This document shows positions 1 through 64,000 of a DNA stretch of 64,000 nt, piece after piece. The notes under the pieces are model-generated. The model searched no databases. It was not told where the DNA came from and saw only the letters and a program-made list of their open reading frames with translations. Origin of the DNA: Tomocerus qinae (Eukaryota; Arthropoda; Collembola; Entomobryomorpha; Tomoceridae); NCBI GenBank assembly GCA_020055645.1, contig CM034546.1:36456001-36520000 (forward strand), written 5' to 3'. A program made the translations under genes and the position numbers. How positions within the stretch are numbered: position 1 is the stretch's first letter; each line of letters starts with the position of its first letter.

Positions 1-720
1 AGCTGACTAGCATTTATTGATAATCGAATAATGTGTTCTCAGTATGTACATAAGCTGTATAACATGTTATATACGCAAAGCATTACAAATACTTCTTTAC
101 TGCCTGACATATTTTTCTTAGTATTTGCATGAGACTTATCATGAACAACGTGACATTTTTTCACTAAATTATTCAAATGGGGAGTCTAACGGAGGCACAT
201 AATATATAATATAATCTTTATATATTGTCTATATAGTCTATATATTGAAAATCCAGATCATTAAAATTGGAAACTAAAAGTTAACTAAAACTATATAAAA
301 CGTGTCTAAAAGCTCACTTCCTACAGCAAGGCAATTTTTTAAATTGATGTATTGTTGACTCAATGATAATATAATGATAATATGTAATCCTATGATTAAA
401 TGTAGATGTACAGATGTACAACACCGAAAGTTTGCTAATGTGCCAACATACTTTCCACGTACTAAGTAGATAGTAATTAGTTAAATTACAAAAATATGAT
501 GAATTGCCAGCAGCCAGATGCACTTGCTTTACCGTATTAGTATGGATTCAATAATCTTCGAGAATAAAAGTGTATAGGAGTAGAAGAATGAAATAGCCAT
601 TGGCTATCACTAGTAGGGTTGATGCTTTATTGATAGTCTATCTTATATTCCCATTACAAAAATTGAGTTTATTCCGGTTCAGATTAATTCTAACTTTCAA
701 CTAAATCATAATACATAAAT
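1..720. repeat. Copy 1 of a dispersed low-copy block ('block A')
   Basis: No gene is seen. The stretch around 40-240 reappears with small changes near 15,500-15,665, 30,330-30,500 and 39,980-40,150, recognisable by a shared phrase ending in a 'gtctaacggagg'-like motif about 150 bp in. It is noncoding in all four places. The four copies lie beside CARD-Rho, receptor or BTB loci, so the block probably travelled with segmental duplications rather than as a transposon; no terminal repeats were found. Confidence 0.55.
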
Positions 721-1254
721 CAATTTTTCTCAAGAGCATTCGAAGTATGCTTTAGCTCCGACATTTATGGCCACTTGTTTACCAGTACAACCGTCTCCAA
801 TAACAATAACTTTTTTTAATTCCTGATATAATATTGCCCTATTTTATTCTTTTGCTTTTTCAACTTACTTCGCCATAATACAACAACTTATAATACTTCG
901 GAAACCCCTACTGCCTGTAGTAAAGGAAAATTATACACTTCAATTATTGTTCCTGAGTTATTTGCTTGCTCACTTTTATTTTATACTTGGTGACATTTTT
1001 ATGATCTTCTGAAGTTCCTTGTAATGATTTTTCCTCTTTGATGATAATGTATTTTGTTTTAGAAGCGGCGAAGATATCCACAACTCGTAGAACATCCACC
1101 AGTTCTTGAACTTTATACAAAAGTGGATTTATTTGATCATAATTACTCGGCGAATTGGATAAGTCTAAAGTGAATGGCTGCGAAATCATTTGCGAATTTT
1201 TATTGTAATTAATATTTGTGGCTAAAACTTGGGCTATATGATCATTACAAGTTT

Positions 1255-1860
1255 CACAGTAAAAAATTATAACATGATATTGTGTTGAAAACAACACAAT
1301 ATCATGTCAGATCGCATGATACTTTTGGTATACACATTCTCCTGTCAAATTAACGTTTTTCAATCATGTAAATGTTTTTAACAGGAAATACTGTAAAATG
1401 TTTTTGCTAATATCAACTAAAGTACTGATCGGACAGTTTTAAAATTAATTTTAAAAAATTTTGCTAATTCTTAGCTTTCATTTGAGACCAAAAAAGACTA
1501 CAAAAAATTTCAAAAAATTAACCAGTTTTTGTCACTCGACCTGCCGATATTGATATCCTAGGACTATCCATCCAACCATGATGTCCTATTGAGACTCTTT
1601 GAGAATTTACCTCACTTTTATTGTGGATAGTCAAATTTACTAGCTAAAATAGTAAAATTTACTAGTTCAGCTGGTAAAAAGTTACATGATCCGTTAACGT
1701 TGTCTGGCATGTAAATGTTACACAAAATACTGTGAAATATGTTACGGTGCTCATCTAGGTAAAAGTAACAATCCCGAATTTTAAATTTGACTAAAATATT
1801 TATTAGATTTAACAGTTTAAGGTTTACGGTCTGGATTTTTAACGGTATGTTTTAAGAGTG
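1255..1860. mobile_element. 606-bp non-autonomous DNA element in the CARD-Rho relic
   Basis: Alignment of the relic with the 14.3-kb paralog shows that coding sequence stops at 1254 and resumes at 1861. The ends are CACAGTAAAA and TTTTAAGAGTG, a short imperfect terminal inverted repeat starting CAC. The flanks gttt/ttcc suggest a target duplication of only 2-3 bp. The interior has two related segments (about 1361-1400 and 1708-1745, both containing catgtaaatgtt and aaatactgt) and no ORF. The superfamily is uncertain. Confidence 0.6.
1272..1307. repeat. Perfect 16-bp hairpin with 4-nt loop
   Basis: Stem acatgatattgtgttg, loop aaaa, and its exact reverse complement. It lies 17 bp inside the left end of the 606-bp insertion, so it is probably a subterminal hairpin of that element. 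Confidence 0.85.
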
Positions 1861-2280
1861 TTCCTTCAAAGCTTTTAAAAGTTTATCCTTTGTTCGTGGT
1901 CCTTTTCTTGTCAATTAAAGCATTAAATTGTACACTTGATTTTCGTGAGTTGAATGGGACTCCTAAAAGATGAAAAAAATACATCTGAAAGCTGCAAAAG
2001 TAAAAATAAATTTGTCCAACTAATATAAACTTTGATGTTCTTCTGGAATTTTACTTTTAGTCTATGTAACGTATATAATATATGTAAGTCAATTATATAC
2101 AACAAATAATTAAAACAATTACTATAGTTTCTACTCGGCTGGAAGGATTACACCACTTTGGATCAAACGAATATTAAGGCTTTTAATGTTTGTCGTCCTT
2201 TGAGTTATAAAAACTATTTAGTGCACTGTACACTGCACTCCTGTATTTAACTTCCTCCATTACAATTACCAAACACGTAT

Positions 2281-2860
2281 CCAGTGGGGTGGGGATAGGC
2301 TGACCATAATTTGACGAAAGGGAAAACGGGACCCTTTACAGTATTGGATTTAGAAGTCCATTTCGAAGGGGGCAATGCCATTAAACTATGTTTTGGGTTA
2401 AAAATGTTTTCCCGAACCTCGTTCGTTTTAAACTCTTTTTGCCAAAAGTATTGAAATATGTAATTAAATATAATCGCGCGAAGCGAGTTAAATCGCGTTA
2501 ATTTTAAGCTCTTAAAGCAATCAATAAGTCTAAACTGGTCTACAATTCATTCATAGTCGGGTGATGAGCGTTGAGTTTAAGGTCATTTTCCCCAAACTGG
2601 CCTAAAGTTCCTAAAAAGTTGTGCGAACCCTGAAAACGTTAGATATATTTGTTGAGAATAGCTAGTAGTAGCTTGTTCAAGCTTTACAAACAAGCACGAA
2701 AACAATTTTGTTATTTTCAGTTAAATTGTTTTTTCGTTCGTAGTCATTAAATTAATTACTACTCAGCTCTTTTACACAAAACGGGACATGTTTCTGAAAA
2801 CGGGACACTTTCGGGACAGGTCTCTAAAAACGCGACGGATGGTCAGCCTAGGGGAGGGGG
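2281..2860. mobile_element. Probable non-autonomous transposon with GGCTGACCAT inverted ends
   Basis: Flanking sequence up to about 2272 and from about 2960 follows the 5' flank of the CARD-Rho gene near 14.69-14.8 kb, so what lies between is inserted. The left part reads ggggataggctgaccat and the right part atggtcagcctagggg, an inverted pair at 2290-2306 and 2839-2855. The right interior holds repeated 'acgggaca'-type units. A poly-G run (about 2859-2867) and another 100 bp of unrelated repeat follow to 2960. No ORF of note. Confidence 0.5.
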
Positions 2861-3081
2861 GGGGGGCGCCACCCCTGAGGTCCAAAAAAGACGATTTTTT
2901 GTCATTAATATATTTTGGTGCCCCCCCACTTGGTCAAATTCCTGGATACATGCTTGACAGTTGCAGTTAATTGGAAGATTTAAAAATGTAAACGAAAATA
3001 ATTCCGATATATAATTCCAATCTAACTTTCTCCTAAAGTATTCAATTTTCGGCTCCCACAATTTACACGTGATATGACAAC

Positions 3082-4152
3082 CAGAGGTGGGCGGCATCCC
3101 TACTTTAACCATCCAAATATGACCCATATCCATACCCATCACCTACTTTAATGTGATTTTAGGGATGGGATGGGAAGGGTAGTTACTTTCAAACCAAGTA
3201 CGGGATGGGTAGAGTATGTTTAGTTTTACATTATATTCCGAAGTATGCAGTGAGGATGGAAAGTCTTAGTGTCAAGTAAGTAGGGACGAGTACGGTATGA
3301 CTTGAGCTGAGCTTTATGTGGTAGGGATGGGTAAGGTAAGGGTTGAACCTAGCTTAAGTAGTAGGTATGAATACGGGAAGGATGACAGGAACCATACACT
3401 CAACCTACTTACTTATTCGATTGTCAAAAATATATTACCACTTACGCACGTGGTATTCCAAGAAAAACAATATTACCACGAGCTTTATTACTATAAGGTC
3501 TAAACCAATAACTCTATTTCTGTTTGTTAGTAATTATAACTACAAGTCTACCATTGCGCACTTATTGACTACCAAAAATTGTCTTTGCATAAGTAACAAT
3601 AAATATTATTCAAGCTTTGCATACTTGAAGCATTTATGTGGTAGTTCATAATATATAGTGGCTATAGGTTTTAAGCGTATGTGTTCACTTCTCGTAAGTA
3701 AGCAGTCCAATTCTGGAAACAAATTGTATTATTAGAAAGGTTAAAGCCAATTCCTTGGGGAATTGGTTTGTTTTCTACTTTTACAGTATACTTTGAATTT
3801 TAAAAAAAATTACGTAAAACAACACAAATTATTATATTGATATTGTCTTCTGACTCTTACTTTAGGGATGGAGTACGGTAGGGTAAGGTATAGTTCCTTG
3901 CATGGCAAGTTGAGTAGGGTAGGGTTCGTTAAGACTCCTTACTTTACTGGATGAGTACGGTAGGGTACGGTATGCTTTAGACTCCGAAGTAGTGAATATG
4001 GTAGGTACGGTATGTTGCCTTACTTTACGAGTTGGGTAGGGTAGGGTACGCTAAGACTCCTTACTTTACTGGTTGAGTACTGTAGGGTACGGTATGGTAC
4101 TTTACTTCGATAGTTGAGGTAAGTTATGCAAGTACGATAAAGCCCACCTGTG
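3082..4152. mobile_element. hAT-type non-autonomous element filled with degenerate minisatellite
   Basis: The termini are CAGAGGTGGGC at 3082 and GCCCACCTGTG at 4142-4152, an 11-bp inverted repeat with one mismatch. The flanks are atgacaac (3074-3081) and atgataac (4153-4160), an 8-bp target duplication with one change, as expected for hAT. Much of the interior, especially 3140-3370 and 3865-4140, consists of irregular units of the type GGGTAGGGTACGGTA. No transposase is present. It sits in the 5' flank of the CARD-Rho relic. Confidence 0.75.
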
Positions 4153-4160
4153 ATGATAAC

Positions 4161-5930
4161 TACATAAAACTCATCATGGCATAACAAATACCAGCACAGC
4201 GATTACATTCATCACTTGAAATGAATAAATTTTTTAGTTAAAAAAGTCAATCACATTTTCAGTATTTTCAAATTGGAATTTGGCATATTCCTTCTAAATA
4301 TGCTTCGTCTACTTAAGATTTTTTCTGACGTGAATAACGGATGATATTGCCATGTACAAAAATATTTTCAATATTATAGTTTTCAAGTTCGTCTATATTA
4401 TATCGCATATCTAATAACTACTTAATAACTTACCTTAATAACTTTATGTCTGTTGCTGGAGAACAGTATATCATGTTTGGATATGTCTGATGCATTTTGA
4501 CAATAAAGCTATGATTTGATTTGATTTACCATCCTAATATTTTATCAATATACTTTTGAGTTTATAGTCAAATTACTATTCAATTACTACTAATCGAATC
4601 GACAAATTCACTTACATTATTACATTATAATAAAAGTCTTCCAGATTGCCCAAATAAAAAATCAAAATAAATATCATTTTAAGTTTGAATATGGAACAAT
4701 AATAGTAGAAGTCCTGTGAACCACAGTAGATGGCGAATGCTACTGCAAAAACCCAAAAAGACGGGTTTTTGGGTTTTTCCTAGGAAAAACCCTGCCTTTT
4801 TCATGCCCTGCGGGCGGAATATTTTAAACTCTATTTTATACAAATTTACTTTTGCTATGAGTATGATGAATGGTAACCATTTCCCAATTGAAACCCAATT
4901 GAAACTGACTTTTGGATATTCGCTGTATTTGCACTGGACTATATTTGTCATTTTGCTATGTTTTATCATCGTATTTGGAAAACGCGATGAAAATTAAGCA
5001 ATTACTAGTATACAAAATAATAACAGTAAATACAAAATTCTAATGTTTGTATCAACATTATCTTTACAAATATTCCTTAGTTTCTTATTCACATGTAGCG
5101 TTGAAAATATTCTCCCAGGAATATGACCGACATTTATTTGTATAATTTATTTTGTTATTCCAAACCAGTCTTTGTGTATCTAAAAATTGTTTATCCTATT
5201 AAACAATGTAGACATGCGGGATAATTCCTTACTGCTTTAAACCCTAAATGTATAAATATCTTCTATTTATACATATTCATGAGAGTAGGTATGGGTATGA
5301 ACTCCAACATGAAATCATTATAAGTTTCCTTCCATAATTTTTAAAAATTCAATTTAGCTTCCAAAGCCTTCTTAAAGTATTTGTACATGTTCTTGTATGA
5401 GTGAGTATGTGAGTTACTTCAGTAGGAAGGATTGAGGATGGCAATTATTGTGTTTACTTAGAATTTATGACCTTTCTATTTATATTCCTGCCATAAGAAG
5501 TTACATAGCAAGTATGCCGTCGTGGCTATGTAACTTTATCTAGGCATTATAGTGGAGAATGTGAAAATATAATCCATTCGTTATTGTAACGATGTCTATT
5601 GCATTCGAATATAAATAGATAAAGCGCCTACAAGTGCAAAGGCAAGCCAGTCGATTCGAAATATCTCAATTCATTCTAATCACAACCGTTTGTCAGTAAA
5701 CATAAGTTTTAGCAATTGTCATTCAACTGGCATAACTCGATCGAGGTATCTATAAGCTTGACCCAAAGCCCAGTTTTATTTATTCTAGACATTTTTTAAA
5801 TTAGAAATATTACTCTGAAATAATTATTCGGGTTGCATTTATTGTGTAACTCTTTGTAAACGTTTGGGATTTTGCAAAACGTTTTTTGCGAAAAGATTCA
5901 AAAAGCTGGAAAAATATAGTTCCGCTGATT
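4161..5930. other. Gene-free stretch, including the upstream block shared by BTB copies
   Basis: No coding sequence is supported. About 4940-5930 is the block that also precedes BTB copies at 33.29-34.34, 40.87-41.92 and 52.56-53.27 kb (shared markers: gcgatgaaaattaagcaa and agccagtcgattcgaaat). This probably carries the ancestral BTB promoter and 5' UTR. At 4750-4790 a cctaggaaaaaccc-type AT/GC hairpin is present, of no obvious function. Confidence 0.5.
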
Positions 5931-6206
5931 TGAAAACTTGAGAGAAAATAAACGTTCCATTAAAGAGAGATTATCGTACGCTTTGTCAAACGATGGTACT
6001 TTTCAAGATGTGATTTTCCTGGTAGGAAAACTGAAAGTAAAATTTCCTGCACACAGTTTTATTCTGAAACTTGCATCTCAAGAATTGGAACTATTGATCA
6101 AGGAGTGTGACAGCAATGAACTCAAAAAGGAAATTCCATTGTTTGATGCTGATCCAGAAGCGTTCAGATACTTTTTAAAGGTAAAATAATCATGCATTGA
6201 AATAAT

Positions 6207-8092
6207 CAGTGGCGGCCCTAGGGTTTGCGGGGCTGGGTGCAAGAGGTGAAAACATTTTGATACTTGTGTAATGTGCACTTGTGCTTGCAAGTACTAAAAT
6301 TCGTATACAAATATCACAGCGTAAGTATACAATTAAAATCACGTATTAAGTATAAATTATTTATTTTGTTCAAGATGGCAATTTAATTTTGGACTGTGTT
6401 AACTAATACGCTTTGGACTCCAATTAGCTACAAATTAGAATTTTTTATTGGTTTTAATTATCAGAACAATGCTTTTCTGGCTTTTTTTTTCACTTAATGT
6501 TTTAATTACATCGTTAAAATCCAGGTGTTCAGCAATATCATTTTCGATGGAAAGAACCGCTAAACCATTTAATCGCTCCTGAGACGTTGTTGATTGGAGA
6601 TATGTTTTTATTAGCTTCAGTTTTGAAAAACTTCTTTCCGCCGACGCAACTGTTATTGGAATGGTTAGAATAATTTGAAGAGCAATTCTTACATTGGGGA
6701 ACTGATTGAACATGTTTTTTTCATATAAATAGCATAAAGTGCCAAATACAGTGAGGTTTTCTGGGAGTAATAATATGGCAAGTGCCCTAATTTCATCACA
6801 TAATTCATTTCCATCAACATCAGAAATTGAATTATCACTGCTATCTGTTAAATTTTCTTCCAAATTTTTAAAAAAACGTTAAAATAATGTTTGAACTTTC
6901 TGTCTTCATTTTAGGAATATCGTAAAGTGGCCCAAATAGATCCTTATGAATTTTCAACTCCTTAAACCTTTGATCTAAAGACTTAACGGCTGCATCGATT
7001 AAGGTTAAAAAGAATTGTATTCGGAAGCGTTCTTTTTCGTCCTCTACAGGACAGTCGGTACTTTCATGAAAAACAAATTTTCGTTTCTTCTGTATTCTCT
7101 TTTTCTTGAATTCCCTCTCTATTTCAAGCTCATCGCATATTTCTCTGGCATCAATCTCGGCAGACGTCATTCCTTGTATACGTTGCTCCACAAAGTATTT
7201 ACGTATCTTGTCTATTTGCGACAGTGCTTCATCCAATTTAAAGTCTTTCTGTTGCATGTATTTGCTAATGGAGTTTATTTTGTGCAACAGATTGTGCCAA
7301 ATCACCACACTTAAAACAAACTCGTATTTCATAATGAAATCCATAAGTGATGTCGCCTCACTGACCACTTGGCTGTCTTTTATTGAATCGATGATCACTA
7401 ACAAGGCTTCTCCAATTTGTGGGAGTTGATAACGAACTGCAGCAACACTTTCATAACGACATTCCCACCGAGTTAGTAAGCAACCAAATACAATACTCTA
7501 AATATGCTTACTGCTGTTTAGATTTTCGATTTTGTCATTGTCGTTTGTGTTGTCATTAGTCCGAATAACTGGAGGAATAGCAACCACATATTTCATCAAA
7601 GACCCTTGTAATTTTTCATCTTCTTTTCGTCCTAGATCTTGTTTTCGTCTTTTAGCTTGCCCCGATTGGTATTTTCTTGCAAAATCTCGTTCTCGTGATG
7701 TCATTTCTCTTTTAATGGGCGAATTTTCAAAAATACATCAGAAATAAGCTTATGAAAGACATTTATGAGCTTGATCTTACGTGACTAAACTACATGTCCA
7801 GTAGTTTTGTGAGTTGAATAATAAATTTCATGCATAGCCGCTTTATTTTACATTCTTTGATAATGGTGTAATGTAAATGTGCTACTTGAGCAATGCATAT
7901 AAAACCAAGTTATAGGCATACAGCAAAACATAATTCATCTACACGGACACATATTATGCAAGCTTCATTTTGCAATACACATGAAAATAACATGCCTATT
8001 GCCTACTACTTAAATTGTCACAAGTGCGGGGCCCCCCTGAGCGCGGGGCCCGGCGCGACCGCTCCATCCGCTCCATAGGCGGGCCGCCACTG
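6207..8092 (-). mobile_element. hAT transposon, 1,886 bp, with exact 8-bp target duplication
   Basis: The termini are CAGTGGCGGCCC (6207) and GGGCCGCCACTG (ending 8092), a perfect 12-bp inverted repeat. The flanks are gaaataat at 6199-6206 and again at 8093-8100. The minus strand carries a decayed transposase with a hATC dimerisation domain. Insertion was into the first intron of a BTB pseudogene. The termini and duplication are intact, suggesting fairly recent arrival. Confidence 0.92.
6435..7704 (-). pseudogene. hAT transposase, internally deleted and frameshifted
   Basis: On the minus strand: a basic N-terminal piece at 7498-7704 (MTSRERDFARKY...), then after a stop and apparent deletion a region with TRWECRYESVAAVRYQLPQI (about 7390-7470), the motif of DUF4371-type hAT transposases. 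It continues through 6868-7404. A shift in a T/A homopolymer near 6866 moves to the frame of 6435-6863. That part holds the hAT C-terminal dimerisation signature (ITVASAERSFSKLKLIKTYL and ERLNGLAVLSIE). A zinc-finger MYM-1-like (ZMYM1) database hit would be expected. The catalytic core between the N-terminus and TRWE is missing, so the copy cannot be autonomous. Confidence 0.85.
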
Positions 8093-8225
8093 GAAATAAT
8101 CTAGGGAAAATATTTAATGTTATTCACAGAAACCATTCATAAGTGGAACTCAAAAATGTTGTAAAAACTCAAAATCATAATTGCAATATTTTTATAGTAT
8201 TTATAAACGGACTCCCTGGACGCAA

Positions 8226-9502
8226 AGTTACCTGACAAAGGCACTTTGACTACAGTGGACTTCGGGTCAACTGCTTTGGGGTACATTATTAAAAACATTT
8301 GTATGTACGTATGTTTGTATGTGTCTATATGTATTTATGAGAATAGGGCAAAAGCCATGTAACGTTTCAAAACAGAATGGTCTCTTGCTTAATTTATGCA
8401 TACACGCTTGCGCGTTTTAAAGGCAAAGTATGATAAAATTATTAAATTTAAATACACCGTTGTGTGACGTGGTAGTAGAAACTTCTTTTCAATTAAGTAT
8501 ACCGTTTGTTGTACTTATTAATTTTCACTCGCATCTTGAAGTGTTGTTGTGTTATTGTGACAAGAAAGTTTAATGGACTCATTGACTTTTGGGATTCTGA
8601 TTCTATATATAACTAAATTCGGTAGGCCACCCAACAAAGTAATAAAACAATTTCGAAAAGATCCGAGGTTATTATGTTAACTTTGTAAACACAAAGTATA
8701 TTTAAATTAATATACAGTGGTTTTCTACAGTGGTTGGAAAAGTTAGCTGCCGCCCCAAATTCCTGATAAAAAGGAATTTCCTAAACCAGAATAATAACTG
8801 TAGATCGTAGCATGAAATACGGGGAACATTGAAAGTTTCCATTTTTGGAATAAATTCCACAAAGTCATCAAAAAGCTCCCTTTTAAAAGCAGAAAAATAA
8901 GAATTCCATGAGTACAGCTAACGAATAAATATTTTTAAAGCATAAATAGTGGCCCCCAGTACAGTTATTTAATTATACAAAAATATGTGTCAACTGCCAC
9001 AAATGAATCAAGAGGGTAGTAAAACATTAAACCCAACTCTACTAAAAATGTCCCCTTTCGCTAATCATTTCCATTCAATCACCACTCACCATTCAGCTTT
9101 CTTATGTAAATTTCTATTCTATTATTGTTTTGATGTTATAATAATATGAAACGACTCATTTCGCAATTTCGGTGGTTTAGAGGAATTGGGCTTGCGCATT
9201 TTGCCTTTAAGGAACATGCATATATTATGTGTGCAATTGATGGGAGGAGAAGGTAATCAAAAGTGTTACAGTCAGCACTTGCGTTAGACATGGGGGAGTG
9301 GGTTTTGCGTGACGTAATATGTGCAGATTCCCTAAACTCTCCTACCAGACATAGATAGATATATAGATAGATAGGTAGGTAAATTTATTGCGTTATCTCA
9401 GTCTGTGGTTATATATTAGAATTATTATGATAGAGTTGACTAAAAATTCTTCACATTATTACTACCATAAAACATTTATTTGACCGTTTTAACGGCTCTT
9501 TG
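8226..9502. other. No gene seen; anonymous AT-rich sequence
   Basis: No ORF with recognisable homology on either strand. A short (AGAT)n/(AGGT)n microsatellite lies at about 9353-9380. Confidence 0.4.
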
Positions 9503-9718
9503 CCAAATAAGGCAGACTTGACCATTTGTTGGTCCATTGCCGATAAGGCAGACTTGACCATTTGTGGGTCCATTGCCGATAAGGCAGACTTGACCATTTT
9601 TTGGTCCATTGCCGATAAGGCAGACTTGACCATTTTTTGGTCCATTGCCGATAAGGCAGACTTGACCATTTTTTGGTCCATTGCCGATAAGGCAGACTTG
9701 ACCATTTGTTGGTCCATC
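9503..9718. repeat. 36-bp tandem array, six units
   Basis: Units start at 9503, 9539, 9575, 9611, 9647 and 9683 (consensus start gccgataaggcagacttgac). They differ mainly at a g/t in the ttt(g/t)ttgg segment. Because 36 is a multiple of 3 and the unit has no stop in several frames, both strands stay open: on the minus strand one frame gives repeats of NGQVCLIGNGPK, another MVKSALSAMDQK. No signal peptide or homology supports a real protein. The 161-codon minus-strand frame at 9476-9961 is the only one starting well outside the array. Confidence 0.9.
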
Positions 9719-11133
9719 TCTTTTTATAAGAGTAAAGTGGGACATGCGAGTAGATAATTCCGTATGTGTACCCGTGTAGGTTTGTATGTTTGTATCAAGA
9801 GATTTTCGTGCCACTGCATTCTGCATTACTATAATTTCGAAACGTTTAGGCATCAAAATTTGATTTGGTTTCGAAAGATACAAAATTTTGCGCACGTTAG
9901 AGTCAATTGTTTTGTCCACCAGAATTGACTGACACATTACACAATACACAACTATCATCACTCTATATAATAAACGTAGGCTGGTTCATGCGCGTTGAAT
10001 ATAACAATGTTGATATATTACATTATTTCTAATATTCAAATATTTCATAACAGAAGTAGTGCATGCATTCTGTATACAAAGTTTTCCAACTTTCTGTGCT
10101 GAGTGCTCTCAAGGATCTCATTATTTCATTTGCGGGAAAATTTATAATTGATCCATTTACATTGAATTATGATATTTCTCAATTTCACAACCAATAGTTT
10201 AATTGAAAAATAAAGAAACAAATCATGTTTTAGATATTTGTTGGAAACTGTAAAACAACACAATATGTACAGAATTTTTGTCTAATTTTTTCAATTGAGG
10301 ACGCTCATCACAGTTAATTACTAACAAAATAAATATAATTTCCTAAATTTATTGCCGAAATATGACTCAATTGTTGTTCAAGCCCAAACCCCAAGTTAAC
10401 CTGCCCGGCTATTTCACTACCTCAGGGGAAGAAATTTGGCAGCGTAATGAATAAAATATAGTTCTAATTTACGTTGTGTTTTGTGTTCACTTATGCGCTC
10501 GAATATTCCATGAGTAACGTTTAGTGTCAACCTACATTGAACTACATTGAATTTAAAATTTGTCTTTACATACGGTTTAATTGTTCCCAAAATAGGTATT
10601 TGATTTTTATGGGTCTTGCAATAATGGAATCGTGGAATATCCACGAACAAAATGTAGTGGTTGGGTTTTTGATATCTCTACTTTAAATGCTTTAAAAAAG
10701 TCAGATTTCCAAAAAAGTGAGCACTGAGACAGGAATGGAACTCCAATGAAAATTATTCAGTTTTCTATTTAACTACTTGACACTACATTGCCAATTAAGG
10801 CTAACTTGACCTCAAAATGGCCCATTATCAATTAGTGGCAGTATATAACAAAGGTTATGGTTTGAGTACCGTAAACCTCGAATCAAACATGTGATCATAA
10901 GAGGTGACCGGAGTAAGTTGCCAGTACTCACAATTATATTTCAAAACAAAAAGTTGACTCTAGGTCGTACTAAGGCGAAGTTTTGCAATACTTTTTGACT
11001 CTAATAATGTAAAATCTCTACCTACCGTCCCATCAAATGAGAAACCGTGGGAAGATCAATCGGAGGTAATATAAAAAATCTGTGCATCTGTTAGACGCAT
11101 TCTATAATCGTACAATTTATGCCCCGGAATAAA
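9719..11133. other. No gene seen
   Basis: Short ORFs only, none recognisable. AT-rich unique-looking sequence. Confidence 0.4.
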
Positions 11134-11308
11134 CACTAGCCTTATTTATAACAGGGCCTGGGCCCTGAGACCGGCTATACATTATATTAGTGTTGAACCC
11201 ATCTGAATACTGGTGTAATTGGCCTACTGCAAACCAGTTCCTACAAAATTGTTTGTAGAAGTACTAGCCCCATGTACGACAGGACCTGGGTCCTGTGACC
11301 GCCTAGTG
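11134..11308. repeat. Short CACTAG...CTAGTG repeat with GGGCCTGGGCCC palindrome
   Basis: The left end reads cactagccttatttataac followed by agggcctgggccct. The right end reads aggacctgggtcct...cctagtg. A closely related left end occurs at 52,513-52,559. Probably a small MITE; target duplication not clear. Confidence 0.45.
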
Positions 11309-11934
11309 TATATATAACAATAACTTAACAACTATCAACACATGATAAAACAAGGAGAGAAATGACATTCTTATGAAATTATTTTTGCAAAGGTCTTGAC
11401 AGAAGATTTTTTCATTACAATTTATGAAGATCCATTCATATACAATGATTATCAGGCACAACGAAACTTGATTTCTCACGTATTTTGATAGGGGCTCAAG
11501 CCAGAACAAAATATTTTCAAATTAAGGCATTATATCGAAATGACTATGCAATTTTATGCATTGTAAAATTAATTGGCGTTATGTTCCTTAATCCCCCTTA
11601 AAATAAAAATCTGGCTACACCCTTGGACATATATTAGTCAGATTACAATTGATTTTGTATGTGTATTCAAATTCTATGTGTGTAAATTCTAATGCAGTCT
11701 ACTGTTTATAGCTTGAATGAAAACCAAAAACTCTTTTAATTCTTGGTATATGTTAAGCATATAACTTGTATGGCTTGCATTTTTGCAATAGGTAAGAAGA
11801 ATTAGCTTCCGAGAAAGTAGGTCTCTTAAGATTTGTCTCTGACAATGCTGAGTAATCGTGTCAAACTGTTATATTAATGTAATGTAATTATATGTACAAA
11901 CTAAGATGTTATTATAAATTAAGTTTATCTAGTA

Positions 11935-13004
11935 CCGTATTAATCGAATTAATTCTCCGTATTGAAATAGTGCTCCCCCCGGGTAACTATTTCGATTTTT
12001 TTCGTTTTCAAAAGGAAAATAGTAGCCTTTGAAGAAGAAATGCTTTTATTGCCACTGACCTTACAACTAAGGTTTGCCATAACTGACACAGTAATAAGTT
12101 GGATATAAACGGAAAAACAAATATACACTATTACATAATTACACATTAACAAATTAATGGTTTACAGAAAACAAGTGATGATGTAGAATATTTACGGAAC
12201 TACGTAATACAGATATTACTATATTACGGACCAGATCTTTGGACAAACCAAATTGTTTTCGGAACATTTCAAAAAAATTTGAAATAGTACCCCGGGAATT
12301 CTCCGTATCGAAATAATTCACCATCCCAATCTAAGTTTCAGTAGGTAAATTTGAGTGCAGTGCAGATGTACTTAAAAAGTGAATGTTTGAGCTTATACGA
12401 CGTAAGATAGAAATGGTTGATCTAATAAGAATGAGAATATGGTCACCAATACAACTGGATTGTAACTCCAGGGAACTTAGTCTTTACCGAAGGAGGAAAT
12501 TCAAGACCACCTCCATTGACAGCGATTTGTAATTGGATTTTTGCTAAGCATGGGATATTACTTCTGATACAAAATCAAAAATTCGTTTTACTCTTGCGCC
12601 ATTATGAATCGACACGATTACAGCCTTCAAACCTGGTAAAGACTGTATTGAAGGAAGGGAAACTTCTACTACAAAGCACCCAATATCCAGAAACTGGTCA
12701 GACAATAATTGAAGATAATGACATACTATTGCCCTCAGACGAAGAAGAAATGATTATAGACATCACTGAATCCATGGACATTTCTTCAGAAAAAGACTAA
12801 ACTCAATCAATTGAATCTTTAAACTAATTCTCATTTTTTAATTTTCAAAAAGTATCAACTTTGACAAATTGACGGTTGGAAAATAATTCTCCATATCGAA
12901 ATAATTCACCACCTGGTTAACTATTTCGATTTTCATCGTTTTCAGAAGCTAAAAAAAGGTCGACGAAACAATAACAACCCGGAGAATTAATTCGATTAAT
13001 ACGG
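11935..13004 (+). mobile_element. Tc1/mariner-pogo-like element, 1,070 bp, TA target
   Basis: Perfect inverted ends begin CCGTATTAATCGAATTAATT at 11,935 and finish with its complement at 13,004, continuing through CTCCG. TA dinucleotides flank both sides (11,933-34 and 13,005-06). Subterminal copies of a tatcgaaataattcacc-type motif recur at about 12,310 and 12,895. A transposase remnant lies inside. Confidence 0.8.
12516..12800 (+). pseudogene. Possible C-terminal remnant of a pogo-type transposase
   Basis: A 94-codon open frame ending in an acidic tail (PSDEEEMIIDITESMD) inside the TA-flanked element. Acidic C-termini are common in pogo/Tigger DDE transposases, but no DDE catalytic motif is visible here. 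The assignment rests mainly on its position between the terminal repeats. Confidence 0.4.
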
Positions 13005-13147
13005 TATATTAGAATGGGACTTTGGAGCCCGCAATGTTCATGCTTGCCTATATACTGATTTCATTCCGTGGAAATGATGGGCCTATTTTGATCACTTTAA
13101 TGAAGCCAAATTCTTCCTTCCCCACGGCAGGCAATATGGAATACAAA

Positions 13148-14670
13148 TCACATCATTTTACAACAGCAACGTTGCTCGTTGTTTGAAAAACTGTCCTGAA
13201 ATTGGCATATCAATATGTTGAATGACATCTAATTAAATTTTCATTCGAAACTTTTAAATCTATGGGTTTAAATAATTTTACTTCAAAGACTTACCATTTT
13301 TAATATAATCTGCATAATCTTTGGTAGGATTTCTTTCATTCCTTCTCCTGTCTTCGCTGAACATTCAAAGTATGCTTTAGCTCCGACTTTTTTGGCCATT
13401 TCTTTTCCATCATCCTTATTTAAAATTTTCCGTTCACTATCATGCTGAACATTTCGCAGATCAAGTTTATTTCCCACCAAAAAAAATGGTACATCCGTAC
13501 AAGAGCGTTTAGTTTCATATACCCATTTAGCATGGACATTTTTATAAGAAGCATAATTATTAATAGCAAAAACTATGACAAAAATATCAGTTAGTGGGTA
13601 ACATAATGGACGTAATTTGTCGTACTCCTCTTGACCGGCGGTGTCCTAAATTGCTAGTTGAACCTATAAATTACATTTTTGTAATTTTTCTCTTGTAGTT
13701 TTTACAATGAATAAAAAAGAAAAACTTACTAGACTGTTGTCTACTTTCACAAATGTTTCATGATTGTCAAAAACAGTTGGGAGGTATTCTTCAGGAAATA
13801 TTCCAGCCGTCCAAACTATGTTCAGGCAAGTTTTCCCAGTAGAGCCATCTCCGATCATAACAAGTTTTTTAATTCCTGTTATAATATTATCCTGTTTCAC
13901 GATTGGTTTTTCAACTTCGGAAACCACTACTGCCTGTGATAAAGGATAAGTATACACTTAAATTATTATTCCTGATTAATTTGCTTGCTCACTTATATAT
14001 TATCGTATACCTGATGACCTTTTTATTATCCTCTGAAGATCCTTGCAGTGATCTTTCCTCTTTGATGATAATGTATTTTGTTTTAGAAGCGGTGACGATA
14101 TCTTCAACTCGTAGAACATCCACCAGTTCTTGAACTTTATCCAAAAGCGGATTTATTCGATCATAATTACTCGGCGAATTGGATAAGTCTAAAGTGAATG
14201 GCTGCGAAATCATTTGTGAATTTTCATTATAATTAGTATTTTTGTCTAAAACTTGGGCTATATGATCGTTGCAAGTTTCCTTCAAAGCTTTTAAAAGTTT
14301 TTCCCTTGTTCCTGGTCCTTTTCTTGTCAATAAAAGCATTAAGTTGTACACTTGATTTTCGTGAGTTGAGTGGGACTCCTAAAAGATGAAAAAAATACAC
14401 CTGTAAACTGCGAACGTAAAAATAAATTTGTCCAACTACATATACACACTTTGACGTTCTTACTTTTAGTCTATGTAACTTGTTTAATATTATATATGTC
14501 ATTTATATACTACAAATAATTAAAACAATTACTATAGTTTCTTTCTCGGATGGAAGGATTACACCACTTTGAATCAAATGAATGGTAAGGCTTTCAATGT
14601 TGGTTGTCCTTTGAGTTATAAAAACTATATTATTTAGTACACTGGACTCCAGTTCTTTAACTTCTTCCAT
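13148..14670 (-). CDS. CARD-Rho GTPase fusion, five exons, one in-frame UAG
   Basis: Exons (minus): 14,670-14,533; 14,378-14,019; 13,933-13,730; 13,663-13,295; 13,195-13,148. All borders are GT-AG and phases agree, giving 372 codons plus a stop. Residues 1-89 form a CARD-type death fold (SLTIHLIQSGVILPSEKETI; then LLTRKGPGTREKLLKALKE and DHIAQVL). A linker follows. From 187 a Rho-type GTPase has P-loop GDGSTGKT (194-201), switch LPTVFDN (217-223), DTAGQE (241-246), NKLD (299-302) and CSAK (335-338). The last exon ends RCCCKMM, a poly-Cys CAAX-like prenylation tail. Codon 240 is TAG (13,646-13,648) where Rho proteins have Trp. The donor of exon 2 (AAG/GTCATC) is weak; a nearby CAG/GTATAC is stronger but out of phase. 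CARD domains recruit caspases or adaptors, so coupling to a Rho switch would suggest a death or immune signalling role; that is inference. It may be a young pseudogene. Confidence 0.72.
13646..13648 (-). other. UAG at the conserved switch-II tryptophan
   Basis: The exon reads V-Q-L-A-I-(TAG)-D-T-A-G-Q-E. Rho and Rac proteins have W at this place. TAG differs from TGG by the single middle base. Every other coding and splice feature of the gene is open. Candidates are a recent nonsense mutation, a base error in the assembly, or A-to-I editing (UAG to UIG is read as Trp). Confidence 0.85.
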
Positions 14671-16150
14671 TACATTTAATTTAATTGCAAGATTTAAAAA
14701 TGTAAACATAAATAATAATTCAGACAATATAATTTTCTCCTTTCGTATTTAATTTTCGGCTCCCACAATTTGCACGTGATATGACAAAGTGGTATGACAA
14801 GCAGTTAAAGAATGAATAGATAACATTATCTGATAACTTTACTGATAAGAAGTTAGTCATAGGCTTAGACATTTACCCACACCATTTTCGCCGCCATCCA
14901 TAATTTAACTATTATTACTTCTAAAATAATGTTTATCACTGTCTCAAACTGAGATTAAAAGACACTCATTAAAGTAGACAGTATATAGATAGAACATTTA
15001 TTACCAAAAATGCAATATTAAAAATGCTCAATTCAATAGTAAATTATGTAGTCGCTTGGAACACCTGTGAGGTGTGTAAGCTACTACATACTACATGCTA
15101 AAGGATCACAAAATACTGCTCTACTGTTTGACGAGATTTTCTTGGCAATAGCTTGAAACCCATCTTGAAAATTGACATTTTTGTGACCAAATTATTCAGA
15201 TGGAAATCTAACAAAGGTACATGAATATCTATCCTCTTTATGTACAATCTATAGTGAAAACTAGATTTAATTAAAATTGGAAACTCAGGCGAGCTAAAAT
15301 TTAATTTAATCGTACCGATTTTCTAACGAAGTTATATAGAACTGCGAAAAAAATTGGCAGAGGCTGCATACAGTGTTCTAGTTAGATACAGAATGAAGTA
15401 TATGTGATAAGGCTAATTTAGTCTAGTAAGTTATAATATTATATCATTTATTCCACGGCTCAACTCAAAACATGTAGTATCTTGAAGTACCAGAGTACCC
15501 ATATATAAGCTATACATATAACATGTTATATACACAGAGAGACTACAAATACTTCTCTGCTGCATGAGCTATTTTTCTTAGTATTTACATAAGACTCATC
15601 ATGGACAACGTGACATTTGTGTCACTAAATTATTCAGATGGTAGTCTAACGGAGGAACATATATATATAATATAATCTTTATGTAAAGTCTATATTATGG
15701 AAAATCCAGGTAAAAATTGAAAACTAAAAGTTAACACTATATAAAAAATTTCTAAAATCTTGCTTCCTACGGCAAGACAATTTTGTAAATTGATGTATTG
15801 CTGACATAATGATATAATCAGCATTTGTAATCCTATGATTAAAGGTAGATGTACAAAACCGAAAGTTTGCTAAGGTGTCAATATATTTTCCAATTACTAT
15901 AAGTAGATAGTAATTATAGTTTAATTGCATAACATATGGTGACATGAAAAATAATGATAATGAAAAATAGTATTTAGGCAAACATGTAGTATAGTCTCCA
16001 TAATGGCCATGGTATCATAGGAGATACAAACATTTATTTCCGGATGTAAAAAAGTTCAAAATTGACGGTAAAGATATATAGACCTGCGAAAGAAAATTGG
16101 AACAAGCTGCAATGTCCTAAGTAGATACAGAATGAAGTATAATACGGTAA
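14671..16150. repeat. Noncoding; block A copy 2 and related repeats
   Basis: The first 140 bp correspond to the flank of the CARD-Rho relic at 2.96-3.08 kb. About 15,480-15,960 repeats window positions 40-500. A 'tatagaactgcgaaaaaaattgg' type segment near 15,330 recurs at 16,065, 30,180 and 39,835. No coding sequence is supported. Confidence 0.5.
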
Positions 16151-16152
16151 GG

Positions 16153-16920
16153 CTAACTTAGGCTAGACTCAAACAGTGTACGGAAATAGTGTTGAAATTG
16201 GTTACGAAAGGTGAAAGAAAAAGTGTAAGACCCTAGCCTTTCTGCAACTTTTTCATCTGCTAGTTTGCAAATCGCTTTGTCGTCTTTTTTTTGTATTTCT
16301 GAAAAGAAAAATTCCGATGTGGATTTAATACAAGCTGTAAATAATTTTTTCTCCGGTTTCATTATTAGTTCGACATTTAAGTCAAACATAGAGTAGCCTT
16401 TCTCTCTGTATTCCGTAGAAGATTTTTCTTTAAGCCAGCTGTAAACATACAAATTTGAACTTATCTTATCCTCTAAATTATATTTGTGATACATTTGAGT
16501 GGAATAATTATTATTTACAGGCACGCTATAATATCCGATTTGATCCAAATATTTATAATTGTTGTCAATCAATTCTTTTAAGTTGTTGTAACTCTTCTTG
16601 TCAAGTGGCACAACTAACTCTCCCGTTATGTAAGTTTCATAATGACACCTGATTACAAAAGCCACAATGATGATCAGCAGACAGACATTTCTTTTTTCTC
16701 GCGTGATGTCAAACTGGGCCAATGTAATAGCCACCGTTGACGTTATCACTCGTTCCACTCTGGCATACAATGAATGCATTTGGATCTTGTGAGACGAGAT
16801 CCAATATGCCGCAGGTAAGAGAATGATGGTCAAAATCCAACTGGATAGATCGAATGTGTTTTGAATTATAGCATGAAGAGGAAGATCATAAAATATTTCC
16901 CTTTCTTGACAATAAACAAT
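16153..16920 (-). pseudogene. Ionotropic-receptor fragment, copy 1
   Basis: The minus-strand frame runs from YDLPLHAIIQNTF-type sequence (about 16,905) through two membrane segments to FESSLS at 16,153. It is about 85-90% identical by eye to the C-terminal half of the full receptor at 37.8-39.6 kb. Both ends are missing: the N-terminal ligand-binding half was replaced by Harbinger sequence upstream, and the frame ends before the last transmembrane helix. Compared with copies 2 and 3 it keeps the TFSFTFRNQFQHYF segment that they have lost, so it represents the older state. Confidence 0.85.
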
Positions 16921-16949
16921 ATGTCAATAAAAATTTAACAGATTTACAT

Positions 16950-17986
16950 ATTTCTGTTCCATAAAACCAATTTTTACATTTGACATTGACATAAGATTTT
17001 TTGACATTTACCGCGAATTGTCACCCATGTACAGATGCATTTCATAACTTTTACATTTACATTAACATAATTGTAAATATGTAATAGTATTTTGACAGAC
17101 CTAAATACCACCATCAATTGTAAAGTATGTAATAATTTTCTACATTTTGTTCGAAATATCGAAATCGATATAACCAAATAAATGGATCTTTTGCTAGATA
17201 ACCGGCTGTTATTTAGCAGTGATAGTGAGAATGAAGAAACAATTGAACGAAAAACTAAAAATTGTAAACCAAGAATCAATTTCGATCAACAGATGAGTGA
17301 CACTCAGTTTAACGAGAGTTTCAGGATCTCAATAGAAGCATTTGAATATGTTATCGAAAGAATGGGGCCAAATTTACAGAATCCAACACTTCGAAATCAT
17401 TCATTAAGCCCCACTCATCAACTGTTGAAAACTTTTCACTGGTTAGGAAACGGCAGGCAGTACCACGGAAAAAGCAACAATGCACGGTATTTTGAAATCA
17501 TCGGTTCATCGTTGTATTGTGAAAGTATCTAATTGAAGTAATAACATATATTAATTACATGTTAGCAATTCAAACCTTATTATTAATTCTAGATTTTCCG
17601 AACGTTGAAATAAGAGAAGAGGGAGGAACAGCTATGAACACTCTTAACGAAATAATTGACACTTTCGATTATTAATACTATACATATCGACAAATTCAGC
17701 ACTTCTTTAACTTTGATTCTTTATAGCACCTCCAAAATACCTCCTATATATTATTTACTATCTCTATGAGTACCTCTGACTCAGGTTCTTCAGATTGATC
17801 TTTAATGCATAAATATTGGGTGAAGGCAGTATGAGGTCAACCCAGGCGACATTCTAGCTCGTAGGATTCCAGCTTCCTTTTATATATTTCAATATCTAAT
17901 AGTCTTTTTCTTTCGTCGAACTAGTTCTTCGGATTGTGCTTTCTTTCGTTTTTCAGCAACTTTAGCTTGAAATAAAGTATGTCGTT
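16950..17986 (+). mobile_element. PIF/Harbinger fragment, copy 1, cut by a PLE fragment
   Basis: Same sequence as 26,950-28,020. The transposase N-terminal exon is at 17,182-17,545; here a one-base insertion (aaaaagc) near 17,472 shifts the frame after YHGK. The segment ends where PLE sequence begins at 17,987, so the Myb-like half seen in copy 3 is mostly absent. Confidence 0.7.
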
Positions 17987-18526
17987 GTATGCTTAATTCA
18001 TAAATGTGAAGAAACAATGAAGTATGAATTGAAATCCGCTCCAATCAGAAAAGTGCAGTCTAGTCAACCAGTAATCAAGATAATTCCCATGTATTTTATT
18101 TCAGCAATGCATTTCGAATTTTCATCATCAGGCTGTACAAATAAATGATTTAAACATATAAATTATCTTATAATGGTATGAGGAATGTATATACTCAATA
18201 CATAAAGTATCTGAAAACATGATTTACATTTGACAATTAATCTATTTACAAATCAAGAAAATGTAGGAAAATGTAAGAAAATGTAAGCCATTAGTAAGTA
18301 CCTTATTAAGTTAAGTAGGGAAATATCCTTTCGAGAGAGAAAAAAGTAATTAAAATTAGGCCGGATTAGATTTCAAATGAATAATTTTGAAAAAATTGAG
18401 TCACTCAGCTGGACATAAAAGTCAGCGCAGTGAAAGGAAATAATATAAACCGCACAATTTCATACTTGGTACCTTATTACAATGTGTAATGTTTAAGGGG
18501 AATATGCGACAGAAAGTATACATACC
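17987..18526 (-). mobile_element. PLE 3' fragment (third copy)
   Basis: Matches the 3' untranslated part of the PLE at 20,063-20,612, in the same minus orientation, with its 3' end at 17,987. It has one fewer gaaaatgtaa unit near 18,280 than the other two copies. It joins inverted Harbinger sequence at 18,527. A hammerhead motif is included. Confidence 0.85.
18096..18144 (-). ncRNA. Hammerhead ribozyme motif, copy 1
   Basis: Same 49-nt arrangement as at 25,886-25,934, read on the minus strand: stem I strand, CTGATGA, short stem II, GAAA, minimal stem III, then the returning stem I strand. See the copy at 25,886 for the pairing. Confidence 0.7.
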
Positions 18527-18532
18527 ATTACT

Positions 18533-18886
18533 TCAATTAGATACTTTCACGATACAACGATGAACCGATGATTTCAAAATACCGTGCATTGTTGCTTTTC
18601 CGTGGTACTGCCTGCCGTTTCCTAACCAGTGAAAATTTTTCAACAGTTGATGAGTGGGGCTTAATGAATGATTTCGAAGTGTTGGATTCTGTAAATTTGG
18701 CCCCATTCTTTCGATAACATATTCAAATGCTTCTTTTGAGATCCTGAAACTCTCGTTAAACTGAGTGTCACTCATCTGTTGATCGAAATTGATTCTTGGT
18801 TTACAATTTTTAGTTTTTCGTTCAATTGTTTCTTCATTCTCACTATCACTGCTAAATAACAGCCGGTTATCTAGCAAAAGATCCAT
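18533..18886 (-). pseudogene. Harbinger transposase N-terminal exon, copy 2
   Basis: 117 codons beginning MDLLLDNRLLFSSDSENEE, with FEYVIERMGPNLQNPTLRNH and LSPTHQLL, the N-terminal pattern of HARBI1-like transposases, then a stop after VKVSN. Only the first exon is present here, and no DDE catalytic residues are included. It differs from copies 1 and 3 by an I-to-K change (ISKEA) and T-to-N near LLKNF. Confidence 0.75.
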
Positions 18887-19149
18887 TTATTTGGTTATAT
18901 CGATTTCGATATTTCGAACAAAATGTAGAAAATTATTACATACTTTACAATTGATGGTGGTATTTAGGTCTGTCAAAATACTATTACATATTTACAATTA
19001 TGTTAATGTAAATGTAAAAGTTATGAAATGCATCTGTAAATGGGTGACAATTCGCGGTAAATGTCAAAAAATCTTATGTCAATGTCAAATGTAAAAATTG
19101 GTTTTATGGAACAGAAATATGTAAATCTGTTAAATTTTTATTGACATAT

Positions 19150-19873
19150 TGTTTATTGTCAAGAAAGGGAAATATTTTATGATCTTCCTCTTCATGCTAT
19201 AATTCAAAACACATTCGATCTATCTAGTTGGATTTTGACCATCATTCTCTTACCTGCGGCATATTGGATCTCGTCTCACAAGATCCAAATGCATTCATTG
19301 TATGCCAGAGTGGAACGAGTGATAACGTCAACGGTGGCTATTACATTGGCCCAGTTTGACATCACGCGAGAAAAAAGAAATTTCTGTCTGCTGATCATCA
19401 TTGTGGCTTTTGTAATCAGGTGTCATTATGAAACTTACATAACGGGAGAGTTAGTTGTGCCACTTGACAAGAAGAGTTACAACAACTTAAAAGAATTGAT
19501 TGACAACAATTATAAATATTTGGATCAAATCGGATATTATAACGTGCCTGTAAATAATAATTATTCCACTCATATGTATCACAAATATAATTTAGAGGAT
19601 AAGATAAGTTCAAATTTGTATGTTTACAGCTGGCTTAAAGAAAAATCTTCTACGGAATACAGAGAGAAAGGCTACTCTATGTTTGACTTAAATGTCGAAC
19701 TAATAATGAAACCGGAGAAAAAATTATTTACAGCTTGTATTAAATCCACATCGGAATTTTTCTTTTCAGAAATACAAAAAAGAGACGACAAAGCGATTTG
19801 CAAACTAGCAGATGAAAAAGTTGCAGAAAGGCTAGGGTCTTACATTTCCGTACACTGTTTGAGTCTAGCCTAA
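19150..19873 (+). pseudogene. Ionotropic-receptor fragment, copy 2
   Basis: Plus-strand frame with the two membrane helices (WILTIILLPAAYWI and FCLLIIIVAFVIRC) and the following S2 ligand-binding lobe. It lacks the segment after RLGSY that copy 1 and the intact receptor have: an internal deletion joins it to ISVHCLSLA and a stop. No start codon context and no third membrane helix. Nonfunctional. Confidence 0.85.
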
Positions 19874-20171
19874 GTTAGCCTTACCGAAATAAATGTTTGT
19901 ATCTCCTATGATGCCATGGCCATTATGGAGACTATACTACATGTTTGCCTAAATACTATTTTTCATTATCATTATTTTTCATGTCACCATATGTTATGCA
20001 ATTAAACTATAATTACTATCTACTTATAGTAGTTGGAAAATATATTGACACCTTAGCAAACTGTATGCTTAATTCATAAATGTGAAGAAACAATGAAGTA
20101 TGAATTGAAATCCGCTCCAATCAGAAAAGTGCAGTCTAGTCAACCAGTAATCAAGATAATTCCCATGTATT

Positions 20172-20220
20172 TTATTTCAGCAATGCATTTCGAATTTTCA
20201 TCATCAGGCTGTACAAATAA
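20172..20220 (-). ncRNA. Hammerhead ribozyme motif, copy 2
   Basis: Exact inverted copy of the motif at 25,886-25,934, within the left PLE partner. Confidence 0.72.
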
Positions 20221-20614
20221 ATGATTTAAACATATAAATTATCTTATAATGGTATGAGGAATGTATATACTCAATACATAAAGTATCTGAAAACATGATT
20301 TACATTTGACAATTAATCTATTTACAAATCAAGAAAATGTAGGAAAATGTAAGAAAATGTAAGAAAATGTAAGTCATTAGTAAGTACCTTATTAAGTTAA
20401 GTAGGGAAATATCCTTTCGAGAGAGAAAAAAGTAATTAAAATTAGGCCGGATTACATTTCAAATGAATAATTTTGAAAAAATTGAGTCACTCAGCTGGAC
20501 ATAAAAGTCAGCGCAGTGAAAGGAAATAATATAAACCGCACAATTTCATACTTGGTACCTTATTACAATGTGTAATGTCTAAGGGGAATATGCGACAGAA
20601 AGTATACATACCTA

Positions 20615-22222
20615 CTACATTGAGATTTTAGGAAGTGTAAATGTTTCTAAAATGTTGACTTTAGAGAAGCTAACAACTAGGTCAATCAATTCAGTTACAT
20701 GTTTATACTTATCATCATCACATTTTTGTAATTCGTTTCTGACTGTGGACAAAATTATCTGACTATAATTATTTATGGAGTTATAAAAAGGCATAACCAA
20801 ATAAACATTTTTGCTTTGTGTATTACTTACAATATTAATATTATTACAAGGTGTGTAAAGTGTGTTTAAAATTTCAGGGTTATGTATTGCTAAATTCTTT
20901 AATAACAGAGGTTTCTTAGGAGTAAGTAATTCTTTACGATCTATTAAAAGAAGTTTCTCCATAGTTTCATTCAGTATTTTATCAGGATACATTCTTATTC
21001 TGTATTTATGCATTAGTGATTGTAATTCTATATTTTTACATGATTCATTTGTAAAGGCACGAATTACACGTAGACCCTGTGCATAAGGTATAGAATTAAG
21101 TAATGATTTACGATGATTTGACATATAGTGTAAAGGTTGGGATTTACTAACTGGTTTACGATATAATTTAGTAGTTATGTGATTACATTCGTTTAAAGAT
21201 ATTTCTAAGTCTAAAAACGATACAGTGTCACTATACTCAAACGTAAAATCAAGGAAAGGGTGTTTAAGTTTTTCTTCTAGCCAAGTATTTATATCACTAA
21301 TTTCTGTTACATCTAGAATTACAAATATATCATCAATAAAACGCTTCCTGAATACAAATTCTTCAACATCTTCAAAGATAGATCTTAGTTCATTATAACA
21401 TGTGATATTACTTATAGATACTGATGCTGCTCCTCCCATCTGAATTCCTTTATGTTGGTAATAGATTTTACCTTCATATTCTACATAACTATAATCCAAG
21501 CATAAGTCGAGAAAACATTTAAATTGAGTCCTAGTCATTGTAAATGGTAAGTCAACACAATTTTTGTATTCCTCAAACATATTACAACAATGGATTTTAC
21601 AAGCTGAAAGTAGTAAATTAGTATATAAAGAGACTATGTCAATAGTAACTAATTTGTAATTACGCTTAGGATCTAATACAATATTATTCAGTAGTATTAG
21701 TAAATGTGTAGAATCTAATATAATGTCAGGTACATAATTCATTATGGGTTGTAAAAATAGATCTACTAATTTACTTATATTACGGTTGATAGTGTATAGT
21801 GTGCTACTTATAGGACGACCAACTGGAAATAGTGTGTATAATTTATGAATTTTAGGCAGAATGTAAAATTTTGCCGGTTTATGACAATTAGGAATAAGGG
21901 AAGTAATTATTACATCAATGGGAAGACTTTTTTGCAAAATTCTTAGTTTATCTATAAAGGTTAATACAAAAATATCATAATGAGCTTGTGTAGAGGGAAA
22001 GTATGTGTTAATATCGTCTAATTGCCTAAATACCTCATTGTCATACATAGACTTATCCATAATACAAATACCCGCTTTTTTATCAGCCTCCTTGATAATT
22101 AAATTATTCACATTACAAAATGTTTTGAAGGATTCCAGTAATTGTAAAGGTATAAATTGCGGCCGACGAGAATTTTTCTGAATTTCTGTTTTAAAATTAC
22201 TATACATTTCATTACATGTCAT
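20615..22222 (-). pseudogene. PLE reverse transcriptase, truncated inverted copy
   Basis: An open frame of 535 codons. Its first residues (MTCNE) come from junction sequence; from MYSNFKTEIQ onward it translates identically to residues 141 to the end of the plus-strand enzyme. It therefore contains the whole catalytic region (DIVSLYT, GIQMGG, FIDD, FLDLEI) but lacks the N-terminal 140 residues, ORF1 and a promoter. The perfect match suggests recent formation or gene conversion with the other arm. Confidence 0.85.
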
Positions 22223-23385
22223 ACTATGACAACCGCATCATGTCCCAGTATGAAATAATGGATGAGGAAAATGGTCAACGCATTACGGATGAAGATTCAG
22301 ACTCAGATATTCCATCAGCACAACCTAAGGATAACAACAAATTCGGCATGAACCAGACTCCTAGCGGAAATAAAAGAAAATTACAACCCTCTCAAAATAG
22401 TCTTGAAACTAAAAGGAGAAGAGCTATGTCCGATATCGAGTCAACTTTGGAAATTCTGGACCCGGAACGTAATCTAGTTATTTACAAATTCTTATGTGAT
22501 TATTATACTGATTTGATCGTTAAAGAGTACGTTGACATAATATTAGAGACTAAAATGATACCAAGAGCACCTGATAATGACACTATAACTAAATTTTTGG
22601 CCTTAAAATGTGATCATTCCCTAAAACCAACAACTTCAGTGTTATTAATCAAAAACTTTATGTCCTACTTTCAAATCAACTATTTTCAAAATAATATGAA
22701 TGATGCTACACAAAATCAAGTACAACTTTGTAATCCTAGAGTTAACTTTTCCGTTCCAAGTTTTGACTTACTCCCAAACAAAACCTTAACCGAAATCACC
22801 GATTTAAAGAAAACATTTGTCAATCAGATGCAAAGCACTTATGGAAATGATTCTTCCTTTACGCTTGAACTGCTACTATTAAGAAATATCAAAATGATTA
22901 ATGACGAATTGAAGGAAACTAGACAGTCCAAAGACTTCATAACTATTTTTTGGCATTTATTCTCTCTCCATTTTTTGAAGGCTAAAACTGAATTTATGAT
23001 AGTATTTAATGTGAAAACCTTTGACTGGCCAAAGAAAGCACAACAACCAAGTAAAGTTAAACACATCGTCCCACAATGGAGAAGTAAAAAGACCGAACCT
23101 CCTTCAGAAGCCTACAATTTCTATGCCACACGTATAGAAGGAAGAATAACCACCAAAAATGAGTCATTTGCTCCCGATGATGTTCAAAAATCATTTAATG
23201 ATACCATGAAGAAGCTGGAAGAAAAATCCACAGGCTCAAAATCGACAGATGTCATCGAACAAGGTGTACTTAATAAAAAGGATACTGATGAATTTTTGCT
23301 CCGACCCAAGCGCCAACCAAAAAGGAAATATACATACAAAAAGAAGAAAAACAAAGAGAATAAACCACAAAACAACGAAGCATAG
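22216..23385 (+). CDS. PLE ORF1, basic-tailed protein of unknown fold
   Basis: 389 codons. The N-terminus is acidic (DEDSDSD), followed by a KRK/KRRR cluster near residues 55-70, a central helical-looking region (residues 80-280) and a strongly basic tail (KRQPKRKYTYKKKKNK). I do not recognise a domain; there is no zinc knuckle, GIY-YIG or methyltransferase motif. Basic patches fit nucleic-acid binding or nuclear import. The ATG is six bases from the palindrome junction, so the natural start may be missing. It ends in TAG at 23,383-23,385, and the same frame continues open into the reverse transcriptase, so ORF1 and ORF2 could be one polyprotein made by stop readthrough, or one protein broken by a nonsense change. 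Confidence 0.75.
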   Translation: MSYYDNRIMSQYEIMDEENGQRITDEDSDSDIPSAQPKDNNKFGMNQTPSGNKRKLQPSQNSLETKRRRAMSDIESTLEILDPERNLVIYKFLCDYYTDLIVKEYVDIILETKMIPRAPDNDTITKFLALKCDHSLKPTTSVLLIKNFMSYFQINYFQNNMNDATQNQVQLCNPRVNFSVPSFDLLPNKTLTEITDLKKTFVNQMQSTYGNDSSFTLELLLLRNIKMINDELKETRQSKDFITIFWHLFSLHFLKAKTEFMIVFNVKTFDWPKKAQQPSKVKHIVPQWRSKKTEPPSEAYNFYATRIEGRITTKNESFAPDDVQKSFNDTMKKLEEKSTGSKSTDVIEQGVLNKKDTDEFLLRPKRQPKRKYTYKKKKNKENKPQNNEA

Positions 23386-25491
23386 GAAATTGCCATTAGT
23401 AAGAGCCGAGATGTAAGTACTAATTCCCCTTATAGTAATTATAATCTAAAAAATGATGGGTACGTATTTAAATCAAAACCAGATATGAGAAAAAAGAACA
23501 GAAGAATAATTAACATGCGTAAAGTATTTAAGTGTAATTTTTTGTCTAATACACAATATAATAAGTTATACAGATTATTTCGATGTGTAAAAGAAACCCC
23601 AGATAACATTCATAATCTAACAAATTGTAAAATACCTATTGAATACAAAGCTCTTCTTTCTCTTGGACTTAATTTTAGTATACCTACTTACCCTAAGTTA
23701 GATTTAATTATGGAATCTTTTCAAGAATGTATCAGAAAAGTATCTTGGAACATATATTTTAAATCTAAAGGTGAAATACAAAATAATTTTAGTAATTTTG
23801 ACCGTTGGTTAATAGACTGTAAGAAACACAAAAGAAAGGTAGATAATATTACACCTGTTTATTGCCCAGATGAGAATCTAATATTTCCAGATACGGAAAT
23901 GTATAGTAATTTTAAAACAGAAATTCAGAAAAATTCTCGTCGGCCGCAATTTATACCTTTACAATTACTGGAATCCTTCAAAACATTTTGTAATGTGAAT
24001 AATTTAATTATCAAGGAGGCTGATAAAAAAGCGGGTATTTGTATTATGGATAAGTCTATGTATGACAATGAGGTATTTAGGCAATTAGACGATATTAACA
24101 CATACTTTCCCTCTACACAAGCTCATTATGATATTTTTGTATTAACCTTTATAGATAAACTAAGAATTTTGCAAAAAAGTCTTCCCATTGATGTAATAAT
24201 TACTTCCCTTATTCCTAATTGTCATAAACCGGCAAAATTTTACATTCTGCCTAAAATTCATAAATTATACACACTATTTCCAGTTGGTCGTCCTATAAGT
24301 AGCACACTATACACTATCAACCGTAATATAAGTAAATTAGTAGATCTATTTTTACAACCCATAATGAATTATGTACCTGACATTATATTAGATTCTACAC
24401 ATTTACTAATACTACTGAATAATATTGTATTAGATCCTAAGCGTAATTACAAATTAGTTACTATTGACATAGTCTCTTTATATACTAATTTACTACTTTC
24501 AGCTTGTAAAATCCATTGTTGTAATATGTTTGAGGAATACAAAAATTGTGTTGACTTACCATTTACAATGACTAGGACTCAATTTAAATGTTTTCTCGAC
24601 TTATGCTTGGATTATAGTTATGTAGAATATGAAGGTAAAATCTATTACCAACATAAAGGAATTCAGATGGGAGGAGCAGCATCAGTATCTATAAGTAATA
24701 TCACATGTTATAATGAACTAAGATCTATCTTTGAAGATGTTGAAGAATTTGTATTCAGGAAGCGTTTTATTGATGATATATTTGTAATTCTAGATGTAAC
24801 AGAAATTAGTGATATAAATACTTGGCTAGAAGAAAAACTTAAACACCCTTTCCTTGATTTTACGTTTGAGTATAGTGACACTGTATCGTTTTTAGACTTA
24901 GAAATATCTTTAAACGAATGTAATCACATAACTACTAAATTATATCGTAAACCAGTTAGTAAATCCCAACCTTTACACTATATGTCAAATCATCGTAAAT
25001 CATTACTTAATTCTATACCTTATGCACAGGGTCTACGTGTAATTCGTGCCTTTACAAATGAATCATGTAAAAATATAGAATTACAATCACTAATGCATAA
25101 ATACAGAATAAGAATGTATCCTGATAAAATACTGAATGAAACTATGGAGAAACTTCTTTTAATAGATCGTAAAGAATTACTTACTCCTAAGAAACCTCTG
25201 TTATTAAAGAATTTAGCAATACATAACCCTGAAATTTTAAACACACTTTACACACCTTGTAATAATATTAATATTGTAAGTAATACACAAAGCAAAAATG
25301 TTTATTTGGTTATGCCTTTTTATAACTCCATAAATAATTATAGTCAGATAATTTTGTCCACAGTCAGAAACGAATTACAAAAATGTGATGATGATAAGTA
25401 TAAACATGTAACTGAATTGATTGACCTAGTTGTTAGCTTCTCTAAAGTCAACATTTTAGAAACATTTACACTTCCTAAAATCTCAATGTAG
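23386..25491 (+). CDS. PLE reverse transcriptase (ORF2), no endonuclease seen
   Basis: The frame is open from directly after the ORF1 TAG; the first ATG is at 23,485 (668 residues). Penelope-type signatures from that ATG: LPKIHK and VGRPISS (about 255-275), catalytic D in TIDIVSLYTNL (about 327), GIQMGGAASVS (about 391), FIDDIFVI (about 428), FLDLEISL (about 470), then KLYRKP and IPYAQGLRVIRAFT thumb motifs. Residues 600-668 (VYLVMPFYNSINNYSQIIL) resemble the PLE linker, and the protein stops there, without the GIY-YIG nuclease of canonical PLEs. That recalls endonuclease-deficient Athena/Coprina-type PLEs, although those prefer telomeres. Copies lie in its own left arm (minus) and a 3' scrap at 18 kb. 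All RT motifs look intact, so activity is plausible. Confidence 0.88.
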   Translation, partial: EIAISKSRDVSTNSPYSNYNLKNDGYVFKSKPDMRKKNRRIINMRKVFKCNFLSNTQYNKLYRLFRCVKETPDNIHNLTNCKIPIEYKALLSLGLNFSIPTYPKLDLIMESFQECIRKVSWNIYFKSKGEIQNNFSNFDRWLIDCKKHKRKVDNITPVYCPDENLIFPDTEMYSNFKTEIQKNSRRPQFIPLQLLESFKTFCNVNNLIIKEADKKAGICIMDKSMYDNEVFRQLDDINTYFPSTQAHYDIFVLTFIDKLRILQKSLPIDVIITSLIPNCHKPAKFYILPKIHKLYTLFPVGRPISSTLYTINRNISKLVDLFLQPIMNYVPDIILDSTHLLILLNNIVLDPKRNYKLVTIDIVSLYTNLLLSACKIHCCNMFEEYKNCVDLPFTMTRTQFKCFLDLCLDYSYVEYEGKIYYQHKGIQMGGAASVSISNITCYNELRSIFEDVEEFVFRKRFIDDIFVILDVTEISDINTWLEEKLKHPFLDFTFEYSDTVSFLDLEISLNECNHITTKLYRKPVSKSQPLHYMSNHRKSLLNSIPYAQGLRVIRAFTNESCKNIELQSLMHKYRIRMYPDKILNETMEKLLLIDRKELLTPKKPLLLKNLAIHNPEILNTLYTPCNNINIVSNTQSKNVYLVMPFYNSINNYSQIILSTVRNELQKCDDDKYKHVTELIDLVVSFSKVNILETFTLPKISM

Positions 25492-25885
25492 TAGGTATGT
25501 ATACTTTCTGTCGCATATTCCCCTTAGACATTACACATTGTAATAAGGTACCAAGTATGAAATTGTGCGGTTTATATTATTTCCTTTCACTGCGCTGACT
25601 TTTATGTCCAGCTGAGTGACTCAATTTTTTCAAAATTATTCATTTGAAATGTAATCCGGCCTAATTTTAATTACTTTTTTCTCTCTCGAAAGGATATTTC
25701 CCTACTTAACTTAATAAGGTACTTACTAATGACTTACATTTTCTTACATTTTCTTACATTTTCCTACATTTTCTTGATTTGTAAATAGATTAATTGTCAA
25801 ATGTAAATCATGTTTTCAGATACTTTATGTATTGAGTATATACATTCCTCATACCATTATAAGATAATTTATATGTTTAAATCAT

Positions 25886-25934
25886 TTATTTGTACAGCCT
25901 GATGATGAAAATTCGAAATGCATTGCTGAAATAA
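25886..25934 (+). ncRNA. Hammerhead ribozyme motif in PLE 3' region
   Basis: Read as RNA: stem I left strand UUAUUU-gua-CAGC (25,886-25,898), conserved CUGAUGA (25,899-25,905), a short stem II GAA/UUC, conserved GAAA (25,915-25,918), a two-base-pair stem III from UGCAUU with predicted cleavage after U25,924, then GCUG-AAAUAA closing stem I. This is the type-I form with minimal stem III that is known from Penelope-like elements. Stem II is unusually short and has an extra U, so self-cleavage may be weak or need a dimer. Confidence 0.72.
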
Positions 25935-26239
25935 AATACATGGGAATTATCTTGATTACTGGTTGACTAGACTGCACTTTTCTGATTGGAGCGGATTTCA
26001 ATTCATACTTCATTGTTTCTTCACATTTATGAATTAAGCATACAGTTTGCTAAGGTGTCAATATATTTTCCAACTACTATAAGTAGATAGTAATTATAGT
26101 TTAATTGCATAACATATGGTGACATGAAAAATAATGATAATGAAAAATAGTATTTAGGCAAACATGTAGTATAGTCTCCATAATGGCCATGGCATCATAG
26201 GAGATACAAACATTTATTTCGGTAAGGCTAACTTAGGCT

Positions 26240-26950
26240 AGACTCAAACAGTGTACGGAAATGTAAGACCCTAGCCTTTCTGCAACTTTTTCATCTGCTA
26301 GTTTGCAAATCGCTTTGTCGTCTCTTTTTTGTATTTCTGAAAGAAAAATTCCGATGTGGATTTAATACAAGCTGTAAATAATTTTTTCTCCGGTTTCATT
26401 ATTAGTTCGACATTTAAGTCAAACATAGAGTAGCCTTTCTCTCTGTATTCCGTAGAAGATTTTTCTTTAAGCCAGCTGTAAACATACAAATTTGAACTTA
26501 TCTTATCCTCTAAATTATATTTGTGATACATATGAGTGGAATAATTATTATTTACAGGCACGTTATAATATCCGATTTGATCCAAATATTTATAATTGTT
26601 GTCAATCAATTCTTTTAAGTTGTTGTAACTCTTCTTGTCAAGTGGCACAACTAACTCTCCCGTTATGTAAGTTTCATAATGACACCTGATTACAAAAGCC
26701 ACAATGATGATCAGCAGACAGAAATTTCTTTTTTCTCGCGTGATGTCAAACTGGGCCAATGTAATAGCCGCCGTTGACGTTATCACTCGTTCCACTCTGG
26801 CATGCAATGAATGCATTTGGATCTTGTGAGACAAGATCCAATATGCCGCAGGTAAGAGAATGATGGTCAAAATCCAACTGGATAGATCGAATGTGTTTTG
26901 AATTATAGCATGAAGAGGAAGATCATAAAATATTTCCCTTTCTTGACAAT
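26240..26950 (-). pseudogene. Ionotropic-receptor fragment, copy 3
   Basis: Minus-strand equivalent of copy 2, sharing the same internal deletion after the LADEKVAERLG region. It has one extra defect: a single A is missing in the tctgaaaag run near 26,340, which shifts the frame after SEFFF. Private substitutions relative to the other copies include S-to-L in YWILSHK. Its N-terminal side was replaced by a Harbinger insertion. Confidence 0.85.
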
Positions 26951-27218
26951 AAACAATATGTCAATAAAAATTTAACAGATTTACATATTTCTGTTCCATA
27001 AAACCAATTTTTACATTTGACATTGACATAAGATTTTTTGACATTTACCGCGAATTGTCACCCATGTACAGATGCATTTCATAACTTTTACATTTACATT
27101 AACATAATTGTAAATATGTAATAGTATTTTGACAGACCTAAATACCACCATCAATTGTAAAGTATGTAATAATTTTCTACATTTTGTTCGAAATATCGAA
27201 ATCGATATAACCAAATAA

Positions 27219-27572
27219 ATGGATCTTTTGCTAGATAACCGGCTGTTATTTAGCAGTGATAGTGAGAATGAAGAAACAATTGAACGAAAAACTAAAAATT
27301 GTAAACCAAGAATCAATTTCGATCAACAGATGAGTGACACTCAGTTTAACGAGAGTTTCAGGATCTCAATAGAAGCATTTGAATATGTTATCGAAAGAAT
27401 GGGGCCAAATTTACAGAATCCAACACTTCGAAATCATTCATTAAGCCCCACTCATCAACTGTTGAAAACTTTTCACTGGTTAGGAAACGGCAGGCAGTAC
27501 CACGGAAAAGCAACAATGCACGGTATTTTGAAATCATCGGTTCATCGTTGTATTGTGAAAGTATCTAATTGA
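27219..27572 (+). pseudogene. Harbinger transposase N-terminal exon, copy 3
   Basis: 117 codons, MDLLLDNRLLF to VKVSN and a TGA. RISIEAFEYVIERMGPNL and RNHSLSPTHQLLKTFHWLGN are HARBI1-type. A HILKSSVHRCIVKVS helix-turn-helix-like end matches the GVSKSTVSR region of active elements. The catalytic DDE exons downstream are decayed, so this cannot encode an active transposase. Confidence 0.75.
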
Positions 27573-27849
27573 AGTAATAACATATATTAATTACATGTTA
27601 GCAATTCAAACCTTATTATTAATTCTAGATTTTCCGAACGTTGAAATAAGAGAAGAGGGAGGAACAGCTATGAACACTCTTAACGAAATAATTGACACTT
27701 TTGATTGTTAATACTATACATATCGACAAATTCAGCACTTCTTTAACTTTGATTCTTTATAGCACCTCCAAAATACCTCCTATATATTATTTACTATCTC
27801 TATGAGTACCTCTGACTCAGGTTCTTCAGATTGATCTTTAATGCATAAA

Positions 27850-28503
27850 TATTGGGTGAAGGCAGTATGAGGTCAACCCAGGCGACATTCTAGCTCGTAG
27901 GATTCCAGCTTCCTTTTATATATTTCAATATCTAATAGTCTTTTTCTTTCGTCGAACTAGTTCTTCGGATTGTGCTTTCTTTCGTTTTTCAGCAACTTTA
28001 GCTTGAAATAAAGTATGTCGTTTATTCATTGTTATGTTAGATGACCCACTAGAGTTGCCAGGTTCATTTTCTGCATCAGACTCTTTATTAGTGACTTGAA
28101 AAGATCGATGATTTTCAATGTTTACAGAACTGCTATTTGTCCCAGATGATTCAGTTTATACGACCGTTATCTCGTTTACCTGTACAATTGATATATGCAT
28201 TATTATACGACGATTTTAAAATCAAATATTCGCATTCGTATTATTAGTATTGAAAACCAACTTTAGTTTTTTTAACTTACCTATAGTTCTTCTACGTCAG
28301 TTTTGCCAAGTTTCCTCACGAAGTTTGCATCCTGTTTTATCCAGCAAACCTAACGATTTTGCTTTAGAAGCAACGTTTTTCCAGCAATGATCTTTAATTT
28401 CTTTAGTCATTGTAGTACTGAACGCTCCGAATAGCGTCTCTTTTTGTTTTAATATTAAAGTGAGGACAGCAACTTTTTGAGCGGTATTCAATTTTTTACC
28501 CAT
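27850..28503 (-). pseudogene. Harbinger Myb/SANT-like second gene
   Basis: The minus-strand first exon (28,503-28,297) starts MGKKLNTAQKVAVLTLILKQ and has CWKNVASKAKSLG and REETWQN, the tryptophan spacing of Myb/SANT-like DNA-binding proteins encoded by PIF/Harbinger elements. A likely later exon near 27,850-28,010 reads FQAKVAEKRKKAQSEELVRR and then, in a shifted frame, LLDIEIYKRKLES. That leucine-rich C-terminus is typical of these partners. Frame breaks between them suggest decay. Confidence 0.6.
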
Positions 28504-28739
28504 TTTTCAACTGGATAAATTTTAATAACTGGATAAGTTATCTTTTCAACCTTCAACTAAAGTTTTTGGTCAATGGAAATGAGTACAAATGGCTGCGACG
28601 ATGTATTGTACACAATAAGCAATTTGAAACTACCGCCCTTTCAAATGTAAAAAATATTTACACATGTCAATCAATCGCCAAGGTGGTAAAAAAATTGTGG
28701 AACAGCTTTAAATTGTCAATGTCACAATAAACAGATATC

Positions 28740-31144
28740 AATCAATCAATTAATTTGCTTTCAGGGATTGGGCCCAGATATTCTAAAAGCTATGGAGGTT
28801 TTCTATCTTTTATGCTTTGCTAAAGGTAAATTTAAAATGCTTGCCAGTACAGAGCAGTCGTTTTATGCGAAAGTGAGCAAAATTATTAAAATAAAAGGAA
28901 AACCTCTCTTCCAGATTCTCTTACAGAGTAGAATTTTTGTTTATTCTAAGTTTTTAGTAGTAGCACGAGATTGAATGAACACTTTTAGCAAATCAAAACT
29001 TGTATAGGTATAGAAATAACTTTAAATAATATTCTTTTATAGCCTGGAAGTCTTAGAATTTTATAGGGATCAGAAAATTATTTAGATATTTATGTCATTA
29101 AATTACATACCAAAACATGAGACAAGTACACAAAATTAATCTGTTGCTTTCTTTGCTGCCTTCGTGAACGCTCAAAGAAGCAGGACAGAACTTAACTAAG
29201 ATTTACCTTAATATCGGACCGAATTTAGGTTGAACCAGTGACACCTTGGATTGGGGAGGACAGTTAATTTACTCTTTCCAGAAAATCTGGGCAAAGAGTA
29301 AGATTATTGTAATAATGTCGATCTAACAAGAATTCGTGAAGTGATTTTGCTGAATCACTTCCAAATGAAAATTAAACAAATACAATACTATCAGATGAAT
29401 TAATTTATATTTTAACTTTAATGTAAAATCTAGTTTGGAAATCCACAAACTAGTGAAGTAGCTTAAACTGAAATTACGAAATAATAATTAGTTTTATTTG
29501 AATTACAAACTTTTAACTTTAACTTACGTACTAAAATAACGTAACTCAACACAGCGGGACAATGTCAACCAGAAGTGAAGTTACTTCCACAAAAGACAAT
29601 CAAGAAATCCGCCCCGAAACAAAGGTGGACATCGGTTTTATGAACTCAAATAATTCTCCTTATTTACATGATAGGTTAATTTTGAGATAATGCTTGAGTT
29701 CAAACCACATTCTTTGCTTTACCTTTAAATATACAATTTCCATTTCCATACATTAAGTAAATAATGGAGAAACGTCAACTTAGCTATAAGAAATATAATA
29801 CTGTAAAGAATAATTCTTTACAAAGCCACAGCCATATGTTATATATAGAGAGGAAATGTCTGAAGTTGGTATAACTAATATTTTGTTTGCTAATGTTCAG
29901 CAACCATGCGGCACAACAGAGAGCTTTCAGTATATACATTTAAGACTATATACGAATGACTGAAGTATTTTCTGCAAACAATTATTCAGCTATGTATTAA
30001 GCAAAATAATGCAAAATAAAACAAAATTATATAGCAAACTTTAAAACGGTAATAATATATTTTCTACGTACACAAAAATTATAATCACAAACAAGTAGTA
30101 TTTGTCCAACCATGTAGTATAGTCGTCGCAATTAGCTACATTTATATCTCGATGTAAAGAGATCATATGTCGTAAGAATATGTATACAGAACTGCTAAAA
30201 TAAAATGGCAAATATTCTGCAGAGATACAGAACTGGAGACAGCATGAAGTGTAGAGAGGATATTATGTGATAAGACTAAATTAATTTCATGCGTTGTTAT
30301 AATTTTACAATTTAATTCACGGCTCAGCTCAATAGTAAGTCCTTGAACCACCACAGCTATGTAGTATATTGTATATGTAAAGAGACTACAAATACTACTG
30401 ACTAATGTATTTTTCTTGAGACTTCAATTGCATGAGACTCATCATGAACAACGTGACATTTCTGTCACTAAATTATTCAGATGGTAGTCTAACGGACGAA
30501 CATGCACAATACTAATATCCTAATATCACAATACTTAATTTTAAAATCTTTGAAATTTCTCAGTTTCTAACCTAGGAGAACCTCTAACTTTTTTAATATT
30601 GACTATCAAAATGAGCATAAAATTTCCAGTCAATGTAGGAGTCACATTAAAAACATTTTTGATTTTGTCCCAAATTGAGGCTATTATATCAAAGGCCTTG
30701 CTGAAAGAGAGAAAAATGTGTAGGGCTAGGGATTGTCAGTTTCAGACAAATATTCATTCTGTATCTAAAACAAAAGTGTTTAGTTTCATCTATCATTTAC
30801 CTATGTTCGTATTATAGTTAGTAATTTACATTCTAATGTGCAATAACCATTTTCATTTCTTAACCATAATCAAGTTGAAACTGCCTAAAATGCTTTGCCT
30901 TTCTTTGTTTAAATATTGAATCATCCAATAGATTACTTTATCAACAACGTTATGTTATGATTAACTAAAAATGAGTAATTTTAATGACTAACATTATAAG
31001 CACTAAAGTGTTTTTGATAATGGACTTGATTAAAAATCATTTTAATTGTATAGTACATACATTCCCTTTAAGAGAAAAATGTGTTTAGTTTGTACTATTA
31101 CTATTTTACCTCAATTATTTGTATGACATTTCTGAAATTAGTAA
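28740..31144. other. Mostly noncoding; block A copy 3
   Basis: At 28,765 a possible exon follows a tttcag acceptor (GLGPDILKAMEVFYLLCFAK) and reaches a gtaaat donor at about 28,825. I do not recognise it and see no partner exons. From about 29,930 onward the sequence parallels 39,720-40,800 (block A and its continuation), including the gtgacatttctgtcac phrase at 30,450 and another conserved stretch at 30,590-31,140. Confidence 0.4.
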
Positions 31145-31157
31145 TATTATTTCAATG

Positions 31158-31159
<2 letters not shown>

Positions 31160-31189
<30 letters not shown>

Positions 31190-33175
31190 AGAGTGACGTC
31201 CCTTTCGGGCTATTACCCATGGGACCATAAATATTGGTTTACAATATATATTTGATGTACAATGTCTATCATTAATAAATTAATTCGTGTTACTTAAATT
31301 ATTTCTGCTCTGGTATTTTTTTACAGAGCTCATGTTAGTGGTTACATGTATTATATTTCCTTATCTTACGTACAGCAGCTATGATGTAGTAATTACATTT
31401 CGTATGAATTGTGTATTAATTAATTATTTAACAAGTATTTTTCACATATTGCCTGTAGTGACATCGAAAAGTGTTGATGCATACTTCTTGGGAATCTTCT
31501 TTTGATACATTTGTTCATGGTGCTAGGTCACATTAAAAAATGCTTACATGTGTTATATTATATTTCCTTATCTTACGTACAGCGGCTATAATGTAATTTT
31601 TACATTCCGTATGAATTGCGTAATGTAATTATTTCTTCGAGCAGTTATGAATAATATTCTGTTGAGCTTAGCTGTGACAAAGTGTTGGTAAATTTTTTTT
31701 GTAGTTGTGCTGATACATTGAATGCCGACGTTGTGTGTTGTGGTTACAGTTTCACGACTTGTGTTTTCTCTGGATAGATAGGCAGTGATTGCATAAATAT
31801 AACATTGTTTACAATTTTATATTTTATGATCTCTATATTTTAAGGATATTGCTTAATATTATACAAGTCTGACCTTGGTTAGTATTTACACTATAAATTA
31901 GTTAGCAATATGATCTTGTAATAATCGTTAAAAATACTAGGTCATACATAAGAATGCTCATTCGCAAGACTCATCAAATACGTTACAAGGGTAAAAACAA
32001 TATTGTGAGGATTGTTTTACAATTTTAGTTATTGTGGAATTAGGTCATAATATTTACTAAAATACTAGTTTTTAGCATAAAGTACATTTTGAATTATCTC
32101 TTACCTGGTTTATATGGGGTTGCTTAAAAAATTCCAATTGCTTAGGAATATGGCTACACTATGGTAATTATAAACAAATTTGTATCAAACGTTAATTCAG
32201 TTTAGATAAAGTTGGGTTTTCGCTAAGTGGGTGAGAGTAGTCGTTGTATTTAAGTATAGTTCGGTAAACTGTAGGATCGCGAACGAAGCTCAGGGTAGAT
32301 GGTTCTTGTTTTTAAGGACACCATTAGTTTGGTTTTCATGTCTTAAAAGCTCACCTTGTTTATTTGCTCAATACATTTCAGTCACACCATTCAGATTAGT
32401 TGTCAGGAAGCCGTTTTCAATTTTTATCATCAAATCTTTGTTTTTACTTTTCCAATCTTTGGCAGTGTCTCTTAGTATTTTTCCAATGTCAGCATCCGAT
32501 TTTGTCAGTTCCTGGTTGATATATACCGTTTTGTATGTAGTAGTTTCTTTCAATTTCTTTTTGGCAGCAAGTAATTTATGCTTGTCGTTCGTTCTCAGTA
32601 ATTGCAGTATTATTGGCCTTGGGTTTTCATGTTTTCTCCCAACTCTTTTCAACTCAACAAAATCTAGTTTGGGCAGACCTAAATTTGTGCACATTTCTTT
32701 TACTTTGGTTTCGGTGGCCTCTACTGTTTCTTCCTTGTCTTCTTTTAAACCACAGATTCTCACCGTAGTTTTAAGGCTGTGTCTTTTCAGTTGTTCATTT
32801 TCGATGGTCAATTTATCCACTGTTTTCTCTAGTTCAGCCACTTTGTCAAACAGTTTACGTATATTAACTGTGCATTCACTATATATTGTGTATAACTTAT
32901 CGTCAAGAGATAATTTTTTCCACTCTTCACTTTTTGGCGAGATTTCGTGTGTACAATCTGGTGTCTTATCTACTATATCGGACTTGTTTTTATTTTTATT
33001 CTTTGCCATGGTTAAATATGTACTGTAATGTATACTGAGTGTATGTAATGAAATATGTACTGACTCTGTACAATTTCCTTTGCTTCAGACTATGTATCTA
33101 CATAATACGGAGTTGCCTTTACAGAGGAGCTCAAGGTCGACGTCTTCTCTGCTCTGCTTCACTCATGCAACTCCC
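31160..33175 (-). mobile_element. Internally deleted LINE with (TAA)n tail and 15-bp target duplication
   Basis: The duplicated target tattatttcaatgtt lies at 31,145-31,159 and 33,176-33,190. The empty site is preserved in the paralogous segment near 40,790. In minus orientation the element has a 5' leader, ORF1, a 3' untranslated region with a duplicated segment (31,340-31,410 and 31,535-31,605, both holding ccttatcttacgtacagc), and a 3' tail of TAA repeats at about 31,160-31,190. There is no reverse transcriptase ORF, so it must have been moved in trans or deleted before insertion. Confidence 0.85.
32368..33009 (-). CDS. LINE ORF1p-like protein
   Basis: 213 codons from MAKNKNKNKSD. Residues about 45-80 form a coiled coil (IRKLFDKVAELEKTVDKLTI). 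Residues 82-155 look like an RRM-type fold (TVRICGLKEDKEETVEATE, PRPIILQLLR). The C-terminal part (TTYKTVYINQELTKSD, LMIKIENGFL) matches the C-terminal domain of L1/CR1-type ORF1 proteins, which bind RNA and act as chaperones in the retrotransposition particle. The frame is intact although ORF2 is absent. A complete open ORF1 with no ORF2 could be chance youth or selection for use in trans. Confidence 0.8.
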   Translation of the reverse strand: MAKNKNKNKSDIVDKTPDCTHEISPKSEEWKKLSLDDKLYTIYSECTVNIRKLFDKVAELEKTVDKLTIENEQLKRHSLKTTVRICGLKEDKEETVEATETKVKEMCTNLGLPKLDFVELKRVGRKHENPRPIILQLLRTNDKHKLLAAKKKLKETTTYKTVYINQELTKSDADIGKILRDTAKDWKSKNKDLMIKIENGFLTTNLNGVTEMY

Positions 33176-33190
33176 TATTATTTCAATGTT

Positions 33191-34340
33191 AAATCATATA
33201 GAACAGAAGTAAAAAAAACTCAATCTCAAAGAAATCGAAGATTGATCGAAGATTGTATTCTACTGGACTATATATTTGTCCCTCTGCAATGCTTTATCGT
33301 CGTAAAAGGCGATGAAAATTAAGCAACTTCTAGAAGACAAAATAAACATGCTATAATATATTGTATCTGTATCTATAATCTATCTATAAAGCCACTCATA
33401 GCTTCCACATTATAAACATATTGAAAATATTACTGTGACAATTTTGCAATATGACTTTTTTGTATATTATGCCTCAGCTACTTTAAGTTGAAAATACTAT
33501 TAATCTGCTTCTGGGGATATGACATAGACATTTTTAATATATTTTGTTAATTCAAACCCGTCTTGGTGTATCTAAAAACTGTTTATCCTATTTAACAATG
33601 TAGGTATAGGGGAGAATTTCTTATGCTTTAAACCCTAAATGTATAAATATCTTCTATTTATACATATTCATGAGAGTAGGTATGAACTCCAACATAAAAT
33701 CATTATAAGTTTTCCTCCAAAATTTTTTAAAATTCAATTTAGCTTTTGAAACCTTCTTGAAATATTTGTACATGTATTTGTATAAGTATGTAAGTTACTG
33801 CAGTAGGAAGGGTCCAGGATGGCCATTGTGTTTAATGTGTTTACCTATGTGCATATGTTTACCTAGAATTTTCGACCTTTCTATTTATATTCCTGCCATA
33901 AGAAATTTCATCGCAAGTATGCAGTGGCTATTTATAATTATCTAGGTATTAATGTGGAGAGCATGGAAAGATAACCCATTCATATTATGTTGTTCCGATG
34001 TCCTTTGCATTCCCATGTAAATATATAAAGTACCTGTAAGTGCAAAGGCAAGCCAGTCGATTCGAAATAACTCAATTCATTCTAATCACAGCCGTTTGTC
34101 AGTAAACATAAGTTTTAGCAATTGTCGTAATTAAATATATTCTCAACTGGCATACTAACTCGAGGTATCTAAGCTTGACCCACAGCCCAGTCTTATTTGT
34201 TTATTCTAGACATTTTTTAAATCAGAATTATTACGCTGGAATACTTTTATTCGGGTTGCATTTATTAAGAAACTCTTTGCAAACGTTGGGATTTTGAAAA
34301 CCTTTTTGGAAAACTTTAAAAAATTTCTATATTCAAAAGG
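33191..34340 (+). promoter_or_regulatory. Upstream block of BTB gene (shared by four copies)
   Basis: Noncoding, and present before all four BTB copies. Conserved phrases include gcgatgaaaattaagcaa (33,310), ttctatttatacatattc (33,650) and aagccagtcgattcgaaat (34,050). It probably contains the promoter and 5' UTR. No TATA element could be assigned with certainty. Confidence 0.4.
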
Positions 34341-37174
34341 ATGGCCGAATCTAATTCCACCAATTCGAGAGACTGGAGAGAAAATAAACATTCCATTAAA
34401 GCGAGATTATCGTACGCTTTGTCAAACAATGAAACTTTTCAAGATGTGATTTTCCTGGTAGGAAAACTGAAAGTAAAATTCCCTGCACACAGTTTAATTC
34501 TGAACCTTGCATCTCAAGAATTGGAAATATTGCTCAAAGAGTATGACAGCAATGAACTCAAAAAGGAAATTCCATTATTTGATGCTGATCCAGAAGCGTT
34601 TAGATACTTTTTAAAGGTAAAATAAAATAATCATATATTGAAATAAACTAGCGCACCACTCACAATGTTTAATGGTATTTATTAAAACCATTCACAAGTG
34701 AAATTGAAAAATGTCGTCGAAACTTAAAATAATAATTGCAATGTTATTATAGTATTTATACACGGACTCCCTGGATATTGAGCCAAAAGCAGCCATGGAC
34801 GTTCTTTACTTGGCCAAAAAGTTTAACATATCCCATTTGGAGAATCATTGCACGTCTCTTCAGAAGGCCAACATAAAAATAGATAATGCCATTAAAATTT
34901 ATGACATGGCCAAAAATATGAATGCCAAAGAATTGGAAAATAATGTAGAAGAATTCATTTGTCGGTATGAATAAACACTATTTCTCAATACTTATTTTTT
35001 ATACGTTTTGTAAACACAGAAAAATATTTTTATTTTCATGAAAGCCATCATTGTAATGTAATACCTATCACAATGTGCTAGACAATGTTGAAATAAATTG
35101 TGCTAATTTCTAGCAGCTTAGCATTTACCACAATATGTAGACATGATCCATGAACGTTTTGAAAAATTAGTTTAATGATAGCACAAAAAATTAAAAAAAT
35201 AATCATCAGTTTTATAAAGACTAACGGTTTTAGTTATGATAGCTTTAATTGCATTAATGTTTTAAAGTTTAAAATGAACATTAGGAAGACATTTATGTAA
35301 TATGTAATTTTGAAAGATTTTAATAAATCTTCAATCACGATTTATATTTTGATATTTATTATTTTAGAAACGCTAGTGAAATATTTATGCTACAAAATTT
35401 TCTGGACATCAGCCACGAAAGCCTTTTCCAGTTAGTGGAATGTGACAAACTGATCATTGATGAGGTGGAATTATTTAACAATATTGTGCGGTAAGTGCGT
35501 ATTAAAAACAATTTGGGTACTAGCATAGATGTAATTTGTAGGTAAACATCCCATCCAGTCCAAACCCCATCCCATCAAACATCCAAGGAAATATGAACAT
35601 CCCATCCAACCCATCATAACATTCAGAGGGTGAAGGTATTGGTTCTTTTTTAGCACACCGAACATACTCGATATCAAAGCTTAGAAGCTTAAAAGGTACT
35701 TTCGTAATAGTATGTACGTAGTACAAGTTGCTTAATTGAGGTATTTATTTGTATTTGTGTGAACCCAAATTAGAAAAATAAGAAACCATTTCTTGCGGTC
35801 GGCTATTTAGAACCCTGTAGTTCTAAAAATAACCTTCTTGGAAAGTATATTTGCATTTTTATGCCTAAAATACATCCGATCCACTCCAAAGGATGTAACA
35901 ACTAACCCTATCCCATCCATCCCATCACCAACGTCCTAATCCAACACCCAAAAAAAATTAAACCAACCAAATCCAACCCATCACGATCATTCAAGCTAAT
36001 GTACACATCCCATCCAGCCTAACATCAACATCCAAGAAATTGTCTCCATCCCTTCCAGGTTCCAGCCCATCCAACATTCGGATGGGATAGCGGATGGGAT
36101 GGGGATGTTGGGTAAAATGGATGGCATGTTTACATCTATGATACGTTGGTATGGATAAATGCTATATAAATTAAAGTGATACATTTTTTTCCTGTGGCAG
36201 GTGGGCAAAAAACGAATGTAAACGGTTTGAATGGGACGCAACTGGTGAAAATCTTCGATGTGTTCTGAAGAAAATTGTCGATTCAATAAGATTTCCTTTA
36301 ATGACAATAGAGAATTTCACTCTAAACGTTGCGGACACTGGTATTCTTCACGATAAAGAACTCTTGGAAATGTACAAATATTTCAGCTTGAAGGACGCAT
36401 CAGTTCAAAACACCAAAAGCCATTGTCTAATGTCATTTTCTACCGTTCGAAGAAATGTCAGAGAAAATATCACTGCTAGTTCCACTGCAGCTTCTCCTCC
36501 TAGAGAAAAAATCAATGGTCGCGACGATGACCAAGGTAACTTAGATAACAGCCTAGGTTTGGATAAACTTAACTTACGACATTATAGGTGTTCATGGGAC
36601 TAAGTTTTAAAATAATTCAGGCGATCCATTATCGCAAAATTTTAGATCGAACAAAATAGCATGCCCACAGACCAATTAACACCACCATTGGGATACAGAA
36701 TTGACCATTTATTTATTGTTCAAAATTTCAAAAACCAATAAAAATGTGTTTCAAAATGAGAAATTTTACAGCCTCGATATTACGGTCTCAGCGACAATAT
36801 TTTATTGTATCTTGTTACAACTAGACATACATTAAGTATACAATTACCAGATATTAAGATATGCTTATTTCACTTTTAACGGTTTAACTTTTTTTTAAAT
36901 ATCATATTCAATTTTCATTAAATATAATTTGGTTACCGTCATTGATGTTTGTTGTTCTTCTATTTTGGTACTTCTTTGCATAGCCTTCCTCATGTACCCT
37001 TTTTTACATTAAAGTATGCATTATGCAGTGCATTAGATAATTACAGATCGGAAAGAAGTCAAAAAACAAAAATCCAACATCTACACCAATGTCGAATATT
37101 TCAGTTTGCCAAGTTCATTGGCTGATTACAGACAAGTTTTCCCCCAAATATATTTTCGTATTTCAATAGTTTGA
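34341..37174 (+). CDS. BTB-BACK domain protein (intact copy)
   Basis: Exons 34,341-34,616; 34,753-34,964; 35,368-35,490; 36,201-36,603 give 337 residues ending RHYRCSWD and TAA. A splice at 36,535 to 37,047-37,174 gives an alternative 357-residue form ending RISIV. Phases agree at every junction. Residues about 28-110 form a BTB/POZ domain (FQDVIFLVGKLKVKFPAH, FRYFLKYLYTDSLD). About 115-240 is a BACK region (AAMDVLYLAKKFNISHLENH, then IKIYDMAKNMNAKELE and ELFNNIVRWAKNEC). This is the BTBD1/2/3/6 layout, but no PHR domain follows. Such proteins usually act as Cullin-3 adaptors. It is the only one of four local copies without visible damage. A 617-bp repeat occupies intron 3. Confidence 0.85.
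35524..36140. mobile_element. MITE-like repeat with GGATGG minisatellite in BTB intron 3
   Basis: The ends catagatgtaa (35,524) and ttacatctatg (36,140) are inverted complements. Both flanks of the interior are packed with catcccatcc/ggatgggatg units. No target duplication could be confirmed. Confidence 0.55.
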
Positions 37175-37823
37175 GGCAGACACCTCCAAAGTAAATCCTA
37201 CAAATTTCATTTTACTTTCATTTTCATGTTCTCCAGAAAGGAAATTTTCTATAATTATAACTCATAGTCAAGGGCGTATTTAAAGGGGGTGTTAGGGTGC
37301 TGAAGCATTCTCTTAATTTACCGAATTTGTAACAGAATAAGTATGAATTCAATAACTTTTGAGAATAAAAGAGTAGAAGAATGAATTTATCGTATAGCTA
37401 TGGCTCGTAGTGTTCACGACTTGAGGATGAAGATCTAATAGTTTCATCATAAAAATTGTATTGATTTCGCTTCCATATGAATTCCAACTTTTAGTTGAAT
37501 CATAATACCAATTTTTTTCAAATATGTAAGAGACAATAACTGCAATCTCTTTTATTTACTAGAAGAACATCTTTCCGTCTTAGTTTATACGTTTTTAATA
37601 TTTTGGTTTATTGATCTATTTTACGAATTTCAACCGTTTTGATTATTACGACCTTTAGCGTATTTTTGCTAGTCAATTTTGATTGTTTTGGCCTTGGGGG
37701 CCCAACCCTTGAAATTGGATTCTGGCAGTGACTTAACAAATTTATTTTTTTCATCTGGTTTCCACAGCTATAGAAAAGATGAAAACCAGCTTTTTCAGTT
37801 TACCTATGTTTAAACCTAGACTT
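37175..37823. other. No gene seen
   Basis: Spacer between the BTB gene and the convergent receptor gene; no ORF or recognisable repeat. Confidence 0.4.
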
Positions 37824-39632
37824 TTAAATCGTGGATAACACATTTCTAACAGAAAGATAAACGATGAGCCACCAAACAGAAATAAAAAACCAAATGAACA
37901 CTACGTGAATTTTCATGTCGAGGCTGATGGGCACAGCTTGGTTGTTATCATATTTTGATTTCTCCTCCTTCTCCCAAGAATAAAAATCCTCCAACTTTGT
38001 CAGACCTTTCCACAGTTTCATAAACCCTGACTCGAAACATGTACGGAAATAGTGTTGAAATTGGTTACGAAAGGCGAAAGAAAAAAGTAAGACTATCCTT
38101 TCTGTAGCTATTTCTTCTACTAGTTTACAGATAGCTTTGTCGTCTCTTTTTTGTATTTCTAAAAAGAAATATCCCAAAGATGATTTATTACAAGCTGTAA
38201 ATAATTTTTTTTTCGATTTCATTATTGGTTCGGCATTTAAATCAAACATAGAGTAGCCTTTCTCTCTGTATTCTGTAGCAGATTTTTCTTTAAGCCAGTT
38301 GTAAACGTAAACATTTGAACTTATCTTATCCTCCAAATGATATCTGTGAAATATATGAAAGGAGAAATTGTTGTCAATCAATTCTTTTAAAATGTTGTAG
38401 CTCTTCTTGTCAAGTGGCACAACTAACTCTCCCGTTATGTAAGTTTCATAATGACATCTGACTACAAAAGCCACAATGATGATCAGCAGACAGAAATTCA
38501 TTTTTTCTCTTGTGATGTCAAACTGGGCCAATGAAATAGCTACAGTTGACGTTATCACTCGTTCCACTGTGGCATACAATGAACTCATTTGAATCTTGTG
38601 AGATGAAATCCAATATACCGCAGGTAAGAGAATGATAATCAAAATCCAACTGGATAGATCGAATGTGTTTTGAATTATAGCATGAAGAGGGAGATCATAA
38701 AAGGTTTCCTTTTCTTCACAATAAATTAGTGCATATTCATAAGCTTCCACAAAAATTTGTCTGTCGAACCAATAACCCAAAAAAAAGAAGTCACTTAAAA
38801 TGGAAATTTCAGAAACGTATTCAGGTCCTGTCAATGCCCCGATAGTCTTCCTCCATTCATTCATTCCATCATATTCAGCAGTAAAATTAAATCGCTCGGC
38901 CATTGTCTCTGTTGCCTTGACATCGTATCCACACTCTGAATATCCACGTTTAATCAGGCTGTACACAGAATTTCGGCATATAGAAAACGAAGTAATTCTA
39001 TGCTTTGGGGCGTCCATTTGATAAACCGCAACCTTATTTCCATAAATTTGGCCATTATATTTATTCCAGATGTGTTTCCATTCAATTTCATTCAGAGCAG
39101 GTTTGATTAGAATCACTTCAAAGAAATTGAAAGGATAAATTTTACAATAAATGCATATCGTAAAAATTGAGAATGTAGACTCATTTGTTATCAAAATATA
39201 GTAAATTTCTGCCACTGGCTGTTGAATTGGTTTCGAAAGCCACCAAGTGTAAACGTTTTCAGGTCCCCCGTCATAAAGAAATAGAGTTATGAAATTTGGC
39301 CGAGAGATCTTCTGGCCAAAATATTGATCTACGCTGTCAAATGTTTCATCACTTTCAGCAATGATATTAACACTGCAAAGACTTTTCGACAAATCCTTAA
39401 ATGTCAATTTGTCAACTTCTTTGAAAGTTTTATTTTCCGAAGTGGCGATCGTCCAAGGTTGGCCATTCTGATTTCTCTCCAAAAATAATTCCAGCCATTT
39501 AGAATTTGGAAACCGAATCAAGTTGAAATCACAGTTGTTGAACGAAGACAAATTTCGAATGCAATTGACATATTCTCCAATAATTAGAAGGATTGATGGA
39601 ACGTAATATTTAAAACAAATTTTCAAATGCAT
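37824..39632 (-). CDS. Divergent ionotropic receptor, intronless
   Basis: 602 codons in one exon. An N-terminal hydrophobic segment (YYVPSILLIIGEYVN) fits a signal peptide. About 190-330 is the S1 side of a ligand-binding domain. Helix 1 is WILIIILLPAVYWI (about 335-350), followed by a pore-loop-like stretch with no clear iGluR motif. Helix 2 is FCLLIIIVAFVVRC (about 385-400). The S2 lobe follows, and helix 3 is HVVFIWFFISVWWLIVYL near the C-terminus. This three-helix order and the length fit insect and collembolan divergent IR chemoreceptors, ligand-gated cation channels used in taste or smell. I cannot see the R/T/D glutamate-binding residues, as is usual in divergent IRs. The three truncated copies at 16-27 kb derive from a close paralog. 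Confidence 0.8.
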   Translation of the reverse strand: MHLKICFKYYVPSILLIIGEYVNCIRNLSSFNNCDFNLIRFPNSKWLELFLERNQNGQPWTIATSENKTFKEVDKLTFKDLSKSLCSVNIIAESDETFDSVDQYFGQKISRPNFITLFLYDGGPENVYTWWLSKPIQQPVAEIYYILITNESTFSIFTICIYCKIYPFNFFEVILIKPALNEIEWKHIWNKYNGQIYGNKVAVYQMDAPKHRITSFSICRNSVYSLIKRGYSECGYDVKATETMAERFNFTAEYDGMNEWRKTIGALTGPEYVSEISILSDFFFLGYWFDRQIFVEAYEYALIYCEEKETFYDLPLHAIIQNTFDLSSWILIIILLPAVYWISSHKIQMSSLYATVERVITSTVAISLAQFDITREKMNFCLLIIIVAFVVRCHYETYITGELVVPLDKKSYNILKELIDNNFSFHIFHRYHLEDKISSNVYVYNWLKEKSATEYREKGYSMFDLNAEPIMKSKKKLFTACNKSSLGYFFLEIQKRDDKAICKLVEEIATERIVLLFSFAFRNQFQHYFRTCFESGFMKLWKGLTKLEDFYSWEKEEKSKYDNNQAVPISLDMKIHVVFIWFFISVWWLIVYLSVRNVLSTI

Positions 39633-41915
39633 GGCGTATTGGAAAGTGTATTTTAAGTCTTCACTAATTATTTGGAAATATTGTTATTTCAAACTGAACG
39701 AAGAATATCTGCAGAATAACCTTGTATAACTACCGTATACCGCATACAGTATAGGTTAGACTGTGAGAATTTCTCCACAATATAACTAACTCCATTGTTA
39801 TTGTACTTATCAAAGTTGATAATGCAGGTATATAGAACTGCGAAAAAAATTGGCACAGATATTCTAAAGTGTCCTAAGGTAGATACTGAATGAAATATAA
39901 TGTAATAATGCTAACTGAGTCAAGTGTGTTATAATATAATCATTTAATCCACGGCTCCATTCAAAACGTAGTTTCTTGGAGCCCCAGTGTACATATAAGC
40001 TGTATAACAGGTTATATACGCAAAGAGACTACAAATACTTCTCTTATACCTGACTTATTTTTCTTAGTATTTGCATGAGACTCATCATGAACAACGAGAC
40101 ATTTCTGTCACTAAATTATTCAGATGGTAGTCTAACGGAAGAACATGCAAAGTACTAATATCCTAATATCACAATACTAAATTTTAAAATCTTTGAAGTT
40201 TCTCAGTTTCTAACCTGGAAGAACATTTAACTTTTTTAATATTGTCTATCAAAATGAACATAAAATTTCCAGTCAATGTAGGAGTCACCTTAAAAACATT
40301 TTAGATTTTGTCCCAAATTGAAGCTATTATATCATAGGCCTTGCTGAAAGAGAAAAATGTGTAGTGATTGTCAGTTTCAGACAAATATTCATTCTGTATC
40401 TTAAACAAAAGTGTTTAGCTCCATCTACCATTACCTATGTTCGTATATAGTTAGTAATTTACATTCTAATGTGCATAACCATTTTCATTTCTTAGCCATA
40501 ATCAAGTTGAAACTGCCTAAAATGCTTTGCCTTTCTTTGTTTAAATAATGAATCATCCAATGCATTACTTTATCAACAACGTTATGTTATGATTAACTAA
40601 AAATGAGTAATTTTACTATTTAATGACTAACATTATAAGCACTAAAGTGTTTTTGATCATGGACTTGATTAAAAATCATTTTAATTGTATAGTACATACA
40701 TTCCATTTAAGAGAAAAATTGTGTTTAGTGTGTACTATTACTATTTTACCTCAATAATGTGTATGACATTTCTGAAATTAGTAATATTATTTCAATGTTA
40801 AATCATATAGAACAGAAGTAAAAAAACTCAATCTCAAAGAAATCGAAGATTGTATTCTACTGAACTATATTTGTCCCTCTGCTATGCTTTATCGTCGTAA
40901 AAGGCGATGAAAATTAAGCAACTTCTAGTAGACAAAATAAACATGCTATAATATATTGCATATGTATTTATAATCTATCTATAAAGCCACTCACTCATGG
41001 CTTCCATATTATACGCATATTGAAAATATTACTGTGACAATTTTGCAATATGACTGTTGTATATGCCTCAGCTACTTTAAGTTGAAAATATTAATCTGTC
41101 TCTGGGAATATGACATAGACATTTATCTGTATGATATATTTTGTTATTTCAAACCCGTCTTGGTGTATCTAAAAATTATGTAGACATATGGGATAATCCC
41201 TTATGCTTTAAACCCTAAATGTATAAATATTTCCTATTTATAAATATACATGAGAGTAGGTATGGTTCCGTATAAGTATAAACTACAACATGAAATCCTT
41301 ACATAGTTACAATCAAGTTTCCTCGATAATTTTTAACAATTCAATTTAGCTTTCGAAGCCTTCTTGAAGCATTTGTATATGTAATTGTATAACTATGTAA
41401 GTTACTTCAGTAGGAAGGGTCATGGCCATTGTGTTTTACCTAGAATTTTGAACCTTTCTATTTATATTCCTGCCCTAATATATTACATAGCAAGTATGCA
41501 GTCGTAGCTATTTACAATTATCTAGGCATTAAAGTGGAGAAAGTGAAAATATAATCCATTCGTTATTCTACCGATGTCTATTACATTCCCATCCCATCTA
41601 AAATGATCTAAATACATGAAGTACCTATAAGTGCAAAAAGGCCAGCCAGTCGATTCGAAATATCTCAATTCATTCTAATCACAACCGTTTGTCAATAAAC
41701 ATAAGTTTTAGCAATTGTCATACAAGTGGCATAACTCGAGGTATCTAACCTTGACCCAAAGCTCAGTTTTATTTATTCTAGGCATTTTTTAAATTAGAAT
41801 TAATACTCAGGAACAATTATTCGGGTTGCATTTATTGAGAAACTCTTTGCAAATGTTGGGATTTTGCAAAACGTTTATTGCGAACTTTAAAAAAATATTT
41901 TTGAGATTCAAAAAG
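39633..41915. repeat. Block A copy 4 and BTB upstream block copy 3
   Basis: 39,720-40,800 parallels 29,930-31,150; 40,790-41,915 parallels 33,180-34,340, without the LINE. This shows that the LINE entered the other copy after duplication. No coding sequence. Confidence 0.6.
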
Positions 41916-44110
41916 ATGAACAAATCTAGTTCCACTGATTTGAATGACTGTAGAGAAGATAAACATTCCATTAAAACGAGATTATCGTACGCTTTGTCAA
42001 ACAATGATGCTTTTCAAGATGTGATTTTCCTGGTAGGAAAACACAAAGTAAAATTTCCTGTACACAATTTAATTCTGAAACTTGTATCTCAAGAATTGGA
42101 ACTATTGATCAAGGAGTGTGACTCAAAAAGGAAAGTCCATAGTTCGATGCTGATCCAGAAGCGCTCAGATACTTTTTAAAGGTAAATTAATCATGCAATG
42201 AAATAATCTAGCGAATAGCAATGTTTAATGTTATTCACAAAAACCATTCATAAGTGGAACTGAAAAATGTCGTCAAAGCTCAAAATGATCACTCCAATGT
42301 TATTATAGTATTTATACACGGACTCCCTGGATATTGAGCCAAAAGCAGCCATGGACGTTCTTTACTTGGCCAAAAAGTTTAACATGTACCATTTGGAGAA
42401 TTATTGCACTACTTTTCAAAAGGCCAATTTGAAAATAGACAATGCCATTACAGTACATGAAATGACCAGGAAAATGAACTACAAAGAATTGGGAAAAAAT
42501 GCCGAAGAATTCATTTGTCGGTAAATCCAATACTTATTTTATACGTCTTGTAAACAAATAAATATTTTCATTCCATTTGTCATTAAAGTCATCATTATAA
42601 TCAAAAAACATCCCAATGTGCTATAAGAAATCTTGGAAAATCTAAATTTCCATCTGTTTCATGCTGATGAGTTACCGGGGTTGCCCTTGTCGTCTCTGCT
42701 TTCATTTTGTATGTCTGCTGGACGAATGAGCGGCTTCTCCGAACAGTAAAGCTGTTCAGGGAGCAACTGCAAGTAAGTCCTCGCGGCTTGAGCGGTAGTG
42801 TGTCTTTGCTAATCAATAGTATTGAACATACTCTCCCACTAACACACATAACACACACACATCTGTTGGCTTAACATTTAGCACCACGAACGAATCAAGT
42901 ATGGAGCAGGGGGAGCAGCACACCCTAAATCTAAGAAATACAGAAGATTTTCCCCAAAAAAGGCCAAAAATTTTTGCTCCGTGCAAATATGTCTTAATTT
43001 TGACATTCATTTTTAATGCACCCGTACACCAAAATCCTGGATACTTGACCGTTTAGCACATATTATGTAGACATGAACCATGAACGTATTCAAAAATTAC
43101 TTAAATGATAAAAATTAAAACTGACTTTTAATTAAAAATTAAGGGTTTTGATTGATAGTTTTAACTTGCATAAATGTTTTTAATGAAAATTTTAGCAGAT
43201 TTTAATAAATCTTCAATCACGATTAATATTTTGATATTTATCATTGTCTATAGGTGGATTCCATCATATTATTATGCAATACTCCTGCTATACTTAAAAT
43301 TACTTGAATGCTGCAAAATGGGACAAAGCCAAATAAACGAAAATAGCCACTACATTTTAAAAATAATTTGTTGGCACATTTCCTTTTAAATCTACTTGAA
43401 AAATGTAAATGGGAGATTACATTGTTAAGTGTTAAGCTTGAGAAGTAGTGGAAAAGTACTCGACTTATAATCGTCCGCGGCAGCACATGTAAGCTCCTCT
43501 TTGTGCATGGTAACAGTTTGGATGAATTGAAGCCTTACAACTTCAGTGCTTCGTATTGGTGTTAGGTTTTAAAATAATTCAGGCGCTCCATTTTTGCACT
43601 ATTTTATGTCGAATAAGAAGCATACGTACATACAGACCAAATAACACCACAATTGGGATTCAGAATTCATTGTTTGGTTATTTTTAATTGGTTTTCAAAA
43701 TTTCACAAACCGATAAAGATGTGTTTCAGAATGAGAAATTTTGCAGCATCGATACAACTGTCTCAGAAACAATATTTTATTGTATCTTGTAAGAGTAGAT
43801 ATATTTTAATCATACAATTACGAGATATTAAGAGATGTTCATGTCACTTGTACTTTTAATGGTACAACTTTTTTTAAATTTCATATTCAATTTTCATTAA
43901 ATAAAAGTTTGTTACTGTCATTTATGTTTGTTATTCTTCTACTTTGGTACTTTTTTTGTACAGCCTTCCCCGTATGTTCTTTTTTACATTAAAGTATGCA
44001 GTTCATTAGATCATTTACAGATCGGAGAACAAGACAAGTAAGAACAATCAAACATCTGTGTCGAATATTTCAGTGTTTCAAGCCCATTGGCTGATTAGAG
44101 ACAACTTTTT
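41915..44110 (+). pseudogene. BTB pseudogene, copy 3
   Basis: Exon 1 starts MNKSSSTDLNDCRED and keeps the BTB core, but ten bases are missing after KECDS near 42,122, shifting the frame. Exon 2 (42,310-42,521) is fully open: YLYTDSLDIEPKAAMD to EEFICR with a good donor. Exon 3 is absent: the intron homology near 43,200 runs directly into unrelated sequence. The tail exon survives in damaged form near 44,020-44,110. A 430-bp foreign segment (about 42,625-43,050) lies in the intron. Confidence 0.8.
42625..43050. mobile_element. Inserted segment of unknown type in BTB copy 3
   Basis: Defined by comparison with BTB copy 2, whose intron reads straight through. It is relatively GC-rich, with a (CACA)n patch near 42,845. 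It ends ccaaaatcctggatacttgac, similar to the ends of insertions near 2,935-2,960 and 53,860-53,870. Probably one dispersed repeat family. Confidence 0.45.
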
Positions 44111-44339
44111 CCACAAATGTATACTCGTTTTCTAATAGTTTGAGGAATACAACTCCAAAGTAAATCCTATAAATTCCATTTGTTTAACATTCATATATAT
44201 GTTCCCCAAAAATGAAATGAAATGAAATCCATAATTGTAATTTTTGTTTGCAATTGGGTCCACTGTTTGCTGGTCGCAAATATATATTTAATATAAAATT
44301 AAAATAATTAATATAAAATATAACACATTTTTTGAAAAT

Positions 44340-44740
44340 TCAAACCAGCATTTATTGAAATAAGTTTGTTACCGTTAGAAAATACGGGGGAATGATATGA
44401 GCAGCGTGCCAAGATTTGATGACATCATTGTGTAAAGTAGAGTTTTGGCCGCCTCCCCAGGAGTTGATGATGACATGAGGGGCCTTGGGGCAGTCTTGTA
44501 CCTTTTTATCGTCGTAAGTAGGGCCAGTCATGAGTTGTCCACAGGTGATGAATCCTGCGTTATTCCCCTTTCCATTTTAGTCAAAGACTCTACACGGCAT
44601 AATATATTTTGCTTTTGTAGCCAAGCCTAGATTCCGCCGTTTTATACTACCGTAACAAATGTGTGAGTCCCATGACCTGATGACTGTATCCCACGATCTA
44701 CCGAATAATATAAGTGACCTACCACAAGGAGTGACATTAT
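44340..44740 (-). pseudogene. S8 (subtilisin-like) peptidase relic, left
   Basis: The minus strand reads SGHGTHTFVTVV (the active-site His motif HGTH), then after a frame change LGLATKAKY, GFITCGQLMTGP and APHVIINSWGGGQN (oxyanion-side motif) to FSNG. An in-frame TAA follows RVFD, and the catalytic Ser part is missing. Same as the right-arm copy apart from a few substitutions. Confidence 0.7.
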
Positions 44741-45475
44741 TATTTTTCTATGAATTAAACAAACAGGTAAAAACCAAATCAATGCAAAAATATCTGAATT
44801 AACCAGATTGTTTGTAGTAGTAGTAGAATTTATTAAAGTTATACTAGGTACATTTATATAATGCAAGTTCTGAAGATAACAATATGAAGTTCATCTGATT
44901 CATTCATTCATAATATTAAAATATTTACAATATCATGGTTTAAAATATAAAATATATAGAACTGGAATATATAGTCATCATAAATTTATTGCTCCTTAAA
45001 ACATAAAAGCTACAATTTGTTTCCACATTGTACATTTGTTTAAACTTTTAATAGAAAACAAAAAAATTATTGCTTTGGATACCTAAACAAAGTTTTAATT
45101 ACTGCCCATTATTGCCTGTTTTGTAAAAAACCAATAAACCAAGAGTTTTTTTTAATGAAGTGGGTCGAGTTTTGGGGGCTTTTGCCAAAAAACTCCAACC
45201 ATAAAATACCCGACGCACAACCCTGAAAAGCTTACTTTTTCTGCACCCAGAAAATGAGTTTTAGTAGACGGGTGATAAACATAAATCATCGAAATGTTCT
45301 GAGACGGATACATTTCGCTTCATGCGTAACATATATTTCGGCGTTTTTACCTAAATTGTTGACCATCGATTCATTTTTATTTTCACAAATTCATAAATGA
45401 TTTATCAGTACCACGTGGATACAATGGTAATTAACACTTCCACATCCAAGCCTAAAAACTTCCGCGGACTACCAA

Positions 45476-45887
45476 CAGTGTTGTACTGTTGACCACTTTT
45501 TTGCATTTTGACCGGGCCACTGGTCAAAATGGTCAAAATGGTCAAAATGGCTAAAATGGACAAAATATCAGTATACAGTTACTTAGGCTAGCAAATGAAA
45601 TTTAAAATATTTAGAGAATGAAATATGGCCTAAAACCAATGAAATACTATTCTACTAACATCAGACTACAAAATGACACTCTCTAATCATTTTTAACTAC
45701 AATCTTTAGAAAGTTGTATTTGTTGTTTACTGTTGCAGTAAAAGCTACCTTGGGGTCTCAATTAACCCCAAACAGGCATTTTGTCCATTTTGACCATTTT
45801 GACCACTTTTTAATTTTTTTTGACCGGGCCATTTTGACCATTATGACCATTATGACCACTAGTGGTTTTAACCACTGCACAACACTG
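45476..45887. mobile_element. hAT MITE, 412 bp
   Basis: Ends CAGTGTTGT...ACAACACTG; target duplication actaccaa at 45,468-45,475 and 45,888-45,895. The interior consists of repeated ttttgaccatt/aatggtcaaaa units. Present only in the left arm. Confidence 0.85.
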
Positions 45888-46195
45888 ACTACCAAGTGTG
45901 GTACAATTGTACCACGCAGCAATATCCAAGTGTGGTACAATTGTACCGCACAATTTAATGGACTCGCGCAACAGTAGATAATACGTAACGTTTGAAATTC
46001 GAATGATTTCATTTCCAAAGTGATGGAAATGGAACTACTAAAACTGAAAGGTAGGATCAGAAAGTTTTGCAAAATTTAAATTGATCAAAGCGGTTTATAA
46101 ATGAAAAATAAACAAAATGAATTTCAGTTTGAGGAATAAATCTTTTAAATCATATTGTTTAGATACATGTAACAGTTACTAACCTTATATTTTAC

Positions 46196-47320
46196 CTTGA
46201 CCACCTGCAGTTGCAGCATTCCCTTTCCCAGACACACTTTCCGCTGCACCCTTTCCAGCATTGTTGTCCAAAAATATACCATTGTAAATGCTTCTTTCAC
46301 TGGCCAAATTTTCGTGAGCTTTGATTAATTCCTGGTAATGGGCTTTCCTCTCGAGTTGATCTTCTTTATTTTCCGTTCTTATTTTCTCTATTTTATCTTC
46401 ATAGTGTTGCCTGACTTGATTTATTTTATCTTCATAGTGTTGCCTGACTTGGTCTATTTTATCTTCATAGCGTTGCCTGACTTGATTTATTTTATCTTCA
46501 GAGCTTTTTCTAAGCTCCGAAAGCTCCATCTTGGTCTCCTTCAATTCATTTTTCAGTGTTTTTATGAAATCCTCTGACTGCTTCGTAATGATTTTAATTA
46601 TCTCCTCCTGTTTCATATCTGTATCAGAACAAAAATATTTATTTACTTAATAAAATGGCCATATTTCTCACCAAAAGCGTTGTAAAGTTAATGTCATTTG
46701 ACTAGAAATTTATTTTAACTTTACATAAATTACCAGGACGTTTCAAAATTGATAGCAACTACTTTTCAAACTTAAATTTTATTTTTATTTCACTTCAATA
46801 CACAAAGCCGGAATTTCGTGGAAAACTGAATAGAAATCAGTAAAGTTTTGTACAAAAGGATTATATCTGTCATTTAAAACTTATTTATCTTGCCACTTAC
46901 TTTGAAATTTAAATATTCGTTTTAAAATAACCTGATAATAATCGCTTATGTAGTCCACAATAGAATTCTGCTATTCCTTTAAAATTTATTTATATTATAT
47001 TGTCTTAAAGGGAATTTTCGATTTTTAGAAAATAATGTAACAATTACTAACTTAGAGAATGAGGATAGAACAATGTATATACATATTTTAACAGCAATGG
47101 ATCCCGACAGATAGTTAACAACTAAAAATAATATTACCGTTGCATTGACATTCAGATTGATGAGTAGATTCCATGGAATCGTCCTAAAACCAAAAATATA
47201 TATCGTTATGCCTAATAACGTAATGTCCATCAAAATACTATCCAATACACGTTATTCGATATTTATGTTGTAGATTATAGGACATTAACTTACTTCAGAT
47301 CCATTTGAATTTGTATCCAT
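46196..47320 (-). pseudogene. Coiled-coil gene, left copy lacking the last exon
   Basis: Exons 47,320-47,294; 47,183-47,138; 46,618-46,196, the same as the right copy. Exon 3 translates identically (KQEEIIKIITK to GGQG). The last exon (ESHLDNDIL) found in the right copy is not present: the arm changes to other sequence at about 45,950. If the donor at 46,195 is unused the frame stops after GKI, which would still give a 165-residue protein, so this copy may be expressed. See the right copy for the domain description. Confidence 0.6.
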
Positions 47321-47375
47321 GTGGATATAATAACTTATTATAGCAGAGAGGTGAATGATTCTAAATAAATTAAAT

Positions 47376-49689
47376 TAATGCTGGAAGTGTGGGTGGGGTT
47401 GTAGTGTGTATAGATACAGAGGAAGAAAAGAGTGTATAATAAATAATAATTGGAAGAGAAAGATTGGTTAACTCGAGCACTTTTAATAACTCCCGGAGTA
47501 TATATTAATAACAATATTAATAACAATATTTTGTTTTATTTTGTGCGTATATCGTTCGTTTTTTGATATCGTCATAATTTATAACGTACCGTCATCAACT
47601 AACCACTTCATGAATATTTAAATAGTTAAAACCTTATTAAGCAATCCACACTATAGGTTAGTATAATAAACCACAAACGAGTACTCCACATGCATGTAGT
47701 ACTCGCTCACTCGAATACGATCGTCAGGACTCTGTTTCTAGACAATTTTCGTAGAAGAAAAGCTTATCGGATTTAAGAATGAGTGACTCCGCCGTGACAT
47801 TTTATATATTATTGGTAATAGCGAGAATGTAGGTAGTTACAGCTATATTTGAAATCAAAAACTTTACATGAATAAGGATACATATGGGAGTGTGAGAGTC
47901 TGAAGAATTTTGTGTATGAATATGAATAGGTTGTGCTGCCTGCAGGTATTTACAATCTACAACAAGATAATACCATTATAAAATACTGATACGACATTGT
48001 ATTTTTGATATCAGGGATGCATGTCTTTGAGTTTGAAATGAAATGACAGGAAACAAAAAGTACCTGTTTTGTCTTTTTTACAAAAAGGTAGGAGTAAGGG
48101 TTTTGAAAAGCAGTCCTTTTTTGCCTCTTTTGATGTAACAGAGCGTCCCATTTACTTCCACTCTAAATGTAAATATGGTTTAAAAGATAAAAAGGGTTGC
48201 TTTCTTAGAAAAGTAGTACTTTTTACCTTTTTTCACCGGAAATGATGGATGTTTCCAGTGTAGTGGGAAAATTGTGTTAGTCTGATAAGACGAAAATAGT
48301 TAATGATTATTTAAAACGAACCAACAAACATTAAAAATGATGAAAGTGGATATGCTCCAAAATCAAAAAAACAAATAGAAAATGTTTGTCTAAATCATCT
48401 TTTATTAAAATTCCTAAACTGTGGTAGCATTGGCATATAGAAAAGGATACAATCGAAATTGATAGTAGAAACAATACATTTGAGTAAAGGTTATTTTAAT
48501 GTCATATTGATTTTTATTTCTTAACTACTAAAGAACGTAAAATTCGTGAAGCTTAAGTGTTTTCCCAAGTGTGAGTTTCGAGTGAGTGAAAAAATTATTT
48601 ATAGAACTACGGTATCTACAAACATGATTGTTTTGCGACAGAATAAACATTTTTGAAGGGTCGCACAGTGTACACTTCCTTTGTTCAATTTGTGACAAAA
48701 GTCCCATAAATGTTTCTGTGATTAGATGAGTTGTTTTCTTTTTAAAAGACAAAGAAATGTCTAAAACCCCGGGTTTTAAAATGGTATGCGATTTCAGATA
48801 CCCCAAGTTGCATAAAACTACCAGTGAATGTAGCCTTAAAAACGGTTTATATGGGATTTTCCATAAGGAATTAAAAAGAGCTTTTTATCTTTGTTCTCCA
48901 ACGTTCGGGGGACTGATTTTTATTTCGTAAGTACATGTGGACCTTAAGATTCTTTCGCTGAAAACAGTTTTGACCGAAATTTATCGGTGGCTGAGATTCG
49001 TGACCTTAAAAGTGGTTTTCTCCGAATTTTGACCTCGTCAAACTCAGCGGAGGGACACTTTAATCATCATTTTATTTTTTGAAAAATTTTTTAAGGCTAA
49101 ATGCCGTAAGTCATTGGAATATTGTATTTGTCGGCATTAGGGAACCATGTTTAAAAATTAGATGAATTTTTTTAGCGGTAAACTTCGTTCAGTCTCACAT
49201 TACCCTTTTGTCACAAACTGATTATGAAAGTGGACACTGTGGGTCGGTATGAATATTTTCGACGAATTTAAATTTTTTGAAGGGTGTTGATTTAGCAGTA
49301 AAGTATTTGGAAACCCTTTCTGTTGTTTTGAAATAAGTATTTAAGCCATGGTTTTTTATTTATGTATTTGGTATTTATTTAGTTTTTTATTGTCATCAAT
49401 TCCCATAAAAGTTTCAATTACAGAGAATTCTCATTAATCCCATTTCCCACAAGTTGAATACGCTAAACACCGAAACCCTGCGTCTATACCAAGTATCTAA
49501 ATATAATTCCATTATGTTTGCACCTGAAATAGAAATGTAAAAATAGAATTTTATTTCCTTTATATAAGTCAACCATATACTCGTTCTTTGGCCACTTTTG
49601 GTCTGCTTCAGACATTGTGCAGTAACTTATAATTCTTCAAGAGAGTGAGTGTATTATAAAATCTTATTTTGTATTTGGTAGATATACTT
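47376..49689. other. Centre of second inverted repeat; no gene recognised
   Basis: 2.3 kb between two divergent coiled-coil genes, so it may hold both promoters. A minus-strand 92-codon frame at 48,528-48,806 has a few Cys/His residues (CTLCDPSK, HVCRYRSS) but no proper zinc-finger spacing. No repeats match elsewhere in the window. Confidence 0.4.
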
Positions 49690-52384
49690 AAATTATTTAG
49701 AATCATTCACCTCTCTGCTATAATAAGTTATTATATACACATGGATACAAATTCAAATGGATCTGAAGTAAGTTAATGTCCTATAATCTACAACATAAAT
49801 ATCGAATAACGTGTATTGGATAGTATTTTGATGGACATTACGTTATTAGGCATAACGAATATGTTTTTGGTTTTAGGACGATTCCATGGAATCTACTCAT
49901 CAACCTGAATGTCAATGCAACGGTAATATTATTTTTAGTTGTTAACTATCTGTCGGGATCCATTGCTGTTAAGATCTATTGTTCTATCATCATTCTCTAT
50001 ATTCTCTAAGTTAGTAATTGTTACATTATTTTTTTAATCGAAAATTCCCTTTAAGACAATAAATAAGTTTTAAAGGAATAACAGAATTCTATTGTGGACT
50101 ACATAAGCGATTATTATCAGGTTATTTTAAAACGAATATTTAAATTTCAAAGTAAGTGGCAAGATAAATAAGTTTTAAATGACAGATATAATCCTTTTGT
50201 ACAAAACTTTACTGATTTCTATTCAGTTTTCCACGAAATTCCGGCTTTGTGTATTGAAGTGAAATAAAAATAAAATTTAAGTTTGAAAAGTAGTTGCTAT
50301 CAATTTTGAAACGTCCTGGTAATTTATGTAAAGTTAAAATAAATTTCTAGTCGAATGACATTAACTTTACAACGCTTTTGGTGAGAAATATGGCCATTTT
50401 ATTAAGTAAATAAATATTTTTGTTCTGATACAGATATGAAACAGGAGGAGATAATTAAAATCATTACGAAGCAGTCAGAGGATTTCATAAAAACACTGAA
50501 AAATGAATTGAAGGAGACCAAGATGGAGCTTTCGGAGCTTAGAAAAAGCTCTGAAGATAAAATAAATCAAGTCAGGCAACGCTATGAAGATAAAATAGAC
50601 CAAGTCAGGCAACACTATGAAGATAAAATAAATCAAGTCAGGCAACACTATGAAGATAAAATAGAGAAAATAAGAACGGAAAATAAAGAAGATCAACTCG
50701 AGAGGAAAGCCCATTACCAGGAATTAATCAAAGCTCACGAAAATTTGGCCAGTGAAAGAAGCATTTACAATGGTATATTTTTGGACAACAATGCTGGAAA
50801 GGGTGCAGCGGAAAGTGTGTCTGGGAAAGGGAATGCTGCAACTGCAGGTGGTCAAGGTAAAATATAAGGTTAGTAACTGTTACATGTATCTAAACAATAT
50901 GATTTAAAAGATTTATTCCTCAAACTGAAATTCATTTTGTTTATTTTTCATTTATAAACCGCTTTGATCAATTTAAATTTTGCAAAACTTTCTGATCCTA
51001 CCTTTCAGTTTTAGTAGTTCCATTTCCATCACTTTGGAAATGAAATCATTCGAATTTCAAACGTTACCTATTATTTACTCTTGCGCGAGTCCATTAAATT
51101 ATATTGAGGCTAATTTGTTTTTGTATGTTTTTTTGAAGTTAATTTTGGTTCATGAACCCTTTGAATCTGTCAAATTAAAAATAAGCGGAGATTTTATTGA
51201 ATGATTTTCGATATAATCCTGCAATATTTTCTCATTCTTTAAAACTTTTCCCATTAATTTCTCCCATGTTAATGCCTATGGGACATACTTTTCTCCAGTT
51301 TGTATTTTTTTCCGTTTAATGACCGTTTAATACTTTTTTTATTTCTTTTTAGAGTCGCATTTGGATAACGACATTTTGCAATTGATGCGAGTCCTTTGAT
51401 GCCCGTTTTTGACAAACAACGATAGTAATGTCTTCGAAAATAATCAAGGACGATCCATCAAAGCAAAAAATATGAGAATGTTAAAGTATATAAATATTTT
51501 TAAGTACTTATATTAAAGTACTAATATGGATTAAATTTAATATGTTGATACTATAATTATATTATTTAAGTATGACTCTTTGTCACTTGACTATATTATT
51601 ACTGTTAAATTTGTAGATTGAATACTCTGTTTTATATAATGTTTATTGATATTGTTATACATTAAGTGTAACTTTGATTACTGAGGAAATTCAAATTGGA
51701 GAAATATGTTTTAAGGAGCAATAAATTTATGATGACTATATATTGCAGTTCTATATATTTTATATTTTTAACCATGATATTGTAAATATTTTAATATTAT
51801 GAATGAATGAATCAGATGAACTTCATATTGTTATCTTCAGAACTTGCATTATATAAATGTACCTGTAACGTTAATAAATTCTACTACTATACTACAAACA
51901 ATCTGGTTAATTCAGATATTTTTGCATTGATTTGGTTTTTACCTGTTTGTTTAATTCATAGAAAAATAATATTGTCACTCCTTATGGTAGGTCACTTATA
52001 CTATTCGGTAGATCGTGGGATACAGTCATCAGGTCATGGGACTCACACAATTGGTACGGTAGTATAAAACGGCGGAATCTAGGCTTGGCTACAAAAGCAA
52101 AATATATTAAGCCGTGTAGAGTCTTTGACTAAAATGGAAAGGGGAATAACGCAGGATTTATCACCTGTGGACAACTCATGACTGGCCCTACTTACGACGA
52201 TAAAAAGGTACAAGACTGCCCCAAGGCCCCTCATGTCATTATCAACTCCTGGGGAGGCGGCCAAAACTCTACTTTCCACAAGGATGTCTTCAAATCTTGG
52301 CACGCTGCTCATATCATTCCCGTATTTTCTAACGGTAACAAACTTATTTCAATAAATGCTGGTTTGAATTTTCAAAAAATGTTC
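49690..52384 (+). repeat. Right arm of second large inverted repeat
   Basis: Mirror of 44,327-47,375, with the complete coiled-coil gene and an S8 relic. Coding exon 3 is identical at the protein level between arms, while introns show small differences. Confidence 0.85.
49741..51399 (+). CDS. Short coiled-coil protein with 11-residue repeats
   Basis: Exons 49,741-49,767; 49,877-49,922; 50,434-50,856; 51,353-51,399, all GT-AG and in phase, giving 180 residues. An acidic/Ser N-terminus (MDTNSNGSEDDSMESTHQ, CQCND) is followed by a long helix (EEIIKIITKQ onward) in which EDKINQVRQRY-type units repeat about four times with an 11-residue period. In DNA this is a 33-bp tandem repeat. A Gly/Ala tail (NAGKGAAESVSGKGNAATAG) and the final ESHLDNDILQ exon end it. 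Hendecad repeats form right-handed coiled coils, often oligomers or stalks. No enzyme or membrane segment. I do not recognise the family. The left arm holds a near-identical copy lacking the final exon. Confidence 0.65.
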
Positions 52385-52400
52385 GAAATGTTTTTTTGTT
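51990..52400 (+). pseudogene. S8 (subtilisin-like) peptidase relic, right
   Basis: YYSVDRGIQSSGHGTHTIGT contains the catalytic His motif of S8 proteases. A frameshift follows near 52,065, then the second frame gives LGLATKAKYIKPCRVFD, a TAA, and NGKGNNAGFITCGQLMTGP to APHVIINSWGGGQNS and IIPVFSNG with a donor. The catalytic Asp exon and Ser exon are not visible nearby. The outer boundary of the inverted repeat cuts the region just after FSNG. Confidence 0.7.
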
Positions 52401-53271
52401 AAGATCAGAAAAGAGGGAAAATAGGGTAGGGTGGCTGACAGTTATTTTTGATATATATTATAGAAAATTAGACGATTCGCCTTTGCTCATCATACAATTT
52501 GGTCCATATAATCACTAGCTTTTATTTATAACAGGGCCTGGGCCCTGTGACTGGCTCGTATAGGATAATTCCTTACTGCTTTAAACCCTAAATGTATTAA
52601 TAACTTCGGTTTTTAAATATTTATGAGAGTAGGTATGTGTATGAACTCCAACATGAAATCATTATAAGTTTCCCTCTATAATTTTTAACAATTCAATTTA
52701 TCTTTCGAAGCCTTCTAGAAGCCTTTGTACATGTACTTCATTCATGTATGTAAGTATGTAAGTTATATACTTTAGTAGGAAGGGTCGAGGTGGAGGGTGG
52801 ACATTGTGTTTACCTAGAATTTTGAACCTTTCTATTTATATTCCCGCCCTAAGATAGTACATTGCAAGTATGCAGTCGTAGCTATTTATAATTATCTAGG
52901 TATTAATGTGGAGAGCGTGGACGGAGAACTCTCATATTATTCTACCGATGTCTATTACATTCCCATCCCATCTAAATATATGAAGTACCTATAAGTGCAA
53001 AAAGCCAATCCAGTCGATTAAAAATAACTCAATTCATTCTAATCACAACCGTTTGTCAGGAAACAAAAGTTTTAGCAATTGTCGTAATTAAATATTCTCA
53101 ACCGGCATTACTCGATGTATGTAAGCTTGATAGATCCCAGTTTTATTATTCTAGAATTTTTTGAATTCGAATTATTACTCTGAAACTTGTTGCATTAATT
53201 AAGAAACTCTTTATAAATGTTGGGATTTTGTAAAGTTTTACGAACCTTAAAAATATTTTTTAGATTCAAAA
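52385..53271. repeat. BTB upstream block copy 4, preceded by a CACTAG repeat
   Basis: 52,513-52,559 repeats the cactag/gggcctgggccc motif of 11,134. From about 52,560 the sequence follows the BTB upstream block. No gene. Confidence 0.55.
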
Positions 53272-53343
53272 AGATGGGTAGCTCTAGTTCCACTAATTTG
53301 AGTGACTGGAGAGAAAATAAACATTCCATTAAAGAGAGATTGT
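53272..53343 (+). pseudogene. BTB pseudogene, copy 4 (first 23 codons)
   Basis: Begins MGSSSSTNLSDWRENKHSIK and stops abruptly after the arginine-leucine codons, where unrelated sequence starts (53,342). The corresponding tail exon reappears about 3 kb later near 56,490-56,560 (cagatct...gtcgaatatttcag), so the body of the gene was replaced by repeats. Confidence 0.75.
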
Positions 53344-54653
53344 GTTAGAAAACTTTTTTACATTTTTTGGTTTTAAAAAATCTTAAGAAATTTTTTTGAC
53401 CATTTTCATGAAGTTTTTTACAAATTAATGAAGATTTGTAATTTGTATGGCAAGGTTGTTGGTGTTAATTTGCTTGAAAATACATGCCAATAGGTCTCCA
53501 ATAGGTTTTATGTTTCAATACAGAATGTGTGCATTTGTTGAGTATTTTTTGACTTGATAGTAATTTCGTTGATGAACTCGAAGGGAATCTTGTACAAGAA
53601 TAAAATAAACCATATACCATAAACATAAACCATAAATTAACACTAAACTTCTAACGCTGCCATACAATTTCATAATTTCAGTAGCAAACAGCCATACCAA
53701 GTAATACAATTATTAAAAAGTCCCACCATTGGGGGTACACCAAAATATATTGTTGCGCGAAAATATTTTGGATTTTTAACTATTTTTGACAAAAAATCGT
53801 CTTTTTCTGGAAATTTAGTGGGAGGCTAGGGCTCCTCCAGTCCCCCCTCTGGATACGTGCTAAACATTGGTTTCTGATTCCCTAATACCCTGGGTACATT
53901 TATTATACTATCTCAAGTTTCAGTTTTAAATACATTTAGGAATGTAGGTAGCATTTTAACTCAACATATCAAAAATTTTGAGTCGATTATTTGTAGCTGC
54001 TTTTCCGATTTTAAGTTTATTTTTAAAAAAATTTTTTGGGATGTATTACTTTATCAAGTCTACGATTATAATATGGAGATTCATGGACCAAATCTGAGCT
54101 GAATGTGTATTTTTTAAAACTGATCCGGTTTACTGTACAGTATTTATAGATTCTGTCCGAAAGTTTATTTTTATTCGAAAACTAACAAAAATTGAATTAA
54201 TCTAAAAATTTATATAGAAAGAATATAAACCAACCGGCCAGCCAATTTATCCGACCAGCCGGCTGGTCACTGAGCACTGGGTTGCGAACCCATAAACAGT
54301 GTTCCATTTTAGCCTGCTATAAATGATTTTGACCAGCCAGCCGGTTAAAGTGGCTGAAATGGTTAGTGGCCAAATTGGCCAAAAATCATGGATTTTTAAA
54401 TTTCCCGAGGATGATTTTCTCAGTTCACATAGCCCTATTTGACTGTTTTTGGTCATTTCAGCCATTTTGACCATTTTAGCCAGTCATTTTAACCAACCAG
54501 CAGGGTGGTCATCAAACACTACCCAGGAATACCAAGAATGCAAAATGCAGCAAGCAAAGGTAATATTAGCTGTTGTTGTTGATATGCAATGCATATCAGA
54601 AGTTCAGATAAGAGTTAAGATTTTGCATTTGCACCATTGGTTAGACCCGCTCA
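53344..54653. other. Repeat-rich filler in BTB copy 4
   Basis: No gene. 53,720-53,870 shares short phrases with 2,880-2,960. 54,235-54,520 is rich in ggccagccggctggtc and aaatggcc units with opposite orientation at its two ends, probably another MITE. Confidence 0.45.
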
Positions 54654-54661
54654 ATCACCAT

Positions 54662-55312
54662 CAGTGTACAAAATTTACCACTTTTTAGCCTTTTTTACCA
54701 TCACAGTGGTAAAAATGCACTTAATGGTAAAAATGCATTTAATGGTAAAAATGGTAAATTTTAGTGATTGATTAGACAGCTGAGTACAGATACACTAGAC
54801 TTCCTAAAATATAAGTTTTAAAACTTTATTTTCTATGAAATATAAGTTTTAAAGCTTTATTTTCTATGAAATATAAGTTTAAAAACTTTATTTTCTATGA
54901 AATATTTCCAATTAGCCCCTTAAAAAATCAATTAAATTAATCATATTTATTTGATTGTATCCTAAAAGTTATAAAAAATGAAGAAAGATTGTATTTGGTA
55001 TCGCCCATTTAAATTTGATGCTAATTTAATAGCAATTAATTTCTCAATAGGCAAATAACGGCTATTAGTGAATCCAATTCTGATTGTTGAACACTTATCA
55101 ATTTGTGACAACAATGATCATCTGCTAAGCTATTTCATACTTTGGCACCGAATTTTATTCAAAATTCAAACACGAAATTTAAATGAAACTATTTTTTACC
55201 ATTTTTACCATTTATACCACTTACCACTACTTTTCAGGTAGTGGTATTTAACGTTAAATACCATTAAAAACCACTTACCACTGGTAAGTGGTAAATGGTA
55301 TTTTGTACACTG
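54662..55312. mobile_element. hAT MITE, 651 bp
   Basis: Ends CAGTGTACAAAAT...ATTTTGTACACTG; target duplication atcaccat at 54,654-54,661 and 55,313-55,320. The subterminal parts are made of taccactt/ggtaaaaatg units. A triplicated gaaatataagttt segment is at 54,808-54,905. No ORF. Confidence 0.88.
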
Positions 55313-55528
55313 ATCACCATAAAACCGCAAGTAGCAATGTAGCTCTAGCTGGTGATGTAGAGGTGCAATGCAATGCAATGTACATGGAAGTGCCTAGCTT
55401 AGCTAGCCTACCACCTACACACCAACGCTAGCACTTCTAAGGAAATCTCATTTCATCAAATTCATCATCTTATTTAGTGCAATTACGTGTCAACGTGGTG
55501 ACCTCATAGAGGTAAAGGTGATCTTTAT

Positions 55529-55781
55529 TTTCCAAAATGTAGCCGTTCTACAATAGCTACAGAGTGGAAAAAGAGGTCGATGAAAAGAGGACAAAATAAA
55601 CTAGTTGGTTCCGGTCCGTTTTATCTTATATCTATACTCTGATGCCCTTTATGGGGGGAAATTTTTATATCACAATCAAAAATTTGACCTTGTGAACCGG
55701 AACCAACTAAATTATTTTGTCACCTTTTCAACGAGATATTTTTCGACTCTGTAGCTGTTATAGAACGACTACATTTTGGAA
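55529..55781. repeat. Foldback repeat 1 (about 90-bp arms)
   Basis: The left arm starts ccaaaatgtagccgttcta and the right arm ends with its imperfect complement. Both arms contain agttggttccggt-type inner segments, and the loop is about 80 bp. It could form a long RNA hairpin. Confidence 0.7.
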
Positions 55782-55801
55782 TCTAAGTCGACAAGTTTTC
55801 T

Positions 55802-56434
55802 ATATCGTCCCTTAAGGATAGAATAAGCCTGTATCCACTTTCAGATTGGTACAGGAAAAAGCCTAAATCAATTTTTTGTTTGGTACAGGAATAAGCCAAA
55901 ATCCATTTTTTGTTTGGTACAGGAGCCTATCTCCAATTTTCGTTTGGTGCAGGAAATAGCCTATCCTCTTGCAGCATTACGTAAAGTTGTCGGGGCACAG
56001 TAAGAATAAACAAGTTGACGAAATGAAGTATTTATTATTTTTATGTTGATACTTGAAATTTGTCATGCTATAATGTACATAAACATTATAAAATTTAAGC
56101 TAATTACACAATAAGACAAAAACAAAACTTTTAACGACTCAAATTCGGATTTTGATATTGGATAAAACTAAACTGGCTGGAAGGAACTCAAGGAAGAATG
56201 AAAGTTCAATATTTCCGCCGCCCATATTAACCATGTATCAATACGCCCCTATAAGCTGCAAGAGGGTAGAGGCTATTTCCTGCACCAAACGAAAAGTGGA
56301 TTTAGGCTTATTCCTGTACCAAACAAAAAATGGATTTTGGCTTTTTCCTGTGCCAAACAAAAAATGGACATAGGCTTATTACTGTACCAATCTGAAAGTG
56401 GATAGAGGCTTTTTCCATCCTTAAGGGACGATAT
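55802..56434. mobile_element. Foldback element 2 with subrepeats in long inverted ends
   Basis: The arms 55,802-55,975 and 56,255-56,434 are inverted copies. Each contains three to four units of about 34 bp around tttgtttggtacaggaataa. Long inverted ends built of tandem subrepeats are the hallmark of Foldback/Galileo-type elements. The 280-bp centre has no transposase, and the target duplication was not identified. Confidence 0.7.
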
Positions 56435-57787
56435 ATACATGTTTTAGCTTGGGCTCCAACCTTAAATTATGCAGTGCATTAGATAATCACAGATCTTAAA
56501 TAAGTCGAGTAAGATAATCGAACATCAGCAACAGTGTCGAATATTTCAGTGCCCCCAAATATATACTCATTTTTCAATAGTTTGCGAGGCATACAACCCC
56601 AAAGTAAATCCTATAAATTCCATTTGACTTTCTTTTCCATGTCCTCCTAAAATGAAATTTTCTATGATTGTAATTTAATTGGATGTCGTATTGAATATCC
56701 TCCCGGCTAAAATTGTTAATTCAAAATATTCCATAGAGAAACTATCCATTTCAAATATATTGACATTTCCCTGATGTAGTCATCCCCGGATATCAAATCA
56801 AAACTTTATTGTCAAGGTACATAAGCCGTAGCTTTTCTCCAGTAACAGACATCTGTCATATAATGCTATATAGTGTGTGCTACAAGGTATGTACATAATA
56901 TAATAATACAGGTACATGATACACCTGTAATTTAATTGTATGGTAATTAAAACCTAATACCAAAATTATTACTGTATAAATAGCAATAACTTTTTATGAC
57001 TAGAGATTCTTCTTTCAGCATAAAAAAACAGAAATACAAAACATAGAGTATAGTAAATAGTAACTAGTAACATTCATTTCTTACAGTCGTACAAAACAGG
57101 AAGCTTTGTATTTATTACAGTATCCCTGCAAAGAATACTGGATACGTGTTACATTCTAACGATTAACATTGTTACATTTCTGTATCGTAAAATTATCCTT
57201 TGGAATTCCTATAGAATATATACAAGTTGCTACTAAATTCTTATACCCCATTAACCATTTCCTCGTGAATTGTATTTGCATTTATGAATAATGATAGTTA
57301 TTTTGGTTTCATTAAGCCACTTCTGTCTGCATGCAAGATGTAAATTTATGTATCAATGTATCATGGATGGACAAATCGTTTCAGTGATAATAAAACATGG
57401 AAGACAAATTTTTAAGGGTAATTTAAAGGTAAACTTTAAGAGTTTACTCAGATTTTACAGTACCTATATACAATAGGTATATAATACCAATTCTGTTGTT
57501 ACCCTCATTAGTTTGCAAAGAATATTATCGATATTCAGCCTTAACAATTCAAAACCAATAAGCCCTTCCTTACAATATATTATCGCACATAAGTTTATTA
57601 TACGCAAAGTGCACATCGAAAATATTACATTTGATATAATAAATACAATTCTAAAAACATTTTTAGTACCAAAATTAATATTTGTAATTACATAGTTATC
57701 CTCCGTAAAAATAAACTATAATTCAGGCTTCTACGTTTTAAAATTCTCAAAAAGATATTATAAACAGCTACATTAAGTATAAAATAT
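56435..57787. other. No gene seen (holds the BTB copy 4 tail relic)
   Basis: About 56,460-56,650 follows the 3' end of the BTB locus (compare 37,020-37,250). The remainder is AT-rich and anonymous, ending in the 3' flank of the receptor kinase gene. Confidence 0.45.
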
Positions 57788-60700
57788 TTAATCTTCATTT
57801 TCCAACTCGTCAGTTTTTACACCCATTTGATTGAGTAAAGTTTCGAAAAATTCAACCAGTTCATCAAATTTGGGTCGGTTTTCTGGTGAAGCATTCCAGC
57901 AGCTTCGCATTTCACGATATCTACAGATTGAGAATATACATGAAACGTTAATAGATTTATATGTGTAATTTGTTAACTTATAATTCCCCACATTTCATCA
58001 GTCGCATGTTTTGGTTTCCCAAGTCTTAATCCCTCTTTCAGTCTGGACAAAAATCCAATATTCCATCCAAGTCCAGGATATGGTATCTCTCCCAAAGTAA
58101 AGATTTCCCATAGCGTTATTCCAAATGACCAAACGTCACTTGCTGATGAAAATGAAAGTCTCTGCAAAGTTTCAATCGCCATCCATCTCCATGGTAAAGG
58201 CTCGTCTTCTTTTTTGTCCGCGTAATTTGCGTAAACATACATTTTCCTTGACAGCCCAAAATCTGTAATTTTGGCTACTTCATTCTCCGTAAGCAAAACA
58301 TTTCTGGTGGCCAAATCTGCGTGTATTACCTTTGTAATATAATAAAAGTGAATCATATTCATATTAAACAGTTATTCGTTTTCATACTATTATCATTAAG
58401 TACATTTTAGTAGTTGGGGATAGAAAATGACCATAAAACTTCTCAAAAAAATGTAACTTAAACGTTTTTGAGTAAATCTAAAGTTTTAATGAAGAGTTCA
58501 TAATAATTGCGTAAATGGGAAATATTTTCAACATCAATATAGTTGAAATATTCTACAAATGTACTATTACATACCTTCTTAGCGGTCAAATATTCCATTC
58601 CTTTTGCAATATGATAACACCACGTAACTAAACTTTGCATTTGTTTTTCTTCCGTATTTACGGAAGGACTTTCCTTTTGTCTACCAAGAAATTTAGTCAA
58701 TGAATGGCGATAACTGTCAAATAGTAAACATTACGTAAAATAAATTACACATTGAATAAATACGTACTAAAAATTTATTCCTAATGAAATATACCTAGAA
58801 CGTTTGAATCCGTCTTCATCCTCTTCAGGCATAATATTAACATAATGACACTTTTCATTGGTTAAAGCCATAGTACGCAGAACTTTTTCAAGCGAACCTT
58901 TTGAACAAAACTCCATTGCAAGGAGAATGCGTCTTCCTGTAGAATATTATTATTATTTCCTATACAAAACCACTAAATTATATGGAATAGTAAATAACTG
59001 TGGTCATTACCTTCTCGAATTCCTTCCGTGCACGCTCCAATAAATCCCACAATATTTGGGTGACTCCCAATGTATATCATTAGTTTAATTTCCGATAGTA
59101 AATTAATTACGTTCTCTGGAGAACAAAATGGCTTCGTAGTTTTTAAAGCTACCTCTTCGTTTGTCTCTACTAATTTCCCCAGGTAAACTACTCCAAATTG
59201 TCCACGTCCCAAAACTTTTCGTGCGTCTATAAACACAAATATTAATCTAGTGACAATCTCCACTAAAATCAATGCGAATTAAAAAATTCAATAAATGTTT
59301 TACATAATCTGAACTGATTTCTATCCTTTTCGTATCTACGATCGTAGGGAAGTCGAAGAGCTATTTCTACATTGCTGTCATCCTCTTCGTCTTCGGTAGT
59401 CATTCCGTTTTCAAAACATTGTATACTTTCTTCAGTTAGAGTAGCAATCTAATTTACATAGTAGGATTAGTATTACATATTCAACTATGTAAATATTTCT
59501 AATTATATCCGCAAATTATAATGTTTAGAAACAAACTCACGTTTTTAGTTTTTGCTTTTCGGTACCAGATAATAATTATCAAACTGCATGTAACACCGAA
59601 TACAAAAATTACTGCGATGATTATATAAATATAAATGGAAGCTGTTTCTTGAGGTATTACTTTATTTCCATTTTCACACAGCGGAATTTGTTTCTCTAAT
59701 TCAAAGCAAAAAAATGATTGGTTTAAAATTAATTAAAATAGTCTTCAAGTATAAGATTTATTACCGTTAATTTTTTCAACATACGCAGATGTATCCGTAA
59801 TGGAATCATTTCTCCTCCTCCACCATCCAAAATGTCCTTCGGCTCCACAGGGACCATTAAAAACTAATTTACTAGATGAAATAGCAGATTTCCACGGTGC
59901 ATCAAACGCCTCGAATAAATTAACGCGTAATTTGTTACTCGCCGCAGATTTTGCCATTAAGTTCCAGAATTGCGACAAGTTCTCAATGGATGCTGGTAAT
60001 AAATGTCGATCTATTCCTTTACTAGGCCAACCAGACTCATAAATCACTTGAAGATTCACATTGATCTTTTTAACAGCTTCATTTATTTTTAGAAATAGTC
60101 TTGTAAGATATTCCACCGATGTAGAAACTCCCTGGCGTCCTGGAGTCATCGGAGAGAATATTACGCACAACAAATAGTCAGACTTTCTCAAGATTCCATG
60201 CAAGAAAGTAGAATTGGCATCTGAATTGACCAACATGTCGCAAATCTCCAATCGCACACCAAACTTGACATTGTCTACTGATTTCTCTATAGCTTGATGT
60301 TTTCCGTCGTCAATCATCTTAATTACTTTTGAAGCCGTAGACTCGTCTATTACATAATTGCTCGAAAATGTAATTCCCCAAACTGTACCAGGATGAATTG
60401 AATTAGCTTTCTTCGCAATCTCAAACGCCTTTTCTACTTCTGTGTTCAACAAAGCTGGGTCGTCGTGTCTCCAAACAGCAATACTTACACTTATTGCTGT
60501 CTGCTTCAATTTCGAATTCAAATTTGCTGCAACTACCCCAGTGAAACCAACCGCCTCTCCATTATTCCATTTTGTGACTCCCACTTAAGTTAAATTAATA
60601 TAATTAAATTAGTAACTTATTTCTTACAAAAATGGACTACTTTCTTTGGAAAAAATGGACGTATTTATTTTAAATTTTAAAGCAAACCTTCGGTAGCTCC

Positions 60701-61051
60701 TACTCCATAGGTGGTTATATTACAAAATTTCGTGGAAACTATTTTCAGCATAGTTTCTACTTCGGGAATAGTATAATTCTTCCAATCCCAAACGTTTCCT
60801 GTACTTCTCACGTGTGGGGAAAAAACCACGCCTATAAATTTCTTGTTTATTTTCTGTGCACATGATGATATTATGAGAAGACTCACCTAAATGTGTAATG
60901 TTAGAGATAAATTGTAATGATTTTATAATAAACAAAGATTATGATTAATGTATATATTATTAATTGAAGTATGGATCATTACTATAAGTAAATAGTAGTA
61001 TAAGATTAATATATTCTCACAGATATAAAAAAGAAACACTTTGGAGTACAT
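57788..61051 (-). CDS. Receptor tyrosine kinase with GH17-like ectodomain
   Basis: Exons (minus): 61,051-60,983 (tentative signal-peptide exon), 60,886-60,688, 60,583-59,765, 59,695-59,541, 59,448-59,304, 59,226-59,011, 58,936-58,795, 58,713-58,575, 58,329-57,992, 57,920-57,788; all GT-AG with matching phases, 784 residues. The signal peptide ends near IISSCA. About 40-345 is glycoside hydrolase family 17 (FIGVVFSPHV, ITTYGVGA, YESGWPSKG at 271-279, FEAFDAPWK, EGHFGWW). The acid/base site (usually GNE) reads TFSSNYV at 161-167, so catalysis is doubtful. The transmembrane helix is at 383-405. Kinase: GRGQFG (469-474), Lys491 in VALK, an insert after LRTMALTNEK, HADLATRN (Asp633, Ala instead of Arg), DFG (651-653), SDVWSFG, CWNASPENRP. 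The kinase looks active and PVR/VEGFR-like. The ectodomain may bind beta-1,3-glucan or another glycan (inference). Confidence 0.88.
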
Positions 61052-62634
61052 AATTTTCCATTCCAAGACAGCATTCCAGAATAATATTTGAAAATTATAT
61101 TCTCTTAAACACGTATGTTCACGATCCACTAAGATAGTTGCACTTGTGAATAATAATAAGGAAATCAACTTTACTCTTCTTAGATTGTTGTACAGTTTCC
61201 TTACTAATTATATGGAATTGTTTTTACGAAATAAATACTAATTAATATGCATACGCAATGACATATCTATGTAGCTTCCTTTCGTCTTTCTTAGGTCCAG
61301 GAAGTTCAAAACCACATTGCAAGTATTTGTAAAATCTAAATGTTTTACAATCACATGAAACATTGATGTCACAATTTCTGGGATAAAATGACAAAGTAAC
61401 CCCGTTACGAGTCATAGGCATGACTTATAAATAAACAACTAATGAGCTTATACACGACTTGCTATAAATAAAGAGCTATTGTGCTTTAGGCATGAAGAAA
61501 ACTGATGCTTTTATCTCTATTTAGTAATATTTTCCAGGACCAACAAGAAACAAGCAAGCTGTGTACACACAATCCATTATCAACTTGGTGATTGTACTCT
61601 CCTGATAAAGTATTAAGCTATTTCTGAAAGTATTTATCGTGATAACTTTCATGAAATAATAAAGTTTCACTATTACCAAACGCTTGACCAAAAAATACAC
61701 AAGTAAAATGTAGTAAACAGGGTTGTATCTTGTACTATGGCCAGGATAAATTTGTGAAATATTGCCACACAATTCTTTTGAGTGATATTTTAACAAATAA
61801 TTCTGCTACACTTTCATTTAACATGGTTTTCCAATGTAGAGTAGAATCTTTATTATATATTATGCTTCTGTTAAACATAATAGAAATAGTTTTGCTAGCA
61901 TCATTATGGTTTAACCTATGGATTTAAATATATTTATGGATTATAATTATGTGGAAGCGATATGACCGTTGGACTTTTGGATATAATCCCAAAATAATAT
62001 TTCTGTGTCGGTTCCGTTGTAGATTATTTACTCTATTATTGATACTGCTGGCTGCTGTTGGTCATCACTACTTGATTTGATATTTGTCACGACGGAAAAC
62101 AAAAGTACGAACGATTCACTATATATAATTGTAAAGCCTACCAGATATCATGTAATGATATAAGGCTACTTATTCTGTGTATGAAAATGAATATTACGTA
62201 GAAAGGTCAAATATGACACAAAAATTTCCCTATATACTTATTCCTTATAACTTTTAAGCGTATATATTCTATGTGCTACTTGATGGGATTTATAATACAA
62301 ACATTGTAGCAAACAGTTATTCAGTTTACTGTAAACTGTAATATAAAATATCGCATAGCCAAGTAAGTAAGCTCTATTACAGTATTTGAAACAATGTGGT
62401 TGTGTTCTATGGTTATATTTATTGTAATATCAATGCCCATATTTATACGAAGTCTACTAACCGAGTAAGATAGTATGAACATAATCAGTAAGTGATAAAT
62501 AGTCTGGTAAACATACAAGGTTAGACAACTCTGTCATTCTACTTACAGTTTTATCACTTCGTTGACGTATATGACTGTGATGAGTGTAATATTTTTCTGT
62601 ATAAGGTCAAAAGTAAAATAAAACAGTATATTTT
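61052..62634. other. Intergenic; no gene recognised
   Basis: Between the receptor kinase and the GT49 gene, both on minus. It may contain the kinase promoter or a further 5' exon; an acceptor-like site at about 61,136 precedes an open stretch (DREHTCLREYNFQ) whose phase does not fit the next exon. Confidence 0.4.
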
Positions 62635-64000
62635 CTATTTGCACTGAGATTTTATTCCATACAATTTATTTAATGCAGGGTATATATGGTTGTTAATTAA
62701 ATAGTTTTGTTTCACTCTCATTTTGATGTCATCAGGACTGCTGGTTGCACCAAGTTTTTTAATTCCAGGTTTATGAATGAGGAACGCATTGTTAAGAATA
62801 TGAAACTCGTAATTCAGTAAGCAGAGAATGTAAGCCTGTAAAATTAAAAAATAACTTTATAAAATTATATATTAAAAATTCTCGAGTGTAATTTAAATAT
62901 TAAAACTGCATGCATTTTTTGCAAAGATGAAAATTGGAAGATCATTTAAAGATTAATTAGATGATGTTAGATATTTTAAATAAGAATTAAATTACCTGAG
63001 TCATTTTATCTCGTCGTCCTTCCCAGCTAAGTCTAATATCATACTCTGGGTCATACTTGGTGCCAATAAAAATGGGTTCCCACATCTTGTATCTCCCTTT
63101 TCTTTTGGCAACGTAGAAAACTTTCATATCCTTTTTTATTGAACCTTTAAGCCATTGGTCTCTCCTAGGAATTGTATGACACTGTGGGCAAACGAACTTG
63201 TGGAAATTAATTATACTTCCGTTTTTAATCATCGTCACTAATTCCCGTTTGGTTTCCGGTAATTTTTCAACATATTCTTCAGACTCGAAAATAGGGAGGA
63301 CAAAAACTCTTCTTTTGAGCCCGATTCCTCCATCTCTTTTAATCATGGCTAAAAAGTCAGGTATAAGATTTGGATTGGGATACAATTCAATATCAGATGC
63401 AAGTACAAAATAAGTAGTGGCCATGTCTCTTGCAATCATCCGTCCCATATTTATCGGGTAGGTCATATTATTTTCCATTCTGTATGAATTTTCGTGTTCG
63501 TTTGTTAGATCTATCTCCTCAGAGCAATCTATAGTCAACGTGTTTGAATTCATAATGAGTTTTTCTTCAGGCAGGTGTCCATTATCAAAAAAGAAATGGA
63601 AATTCACAAAATCCTTCACCAAAGATGAGTTCAGACATTCACGCAAGTATAGAACATGTTTCACTGCATTGGTAAAATCTGATCCGGGTGCATAAACACT
63701 CAGAGAGACTGGACCTTGCCATCTTTTCAAAAGGGGAATTAAATTATCTAAATAATTATATTCCGCGTGTGTTGTGTATGTTATAGATTTATCACAGTGA
63801 AACGTTTGCGTTGCTCGGAAGTAATTTGATAGCACCCAGAAACCACCGTGTTGCCTATAAGACACTTTAGATATTTCGTCATAACAAGGAATTTTTGAAT
63901 CTTCGAGGAAAGCTACTTCTGAATCTTCCATATCAATATAATTGGCCTTACTATCATTTTTCTCAAATAATTTAATTATAATAATCAACAATGCTAACAC
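62635..64000 (-). CDS. B4GAT1-like: GT49 beta-1,4-glucuronyltransferase 1-like, 5' end outside window
   Basis: Exons 64,000-62,996 (open to the window edge; the first visible codon is GTG, not a start) and 62,835-62,635, joined in phase at an ATG-ACT-CAG/gtaatt donor; stop TAG. A hydrophobic LALLIIIIKLF at the edge fits a type II Golgi signal-anchor. Lumenal motifs: CHTIPRRDQW, YPINMGRMIARDMA, LASDIELYPNPNL (DxD-like D-I-E), VFVLPIFE, MWEPIFIGT, LSWEGRRDKMTQAY, then ILNNAFLIHKPGIKKLG. This matches arthropod B4GAT1-like enzymes (LARGE-related GT49 fold), which add glucuronic acid to xylose to prime matriglycan on dystroglycan. Arthropods have several paralogs, so the acceptor is uncertain. Complete at its 3' end. 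Confidence 0.9.

What the first reader, a model, noticed from the sequence alone, without database searches (positions are those of the whole stretch)
57788..61051. Receptor tyrosine kinase whose ectodomain is a GH17 beta-glucanase-like fold
One spliceable frame links a secreted GH17-like domain (YESGWPSKG, FEAFDAPWK, EGHFGWW), a single transmembrane helix and a complete tyrosine kinase. GH17 enzymes act on beta-1,3-glucans of fungi and plants. A kinase that reads such a glycan directly would be a new kind of pattern-recognition or fungus/food sensor in an animal. I know of no described receptor kinase with this ectodomain.
Basis: partly seen in the sequence, partly recalled or inferred. Interest (0 to 1): 0.92.

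Follow-up and report, generated by a model that had tools for sequence, protein, structure and literature searches.

The report
Receptor kinase with dead glucanase ectodomain
In what looks like a springtail genome, a family of cell-surface receptor tyrosine kinases carries, as its outward-facing part, a sugar-cutting enzyme fold (GH17) that has lost a key cutting residue, which suggests an enzyme reused as a sensor, although what it senses is unknown.

Summary
The architecture holds up. A minus-strand gene model (57788-61051, 10 exons, 784 aa) encodes a probable signal peptide, a GH17-type barrel, one TM helix and a complete tyrosine kinase. It is unlikely to be two adjacent genes: ten loci on three contigs, window included, show the same order of GH17-type and kinase exons, two of them with broken kinases. 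GH17 identity rests on the family profile (PDB hits to 1.8e-10) and an AlphaFold model of exon 3 (pLDDT 86.9) whose ten best VIA entries are GH17; the window protein alone scores below Pfam's cut-off.

All 11 receptor-type domains found have Asn at the acid/base position; the five stand-alone GH17s of the same genome keep both catalytic Glu. One sister kinase has an Ig ectodomain and GH17-linked kinases form one branch (92/83), so one Ig-to-GH17 swap is likeliest.

Most likely a non-cutting glycan sensor, working like tobacco CHRK1. The ligand is inferred, not shown; 16 of 74 enzyme-conserved positions are lost in all seven receptors compared. No transcript evidence.

The parts
60983..61051 (-). 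Exon 1 (candidate): ATG and hydrophobic signal-peptide stretch MYSKVFLFYICENILILYYYLLI
   Evidence: phase-0 first intron as in the best candidates of L011-L014; no transcript
60688..60886 (-). Exon 2: end of signal peptide and start of the GH17-type barrel (probably beta1 and beta2; not modelled)
   Evidence: paralog matches
59765..60583 (-). Exon 3: rest of GH17-type barrel (residues 90-362)
60357..60359 (-). Codon Asn165 at the acid/base position (Glu in enzymes), just after the strand counted as beta4
60036..60038 (-). Codon Glu272, retained nucleophile position, end of the strand counted as beta7
59541..59695 (-). Exon 4: Cys369 stalk and single transmembrane helix (about residues 383-407)
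   Evidence: hydropathy
59304..59448 (-). Exon 5: juxtamembrane segment with LPYDRRYE
59011..59226 (-). Exon 6: kinase N-lobe (GRGQFG, VALK, EIKLM)
58795..58936 (-). Exon 7: hinge and kinase insert with Y566-VNI (YxN motif)
   Evidence: YxN before the HxDLA motif in 7 of 9 kinase-linked paralogs, not in L054 or L012
58575..58713 (-). Exon 8: kinase insert to start of C-lobe
57992..58329 (-). Exon 9: kinase C-lobe: HADLATRN, DFG, activation-loop tyrosines 659/661/664, MAIE
57788..57920 (-). Exon 10: end of kinase and stop codon

Best explanation
The gene belongs to a family of type I receptor tyrosine kinases. An Ig-type (PDGFR/VEGFR/FGFR-like) receptor exchanged its ectodomain for a GH17 glucanase of the kind that arthropods also secrete, and the domain then lost catalysis (acid/base Glu to Asn). 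Proposed working: the pseudoenzyme barrel still binds an extended glycan, most likely a beta-1,3-glucan or similar wall polysaccharide, but cannot cut it. A multivalent polymer gathers receptors; the kinases phosphorylate each other on the activation-loop tyrosines (659/661/664) and on a YVNI site in the kinase insert, a Grb2-type docking motif (recalled) leading to Ras/MAPK. Shown by computation: gene structure bar exon 1, linkage, fold, replacement of the acid/base Glu, common ancestry of the receptor copies, purifying selection in close paralogs. Inferred: loss of activity, glycan ligand, clustering, Grb2 route, and role (immune or food sensing).
Against: No ligand or expression data. 16 of 74 enzyme-conserved columns are lost in all seven receptors compared, among them enzyme Tyr at 48, Asn at 164, Asn at 230 and Tyr at 232, some probably in the sugar groove: specificity may have changed, or the ligand may not be a glycan. 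HRD is HAD in the kinase. The Foldseek TM-score to the best GH17 is only 0.60 at 16% identity, as expected for a part-barrel model. L054 lacks the YxN motif. The word-based protein search found no relative of the whole protein, so distribution beyond this genome is unproven.
Confidence: 0.5

Rival explanations
1. The GH17-type barrel is only a scaffold that now binds a protein ligand (a growth-factor-like peptide, a microbial protein, or one of the stand-alone GH17 paralogs) rather than a glycan.
For: Enzyme-conserved positions changed in all seven receptors compared, including 164, 230 and 232; in L054 both catalytic Glu are replaced; sister receptor L055 has an Ig ectodomain, a type that usually binds proteins; beta-Klotho is a recalled precedent of a pseudo-glycosidase binding a peptide hormone.
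Against: Glu272, Trp275 and the D-x-P-W-K and E-x-H-x-G-x-W stretches are kept in all seven, and the ectodomain is strongly constrained between L009 and L010.
Confidence: 0.3
2. The ectodomain keeps some enzymatic activity and signals on cleavage or transglycosylation.
For: Nucleophile Glu retained in 10 of 11 receptor-type domains.
Against: Acid/base Glu to Asn in 11 of 11, the preceding enzyme Asn to Ser in all seven compared; L054 lacks both Glu.
Confidence: 0.05
3. Little or no ligand sensing: a duplicated chimera that is decaying or acts only as a kinase scaffold.
For: L010 is truncated in the kinase, L012 has a degraded kinase and a stop, the L051 model holds one in-frame stop, and no kinase was found within about 7.2 kb of L056.
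Against: dN/dS well below 1 in close pairs; window, L009, L011, L013, L014, L050 and L054 models have no stop.
Confidence: 0.09
4. Artefact: a glucanase gene and a neighbouring kinase gene read as one.
For: No transcripts were available.
Against: Same exon order at ten loci; ectodomain and kinase trees both group the receptors.
Confidence: 0.02

Closest known systems
CHRK1, tobacco chitinase-related receptor-like kinase (PMC10573068 passages)
   Same: Membrane receptor kinase whose ectodomain is a glycoside hydrolase lacking a catalytic Glu
   Different: Plant receptor-like kinase, ectodomain related to class V chitinase; here an animal tyrosine kinase with a GH17-type barrel: convergent, not homologous
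Ig-type receptor tyrosine kinases (PDGFR/VEGFR/FGFR)
   Same: Of 2268 PDB matches of the kinase, the 60 listed are VEGFR, FGFR and PDGFR entries apart from an EGFR construct at the top; kinase insert; sister locus L055 with an Ig domain
   Different: Ig domains replaced by a GH17-type barrel
GH17 glucanases / glucanosyltransferases (PDB 6fcg, 4wtp, 1ghs)
   Same: Fold and retained nucleophile position
   Different: Acid/base Glu is Asn; fused to TM and kinase
Sweet Tooth RTK of Hydra (PMC3531485 passages)
   Same: Animal RTK with C-type-lectin-like, possibly sugar-binding extracellular domains
   Different: Lectin-like fold, not an enzyme-derived barrel
Beta-1,3-glucan recognition proteins (GNBP/beta-GRP) and Klotho (both recalled)
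   Same: Glycosidase-derived recognition proteins
   Different: GH16- and GH1-derived; not kinases themselves; not compared here
HGT-chimeras of arthropods (PMC13389597 passages)
   Same: Genes made by fusing acquired and animal domains, found in springtails among others
   Different: The terms kinase, glucan, glycoside hydrolase and glycosyl hydrolase do not occur in its main text; its supplements were not available to me

Membership tests
Receptor tyrosine kinase | Complete protein tyrosine kinase domain | tested here: met
   PF07714 3.3e-79, residues 465-765 of 784, profile 4-257 of 258; GxGxxG, VALK, HxDLATRN, DFG present
Receptor tyrosine kinase | Signal peptide and single transmembrane helix between ectodomain and kinase | tested here: met
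   19-residue hydropathy windows above 1.6 only within residues 5-34 and 375-410; exon 1, which holds most of the leader, is a candidate
Receptor tyrosine kinase | Canonical HRD motif | tested here: not met
   HAD here; HAD or HSD in the sister kinases put in the tree; catalytic Asp present
Receptor tyrosine kinase | Ligand-induced tyrosine kinase activity | not testable with these tools
   Needs protein
GH17 enzyme | Pfam Glyco_hydro_17 above curated cut-off | tested here: not met
   Window ectodomain 24.0 bits against 28.2; receptor paralogs L009 30.3 and L013 26.0; stand-alone copies L015 54.5 and L018 40.0
GH17 enzyme | GH17 (beta/alpha)8 fold | tested here: met
GH17 enzyme | Acid/base Glu at end of beta4 | tested here: not met
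   Asn165; Asn in 11 of 11 receptor-type domains
GH17 enzyme | Nucleophile Glu at end of beta7 | tested here: met
   Glu272; in the PDB alignments the same position is E in 4wtp and A in the active-site mutant 4wtr
GH17 enzyme | Hydrolysis or transfer on beta-1,3-glucan | not testable with these tools
   Needs protein
CHRK1-type receptor kinase | Chitinase-like ectodomain on a plant receptor-like kinase | tested here: not met
   GH17-type fold and a tyrosine kinase most like VEGFR/FGFR/PDGFR
Venus kinase receptor (recalled) | Venus-flytrap ectodomain | tested here: not met
   The ectodomain is a GH17-type barrel; Pfam lists no other family for the ectodomain at E up to 1

The most novel reading that the evidence does not exclude
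An animal has evolved a multigene family of pattern-recognition receptor tyrosine kinases by grafting a glucanase, itself perhaps acquired from bacteria, onto an Ig-type RTK and switching off its catalysis. Different copies would read different wall glucans of fungi, algae or cyanobacteria for immunity or feeding: a direct glycan-to-tyrosine-phosphorylation route, convergent with plant receptor kinases.
Probability: 0.35. Interest if true: 0.92.

Novelty: new variant of a known kind. Interest (0 to 1): 0.8.

Why it matters
Animal RTKs are thought of chiefly as receptors for protein ligands. A family that replaced its Ig ectodomain with a disabled polysaccharide hydrolase would show how a secreted enzyme becomes a signalling sensor, and would be an animal counterpart of plant glycosidase-type receptor kinases. 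A 2025 paper still wrote that GH17 had, to its authors' knowledge, not been documented in animals before its own whitefly case (PMC11800479 passages), although databases already hold GH17 proteins of springtails and mites. The question can be tested directly with purified ectodomain and glycan arrays.

Tried and rejected
Two-gene artefact: rejected because ten loci share the exon order. A still-active glucanase: unlikely, because Asn replaces the acid/base Glu. P0001 (JGI, Gln) and P0054 (Orchesella cincta, Thr, hydrophobic C-terminus) are also altered at the acid/base position, but their place in the tree is unresolved. dS is saturated between the window and its paralogs, so selection was judged on close pairs only; the L013-L014 kinase pair differs by one change and its TM/juxtamembrane part gives 0.67 on seven changes. 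NCBIfam added only weak bacterial kinase hits and nothing for the ectodomain.

Paper searches on springtail or Collembola plus kinase terms and on GH17 or glycoside hydrolase plus kinase terms listed no paper that by title or abstract describes this receptor; listings were capped at 20 of 26 and 20 of 156, as were the wider ones (20 of 171; 20 of 147). Only open-access PMC text is held.

Rows left out: of the 56 database proteins, four short fragments (P0052, P0053, P0055, P0056) were not in the trees or motif table; P0001, P0051 and P0054 were left out of the tree and of the 54 enzyme rows. The structure alignment A2 left out P0008, P0014, P0051, P0052, P0053, P0055 and P0056. The kinase tree used 30 C-lobe exons (8 GH17-linked, 22 other) of about 115 aa, against 136 exon-level matches; L010 and L012 were left out because their C-lobe is broken, L056 because no kinase was found. 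The conserved-column comparison used 7 of the 11 receptor-type domains.

Full report
What is there. The window is G000:C1:36456001-36520000 of a 334-Mb, 115-contig eukaryotic genome. On the minus strand, 61051 down to 57788, ten exons with GT-AG introns and compatible phases give 784 aa. Domain order: hydrophobic leader, GH17-type domain (about 36-362), Cys369 stalk, one TM helix (about 383-407), juxtamembrane segment, tyrosine kinase (465-765; PF07714 3.3e-79). Exon 1 is a candidate; the best candidates of L011-L014 also place a short hydrophobic ATG exon before a phase-0 intron.

Dead active site. Taking the first two barrel strands to lie in exon 2, the strand at model residues 68-74 counts as beta4 and that at 179-184 as beta7. 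Asn165 (model 76) follows beta4 and Glu272 (model 183) ends beta7, the places of acid/base and nucleophile in clan GH-A enzymes (established knowledge, recalled). In the PDB alignments the Glu272 position is Glu in 4wtp and Ala in the active-site mutant 4wtr. By alignment column the acid/base residue is Asn in 11 of 11 receptor-type domains, Glu in 5 of 5 own stand-alone GH17s and in 50 of 52 database rows (P0001 Gln, P0054 Thr); the nucleophile is Glu in 10 of 11 receptor-type domains (L054 has Gln), 5 of 5 and 51 of 52 (P0051 ends before it). Of 74 columns at least 90% conserved in 54 enzymes, 37 are kept in all seven receptors compared, 16 lost in all seven and 21 mixed. The site is thus partly kept and partly remodelled.

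Family and census. With the window ectodomain as query the genome gave 30 exon-level matches, which I group into 16 loci (the tool calls its counts lower bounds). Ten are followed by kinase exons: window, L009, L010, L011, L012, L013, L014, L050, L051, L054. One (L056) has a receptor-type domain but no kinase found within about 7.2 kb. Five are stand-alone GH17s: L015, L016, L017, L018 and a second gene in L011, without kinase matches in the flanks fetched; leaders before the domain are evident for L015-L018, not for the one in L011. Broken copies: L010 loses the kinase C-lobe, L012 has a degraded kinase and a stop, the L051 model has one in-frame stop.

Origin. The kinase query gave 136 exon-level matches at E up to 1e-10, from a much expanded kinase family. 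Three loci without GH17 among the better matches were read upstream (L052, L053, L055): no GH17 match in the stretch fetched. L055 has an Ig I-set domain (49.3 bits, two exons joined by hand); a piece of L052 gives sub-threshold Ig hits; the L053 piece tested gave none. GH17-linked kinases are one side of a branch in an unrooted 30-row C-lobe tree (92/83; 96% of 200 bootstrap trees). Receptor ectodomains form a clade: 100/100 for seven, 88/56 with all eleven. Rows that include all named arthropods separate from 29 rows that include a cyanobacterium (100/100; most rows on both sides are unnamed, and the label 'bact' in the script is mine). The simplest history is one replacement of an Ig ectodomain by a GH17 domain, then joint duplication. 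Whether animals got GH17 from bacteria is suggested, not tested.

Selection. NG86 dN/dS: L009-L010 ectodomain 0.04, TM/juxtamembrane 0.05, kinase 0.24 (the L010 kinase is truncated); L011-L013 ectodomain 0.27, kinase 0.15; L013-L014 ectodomain 0.10. Pairs with the window are saturated. The ectodomain is thus constrained where it can be measured.

How it may work. Pseudoenzyme ectodomain binds and does not cut; multivalent ligand clusters receptors; activation-loop tyrosines 659/661/664 and Y566 (YVNI) become phosphorylated; the YxN site recruits a Grb2-type adaptor (motif recalled). YxN occurs before the HxDLA motif in 7 of 9 kinase-linked paralogs, not in L054 or the degraded L012. HRD is HAD in these receptors. 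Ligand and role are inference.

Known or new. Search listings for GH17 or glycoside hydrolase with kinase terms, or Collembola or springtail with kinase terms, held no paper that by title or abstract describes this. Closest is CHRK1 (passages). GH17 was described as undocumented in animals before the whitefly case (passages). An arthropod HGT-chimera survey includes springtails, but its main text never mentions kinases (passages); its data tables were out of reach, so prior listing there cannot be excluded.

Noticed in passing
G000; L021, L025, L029, L031-L049: The kinase of this gene belongs to a much expanded family: 136 exon-level matches at E up to 1e-10 across the genome, many in clusters; the 22 other C-lobe exons put in the tree carry HAD or HSD in place of HRD.
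   Followed up: partly
L054 (G000:C3:2960400-2969200): Deepest-branching receptor ectodomain in the tree: acid/base position Asn and nucleophile Gln, so both catalytic Glu are gone, with kinase exons downstream.
   Followed up: partly
L056 (G000:C1:135334000-135343900): Receptor-type pseudo-GH17 domain with no kinase exon found within about 7.2 kb downstream; could be a soluble or decoy form or a broken copy.
   Followed up: no
P0054 (Orchesella cincta): GH17-like protein with Thr at the acid/base position and a hydrophobic C-terminus that looks like a GPI signal: possibly another surface pseudo-GH17.
   Followed up: partly
P0008, P0014, P0051: GH17 domains joined to other domains: PF11901 in P0008 and P0014, tetraspanin in a Medioppia mite protein (perhaps a gene-model fusion).
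   Followed up: no
window 62990-64000 (-): Neighbouring gene on the same strand encodes a Glyco_transf_49 (dystroglycan glycosyltransferase) protein, 2e-83.
   Followed up: no
window 16156-16923 (-), 19145-19870 (+), 26301-26960 (-): Three near-identical open frames with hydrophobic stretches (one tested, no Pfam hit), lying beside near-identical MDLLLDNR... frames at 17182, 18536 and 27219: looks like a repeated mobile unit.
   Followed up: no
window 46188-46646 (-) and 50406-50864 (+): Two identical coiled-coil-like 153-aa frames in inverted orientation.
   Followed up: partly
window 6441-6878 (-) and 13286-13645 (-): hAT transposase dimerisation region and a Ras-family GTPase exon.
   Followed up: no
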